Virus record (IMG/VR): IMGVR_UViG_3300042992_000713
Span: 1-23,006 of that record
Source of the DNA: a virus
Direction: 5' to 3' (one strand)
Length of the DNA: 23,006 nucleotides
Shown: one piece after another, positions 1 to 23,006 of the stretch
How the letters are laid out: every line of letters begins with the position of its first letter
How positions within the stretch are numbered: the stretch's first letter is position 1
The notes under the pieces: generated by a model
Database searches by the model: none
What the model was told of the DNA's origin: nothing
What the model saw: the letters and a program-made list of their open reading frames with translations, nothing else
Program-made: the position numbers and the translations under genes

Positions 1-1
1 T

Positions 2-397
2 CGTTATCTTAATAACTTTAATAAACGAGTAGAACCATTGTTAGTTGCATTTAAACCCGAAATTAGAGAAGATATTTTAATTGAGGACCCTAAAGATAGA
101 CAATACTTTACTAAAACTCAATGTGAGTTAGTTAATGGTTATCCATTAAAAGAAAGTGGTCAAGATAAATTCGATGAGGTTATGACACTATCCGATAGTG
201 AGGTTGTGTTTTGGAATAAAATTGGTCGTGACCCATTCTTTATGTACGTTGAAAATAGTTTGGAACTTGCTGACCCATATTGGGTTGACCATAATAGAAA
301 AGTACTACAACTACAAGCCGCAAGTACGGTAAGTAATGAAGATGAAATTATCGGTACTGATAATGGTGATTTAATCTTACACGTAAGTGAAAGTTAA
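2..397 (+). CDS. 3' end of an unidentified plus-strand gene (partial)
   Basis: The frame is open from the first bases of the window to a TAA at 395-397, giving the last 131 residues of a longer protein. A TTG at 38 is not needed as a start because the frame stays open upstream of it. The fragment reads as a real, charged, soluble protein (RYLNNFNKRVEPLLVAFKPE near its start, many Asp/Glu, no membrane segment, no repeats). I cannot assign it to a family. The basic NFNKRVEPLL stretch followed by acidic segments gave me a weak impression of the C-terminal end of a large replication enzyme such as a phage DNA polymerase, but nothing diagnostic is present. The gene is convergent with the neck gene, and the two stop codons share the TTAA at 394-397. 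There is no room for a terminator hairpin between them. Confidence 0.8.
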   Translation, partial: RYLNNFNKRVEPLLVAFKPEIREDILIEDPKDRQYFTKTQCELVNGYPLKESGQDKFDEVMTLSDSEVVFWNKIGRDPFFMYVENSLELADPYWVDHNRKVLQLQAASTVSNEDEIIGTDNGDLILHVSES

Positions 398-1512
398 ATT
401 ATATTGTATGGAGATTGCATCGGTCTGAACTTAAGTGCTTTGTTAAGATTTTCAGCCTCGGCACCTTTTCTTTCAAGAATTTTGTCGGGGCGAAGTCTTT
501 CCAATCTAGCCATTAATTCCTCAACCAATTTCATTCTTTCGTCTTTACCTTCAGTAAGTAAAGAACTATAATCTAATTTGATTGAACTATCAGGAACTTG
601 TAAGTCACCCGAAAATTTACCCCAAATTCTACCTAAACCTTCTTTAGAATAACCGATTAGATATTTTCTAACCCAGTTCTGAGAAGGTTTATTTAGTTTA
701 TCCCATGTTAATTCTTCAGTTGCAACATCAGAAGGTAACTTTATAACATCTTTGTTTTTATCTAAACAAGTGTCTCTATCCATTGTATCGTAATACCAAT
801 ACCAAACTTGGTAATTTTGTTTATATATGGAACCAAAATCAAATCTACCTCCCGGTACATTGTAAAGGTGAATGTATTTCTTTCCTTCAGGACCTGCGGT
901 AATTCTATATGTTAAGTCACCACCAATCAATCTGTTTTTAAGACTTCTATCTTGCATTCTCAATAAAAGGTCAAAAGCCGGCATCATAAAATAAGAACCA
1001 CCCGACGCACCCATTTGGGCAAAACCACCAAAACCTCCGAAACCTGTACCACCAAGACCACCAAATCCCGCCGCAAATGGGTCAACAATAGTATCTGTCA
1101 TTTCTGACCTTGTAAACCATAATAATTCGTTTATTTCACGTCCTGCAGGTATTTCATACATTTGTGTACCACCTGTTAATGTGATAAAATCTTTTTTCAA
1201 TTCACTATTACCACCCGCCTGTAAACCAACAATTTTAGAGTATGAATGACTATATTGTGTTTCGTAATCTAAACTTCTCGTTGTAAAAGCGTTTGTTAAA
1301 GATTGGGTATCAACATCTAATCCCGCTAAAGCCGACCATTGAGATTCAATTAACCAATCACTAACATATTGTTCGTATTCAGACAATGATAACTCTAAAA
1401 AGGTGTCCATTTGTTCTTCGGTTAATTCAATACCACGAACGGGCATACCTAATAGGTGAAATACCTGTGTATATAATTTATCCTTTTCAGATTGTGAAAT
1501 AAGTGTCGCCAT
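394..1512 (-). CDS. Neck protein, gp13-like (head-tail connector)
   Basis: A 372-residue protein. In T4, gp13 and gp14 form the neck that closes the filled head and receives the tail. The N-terminal helical part (residues about 8-60, with QVFHLLGMPVRGIELTEEQ) and the central block containing DYETQYSHSYSKIVGLQAGG, ELKKDF, YEIPAGREINELLWFT and LKNRLIGGDLTYRITAGPEG match the pattern I know from neck proteins of T4-related and far-T4 phages. Residues 147-172 form a Gly/Phe-rich insert (GFGGLGGTGFGGFGGF) that is probably a flexible loop. The C-terminal part (WVRKYLIGYSKEGLGRIWGK, then a charged helix) is soluble. The start ATG is preceded on the minus strand by a CTATTTATT element 23 nt upstream. 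It is transcribed opposite to the rest of the tail module. It could instead correspond to gp14 or to another connector; the head-tail role is more certain than the exact T4 equivalent. Confidence 0.72.
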   Translation of the reverse strand: MATLISQSEKDKLYTQVFHLLGMPVRGIELTEEQMDTFLELSLSEYEQYVSDWLIESQWSALAGLDVDTQSLTNAFTTRSLDYETQYSHSYSKIVGLQAGGNSELKKDFITLTGGTQMYEIPAGREINELLWFTRSEMTDTIVDPFAAGFGGLGGTGFGGFGGFAQMGASGGSYFMMPAFDLLLRMQDRSLKNRLIGGDLTYRITAGPEGKKYIHLYNVPGGRFDFGSIYKQNYQVWYWYYDTMDRDTCLDKNKDVIKLPSDVATEELTWDKLNKPSQNWVRKYLIGYSKEGLGRIWGKFSGDLQVPDSSIKLDYSSLLTEGKDERMKLVEELMARLERLRPDKILERKGAEAENLNKALKFRPMQSPYNII

Positions 1513-1527
1513 AGTTTGGTTTATTGT

Positions 1528-1536
1528 AATAAATAG
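1528..1536 (-). promoter_or_regulatory. Putative late promoter element (CTATTTATT) for the neck gene
   Basis: On the minus strand, CTATTTATT lies with its TATTTAT core 23 nt before the neck start codon. The same core precedes six other genes in the window, and the gene beginning at 13018 has the identical 23-nt spacing. The 39-bp divergent gap 1513-1551 also serves the plus-strand nuclease gene. The promoter role is inferred from recurrence, not proven. Confidence 0.5.
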
Positions 1537-1537
1537 T

Positions 1538-1547
1538 TTATATTTTA
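1538..1547 (+). promoter_or_regulatory. TTATATTTTA leader element of the nuclease gene
   Basis: The 10-mer TTATATTTTA ends 4 nt before the ATG at 1552. The identical 10-mer ends 2 nt before the helicase ATG (minus strand, 4371-4380). Both genes are non-structural. It may be a translation-initiation element or part of a different promoter class; this is seen only twice here. Confidence 0.3.
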
Positions 1548-1551
1548 GAAT

Positions 1552-2637
1552 ATGATGACACCGGATAAATACAAAACCCTCAATTTAAACAAATCATCCC
1601 AATTTGATGCGATGATAAATGAGGATATTTTAGCAAATATTCATTCAACAGATTATTACATTCGAATTTCCAAGATGTTTAAACAGATATTGGAGGAGGT
1701 CCACACACCATTAAATCAATGGAAACAAAACCCAAAATGTGACGATGTTATGTTTGGTGTGGTTGTTAATGGTAAATGGCATAGACTGAATACTCCTGAA
1801 ACAAATAAAAGTGGACAATTTTATTTGTTTAGACAAGTTAATATATTCTTAGATTCGTTAAAAAAACAAGGAATAAATGAAATAAAACTGTATAAACATA
1901 CAATATCAACAGATAAAATTTTTATTTCAGAAAATTGGAAAAAAGATAATGAGTTCGATGAAAAATTAAAAAATTTATTAAGAATTATAAGATTTAAATC
2001 TAATGAATGGTTAGTACCAAATAATCCGATTTGTGACGAATTAATGAAAATTTGTTACGAGTGTATGTTGATTGGTGATACCGCAGAATTTCTTTGTGAA
2101 ATGTATTTAAATAAAATACAAAACAATATCAGTAGTTATATCTTTACAGAGGGGTTGGGGGATTGTAAAGATATAAAACAAGGTATTGATTGTTGGCTAT
2201 ATGATTCAATTGAAAATGAAACGACTTATCAAATAAAACACAAATATTTTACATTAGAAAACGATTTTATAACGACGAACGCTAATTTTAGTTTAAAATC
2301 TAAATGTAATTATTTTGTTTTAGTGTATAAAAATAAAATAGTTAAAATTAAAAACGACAATAAAACAAATAGAAAAAATGGTTCTACTTGGACCTTTCCT
2401 TTAAATAATTGTGAAATTATAAATGTAATGTATATGTTTGATGAATTAAAATCTCTAATGAGAGTAACGGGTAATAATGGTATTGAAATGAAAGTTAAGA
2501 AAGAAGGTAAAGACAATTACGCAAAATACATATCTGAAGAAAAAATTGTTGTTATTAATTTTCCTAACGATTCGGATGAATCATTTAAAGATAAAATTAT
2601 TGAATTATCTGAAGAATTAAAGGAGTTGTTTAAGTAA
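1552..2637 (+). CDS. PD-(D/E)XK nuclease-like protein (candidate mobile or selfish nuclease)
   Basis: A 361-residue soluble, Lys-rich protein. The core of a restriction-endonuclease-like fold can be traced: a helix with Glu179 (GDTAEFLCEMYLNK), then GLGDCKDIKQGIDCWL with Asp213, then YQIKHK with Gln227-x-Lys229. This fits E-x(n)-D-x(n)-(E/Q)xK, and the following strand (NYFVLVYKNKIVKIK) is compatible with the fold. The N-terminal half (1-160) has no domain I recognise; the C-terminal 60 residues are charged and helical. Candidate activities are DNA nicking or cleavage, as in free-standing homing or Vsr/Mrr-type nucleases. The gene sits alone between the neck gene and the helicase, converges on the helicase gene, and overlaps its 3' end by 21 nt. 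Translation could start at either of two adjacent ATGs (1552 or 1555). Target and partner are unknown; the nuclease call rests on motif reading only. Confidence 0.6.
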   Translation: MMTPDKYKTLNLNKSSQFDAMINEDILANIHSTDYYIRISKMFKQILEEVHTPLNQWKQNPKCDDVMFGVVVNGKWHRLNTPETNKSGQFYLFRQVNIFLDSLKKQGINEIKLYKHTISTDKIFISENWKKDNEFDEKLKNLLRIIRFKSNEWLVPNNPICDELMKICYECMLIGDTAEFLCEMYLNKIQNNISSYIFTEGLGDCKDIKQGIDCWLYDSIENETTYQIKHKYFTLENDFITTNANFSLKSKCNYFVLVYKNKIVKIKNDNKTNRKNGSTWTFPLNNCEIINVMYMFDELKSLMRVTGNNGIEMKVKKEGKDNYAKYISEEKIVVINFPNDSDESFKDKIIELSEELKELFK

Positions 2638-4368
2638 ATCTTTACTAAACGACTCGGAATATTCACCATCACCCATAACTTGGTCAATAACTCCCTTCTT
2701 CTTTTGTAAGATATTATAGATAATCTTTTCAACGGTGTTCTCAAATACAGGATAGTATACGAGAACACTATTTTTTTGTCCATATCTATATGCTCTATCT
2801 TCTCCTTGTGAGTGGTCAGCGGGAACAAATGATAAGTCATTCATAATAACAACCTCAGCCGCAGTTAAAGTAATACCAACACCCGCAGCTTTTATGTTAC
2901 CAATGAATACTTTTACTTTATCTTCATTTTGAAATCTATCGACATTCTCCTGTCTTCTATCTTTTGGCATACGACCATCAAGAGTTACAGAGTTCTTTTT
3001 ATACTTCTCATGTAACATATCTAATGTCATCGTAAAATTAGTTAAAACAATAACTTTCTTACCTTGTTCCAAACATCTATCGATAATTTCACAAGTGTAT
3101 GGAATTTTTTCGTAGGCAATAAGTTGTCTAATTCTCATTAAACGATTTAATGTAACTGTTATTGTTTCATCATCTTTCTTATCGTTACTAATACGAGTAA
3201 ATTCTTCTAATTCTTCATCGTACATTTTACTACTCAATTCCACAAATACAGGTGTAACAATTTTTTCTGGTAAATCAAGAATATCTGTTTTCATTCTACG
3301 TAACACAATATTTTTTGTTCGTTCACGAAGTTCATCTAAATTACTTGCACCACTTGTATTCCATACTTTTCTCTGACCAACTCTAAATTGGTATCCCGCA
3401 CAATATCTACGAACATATGATTGCCAATTCAAAGTTAACGGAGATTCAACAATCTTAAGTAAGTTAAAATAATTTATTGGTCGAGATGTCATAGGTGTAC
3501 CCGTTAATAACCAAACCTTTGGTATTTGTTCAAGTACGTCATTTAATAATCGAGTTCTATTTGCAGTTGCATTCGAAATATAATGTGCCTCATCTACGAT
3601 TGCCAAGTCAAAACCGGCATTAACCAATAATTTATAGTCATCACTATCTTCAGATTTATCTGTCGAGTGATAGTTTTTAATAATATCATAGTTTATAATA
3701 TAATAATCAAACGTTGACCCCCATTTACGACCTTCAACAATTAATACTTTCTTGTTAGAATAATTTTTTATCTCTCTATCCCAATTTATCTTTAAAGAAG
3801 CGGGACAAACAATAAGAACTTTCTTGGCACCACTTTCCATAGATGCAATAACCGCTGACGTTGTTTTTCCGAGACCCATATCATCTGCAAGTATAAACTT
3901 ATCATTCGCTAATAATTTCTCAATGGCAACCTTCTGGTGGTCCATAGGGGGTCTCGTATCATACTTACTATAATCAATTACTCGATTAAGTTTTTTCTCC
4001 TCTTGCATTACCGCAGCTTTGGGTAACCACATAGCACTTAATTGGTCACTATCCAAAACTTTACCCCAAACGTGAAACGCTTTATCCGAATCACACAATA
4101 ATTTTTCGCACCATATTTTTTCGGGTGGTTTGGGTAATAATCTCTCCTCCATTATTTTTTCTCCAAAAGAACCAACAATGTTAATATATTTTCTTGCAAC
4201 CTTTGGAGTTACTTGATGGTATTTTTGTACATACTCGGCCTGAGGTCTTGTTAATTTAAAATTCTTAACTTCTAAAAATTTTCTTTTCCAATCTAACAAT
4301 TGATTGTTTGAACCTTCGTATGTCGATAAAATGTTTCTAGCCTCTATTTCGGGAATCTTAGTTTCCAT
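2617..4368 (-). CDS. SNF2-type (superfamily 2) DEAH helicase/translocase
   Basis: A protein of 583 residues from the chosen start. All core SNF2 motifs are visible (numbering from the start at 4368): MDHQKVAIEKLL before motif I, Walker A DDMGLGKTT (162-170), LIVCPASLKINW (Ia), DEAH (259-262), LLTGTP (287-292), a C-terminal RecA lobe with KVIVLTNFT, GVGITLTAAE (motif V) and QGEDRAYRYGQ (motif VI, 521-531; compare the RAHRIGQ of SNF2 enzymes). It should use ATP to translocate on duplex DNA; phage members of this group are usually linked to recombination, repair or replication-fork remodelling. The 140-residue N-terminal part has no separate domain I can name. An upstream in-frame ATG at 4398 would add 10 residues. 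I prefer 4368 because CTATTTAC and TTATATTTTA elements lie between the two starts. It is divergent from the structural operon at 4417. Confidence 0.93.
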   Translation of the reverse strand: METKIPEIEARNILSTYEGSNNQLLDWKRKFLEVKNFKLTRPQAEYVQKYHQVTPKVARKYINIVGSFGEKIMEERLLPKPPEKIWCEKLLCDSDKAFHVWGKVLDSDQLSAMWLPKAAVMQEEKKLNRVIDYSKYDTRPPMDHQKVAIEKLLANDKFILADDMGLGKTTSAVIASMESGAKKVLIVCPASLKINWDREIKNYSNKKVLIVEGRKWGSTFDYYIINYDIIKNYHSTDKSEDSDDYKLLVNAGFDLAIVDEAHYISNATANRTRLLNDVLEQIPKVWLLTGTPMTSRPINYFNLLKIVESPLTLNWQSYVRRYCAGYQFRVGQRKVWNTSGASNLDELRERTKNIVLRRMKTDILDLPEKIVTPVFVELSSKMYDEELEEFTRISNDKKDDETITVTLNRLMRIRQLIAYEKIPYTCEIIDRCLEQGKKVIVLTNFTMTLDMLHEKYKKNSVTLDGRMPKDRRQENVDRFQNEDKVKVFIGNIKAAGVGITLTAAEVVIMNDLSFVPADHSQGEDRAYRYGQKNSVLVYYPVFENTVEKIIYNILQKKKGVIDQVMGDGEYSESFSKDLLKQLL

Positions 4369-4370
4369 AT

Positions 4371-4388
4371 TAAAATATAAGTAAATAG
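4371..4388 (-). promoter_or_regulatory. Putative promoter/leader of the helicase gene
   Basis: On the minus strand this holds CTATTTAC (4388-4381), a variant of the recurrent TATTTAT element, followed by TTATATTTTA (4380-4371), which is identical to the leader of the nuclease gene and ends 2 nt before the chosen ATG. The function is inferred. Confidence 0.35.
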
Positions 4389-4402
4389 AATGTAACATTA
4401 AA

Positions 4403-4411
4403 CTATTTATT
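4403..4411 (+). promoter_or_regulatory. Putative late promoter element (CTATTTATT) before the gp14-like gene
   Basis: The TATTTAT core starts 13 nt before the ATG at 4417, at the left end of the rightward structural block. If it acts as a -10 element the transcript would be leaderless or nearly so. Confidence 0.4.
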
Positions 4412-4416
4412 AGGAT

Positions 4417-4929
4417 ATGGAAAATAAGTTACCTATTACCAGATTATCTAAATTCTTATCACAAGATGATTTTGACCTCAATATTCAAATGGGTCAAGAA
4501 TATCTTCACGGGGATTTAAATATGAAATTGGTTCTATATAGGGTAGATAGAGAAAAGACTCAAATTGATGATGTGTATGTGGAGGTTGGTATTGACCAAA
4601 CTAAGTTCTTTCCTCCCGTTGAATTTAATGCGTTGGTTAAAATTGAGGAACCAAAAAATAGTTCATATAAAAATGGAACTTTGAGACACCTTGAGCCGGG
4701 AAACATGATTTTATCTGTTTATATTAAACATTTAGAAGAAATGAAAATAGATATAAGATATGGTGACTATATTGGTTATCCCGAATCCGAATCAAAAGTT
4801 AGATTTTATCAGGTGGTAAATGATGGTAAGGTGACTTCAGATAATAAACATAATATGTTTGGGTTTAAACCATATTATAAGTCAATAACTTGTGCACCTG
4901 TACAAGATGGTCAATTTAGAGGAGTATAA
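4417..4929 (+). CDS. Neck / head-tail joining protein, gp14-like (assigned mainly by position)
   Basis: A 170-residue beta-rich soluble protein with no signal peptide or membrane helix. Visible features are an N-terminal PITRLSKFLSQDDFDL, a central VKIEEPKNSSYKNGTLRHLE loop, and a C-terminal block MKIDIRYGDYIGYPESES, VRFYQVVNDGK, MFGFKPYYKSITCAPVQDGQ. A compact 'GDYIGY...FYQV' beta block of this kind occurs in T4-type neck proteins. T4 keeps genes 13, 14 and 15 together, so a protein just upstream of the gp15-like terminator is most simply gp14. T4 gp14 is longer (about 256 residues), and I see no motif that proves homology. It is the first gene of the rightward structural block, and its stop lies 1 nt before the next start, so the two genes are probably translated together. 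An alternative is another connector or tail-completion protein. Confidence 0.5.
   Translation: MENKLPITRLSKFLSQDDFDLNIQMGQEYLHGDLNMKLVLYRVDREKTQIDDVYVEVGIDQTKFFPPVEFNALVKIEEPKNSSYKNGTLRHLEPGNMILSVYIKHLEEMKIDIRYGDYIGYPESESKVRFYQVVNDGKVTSDNKHNMFGFKPYYKSITCAPVQDGQFRGV
4918..4924 (+). promoter_or_regulatory. Shine-Dalgarno-like site fixing the start at 4931
   Basis: AGAGGAG ends 6 nt before the ATG at 4931, a good ribosome-binding site in a genome where most starts lack one. It lies inside the last codons of the preceding gene. It argues for 4931 over the in-frame ATG at 4892, which would overlap that gene by 38 nt. Confidence 0.65.
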
Positions 4930-4930
4930 A

Positions 4931-6166
4931 ATGGGAATACCTAAAAGAAAAAACAACATATCTGTTTACACAGAAAAAGAACTAACTGAAAGAAGACAGG
5001 AATTGTTAGATAGAATCACCAAATCTGACACATATCTCCCTGACTCCATATTACACGACGATTTAGATAAAGGTTTTTTAGATTATGTAACTAAAAATTT
5101 TCAAATTGTTTCCGATGGTAATAAGATACCAATTATTGATAAAATTTTAACCGTTCAGAGATGGGGTGAATTTACACAAACGTGGACATTTACAAATGAC
5201 GACGGAAATATTGAATTACCTTTTGTTGCAATTGTAAGAAAACCGGACGTTCAGCCAGGTACGAACCCATCAGTTCAAAGAACGATACCTGATAGACATC
5301 AATTTTATTATGCTTCTGTGCCAACTTGGAACGGAACGACTATGGGTGCTGATATCTATAAAATACCACAACCCGTACCTGTTGATATAACATACGACGT
5401 TACGATTGTTTGTAACAAGTTCAGAGATATTAACAAATTTAGTAAAATAGTTTTACAAAATTTCTCGTCGAGACAAGATTATACAACTGTTAAAGGACAC
5501 TATATTCCACTTATATTAGATAAAATTGAAGACAATACCCCGATGGATACGTTGGAGGGTAGGAGATTTTATATTCAAAACTACACATTTACTATGTTGG
5601 GATTCCTTATTGATTCTGAAGAATTTGAGGTTAAACCCGCAATTAATCGTTTCTTTTTAATGAACGAATTTGCAAAAGAGGGTGTAGGTAGGAAAAAGTA
5701 TGTTAGTAAAGTTATCGACATAACCGTAATGTCATTCACGGGAGATGGGATGCAAACTCAATTTAGTGTCGGTGAAAGTATTGGTACATTGTTTAGTGTC
5801 ACAATAAATGGTCTATTACAAGAGAAAGATGTTGACTTTTACCATATATCATATACATCTAAAATAACATTTGTTCAACCACCTTTTGAGGGTAGTACAA
5901 TCGTAATCTCATACTATAAGGGTCGAAACAATGTTATTATTGACAATTATGGTAAATTAATACAAGTGACTACAGAATATTTCCAATATGATGGTAGTAC
6001 TTTAACATTTAACACATACAACCATATTAGTAGTATTGTTAGTTTAGATATAAATGGTCTACAAGAAGAGGAGGGTTCGGGATTCGATGTTTCGGGTTCA
6101 CAACAGATTGTATTATTAGGTGCTCCTGTTGTTGGGTCTAGAATTGGTGTAACTTATTTGTATTAA
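4931..6166 (+). CDS. Tail terminator / sheath-stabilising protein, gp15-like, with two C-terminal beta modules
   Basis: A 411-residue protein from the chosen start. T4 gp15 (272 residues) forms the ring that caps the finished tail tube and sheath and binds the neck. The first 262 or so residues fit that family: KIPIIDKILTVQRWGEFTQTW, the beta segment PVPVDITYDVTIVCNKFRDI, then KGHYIPLILDKIEDN and EGRRFYIQNYTFTMLGFLID. Two related beta modules follow. The first (about 265-335) contains FTGDGMQTQFSVG, VTINGLLQEKDVDF and IVISYYKG; the second (about 340-411) contains LTFNTYNHISSIVSLDINGL and IGVTYLY. Each has the pattern 'strand - NGL-Q - strand - GS-I-V-YY'. Such modules are seen as surface decorations on phage structural proteins and could form neck appendages (inference). 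Its stop overlaps that of the small minus-strand gene at TTAA 6163-6166. Confidence 0.7.
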   Translation: MGIPKRKNNISVYTEKELTERRQELLDRITKSDTYLPDSILHDDLDKGFLDYVTKNFQIVSDGNKIPIIDKILTVQRWGEFTQTWTFTNDDGNIELPFVAIVRKPDVQPGTNPSVQRTIPDRHQFYYASVPTWNGTTMGADIYKIPQPVPVDITYDVTIVCNKFRDINKFSKIVLQNFSSRQDYTTVKGHYIPLILDKIEDNTPMDTLEGRRFYIQNYTFTMLGFLIDSEEFEVKPAINRFFLMNEFAKEGVGRKKYVSKVIDITVMSFTGDGMQTQFSVGESIGTLFSVTINGLLQEKDVDFYHISYTSKITFVQPPFEGSTIVISYYKGRNNVIIDNYGKLIQVTTEYFQYDGSTLTFNTYNHISSIVSLDINGLQEEEGSGFDVSGSQQIVLLGAPVVGSRIGVTYLY

Positions 6167-6321
6167 TCGTCACCATAGATATCCTTCTTTTTTGGTTTAC
6201 AGAGGTCTTCAATGTATTTTTCTAAAACCTTATAAATTTTTAGTCCGTTTTTTTCACAATGGTTTTTTAACATCTCGTGGTGTTTTTCACTAATTTTTAC
6301 GTTTTTCTGTTTGTTTTCCAT
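6163..6321 (-). CDS. Small ribbon-helix-helix-like DNA-binding protein (52 aa)
   Basis: An ATG at 6321-6319 and a TAA at 6165-6163 on the minus strand give 52 residues. The order fits a ribbon-helix-helix (Arc/MetJ-type) protein: a short beta strand NVKISEK (7-13), a first helix HHEMLKNHCEKNG (14-26), a turn, and a second helix KIYKVLEKYIEDLC (28-41), followed by a basic KPKKK tail and an acidic end. The family usually dimerises and inserts its strands into the DNA major groove as a repressor. The gene is divergent from the sheath gene, and the space between them holds direct and inverted repeats that could be its operators. The stop is convergent with the terminator-protein gene (shared TTAA). 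The hydrophobic pattern is good, but the sequence is too short for a sure family call. It could instead be an unrelated small helical protein. Confidence 0.6.
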   Translation of the reverse strand: MENKQKNVKISEKHHEMLKNHCEKNGLKIYKVLEKYIEDLCKPKKKDIYGDD

Positions 6322-6328
6322 TATGAAA

Positions 6329-6364
6329 GATAATTTAAGATAGAAAAGGATAATTTACTATCTT
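6329..6364. promoter_or_regulatory. Candidate operator: direct and inverted repeats between the small regulator gene and the sheath gene
   Basis: GATAATTTA occurs at 6329-6337 and again at 6349-6357, exactly 20 bp apart (about two helical turns). An inverted repeat AAGATAG (6337-6343) / CTATCTT (6358-6364) is interleaved with it. Spaced half-sites are typical of ribbon-helix-helix operators. The block starts 8 bp from the start codon of the small minus-strand gene, so autoregulation is likely if the function is right. Confidence 0.45.
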
Positions 6365-6383
6365 TTTAAACAAAAGTACGGAA

Positions 6384-6404
6384 ATCTTTGGTAAAAACAA
6401 AGAT
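6384..6404. repeat. Inverted repeat overlapping the putative sheath promoter
   Basis: ATCTTTG (6384-6390) and CAAAGAT (6398-6404) are perfect 7-bp arms around the 7-nt spacer GTAAAAA. The right arm runs into the ATATTTATA element at 6403-6411, so a protein bound here would block or modify sheath transcription. It is not followed by a T run, so it is not a terminator. Confidence 0.45.
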
Positions 6405-6411
6405 ATTTATA
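6403..6411 (+). promoter_or_regulatory. Putative late promoter element (ATATTTATA) of the sheath gene
   Basis: The TATTTAT core starts 45 nt before the sheath ATG, exactly the distance found before the tube gene. The leader in between is A-rich and lacks a Shine-Dalgarno sequence in both cases. T4 late promoters carry TATAAATA; this is the reverse complement of that core. The promoter role is inferred. Confidence 0.55.
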
Positions 6412-6448
6412 GAATAACTAATAAAAATAATTAACCAAACAACAATCG

Positions 6449-9301
6449 ATGGCAAATTCAAACAGAGTATTCGTTTCTCCGGGTGTGTACACATCTGAGA
6501 AGGATCTAACATTCGTAGCACAAAGTGTTGGGGTAACAACTTTAGGTTTAGTGGGTGAGGCTTTAAAAGGTCCCGCTTTTGAACCTATCTTAGTTGGGGA
6601 CTTCGACGAATTTAAAACGTATTTTGGACCAACTTCACCTGAGAAAGACGGTGCAAACAATCCTAAATACGAATTAGCATATATGGCTAAATCATACTTA
6701 CAAGAGTCTAATCAATTATTCGTAACAAGAATACTTGGTAAAACGGGGTATAAACCAGGAAGAACCTATAGTATTAAAACTTTAGGTGGAGTTAATCTTG
6801 GATCTTTAAGTGGTTCAACAACAGGAATAACATTATCGGCAACAACTGCAACTATCACAGGTTCAACAATTTATGGTGAACTTTCGGGTAAAACTGCAAC
6901 TAATGGTTCAACAGTGACTGATTATATCATTAATAAAATCGGTAAGAGTAGTGCAGCTTACGCAAATAACGATTGGTTCGTTATTGGTAATGTACCTGCT
7001 TCGGACACTTCAAGTTTAACGGGAGTAAAACTTTTATCACCAATTGGTGAAAATGCTAACAAAAACTGGTATAATGCGTTCTTTACAAAAACAGGAGTAA
7101 CTGACTCAACAATTGATGGTGTTTACTCTTATCTTTTTGTTTATTCTACAAGTTCATCTTCATTTAATGTAACAAGATACAAATACAACGCGTCTCTTAA
7201 CACAGACTATAGTGACGTTATTGTTGCTTCTTTAAGATCGAGAGGTGAATATAACGCCACACAAAGTTTAGTACTACAAGTAACAGGAACAACCGCAGTA
7301 ACATTAACCGACGTTAGTGGAATCACAATTAACCCGATGGCGGAATTTGCAATAAATGTTACAGACATTACGGGTGGAACAAAAACATTTAATTGTTCAT
7401 TAGATATCTCATCAACAAAATATATAAATAAAGTATTAGGTACTGAAGTTTTTGATAAAGTAAAAGAAGATTATCCGTTATTCGTTAACGAGGTATATTC
7501 TAACTTATTATTATCGGCTTATAGACATGGACACGTAAGAGGTTTAAGTTTAGATGTTGTATCAAATAGTGAAAGTGATAATTTTGCTCAATCATGGGAT
7601 ACTCCATCATCACCAACAATTGTATCTGAAGTTCGTGGTGGTAATGTTGCGGATTTATTCTCAGTATTAACCATATCTGATGGAGATGCTGCAAATACTG
7701 AAGTTAAGGTTACAATTCAAAACATTAATTTAGATACTGCTGAATTTGACATCATAGTTCGTGATTTTAACGATACTGACGAAAATCAAGTTATATTGGA
7801 GAAATTTTCAAGATGTTCAATGAATCCTGACGTTCCAGGTTATGTTGCAAGAAAAGTTGGTACATCTGATGGTGAATATGAGTTACGTTCAAAATTCATT
7901 ATGTTAAACATGGCAAGTAACGCTCCAATGGATGCGTTTCCCGCAGGTTTCAAAGGATTCACGTCTTCACTTATTTCAAGTAATAAATTGGGTAGTGTTC
8001 TTTATAAAACGGAATTTTTTGATGGTGGAGATGTAGTTTATTACGAATCGGATGGTTCACAAGTTCTATCTAATGGAGATAAAGTTAAGAAAGTTTCTTT
8101 AGGTTTATCCTCTCAAAATGGTTTCAAATTTGATAGTGATTTGTTCAAATATAAAGGAAACACAGCGTCTAGTAGTACATTTGGTTTCCACTTGTCAACA
8201 AACGCTTCATCAATCACAGGAACAACATATCAAACAACATCATATGATTTAGAAGGTCAATCTGGTAATGACAATAAATTAACTAACATAAACTTCCGTA
8301 AATTTACATTAGCGGTTTGTGGTGGTTTTGATGGTTGGGACATATACAGAGAGACAAGAACTCTTGGTGACCAATTTATTTATGGTAAAACAACATACAA
8401 TTTAGGTAATACCGATAACAATGGTGTATTCAGTAAAGATTTTGGAAACTCTGATTACTACTCATATTTAGAAGGAATTCAAACATATGCAAATCCTGAG
8501 GCAATTGACATTAACGTATTTGCTACCGCGGGTATCAACTTCTTCGATCACTCATCATTGACAAGTCAAGCAATTGATATTATTGAAAACGAAAGAGCGG
8601 ATTCACTTTACATCATATCAGCACCAAATGTTGATGATGCTGCAACCGTTACAGGTCACCTTGATGATTTGGGAATCGACTCTAACTATTCAGCAACATA
8701 CTGGCCTTGGATTCAAGTAAGAGACACAGATAATGCGACTCAACTTTACATCCCACCAACAGGTGAAGTATTGAAGAACATCGCGTTAACTGATAACGTA
8801 TCTTATCCTTGGTTCGCAGTTGCGGGTTATTCAAGAGGTTTGGTAAATGCAATTAAAGCTAAAAAGAAGTTAACTCTTGACGAGAGAGATGAACTTTACA
8901 AAAATAGAATTAATCCAATCGCAACATTCTCTGATACAGGTACAATTATTTGGGGTAACAAAACGTTACAAGTTAGAGAATCAGCACTTGATAGAATCAA
9001 CGTAAGAAGATTGTTATTGAGAGCAAGAAAATTAATTTCTGCAGTTGCGGTAAGATTATTGTTCGAACAAAATGACGAACAAGTAAGACAAGAGTTCTTA
9101 AGATTGGTTAACCCAATTTTAGAATCAATTAAGAAAGAAAGAGGTCTTTATGAATTTAAAGTAAGTGTTTCAAGTGATGTCGAAGACATTGACGCAAACA
9201 CTTTGAGAGGTAAAATTTACGTTAAACCTACTCGTTCTCTTGAATTTATTGATTTGGAATTCGTAATTACTCCAACAGGAGCTTCATTCGAGAATATCTA
9301 A
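6449..9301 (+). CDS. Contractile tail sheath protein, gp18-like
   Basis: A 950-residue protein that forms the contractile sheath around the tail tube. The N-terminal segment (VFVSPGVYTSEKDLTF, then TLGLVGEALKGPAFEP and DFDEFKTYFG) is the classic sheath start. The C-terminal domain is equally typical: PWFAVAGYSRGLV, LDERDELYKNRINPIATFSD, IIWGNKTLQ, DRINVRRLLLRARKLISAVA, LLFEQND, and FKVSVSSDVEDIDANTLRGK near the end. These conserved terminal parts carry the subunit-linking arms and the tube-facing core. It is much longer than T4 gp18 (659 residues). The extra length lies in the middle (about 110-650), rich in Ser, Thr and Asn, presumably outer protrusion domains. It is flanked by its own promoter-like element and a strong terminator, so it is probably a single-gene transcript. 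The start at 6449 follows an A-rich leader (AACCAAACAACAATCG). Confidence 0.97.
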   Translation: MANSNRVFVSPGVYTSEKDLTFVAQSVGVTTLGLVGEALKGPAFEPILVGDFDEFKTYFGPTSPEKDGANNPKYELAYMAKSYLQESNQLFVTRILGKTGYKPGRTYSIKTLGGVNLGSLSGSTTGITLSATTATITGSTIYGELSGKTATNGSTVTDYIINKIGKSSAAYANNDWFVIGNVPASDTSSLTGVKLLSPIGENANKNWYNAFFTKTGVTDSTIDGVYSYLFVYSTSSSSFNVTRYKYNASLNTDYSDVIVASLRSRGEYNATQSLVLQVTGTTAVTLTDVSGITINPMAEFAINVTDITGGTKTFNCSLDISSTKYINKVLGTEVFDKVKEDYPLFVNEVYSNLLLSAYRHGHVRGLSLDVVSNSESDNFAQSWDTPSSPTIVSEVRGGNVADLFSVLTISDGDAANTEVKVTIQNINLDTAEFDIIVRDFNDTDENQVILEKFSRCSMNPDVPGYVARKVGTSDGEYELRSKFIMLNMASNAPMDAFPAGFKGFTSSLISSNKLGSVLYKTEFFDGGDVVYYESDGSQVLSNGDKVKKVSLGLSSQNGFKFDSDLFKYKGNTASSSTFGFHLSTNASSITGTTYQTTSYDLEGQSGNDNKLTNINFRKFTLAVCGGFDGWDIYRETRTLGDQFIYGKTTYNLGNTDNNGVFSKDFGNSDYYSYLEGIQTYANPEAIDINVFATAGINFFDHSSLTSQAIDIIENERADSLYIISAPNVDDAATVTGHLDDLGIDSNYSATYWPWIQVRDTDNATQLYIPPTGEVLKNIALTDNVSYPWFAVAGYSRGLVNAIKAKKKLTLDERDELYKNRINPIATFSDTGTIIWGNKTLQVRESALDRINVRRLLLRARKLISAVAVRLLFEQNDEQVRQEFLRLVNPILESIKKERGLYEFKVSVSSDVEDIDANTLRGKIYVKPTRSLEFIDLEFVITPTGASFENI

Positions 9302-9307
9302 TCTAAA

Positions 9308-9313
9308 AGGAGG
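9308..9313 (+). other. Orphan Shine-Dalgarno-like sequence after the sheath stop
   Basis: AGGAGG begins 7 nt after the sheath stop, but no start codon follows before the terminator. A second copy of GGAGGAT lies at 9499-9505 in the same gap. These may be chance or a remnant of a lost gene. Confidence 0.25.
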
Positions 9314-9320
9314 ATATAAA

Positions 9321-9358
9321 AATAAAAAAGGGAGGCCGAAAAGCTTCCCTTTTTTATT
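9321..9358. terminator. Rho-independent terminator of the sheath gene (near-perfect 16-bp stem)
   Basis: Arms 9321-9336 and 9343-9358 pair along 16 positions with a single G-U wobble, around the loop CGAAAA. The right arm ends in a T-rich run and the left arm begins A-rich, so it can act in both directions. The GC core is GGGAGGC/GCTTCCC. It lies 20 nt after the sheath stop codon. Confidence 0.9.
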
Positions 9359-9435
9359 GTTCCACGTGGAAACAATTTTTATAAAATTTATATTGTTTTA
9401 TTTTACCCAGTATAATCTGGAACTAGTAATACTAG

Positions 9436-9443
9436 TATTTATA
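9436..9443 (+). promoter_or_regulatory. Upstream copy of the TATTTATA element
   Basis: TATTTATA lies 189 nt before the tube start, inside the 62-nt spacer between the 11-bp inverted-repeat arms. It could be a first tandem promoter for the tube gene or for a short RNA. It has no independent support. Confidence 0.3.
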
Positions 9444-9474
9444 TGTTATATTATTAATCTAGAAATTTATTAAT

Positions 9475-9482
9475 TATTTATA
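9475..9482 (+). promoter_or_regulatory. Second upstream copy of the TATTTATA element
   Basis: TATTTATA lies 150 nt before the tube start and overlaps the right arm of the 11-bp inverted repeat (9478-9488), so folding or protein binding there would compete with its use. Confidence 0.3.
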
Positions 9483-9578
9483 CTGGGTCTAGAATACTGG
9501 AGGATTTGTAAAAAACTACGAAAAAAAATCCACAAAATCAAGATCGATCCTAAAAATAAATTTATTTCTAATTAACAT

Positions 9579-9587
9579 ATATTTATA
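9579..9587 (+). promoter_or_regulatory. Putative late promoter element (ATATTTATA) of the tube gene
   Basis: This is the same nonamer as before the sheath gene, and the core starts exactly 45 nt before the ATG in both. The leader (AACAAAAAAACTTAACA) is A-rich like the sheath leader. This matched arrangement is the strongest support for a promoter role of the motif. Confidence 0.55.
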
Positions 9588-9624
9588 AGAGTATAAAATA
9601 ACAAAAAAACTTAACAAATACAAC

Positions 9625-10113
9625 ATGGCAGATTTACTAATGAAAATGCCGGTTCCTTACGAACCGAAAAGACAGAACCGATTTATTGTAAGATTCCCAT
9701 CTTCTTTGGGTATCAATGAATGGTATGTAACATCAGCGGCTAGACCATCCGCAAAAATCAACGCGACTGAAATTCCTTTTTTAAATACTTCAACATATGT
9801 TGCGGGTAAATTTAGTTGGGATACCATGAGGGTAACATTTAAAGACCCAATTGGACCATCAGCGTCACAAGCGTTAATGGAATGGTTCCGTTTACACGCT
9901 GAGTCAGTTACTGGTCGTATGGGATATGCTGCCGGTTATAAAAAAGACATCGAACTTGAAATGTTAGACCCAACAGGTGTTGTTGTTGAAAAATGGATTC
10001 TTCAAGGAACATTTATTCAAGACATTAACTTTGGTGAATTGGACTATTCAAGAGATGAAATTGCAACTATCCAATGTACTTTACGTATGGATAGATGTAT
10101 ACTTGTATTCTAA
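9625..10113 (+). CDS. Tail tube protein, gp19-like
   Basis: A 162-residue protein; hexameric rings of it stack to form the inner tail tube through which DNA passes. The length matches T4 gp19 (163 residues). Typical features are the start MADLLMKMPVPYEPKRQNRF, the strand IVRFPSSLGINEWYVTSAAR followed by PSAKINATEIPFLNTSTYV, the SWDTMRVTFKDPIGPSASQAL segment with its alpha helix and ALMEWFRLHAES, and the closing strands WILQGTFIQDINFGELDYS and TIQCTLRMDRCIL. It lies downstream of the sheath gene as in T4 (18 then 19), but with its own promoter-like element and its own terminator, so it is probably a single-gene transcript made in large amounts. The start follows an A-rich leader without a Shine-Dalgarno sequence. 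Confidence 0.95.
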   Translation: MADLLMKMPVPYEPKRQNRFIVRFPSSLGINEWYVTSAARPSAKINATEIPFLNTSTYVAGKFSWDTMRVTFKDPIGPSASQALMEWFRLHAESVTGRMGYAAGYKKDIELEMLDPTGVVVEKWILQGTFIQDINFGELDYSRDEIATIQCTLRMDRCILVF

Positions 10114-10135
10114 TATTACATTTTTTCATATATTA

Positions 10136-10169
10136 AACCGATATACCAGAAATGGGTATCGGTTTTTTT
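10136..10169 (+). terminator. Rho-independent terminator of the tube gene
   Basis: AACCG (10136-10140) pairs with CGGTT (10160-10164) and ATACC (10143-10147) with GGTAT (10155-10159), with a 2-nt AT bulge and a 7-nt loop. Seven T residues follow (10163-10169). It lies 22 nt after the tube stop and separates the tube unit from the chaperone gene. Confidence 0.85.
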
Positions 10170-10214
10170 ATGTTTAAAACTTTACTTTAAGATAGTTATT
10201 GATTAAATTGTACC

Positions 10215-10964
10215 ATGGAAGAATTAAGAATTGACCCTAGAATCGCATATGATGTTGTGGAATTACCAAGTAGAGGTATCCACTATTCAAATGGTAAGAA
10301 ATCAGTAAGAGTTGCTTACCTAACTGCCGCGGATGAAAATATATTAGCGTCCCCAAATTTAATACAAACAAATGCAATAGTTAATGAACTATTAAAAAGA
10401 AAGGTATTGGATAAGGATATCCAAACTGAAGATTTAGTTGAGGAGGATAAAGAGGCAATCTTAATATTTTTAAGAAATACCGCATTTGGTTCAGAATATA
10501 AAGTTACATTAACTGACCCAAAAACAAACGAAGACTTTGAAGTTGAAATTGATTTAAGTAGTTTAGATTTTAAACCATTTACATTAGTAGCAGATTCTAA
10601 CGGAGAGTATTCGTATTTTATGAATAAATCCAAAGTAGATGTGACATTTAAGTTTTTAACACAAAAACAAGAAAATGACATAAAAGAAATTGCAAAGAGT
10701 TGGAATGGTAATGGAATTGCTCCAATTATCACAAAACAACTTGAAGGTATGATTAAATCCGTGGCTGGAGTTAATGACCCAATGAATACAAGAAATTTCA
10801 TTGAGAACATGCCAATTAAGGATTCACAAGATTTTAGAAAATATGTATCCGATAATAAGCCAGGAATTGACCTAACACAAACAGCAAAAACCCCATCAGG
10901 AGAAGAGATCCAATTTAGAATTGGGTTTGGGGTTGACTTTTTTCGCCCTTTCTACGGAGTATAA
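10215..10964 (+). CDS. Tail assembly chaperone / baseplate hub protein, gp26-like (short, unshifted product)
   Basis: A 249-residue protein. The N-terminal part DVVELPSRGIHY, with VRVAYLTAADENILASPNLI and the following LLKRKVLDKD and AILIFLRNTAFGSEYKV, matches the T4 gp26-type family ('LPSRG-Y' then 'LTA-DE-ILASP'). T4 gp26 is genetically needed for baseplate hub assembly. In this position, between tube and tape measure, such proteins act as tail assembly chaperones that coat the tape measure while the tube polymerises. The C-terminal half is soluble and helical. No Shine-Dalgarno sequence and no TATTTAT element lie before the start, so expression may depend on readthrough of the upstream terminator or on an unrecognised promoter. 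The gene ends 6 codons after a likely frameshift site, and the reading frame then continues in +1. Nine of its ten arginines use AGA; the tenth, CGC, sits in the shift site. Confidence 0.82.
   Translation: MEELRIDPRIAYDVVELPSRGIHYSNGKKSVRVAYLTAADENILASPNLIQTNAIVNELLKRKVLDKDIQTEDLVEEDKEAILIFLRNTAFGSEYKVTLTDPKTNEDFEVEIDLSSLDFKPFTLVADSNGEYSYFMNKSKVDVTFKFLTQKQENDIKEIAKSWNGNGIAPIITKQLEGMIKSVAGVNDPMNTRNFIENMPIKDSQDFRKYVSDNKPGIDLTQTAKTPSGEEIQFRIGFGVDFFRPFYGV
10938..10946 (+). other. Putative programmed ribosomal frameshift site (+1, or -2) in the chaperone gene
   Basis: The zero frame reads GAC TTT TTT CGC. A phenylalanyl-tRNA on the second TTT can move forward one base onto TTC, its better match, while the ribosome waits for the CGC codon. 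CGC is the only one among the gene's ten arginine codons; the other nine are AGA. Translation then continues with GCC in the +1 frame. A -2 slip on the T run would reach the same frame. The zero-frame stop follows at 10962-10964. No clear downstream hairpin is seen. Confidence 0.65.
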
Positions 10965-11094
10965 GAAAAATCAATTATCGGAAATTCACTACCTAATCAG
11001 GAAAGGTTTCTCATATGGAGACATTTTAACTATGCCTGTCTATATTAGACGATACTATATTGGTTATATAATGGAGTTGGAAAACACACAATAA
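10945..11094 (+). CDS. Frameshift-encoded C-terminal extension of the chaperone, gp51-like
   Basis: In the +1 frame relative to the chaperone gene, 49 codons run from GCC at 10945 to a TAA at 11092-11094. The frame is closed upstream by a TAA at 10873 and contains no ATG that could start the whole segment (the first, at 11032, leaves only about 20 residues). The product looks strongly protein-like: ALSTEYKKNQLSEIHYLIRK, then GFSYGDILTMPVYIRRYYIG and YIMELENTQ. A small 'S-GDI--MP-Y-RR-YI--I' tail of this kind is typical of the downstream domains of tail chaperones and of the gp51/gp26 group. Joined to 243 residues of the upstream gene it gives a 292-residue fusion, parallel to lambda G-GT. The fusion ends 13 nt before the tape measure start. 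Direct initiation at a TTG near 10921 is a weaker alternative. Confidence 0.7.
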   Translation, partial: ALSTEYKKNQLSEIHYLIRKGFSYGDILTMPVYIRRYYIGYIMELENTQ

Positions 11095-11095
11095 T

Positions 11096-11104
11096 CTATT
11101 TATA
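11096..11104 (+). promoter_or_regulatory. Putative late promoter element (CTATTTATA) before the tape measure gene
   Basis: The nonamer ends 3 nt before the ATG at 11108, closer than at any other gene. As a -10 element it could only give a leaderless message, so here it may serve another role or be a relic. It lies 1 nt after the stop of the frameshift extension. Confidence 0.35.
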
Positions 11105-11107
11105 TGT

Positions 11108-12982
11108 ATGGGACAAATAAGATATCAAACTTTAGCTAGTCAATCAAAAGACAGAGCTGCATACGAAAGAGCCGTAAAAGATTCTGCAAAAAGTTACAAT
11201 GAACAAATTGATTTAACTGAATATGAAAGGGCTTGGAAAGAGAAAGAAAACTATAACTCAAACAAACCAACTACATCAGGTTCTAAAACATTTATTGAGG
11301 CGGCTACAGGTATTTTAAAAGGACAAGAAAGTGGAGGTTATTACAAAGATATTAGTCAGTCCGTTAATTCAACAAGTGCCATGTCAATGGCAACAGGTGC
11401 TGATGGGAAATTATTAGGACCCGACCAAATAGCTCAAAATGTATTCAAGGCAGGTTTAAGTCAAATGACGGATGAATATAATAACCAAAGAAAGTTATTA
11501 GAAGACATCAATACTAAAACCGGTTTAACTGGTAAACTATCAAAAGATTTTAGAGAAGAGATTTCAAATGCGGGACCAAGATTAGCTCAATTAGGTGTCT
11601 CATTTGAAACATTAGCTGACGTTGCTCAGGGATTAGTTGATAAATCAGGAAGATTCAATTTAATTAATCAACAATCATTTGAAAAGGCTGCAGAAGTTGG
11701 GGAAGCTTATTTAGGTTCAATGGAGAGTCTTACGAACATGTTACCTGATTTTGAAAAAGTTGGTATAGGTGCTCAAGGTACATTTGACGCGGTAGAAAAG
11801 GCAGGAAAAAGTTCATTAACATTAGGTCTAAACTCACAAAGAGTTGCAAAAGATTTACAAACAAATATAGGTAAGTTAAACGAATACGGATTCCAAAAAG
11901 GAGTTGAGGGTTTAACTAGAATGGTCCAAAAATCTATTGAATTTAGATTAAGTATGGATGCAGTTTCACAAGTGGCCGAAAAGGTATTCAGTCCTGAAAG
12001 TGCATTAGAGTTATCTGCTAACTTACAAGTATTAGGTGGCGCAATTGGAGATTTCAATGACCCACTTAAATTAATGTATATGGCGACAAATAATGTTGAG
12101 GGATTACAAGATTCAATTATTAATGCCGCAAGTAGTTTAGCAACATACAACCAAGAACAAGGAAGATTTGAAGTTACGGGTGTTAACCTAAGAAAAGTGA
12201 GAGAGATGGCTGCGTCTTTAGGTATGGACTATAAGGAACTTACAAAGACCGCAATTGCGGCACAAGAAAGATTGAGTGCTAAAGAAATGTTAACTGGTTT
12301 AAGAATTGAAGATGCCGATAAGGAATTCTTAACTAACATGTCTCAGATGAAAAATGGTAAAATGACCATTGAATTACAATCTGAAGAATTGAAAAAACGT
12401 TTTGGGGCAAATGAAGTTGCATTAGAGGATTTAGATAAGAACCAAGCTGAATTATTATTACAATATAGAGACGAATTTAAAAAATTAACATCTGATGAAA
12501 TAGTTAGAAACCAAGCTAGTGACGTTGAAAATATTAGACGTGATGTATCCTTTTTAGTTAAATCAGTTGCATTAACTGGAACAAGAGAAGTTCAAGAGAT
12601 GGCCAAAAAATTGGGTATTGATTTTAAAAATTTCGCAGATGTAACAAAAGAAACATTACCAAAAGCGGCAACTTTAATCAATAATGAAATAAAAGGTATA
12701 GTTACACCTGATAAAAAACAAACAGGTAAAGTTGAAACACCAAAAGCTGCGGTAACCCAAGAAGATGCTAAAAAAATGGCGGAAGAAGAAGCTAAAAAAC
12801 AAAAAGAAGCGTCTACTCAAATGGATAAAAATGTCAAAGTAACAAACGAATATGTATTCAAAGGTGGAGACACTTTAGTTGATGGTTGGATGAGAGAAGT
12901 AGGTAAGAACGCAAGTATCTATAACGATTTCCATACCGTAGATACCCAATCGTATACTACACCATCAACCGCTAAAAGATAA
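11108..12982 (+). CDS. Tail tape measure protein
   Basis: A 624-residue, largely helical protein. It lies directly downstream of the chaperone/frameshift gene, the standard place for a tape measure, which fills the tube lumen during assembly and sets tail length. Visible features are a polar N-terminal region (1-110); long amphipathic helices with heptad-like patterns (about 125-330 and 360-530) including SKDFREEISNAGPRLAQLGV and LELSANLQVLGGAIGDF; a Lys/Glu/Ala-rich coiled coil (about 535-580, EDAKKMAEEEAKKQKEASTQ); and a short C-terminal region that probably contacts the baseplate initiator. No obvious membrane helix is present. The length is close to T4 gp29 (590 residues). Using the rule of about 0.15 nm per residue, the tail would be near 95 nm. 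No peptidase or lysozyme motif is seen. The assignment rests on context and helical composition. Confidence 0.85.
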   Translation: MGQIRYQTLASQSKDRAAYERAVKDSAKSYNEQIDLTEYERAWKEKENYNSNKPTTSGSKTFIEAATGILKGQESGGYYKDISQSVNSTSAMSMATGADGKLLGPDQIAQNVFKAGLSQMTDEYNNQRKLLEDINTKTGLTGKLSKDFREEISNAGPRLAQLGVSFETLADVAQGLVDKSGRFNLINQQSFEKAAEVGEAYLGSMESLTNMLPDFEKVGIGAQGTFDAVEKAGKSSLTLGLNSQRVAKDLQTNIGKLNEYGFQKGVEGLTRMVQKSIEFRLSMDAVSQVAEKVFSPESALELSANLQVLGGAIGDFNDPLKLMYMATNNVEGLQDSIINAASSLATYNQEQGRFEVTGVNLRKVREMAASLGMDYKELTKTAIAAQERLSAKEMLTGLRIEDADKEFLTNMSQMKNGKMTIELQSEELKKRFGANEVALEDLDKNQAELLLQYRDEFKKLTSDEIVRNQASDVENIRRDVSFLVKSVALTGTREVQEMAKKLGIDFKNFADVTKETLPKAATLINNEIKGIVTPDKKQTGKVETPKAAVTQEDAKKMAEEEAKKQKEASTQMDKNVKVTNEYVFKGGDTLVDGWMREVGKNASIYNDFHTVDTQSYTTPSTAKR

Positions 12983-12993
12983 TCTAAATAAAT

Positions 12994-13002
12994 CTATTTA
13001 TA
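12994..13002 (+). promoter_or_regulatory. Putative late promoter element (CTATTTATA) before the large baseplate gene
   Basis: The TATTTAT core starts 23 nt before the ATG at 13018, the same distance as for the neck gene. It is the first element in front of the baseplate operon (13018 to the right edge), whose genes have almost no space between them. Confidence 0.5.
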
Positions 13003-13017
13003 ATATAAAAGAAAATA

Positions 13018-16000
13018 ATGCCAAGTTACTTAAATTTTGACTCAACCAAACAATTTAGGGATTTTATCATAGCTAAAACGTTAAACAAACCAAATGGTCC
13101 ACAAACGTTTACTAAAGATAACTATGACTATCAAAAATTAAGTAATCTATCAAATGTGGATCCGGGTTCAGTTGATAAAAATAGAAAAGATGATTTAATT
13201 AAAATTTCTAATTCAAACGTATACAAACCAACTAATTTTTTTATAAAAGAAAATATTGATACGTTACCAAGAACACGTAACCTATCATTATATTTTAATG
13301 GTGGTTCCCCATATTTTACTGCGGAAAAACATAATTTAATCAGTATCATGGCAACAAAAACGTATGATACCGAATCTGAATTATTTAAATTTGCCGCAAA
13401 ATACATAAGAGAAGATAAAGGGGGACCTGTATTAACAAGGATAGCATATAATACAGATAGAGCGATTAATGGTAAGGTAAGATTGTTAGATGCGTTAAAT
13501 GGTAACACAGCGACCGCGTTAAACATATTAACAGGTAGAGAACCATTGGTTGAAATGAATAATAAGATTACTGTTGCAAGTACTCTTATTGGTAAAGGTA
13601 TTGATTTTTTACAAACAGTTTCAGGAACACAATTACCATTTAGTGAAATACCGGGTGATTATTTATCAGACCCAAGAAACCCAATAAATTATAGACCCGA
13701 AGCAAAAACTGAATTAGGTAAAATTGCACAAGATGTTACGGGAGTGTTAGGTTCATTAATTGGAATTGAAAGAAGACCGAAGTTATCGAGAAAACCTTCA
13801 GATTTATTAATACAATATATGGGACAAGGACCTAAACAGGCTTTGTTTGATTCATTAACATTTAATAGATACGCACCGAACTACACAACAAGTGCAAGGT
13901 CACAACAATCATCAAAGTTGTTTAGTTTTGTAGATAAAGCCGCTCAGGGTATAAAAAATATATTAGGGGTTGAAGCACCCGCAGGACAAGCCTACATTGG
14001 TGACGATAGAGCAAACGATGTAAGATTTGCCATGGGTGATTTTAATGACAATCAAGTAAGAAGTACTTACTATCTTTCATTGATGTTCGATGAAATTTCT
14101 GCTCAGTTATTTCATAAAAGTAAAAATGTAACTGAGGGTGGACAAATTAGCGGTAAACTAACTTGGTATAGTAAAAATTCTAAAAATAAATTAGGAGAAC
14201 ATAACAAGGAATATAGTGGTAGGGAACAAACTAACTTACAAGATAGTCTATCAACAAAATATGTTTTTAGAGAAGATTCAATTTTAGGAAAAACACAACA
14301 ATTATTAAACACATTACCAACTAATGGTTCTGAAATGCGTTCTCATGTGGCAAACGTAATTGACCAAACAAGTAGAGTTTTTAAAGATGGTGAGGTAATG
14401 ATGTCAAGAGGTTCCGCAGTAAAATACACAAACAAATTTTCTGGTGAAGAAAGTGGTGTTGAATATTGTAGAGTATGGACAAAAGATAGACCATACTTTA
14501 ACTATACAGATACCATGAAAAAAACAAACATGGTAAGAAAGTTTGATGGAAGTGTAATGGGTGGAGGCAGTAGAGTATGGAACTTAAACTATGCTCCAAT
14601 GTCAAATGGTAGAAAATCATTTGAAAATTCAACAAATATAAAAGACGGACAAGCAAAAAAATATATGTTTTCAATTGAAAACTTGGCTTGGAAATCATCC
14701 ACACAAAAAGGGTTCACCGTACAAGATTTACCAATTTGTGAAAGAGGTTCAAATGGCGGTAGAGTGATGTGGTTCCCACCATACGATTTAAAAGTATCAG
14801 AACAAAATAGTGCTAAATGGGAAGAGAATAGCTTTTTAGGTAGACCCGAACCAATATACACTTATCAAAATACATCAAGAAGTGGTACAATATCATTTAA
14901 AGTTGTTGTTGACCACCCAAGTATTTTAAATCTATTAGTAAGAGAACATTTCAAAGGTATGTCAGATGAAGAGGCTGATAACTACATTAACGCATTCTTT
15001 GCTGGATGTGAGGAAATTGACTTTTATGATTTAGTAAGAAAATACACTAACTTAGATACTGATGATATAAAAAGAATTAATGAATATCTTAATGCGGGGA
15101 AAGAAATGTCCACCATTATGAAATACAAATATTCATCAGAAGAAGTTGAGGAAGTTGTACCAGAAACGGGAGAGACACCAACAAAAGCACCAGAACCTTT
15201 TTCATTAGCGTTATTTTTCCCAAATGATATTCCATCTAAAAATGGAAAGGACACAACAAAAGGAGAAATATATAGTACAATACAACCTTCATATTATGCT
15301 CAAAAAGCCTCTTTAAATGCGGACGCTTTAGCTGATTTTACAAGATTAAGTGGAGACACAAGTTCAGATGCAATTCAAGATATAAAGACAATTTTTAAAT
15401 TAGAAAAATCAAAAATAACAGATTTCACCAAAGCTATTAATTTACAACTTGATAAGTTAAACACGGGATTTGAAAAATTAAATACAAACTATACAGAATT
15501 TACCACAAAAATTGATAACCTTAAAAAGGCGGTAAGTGGAAACACAATTGAACTTGCTGAATTTAAAATACTATCAAGTGCGTCCGAAGTTGCGAATGAT
15601 GATTATAATTTCTTATTAGGAATGAGACGAGCTCATTCTTTAGTATTAGATATTCTTACTAGATTAAAAGGTGACACGGATAAAATACCTGACTTTAACT
15701 GGCCATCAGAAGAGGAAGTTAAAAAGAATGTTAAAGATGGTTTAAATGACCAAAAGTTAACATTTACTTTTGAAAAGTTAGGTTATAAAAATAACGTAGG
15801 TAAATTAATTATAAATTTTTCTACAGAAGGTGAAAATGCAAAAGGATTAACAAATGTTGATCCTGATGGTAGATTAGATTGTAAGACCGTCATTAATACA
15901 AAATATGGTTTAAAGATAACAACACCAAATGCGTTTTATTGTAGACAAACAAGTGTTAAGTTTTCGGCTAAAACACTTAGTGTACAAAAACCACCATCAA

Positions 16001-17721
16001 CACAAAAAATTAAAATACCAAAAATTACAAAGGAGCCAGGTGAACCGGAAAAAACATATACACCAAAGCCACCTATTGATGTAATGAAAAGAATCATTAC
16101 CAAAACACTATCTGAATGTTACTACTTTAAAAAATTAGAAGAAGATTCACCATTAGCGTTTACATCACTAAAAGAGAAGTTAAAATATTTTCATCCGGCT
16201 TTCCACTCAACAACACCCGAAGGTTTGAACTCAAGATTAACGTTCTTACTACAATGTGTGAGACCTGGTAATACAATACCTATAAAAGGAATTGCGGATG
16301 TTAATGATTTAAATGCACGAAATACTTCTTTCGGACCACCACCGATATGTGTAATAAGAATTGGTGATTTTTATCATTCTAAAATTGTGATAAGAGACAT
16401 CAACATAACGTATGACGACTCGACTTGGGATTTAAATCCTGAAGGTATTGGTGTACAACCAATGATTGCTAGTGTAACGTTACAAGTTAGTTTCATAGGT
16501 GGTCAAGGATTGGAAAGACCGGTTGAAAAATTACAAAATGCATTATCATCAAATTTCTTTGCAAATACTGAGATATACGATGAAAGAGCACAATCAACCG
16601 CAACATTAATTGATGGTAAACCTGCGGATAAATTTACTAAAGAATTTATTGCAGAATTACAAAAGAAACCAGAATTTCAGTTAGAAGGTGATAAAGACAA
16701 TAGACCAAAAGTAACACAAGGAGTGTACATTGGTTCATTAAATGATAGTAAAATTGAATATAATGCACTTATTGATGCAATTTATAGTACTACTGATTCA
16801 TATATTAACTTATACCAATCATCATATAACGAAGTTATAAAAAAATATGGAGACAAAATATCAAGTTTATTCTTCCATAACAGATATAAAAGTGTAACAG
16901 GATTAACAATTAATACAAGTACAACAACAACTGACATAATACCTTTATTAGGTGCAACTAACAATGTTGCGGATATAAATTTTTATAGTGAAAAACTTAA
17001 AATAGATTTAGAAAGTTATATCAATAATAATGATGTTACCACCTTATTGGGTTTTAATAAAGCAGTAACAAGTGAAGGAATGGATTGGTCTAACGAAAAA
17101 TTAAGAGAAACGTTAAAATCAATCATTAACGAAAAAATAGGGGAAATGCCTGAAAGTAGTTCACTAAAGAAATTAGAAGATTCTAGAAATAAAGTAATTA
17201 AATTATTTGAAAAAGCTAATTTTTTAGTTAAAAATGAATTTGATGGTAAAATTAATGGAACTGAATTCAGCTCAACAACATTGTCAGGATTTACAAGTAC
17301 AGCGTTCTACAATCATTATTCAAGTATTGTTGATTATCTTAAAAATAAACATGGAGAATTTAATGAAGATTTAGATATTAGTTTTGATTTTGTTAACGAC
17401 ACATTAAACGACGATATTTTCGTAGAGATAATTTCAATATTATTACAAGGAAAGAAAGAGACTATAACTAAACTTTATGAGGAAATTTCGACAAAAGAAA
17501 TATCCGATAAAATTGGTGAGATTGTGGACAAATTAATAGAGACCCCAAAAGAAAAGAAATTTAGAATGGGTAAATTCCCTATTAAAAAGGGTAATGGTAA
17601 AATAGAATATAATATTAATGTTACCGATTACATTGTTATTGATGAAATAAAACAAAGTTTAATGAACGTCTTCAATGAAGGGGAAGTTAAATATGGTACA
17701 GAAACCTTTAAATTAACATAA
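13018..17721 (+). CDS. Large baseplate protein with two tube-initiator-like modules
   Basis: A 1567-residue soluble protein placed between tape measure and gp53-like genes, where T4 has the tube-initiator genes 48 and 54. Two segments resemble the tube-fold modules of initiators. The first (about 585-640) is a run MWFPPYDLKVSEQNSAKW followed by FLGRPEPIYTYQNTSRSGTI and SFKVVVDHPS. The second (about 1104-1180) contains FGPPPICVIRIGDFYHSK, INITYDDSTWDLNPEGIGVQ and VTLQVSFIGG. A conserved-looking FHSTTPEGLNSRLTFLLQC (about 1061-1080) precedes the second. The N-terminal 580 residues and the helical C-terminal 380 residues have no domain I recognise; 790-880 looks coiled coil. A role as a fused gp48/gp54-like cap on which the tube starts is an inference from fold pattern and position. 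The stop lies 2 nt before the next start, showing operon organisation. Confidence 0.65.
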   Translation: MPSYLNFDSTKQFRDFIIAKTLNKPNGPQTFTKDNYDYQKLSNLSNVDPGSVDKNRKDDLIKISNSNVYKPTNFFIKENIDTLPRTRNLSLYFNGGSPYFTAEKHNLISIMATKTYDTESELFKFAAKYIREDKGGPVLTRIAYNTDRAINGKVRLLDALNGNTATALNILTGREPLVEMNNKITVASTLIGKGIDFLQTVSGTQLPFSEIPGDYLSDPRNPINYRPEAKTELGKIAQDVTGVLGSLIGIERRPKLSRKPSDLLIQYMGQGPKQALFDSLTFNRYAPNYTTSARSQQSSKLFSFVDKAAQGIKNILGVEAPAGQAYIGDDRANDVRFAMGDFNDNQVRSTYYLSLMFDEISAQLFHKSKNVTEGGQISGKLTWYSKNSKNKLGEHNKEYSGREQTNLQDSLSTKYVFREDSILGKTQQLLNTLPTNGSEMRSHVANVIDQTSRVFKDGEVMMSRGSAVKYTNKFSGEESGVEYCRVWTKDRPYFNYTDTMKKTNMVRKFDGSVMGGGSRVWNLNYAPMSNGRKSFENSTNIKDGQAKKYMFSIENLAWKSSTQKGFTVQDLPICERGSNGGRVMWFPPYDLKVSEQNSAKWEENSFLGRPEPIYTYQNTSRSGTISFKVVVDHPSILNLLVREHFKGMSDEEADNYINAFFAGCEEIDFYDLVRKYTNLDTDDIKRINEYLNAGKEMSTIMKYKYSSEEVEEVVPETGETPTKAPEPFSLALFFPNDIPSKNGKDTTKGEIYSTIQPSYYAQKASLNADALADFTRLSGDTSSDAIQDIKTIFKLEKSKITDFTKAINLQLDKLNTGFEKLNTNYTEFTTKIDNLKKAVSGNTIELAEFKILSSASEVANDDYNFLLGMRRAHSLVLDILTRLKGDTDKIPDFNWPSEEEVKKNVKDGLNDQKLTFTFEKLGYKNNVGKLIINFSTEGENAKGLTNVDPDGRLDCKTVINTKYGLKITTPNAFYCRQTSVKFSAKTLSVQKPPSTQKIKIPKITKEPGEPEKTYTPKPPIDVMKRIITKTLSECYYFKKLEEDSPLAFTSLKEKLKYFHPAFHSTTPEGLNSRLTFLLQCVRPGNTIPIKGIADVNDLNARNTSFGPPPICVIRIGDFYHSKIVIRDINITYDDSTWDLNPEGIGVQPMIASVTLQVSFIGGQGLERPVEKLQNALSSNFFANTEIYDERAQSTATLIDGKPADKFTKEFIAELQKKPEFQLEGDKDNRPKVTQGVYIGSLNDSKIEYNALIDAIYSTTDSYINLYQSSYNEVIKKYGDKISSLFFHNRYKSVTGLTINTSTTTTDIIPLLGATNNVADINFYSEKLKIDLESYINNNDVTTLLGFNKAVTSEGMDWSNEKLRETLKSIINEKIGEMPESSSLKKLEDSRNKVIKLFEKANFLVKNEFDGKINGTEFSSTTLSGFTSTAFYNHYSSIVDYLKNKHGEFNEDLDISFDFVNDTLNDDIFVEIISILLQGKKETITKLYEEISTKEISDKIGEIVDKLIETPKEKKFRMGKFPIKKGNGKIEYNINVTDYIVIDEIKQSLMNVFNEGEVKYGTETFKLT

Positions 17722-17723
17722 AC

Positions 17724-18047
17724 ATGAGTAGAGAATATTTTAATAGGTACCAATTTTATATAAATGATGGGGAATTTAGAGTTGTTCCGGGAATCGAAAT
17801 ACCAATAAAAGGAACGGACAAGTACCAACAATATAAAAAAGGTAAGGATAGATTAGATAAACTATCACAAGAATATTATAATTCACCACTATATGGTTGG
17901 TTGATTTTATTGGCAAACCCTGCTGCAGGTAGTATAGAATTTGAAATACCTAACAATTATTATATAAGGATACCATATCCTCTAATCGACTCTTTACAAG
18001 ATTATAAAAGTGGTGTAGAATTGTATAACTTATATTATGGGGAATAA
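17724..18047 (+). CDS. Baseplate wedge protein, gp53-like (LysM-like)
   Basis: A 107-residue protein. T4 gp53 has a LysM-like fold and joins neighbouring baseplate wedges. The pattern here fits: KGKDRLDKLSQEYYNSPLYG, then WLILLANPAAGSIEFEIPNN, then YYIRIPYPLIDSLQDY. That is, a helix that orders a 'Y-SPLYGWLILLANP' strand-helix, followed by the 'IP-----RIPYPL' end typical of LysM-like baseplate domains. It is shorter than T4 gp53 (about 196 residues) and could be the minimal LysM core. The N-terminal part (SREYFNRYQFYINDGEFRVV) is beta-rich. It starts 2 nt after the preceding stop and its end overlaps the next start by 11 nt, so the three baseplate genes are translationally coupled. Confidence 0.72.
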   Translation: MSREYFNRYQFYINDGEFRVVPGIEIPIKGTDKYQQYKKGKDRLDKLSQEYYNSPLYGWLILLANPAAGSIEFEIPNNYYIRIPYPLIDSLQDYKSGVELYNLYYGE

Positions 18048-21000
18048 CAAAATTAATCAGAGTGAAAATATTTTAGTAAAAGTTGATGTAAACAACTTAG
18101 TTTTTGTTGACCCAAATAGTGTTCAGAATGGTGACCAAGTTGAACCAAGAGGAATAAAACAAGAAAACTTAGTTATGTTTGTTAATCTTGAGGCTGATTT
18201 AGTTCCACGAAGTGTATTAACCGCATCTGGTGACAGCACATCAAAAGGGACATTATCATCTATTGCAAAAGGAACTTTAAGTTTTACACAAAATAAAGGT
18301 AAAAATGGTAAAGACTTTGATACCGCATGGACAGAAGAATTTGTAAACGTAAAAGAAGGAATAACCAATGATGGAACTAAATATAATTACCAAAATGACT
18401 CAACTGCACAATCTTTTGGTATCGATAGTATTAACATTAATATTAAGGGTGCAAGCTTTATACCACAAATTAACATTAACTTTATTGATGTTAGAGGTAA
18501 GACTCTCTTTGAATCACCCCAAAATTCACCATATGGTGCGTTCTTTCATTTACCTTGGCCGATCTTTTATTTAACAATAAAAGGATATTATGGTAAGGCA
18601 ATTAGATACAGACTACATTTAACCAAGTTCAGTTCAAAATACAATGAATCAAATGGTAATTTTGAAATTGCCACAACATTTGTTGGATCAACTTATGCGT
18701 TTTTAAATGACATACCACTTGATGGTATATTAAATGCACCATATATGTACATGGTTGAATCAGATGATTTACCTGCAAAATTTAACGAAAGAAAGGGAAC
18801 AAAAGAAAAACAGATTAAAAAATCTTCAAAAGGTTATGTAATGTTAAAATCTGTTTATGATGAATATAAACAAAAAGGTTTAATTGATAAAAACTTCCCA
18901 ACAAAAACGTTAAGAGAATTAATCGTTATTGCTAGAAGTTTAGATAAGATATTAGAAAAAGAAATATTCGGTGGATTGGTTGATATGAAACTATTCGTCG
19001 GTGTTAAAGATTTTGAAAAAAAACTAACAGAGTTTGAATCTGCGGTTCAAAATTGGAGTAAAAGAAACCTAAGTGCGGAAACAGTAGAAGTCGATGGTGC
19101 CATTTATAATAGAATGGCGGACAGAACTATCACAGATGTTAAAATAAAAGGAAGTAAAGTTAATGGTACGTTAGAAAGTATTATAACAAATTATCCTTTA
19201 GATTTAAAAGAGACTAAAATATTCACCGAAACGTTTTTAAAACAATCGGCGAATGATTTTAAGAAAGAAACATTTAGTTATTCAAACAAAATAAAACCAA
19301 TTGATTCTTATGTAAAACTAATTGCAAGTGGGTATGTGGTTTCTATTCAGGGTGTTTTAAAAGACATCTATGATATGCAACAATTATTCGTTCAACAAAG
19401 AAATAAATTACAAGACCTTGTTGAAAGAAAAATGAATGAAATTGTTAAAGATAAAGATAAGGGAATTGGGTTTGACCCAACAATACGTAATATATTTGCG
19501 GTTATTTTAGCAAATGCTGAGGTTTACATTAGATTACTAAAAGAAGTACATAGTAAATCATTTGAGGTTTCAACAATAAGGAGACAAATATTAAAAGGTT
19601 TTAGTGACGAGTCAAAAAATAATGACGCAATTTATCCTTGGCCTGAAGTAAAGAAACAAACCTCAAACAAACAAAAAGTAATTGCGTATCCTGGTGATCC
19701 AGATTTACAACAAAAATTAAGGTCATACGATAAGTTTCTGTGGCCTGAAATTGACTTCTTAGAAAACTATCAAGCGGTAGGCACAAAAAGACAAGACTCA
19801 TTAACAGGTAATGAGGGTTCCGCAAGTAAAATTGATTTTATATTTGATAATTCAAATACAGATGGCGATTTACACAAAATAGCCACATTATTTCAGTTAA
19901 CAATCGGTACCCCATATATTAATAAATCGATATCCTCAATCATATATGAAATTTATGAGAGAGGTAGATATGCGACATTATCCGAGGACTTTTCATTAAA
20001 CACAATTAATGAATTGGCAGATAGAGAATTTGATAATATACAAAAAATGTTTAGTGAAGACCCTGACGTTGTTGGGTTGTTAAAAACAATGTCAAACATT
20101 ACAACATTAACAGAAAATCTATTATCGTTTTCACCATTCGATAGATATCCATATTTTGAAGATAAGTTACCAACAACACCATACTTAAAAACAATTGAAA
20201 ATAAATCATTTTCAATTGAAACAAGTTACAGCGGTAATAAGAATTTTGACAATAATGGTGTTTTTAATAAACTAAAAGAAAATTTAAAGAATTATACATA
20301 CGATTCTGAAACTTATAGGTTAAACATTTATCCATTTAATTCAGACACTTACTTAAACTATTTGAATCAAACATCATTTAATTTAGCCGATTTAGAGTTA
20401 AAACAATTATTTGAAGTTAATACAAAAGAAGGACTAATATCCGCACCATCATCGCCAACATATTGGGTCCCACCGAGTAAGTATTCTAACTTATTTGATG
20501 AAAAAATAAAAATTGGAACGAATAGTTCGGCAAGTATTTTAAATACGCCATATTTTCACAAACAATTAGAATCCGATTTTGGTAATCAATCATACGGAAA
20601 GTATGCTGGTTCAGCGTATCTTTTATTAAACTCATTACCATTTATAGATTTACAAGATGAATTCTATGGTAAAACAAAACTATCAACAGTATTCAGAGAG
20701 GTAAGCGCATCTCATTATGTACCTTATCATTTAATAATCAAATGGGGGTCAATTTATCATAGATATAAAAAGAAAATATTAGAAAATAAAGATATATTAT
20801 CTGGATTTTTAAGTGGAACAACCACAACATCAATTAGTGGAAAAACATTTTTTGATAATGGTAATAATTTAACATTTAATGTTGGAGAGAACGTAAATTA
20901 CACATTACAAAATGTAATCGGTCTACATCCATTATATGATTCCGTATTTCATCAAATTGTAAATGGGTATTCACATTTCCTATTTTCAACTGGTAGTACT

Positions 21001-23006
21001 GCATCATTTAATAATGCATACACCGCTAAAACAATAAATGTAGTTAGAGAACCCGTTGGTGATAATGGTTTATATTTCACAAGTTTTGTAGACAACTCAA
21101 AAATAGTATCTTCAGACAAATATTTTACATTGTTACCTTCAGTAGGTGGATCTAAGAATGGTTTTACTAACGGACTTACCGCTAGCGGTAATGAACAGAA
21201 AAATTTTAAAGTTTTATGGTGTTATGATAATGAATCAGTAACGGATTATTATGATGGTAAAAAATTCTTTGATTATGATGAATATAACAAATCATATGAT
21301 TTTGGAACCTTATTTTTCAATATGGTTGATTATTCTGGTAGTTACTTTACCGACCTAAACAAAGACGAGGATGACAAATATTCATTAGTAACTTCTGAAA
21401 AAAGAAAGATATACGATTTAATTGCAACATTTAGTCCACAAATTTTAGATAAATTTGAAGAGTACTTTTTAGATTTTGCAACAGAAAAATTAGAAGAGGA
21501 AATACCATATAAAGTATTTCCGGATTATAACGTAACAGGAATTGTTAGTGGTGAAACCAAAACAATTGAAAGTCATTCTGTAAAATATGATAAATTCCAA
21601 GATTTATTAAAGGCGTTAGTTACCATAGATAAAGATGACAATAACGATAATACAGATGTAAATGCAATTGTAACAACACTAAAAGAAAAACAACTAAAAA
21701 AATTAGAATCAGTAACCCAACAAATATTGGGAACTGATAATTTATTAAAACTAACAATTGGTAATCCAAAAGAAATAGTACCAAATGTGTGGAATGGTTT
21801 TGCGGAAATAGATAACGTAAATAGATTTGAATACAATGAGTACAACTCATCACAATATAGTTCTAATAAAATGTACATTGATTTGTATGTAGGTAGAGAA
21901 CCATCAACAGATTGTTATAAAAATTTCTTTGTAACTAATAACATTGAATTAAGTGAAGAAAATGTATTAACATTTAGACCATTGATTTTAATATTTGCAG
22001 GGTGGGTTAAAAGTAAAGGTGGTTCATACACACCAACAAAAAGAGATTTCCAAGATTACATAAAAACAAAAATACTGAGGGGACATGAATTAAGATTAGG
22101 ACAATATTTTACACAACTATTACCTAAATTAGCCACATTATCAGTTAAAGATAGTAAAAATGAGGTTACAATAGTAAATGGATATAATGACATTCCATTA
22201 AAATTAGAATTATATAATTACTTTAAATCATTTAACGATAAATGGGTTGCGGGTAATTCATTAGGACAAAGGACTTTAATGGAAGAATTTCTATTCTTAG
22301 ATAAAGCAAATAAAGATATTGGAGACCAAGCGTATCTCTCACTTGAAAAATTATTACCATTAGAAGACGCAAAAAATAGTAAGGCGAATCTATATAGTGT
22401 AATATCAATGTTAATACAAGGTACGGGATTTGATATGAGGGGATTACCGGCATATGTTAATTTCTACGGAACAAACGAATCGACCAAATCAAGAATAACA
22501 CCATCTAAGAAAATTGCTGAAAATTTATTTGGAACATTCTTAGACGTTGATTATCAAGATTCTTCACCTAAAATTCTTATTCAATACACAGGACCAACAT
22601 CTAAACATTTGGAGTTGGCAGATATTAACGAAAAATATAAATTCAAAAACGATAGTGGTAACTTATTTAGTGGAGTAGGTAGTCCATTAGTTATAACAAC
22701 ACCACAGGTGTTTAATCAAGGAGATTATGCTAAATCTAATAAGGTAGTTGCGTTTGAGGTAAGTATTGGTGACCAAAATCAAGGTATTTTTAAGAGTGTA
22801 CAACTCGACCAAACTTCCATAAGAAACACCACAGAATCGTTTAATGTTATTGAGAATTTGGGTCGTTCTGAAAGCGGTGCGGCGGCAAATCAAATAGACA
22901 TAAGTTTATTTGACATATATAGACAAGCGTCATATACCTGTGATGTAACATGTATGGGTAATGTTATGATTCAACCAACAATGTATTTCTATTTAAAAAA
23001 TGTACC
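18037..23006 (+). CDS. Giant baseplate hub-like protein (partial; runs off the right edge)
   Basis: An ATG at 18037 overlaps the gp53-like stop by 11 nt. From there the frame has no stop to the window end: I read it codon by codon and found at least 1656 residues, larger than any other gene here. The N-terminal part (about 40-245) contains NLVMFVNLEADLVPRSVL, SFIPQININ, FIDVRGKTLFESPQNSPYGA, FFHLPWPIFYLTIKGYYGKA and NFEIATTFVGSTYAFLNDIP, a block I associate with very large baseplate proteins of far-T4 phages. The last visible residues (YTCDVTCMGNVMIQPTMYFY) look like the 'MGN--IQP-M-FYL' strand of hub proteins of the gp27/gpD type. A long Asn/Ser/Tyr-rich middle has no domain I recognise. A hub or central spike-holder role is inferred from these ends and from the operon. 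No membrane segment or signal peptide is evident. Confidence 0.72.
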   Translation, partial: MGNNKINQSENILVKVDVNNLVFVDPNSVQNGDQVEPRGIKQENLVMFVNLEADLVPRSVLTASGDSTSKGTLSSIAKGTLSFTQNKGKNGKDFDTAWTEEFVNVKEGITNDGTKYNYQNDSTAQSFGIDSININIKGASFIPQININFIDVRGKTLFESPQNSPYGAFFHLPWPIFYLTIKGYYGKAIRYRLHLTKFSSKYNESNGNFEIATTFVGSTYAFLNDIPLDGILNAPYMYMVESDDLPAKFNERKGTKEKQIKKSSKGYVMLKSVYDEYKQKGLIDKNFPTKTLRELIVIARSLDKILEKEIFGGLVDMKLFVGVKDFEKKLTEFESAVQNWSKRNLSAETVEVDGAIYNRMADRTITDVKIKGSKVNGTLESIITNYPLDLKETKIFTETFLKQSANDFKKETFSYSNKIKPIDSYVKLIASGYVVSIQGVLKDIYDMQQLFVQQRNKLQDLVERKMNEIVKDKDKGIGFDPTIRNIFAVILANAEVYIRLLKEVHSKSFEVSTIRRQILKGFSDESKNNDAIYPWPEVKKQTSNKQKVIAYPGDPDLQQKLRSYDKFLWPEIDFLENYQAVGTKRQDSLTGNEGSASKIDFIFDNSNTDGDLHKIATLFQLTIGTPYINKSISSIIYEIYERGRYATLSEDFSLNTINELADREFDNIQKMFSEDPDVVGLLKTMSNITTLTENLLSFSPFDRYPYFEDKLPTTPYLKTIENKSFSIETSYSGNKNFDNNGVFNKLKENLKNYTYDSETYRLNIYPFNSDTYLNYLNQTSFNLADLELKQLFEVNTKEGLISAPSSPTYWVPPSKYSNLFDEKIKIGTNSSASILNTPYFHKQLESDFGNQSYGKYAGSAYLLLNSLPFIDLQDEFYGKTKLSTVFREVSASHYVPYHLIIKWGSIYHRYKKKILENKDILSGFLSGTTTTSISGKTFFDNGNNLTFNVGENVNYTLQNVIGLHPLYDSVFHQIVNGYSHFLFSTGSTASFNNAYTAKTINVVREPVGDNGLYFTSFVDNSKIVSSDKYFTLLPSVGGSKNGFTNGLTASGNEQKNFKVLWCYDNESVTDYYDGKKFFDYDEYNKSYDFGTLFFNMVDYSGSYFTDLNKDEDDKYSLVTSEKRKIYDLIATFSPQILDKFEEYFLDFATEKLEEEIPYKVFPDYNVTGIVSGETKTIESHSVKYDKFQDLLKALVTIDKDDNNDNTDVNAIVTTLKEKQLKKLESVTQQILGTDNLLKLTIGNPKEIVPNVWNGFAEIDNVNRFEYNEYNSSQYSSNKMYIDLYVGREPSTDCYKNFFVTNNIELSEENVLTFRPLILIFAGWVKSKGGSYTPTKRDFQDYIKTKILRGHELRLGQYFTQLLPKLATLSVKDSKNEVTIVNGYNDIPLKLELYNYFKSFNDKWVAGNSLGQRTLMEEFLFLDKANKDIGDQAYLSLEKLLPLEDAKNSKANLYSVISMLIQGTGFDMRGLPAYVNFYGTNESTKSRITPSKKIAENLFGTFLDVDYQDSSPKILIQYTGPTSKHLELADINEKYKFKNDSGNLFSGVGSPLVITTPQVFNQGDYAKSNKVVAFEVSIGDQNQGIFKSVQLDQTSIRNTTESFNVIENLGRSESGAAANQIDISLFDIYRQASYTCDVTCMGNVMIQPTMYFYLKNV

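Follow-up and report, generated by a model that had tools for sequence, protein, structure and literature searches.

A tail assembly chaperone gene of the T4 type with a probable programmed +1 frameshift and a gp51-like extension

Does a tail assembly chaperone gene of the T4 type end at its stop codon, or is it continued in a second reading frame? The question arises at gene 10215-10964 of a virus contig of 23,006 bases (the whole stretch analysed, hereafter the window), in which genes for tail sheath, tail tube and chaperone and a gene in the tape measure position follow one another (Table 1). The chaperone gene thus sits between the tail tube gene and a putative tape measure gene, the latter assigned from position and annotated relatives: family searches with 11108-12982 gave no significant match, and the equivalent gene carries a tape measure annotation in immuto and LIS04.

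Some features of the neighbourhood deserve mention in their own right. The tail sheath gene is long (950 aa), with sheath families matching its C-terminal part only. A hairpin followed by a T run was seen by eye at about 10137-10172, 3' of the tail tube gene, and is absent from the list of the terminator scan. Three relatives (L007, L008 and L009) are near-identical to the window through the chaperone gene and diverge abruptly at the next gene (11108), as if the gene in the tape measure position had been exchanged among them like a cassette.

Table 1. Coordinates of the chaperone gene, its proposed recoding site and neighbouring tail genes in the 23,006-base window.
Feature	Position	Strand	Remarks
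Tail sheath gene	6449-9301		family matches
Tail tube gene, 5' of the chaperone gene	9625-10113	+	phrog_4542, 1.1e-28; PF06841, E 9.1e-06, below its cut-off
Short tail assembly chaperone, zero-frame ORF (gp26-like, PF12322/phrog_150)	10215-10964	+	249 aa plus stop
GGGG, 5' of the slip site	10929-10932	+	candidate stimulator
Putative shift site TTT TTT CGC	10938-10946	+	E-site TTT, P-site TTT, A-site CGC (rare Arg codon)
P-site TTT, proposed to re-pair with TTC	10941-10943, to 10942-10944	+	within the shift site
Zero-frame end RPFYGV plus stop	10944-10964	+	overlaps start of +1 extension; pLDDT <50 at residues 246-249
+1-frame extension, gp51-like C-terminal domain	10945-11094	+	49 codons plus stop; three predicted helices
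Putative tape measure gene	11108-12982	+	by position and annotated relatives

The slip site and its conservation

The 3' end of the chaperone gene reads GAC TTT TTT CGC CCT TTC TAC GGA GTA TAA, the stop coming six codons on from TTT TTT CGC. The +1 frame entered at GCC (10945) is open for 49 codons, encodes ALSTEYKKNQLSEIHYLIRKGFSYGDILTMPVYIRRYYIGYIMELENTQ and stops at 11092-11094. Translation of the short form fused to this tail gives 292 residues. These features agree with a sequence-only reading of the window, which had also pointed out, rightly, that CGC is unique in the gene (nine AGA and one CGC among its Arg codons). Its further statement that the tail has no usable ATG holds: counting from 0, the first ATG is tail codon 29, in the middle of the tail, though weak TTG starts do exist upstream, three of them in the +1 frame directly 5' of the slip site.

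A single open frame of 49 codons is weak evidence alone, with a chance of 424/20000 (about 2%) under a dinucleotide model. We therefore turned to relatives. With the short form as query, 35 were found among viral contigs, and a profile scan found at least 576 related stretches (of 600 listed), from which the best 80 were taken, 79 of them new. Among the matches listed, the set readable through the N-terminal part comprised the window and 113 relatives, that is 114 loci (85 distinct); one locus (L099), whose contig breaks off within the gene, was left out.

The slip codon, a nearby stop and the open +1 frame were kept in the window and in 113/113 readable relatives among the matches listed. The P-site codon was TTT in 113 loci and CTT in one, and the A-site codon was CGT (54), CGC (47), CGG (8), CGA (3), CTC (1) or TGG (1), giving CGN in 112/114. 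Counted over distinct loci, TTT occupied the P site in 84/85 and CGN the A site in 83/85, as compared with 8% CGN among 699 Arg codons in these genes; in seven ORFs of the window CGN made up 21 of 188 Arg codons. The residue encoded at the A-site position in the +1 frame varies (A, V, G, D or S). This combination of TTT and CGN is as predicted if a slow codon in the A site follows a slippery UUU_C. The zero-frame stop lay 4-7 codons past the site in the 85 distinct loci, and the +1 tail was complete in 110/114, with lengths of 45-66 codons among 81 distinct complete tails. Alignment of relatives, proposed as a check in the earlier reading, thus bore out the expected conservation of the slip site and the open +1 frame. 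The opposite was found for the zero-frame end, which had been expected to vary: RPF[YF] is strongly conserved (P in 83/85, F in 85/85), because both frames overlap there.

Since the conserved features include the slip codon, the stop and the open frame together, chance was rejected as an explanation of the open frame. A miscounted base in the T run, named beforehand as a finding that would overturn the frameshift, was likewise rejected as very unlikely, because separately assembled contigs agree.

Further evidence came from selection on the extension. Across 56 comparable tails the median pN/pS was 0.43 in the tail frame, as against 1.00 and 1.28 when the same DNA was read in its two other frames; the 30 codons directly ahead of the site gave 0.53. 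The pairs compared are not independent, and many are near saturation. These values indicate that the +1 tail is evolving as a protein. GGG stood at codon -4 in 75/85 distinct loci versus 10% GGG among Gly codons, and may be a stimulator. A fold of the RNA round the site, computed without pseudoknots, was no better than shuffles (z 0.70) and gave no stem-loop stimulator. No tRNA gene, including a phage tRNA for CGN, was found within the 23,006-base window.

In order to avoid the bias of a zero-frame query, we ran a second search with two tails alone, which recovered 118 loci. This set shares some contigs with the N-part set, and 52 of its keys were new. One locus (L152) runs off its contig and was excluded from the upstream assessment; in 117/117 of the remainder the tail and a long ORF ahead of it were in different frames, and an in-frame fusion of the two was found in none. 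That ORF had at least 228 codons, whereas upstream of the tail its own frame stayed open for no more than 23 codons (117/118). The P site was TTT in 118/118 and the A site CGN in 117/118, with CCT in L182. All 14 long relatives, whose records are possibly fragments, had one PF12322 gene above cut-off; the two-gene layout of T4, with short and long paralogues, was not seen among them.

Collectively these data suggest that one gene, 10215-10964, very probably encodes two forms of a tail assembly chaperone through programmed +1 frameshifting of the ribosome.

Direction of the shift and other routes to the extension

The sequence-only reading had named the shift as +1 or -2. We prefer +1, because 4/114 loci of the N-part set and 2/118 of the tail-found set have TTC TTT at the site, where -2 re-pairing would land on TCT. 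Hence +1 is the best direction for the window clade and, by inference, for this phage. A -2 shift on TTTTTT would reach the same frame with one residue added, and T6 is indeed present in 109/114 and 116/118 loci; phage Mu is given as a user of -2 in PMC5009743. Such a shift has no need, however, of the C after the P-site codon, which is kept in 113/114 and 118/118 loci, and the rare A-site CGN suits a P-site slip of +1 rather than one of -2, so that we regard -2 as improbable. The T run that speaks for -2 would also permit slippage of RNA polymerase, by which one U is dropped and the frames are fused in part of the mRNA. T6 occurs in most loci, but at the site of the TTCTTTC loci no more than three Ts stand in a row, and this explanation, which we hardly credit, would leave selection for a rare codon behind the run without purpose.

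The tail might instead be a separate small gene with its own start or translated by re-initiation, as annotated for cyanophage gp51, where the annotated gene is a small ORF. An ATG, GTG or TTG is present in the +1 frame between the last stop and the slip in 69/85 loci, the window's TTGs included, and a start codon falls within the first 13 tail codons in 22/81. In 9/81 distinct loci, however, the stretch that begins at the last +1-frame stop and runs to tail codon 24 has no ATG, GTG or TTG, and an ATG occurs within the seven +1 codons upstream in 0/81. A separate start would give the conservation of CGN and TTT at the junction no role. Furthermore, a helix at residues 240-243 of the short form could continue into the first tail helix, as judged from parts modelled separately. 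A separate gene is thus very improbable, and we go on with a ribosomal +1 shift.

Homology of the short form and the extension

The short form matched PF12322 (E 3.5e-9, 37.1 bits, cut-off 24.5) and phrog_150 'baseplate hub' (8.4e-12). No significant sequence matches to solved structures were obtained. An AF2 model of the short form had a pLDDT of 88, with the last four residues, past the slip, below 50. The best solved matches of this model were HK97 gp13 (2ob9; Z 5.5, 95 aligned, 4.4 A) and YqbN (3klu; Z 5.0, 83 aligned, 4.0 A), the next row having Z 2.6; both are tail assembly chaperones according to PMC9603447. A Z of 5.5 is middling, and plain Foldseek against the PDB gave no significant match (HK97 gp13 at E 1.4), while 53 viral models had E <=0.001, several of them named baseplate hub or gp26. 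The model is therefore consistent, at middling Z, with the chaperone fold of HK97 gp13 and YqbN.

The tail was modelled as three helices with a pLDDT of 94. Its fold had no match with E <=0.001 in BFVD, and its best PDB row, with 12 chains compared, had Z 3.1. In profile comparison by hhalign, the tail profile aligned with the C-termini of T4-type gp51 at a probability of 64%, a score reached by 0/100 column shuffles. With 0/100 shuffles as good in each case, it also aligned with extensions from cyanophages (49%), jumbo phages (95%, 6 sequences), Gram-positive phages (95%, 3 sequences) and the group immuto/Mel-JY01/LR756508 (98%). The cyanophage extensions in turn aligned with the gp51 C-termini at 96%; the link from the Gram-positive-phage extensions to gp51 was weak (14%, 1/100 shuffles as good). 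The family phrog_634 'baseplate hub assembly catalyst' was matched by 12/71 tails (best E 4e-5; next family 3/71), and the window's own tail alone matched no PHROG. A plain HMM search of the tail gave no significant gp51, the best E of 0.24 falling behind a shuffled decoy at 0.16 (1000 decoys). The comparison of the tail with gp51 and HMMs, suggested with the original observation, therefore favoured gp51 by profile alignment and phrog_634, and failed as a plain search. With these weak points, the long form appears to carry a gp51-like C-terminal domain, and the comparative data support the original proposal that a T4-type tail chaperone is extended by recoding with a gp51-like part.

In T4 itself PF12322 and phrog_150 each match gp26 and gp51. 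T4 gp26 ends in EFFELL, near the zero-frame end, and gp51 extends some 40-50 residues further; both are in a list of hub assembly chaperones in PMC3004832. T4 resembles the window in family, in a short form ending near FF and in a long form with a tail-related C-terminal domain, but has two separate genes where the window has one gene and recoding.

From the gene architecture, its conservation, the coding selection on the tail and the homology of both parts we infer ribosomal shifting, its direction in this phage, the ratio of products and their function, as in the following model. Most ribosomes would terminate at 10964, and their product, the short form of 249 residues, would be the counterpart of T4 gp26. 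In a minority, translation would stall with Phe-tRNA on the P-site TTT while the A site holds CGC, a rare Arg codon; the Phe-tRNA would slip one base forward to TTC, its better pairing, and reading would resume at GCC. The resulting long form would have 292 residues, its three-helix C-terminal domain corresponding to the end of T4 gp51. If lambda gpG/gpGT is a guide, the tape measure protein would be coated by short chaperones in large number and long ones in small number, and the latter would recruit tail tube subunits through their additional domain. The gene is like the lambda type in lying between tail tube and tape measure, in slipping near the 3' end and in the resemblance of its modelled fold to HK97 gp13, and a conserved overlapping frame was found at the site; the minor long form is the conjectural part of the likeness. 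It differs in a shift of +1 instead of -1, in its sequence family and in its 249-aa short form.

Recoding and duplication among T4-type relatives

Tail assembly chaperone genes of T4-like phages were reportedly identified by Vladimirov, Gautam and Davidson in 2022. Their short and long genes are presumably gp26 and gp51. Two later papers, both citing Vladimirov et al. 2022, state that some T4-like phages have a short gene and a longer fused gene without a frameshift (PMC10885494) and that polyT -1 signals are known in their TAC-N genes (PMC12846349). The sequence-only reading knew of no described case in the T4-related line, a point to be corrected, since such frameshifting is to some extent on record. 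PMC5009743 describes G-T frameshifting as a conserved feature of long-tailed phages 'except T4' and lists -1, -2 and +1 versions, with archaeal HSTV-2 as a very likely +1 case. Cyanophage gp51 is said to retain the C-terminal part only (PMC3037559), which fits the -1 extension that we read in S-RIM8 and S-CAM8.

A comparable site is that of influenza PA-X, where UUU_CGU was mapped as a +1 site at which UUU re-pairs to UUC beside the rare CGU, and a class of UUU_C +1 sites with restricted A- and E-site codons was predicted (PMC3498833). Both a UUU_C P site and a rare A-site codon were found in the window clade (TTT 84/85, CGN 83/85). The PA-X site UCC_UUU_CGU is thus like the site of this clade in the UUU_C P-site slip to UUC, proposed here, and in the rare A-site CGN, but it has no common descent with it, works on a eukaryotic ribosome and has UCC in the E site versus UUU or UUC here. 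In the literature searched, outside which most subscription papers lie, no report of a +1 case in the PF12322 chaperone family was found. As far as these sources go, the short and long chaperone genes of T4-like phages and their polyT -1 signals are already published; the +1 variant with UUU_CGN and the range over which it occurs are new, as is a tree in which the T4 pair is one duplication.

We then read the chaperone gene in 29 other records, chosen for spread and not at random, whose extensions were not each tested for homology. The extension lay in the +1 frame in 9/29 (immuto, Mel-JY01, LR756508, SP-15, LIS04, GXN1, S-SCSM1, a WOR-3 MAG and a Woesearchaeota MAG) and in the -1 frame in 13/29 (RAS14, XacN1, PA5oct, BF, GAP32, RaK2, Atu_ph07, LR756511, Munch, Bakedbeans, Cygsa01, S-RIM8 and S-CAM8). 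T4-type records with an in-frame long gp51 made up 6/29, a separate short gp26 gene being read in five, and a Bacteroidaceae MAG (L143) had no clear extension (1/29). The T-rich -1 sites of jumbo phages and cyanophages occupy the same place in the same gene and lead to a related extension, but with the opposite direction and another site than in the window.

Individual sites varied. That of Listeria phage LIS04 (TTT TTT AGT) is a poor fit to +1 re-pairing, and -2 fits better. LR756511 has T TTT TTC some 20 codons ahead of the zero-frame stop, earlier than in other phages. The Cygsa01 junction, C ATT TTC, has a TAATG overlap, so that re-initiation is possible there. At a T run in nearly the same place, cyanophage S-SCSM1 (L131) requires +1 and S-RIM8 and S-CAM8 (L139, L140) require -1, possibly a natural switch, or an indel or error. 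The WOR-3 MAG chromosome (L142) and the Woesearchaeota MAG contig (L144) have TTT TTT TGG and an open +1 tail; these chaperone relatives in bacterial and archaeal bins may represent prophage, injection system or contamination.

In an unrooted tree of 53 N-terminal parts, with long branches, gp26 and gp51 of the T4 type came out as sister groups (99/95), and the window clade was joined to immuto, Mel-JY01, LR756508 and both MAG loci (100/98). The -1-frameshifted chaperones of jumbo phages and cyanophages fell in branches other than the window clade. The tree required 5 changes of mode versus 22 with shuffled labels. It suggests that the gene pair of T4 is one duplication among mostly recoded relatives in this sample and, unrooted and long-branched as it is, that recoding likely came first and duplication later. 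A broader proposal, which we offer tentatively and hold to be somewhat more doubtful than probable, is that recoding is ancestral in T4-type phages and has moved between +1 and -1, that gp26/gp51 is a derived duplication that replaced it, and that the UUU_CGN of this clade is the phage counterpart of the PA-X UUU_C class, with the ratio of long to short form set by the host supply of CGN tRNA.

In public records the gp51-type extension is either missing from the annotation or listed apart from the chaperone, as in immuto, Mel-JY01, SP-15, BF and GAP32. Matched by position and frame, the extension or its end is deposited as a separate hypothetical protein in L039 (4728-4964), L042 (4740-4859), L037 (4827-4937), L126 (2295-2474) and L127 (2298-2474).

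About 134 distinct natural TTT_CGN sites (83/85 plus 51/52, a few of them maybe partial copies) would now be available for work on bacterial +1 frameshifting. The T4 tail has long passed for an exception; it would be set beside the rule of long-tailed phages that one gene gives two chaperones by recoding.
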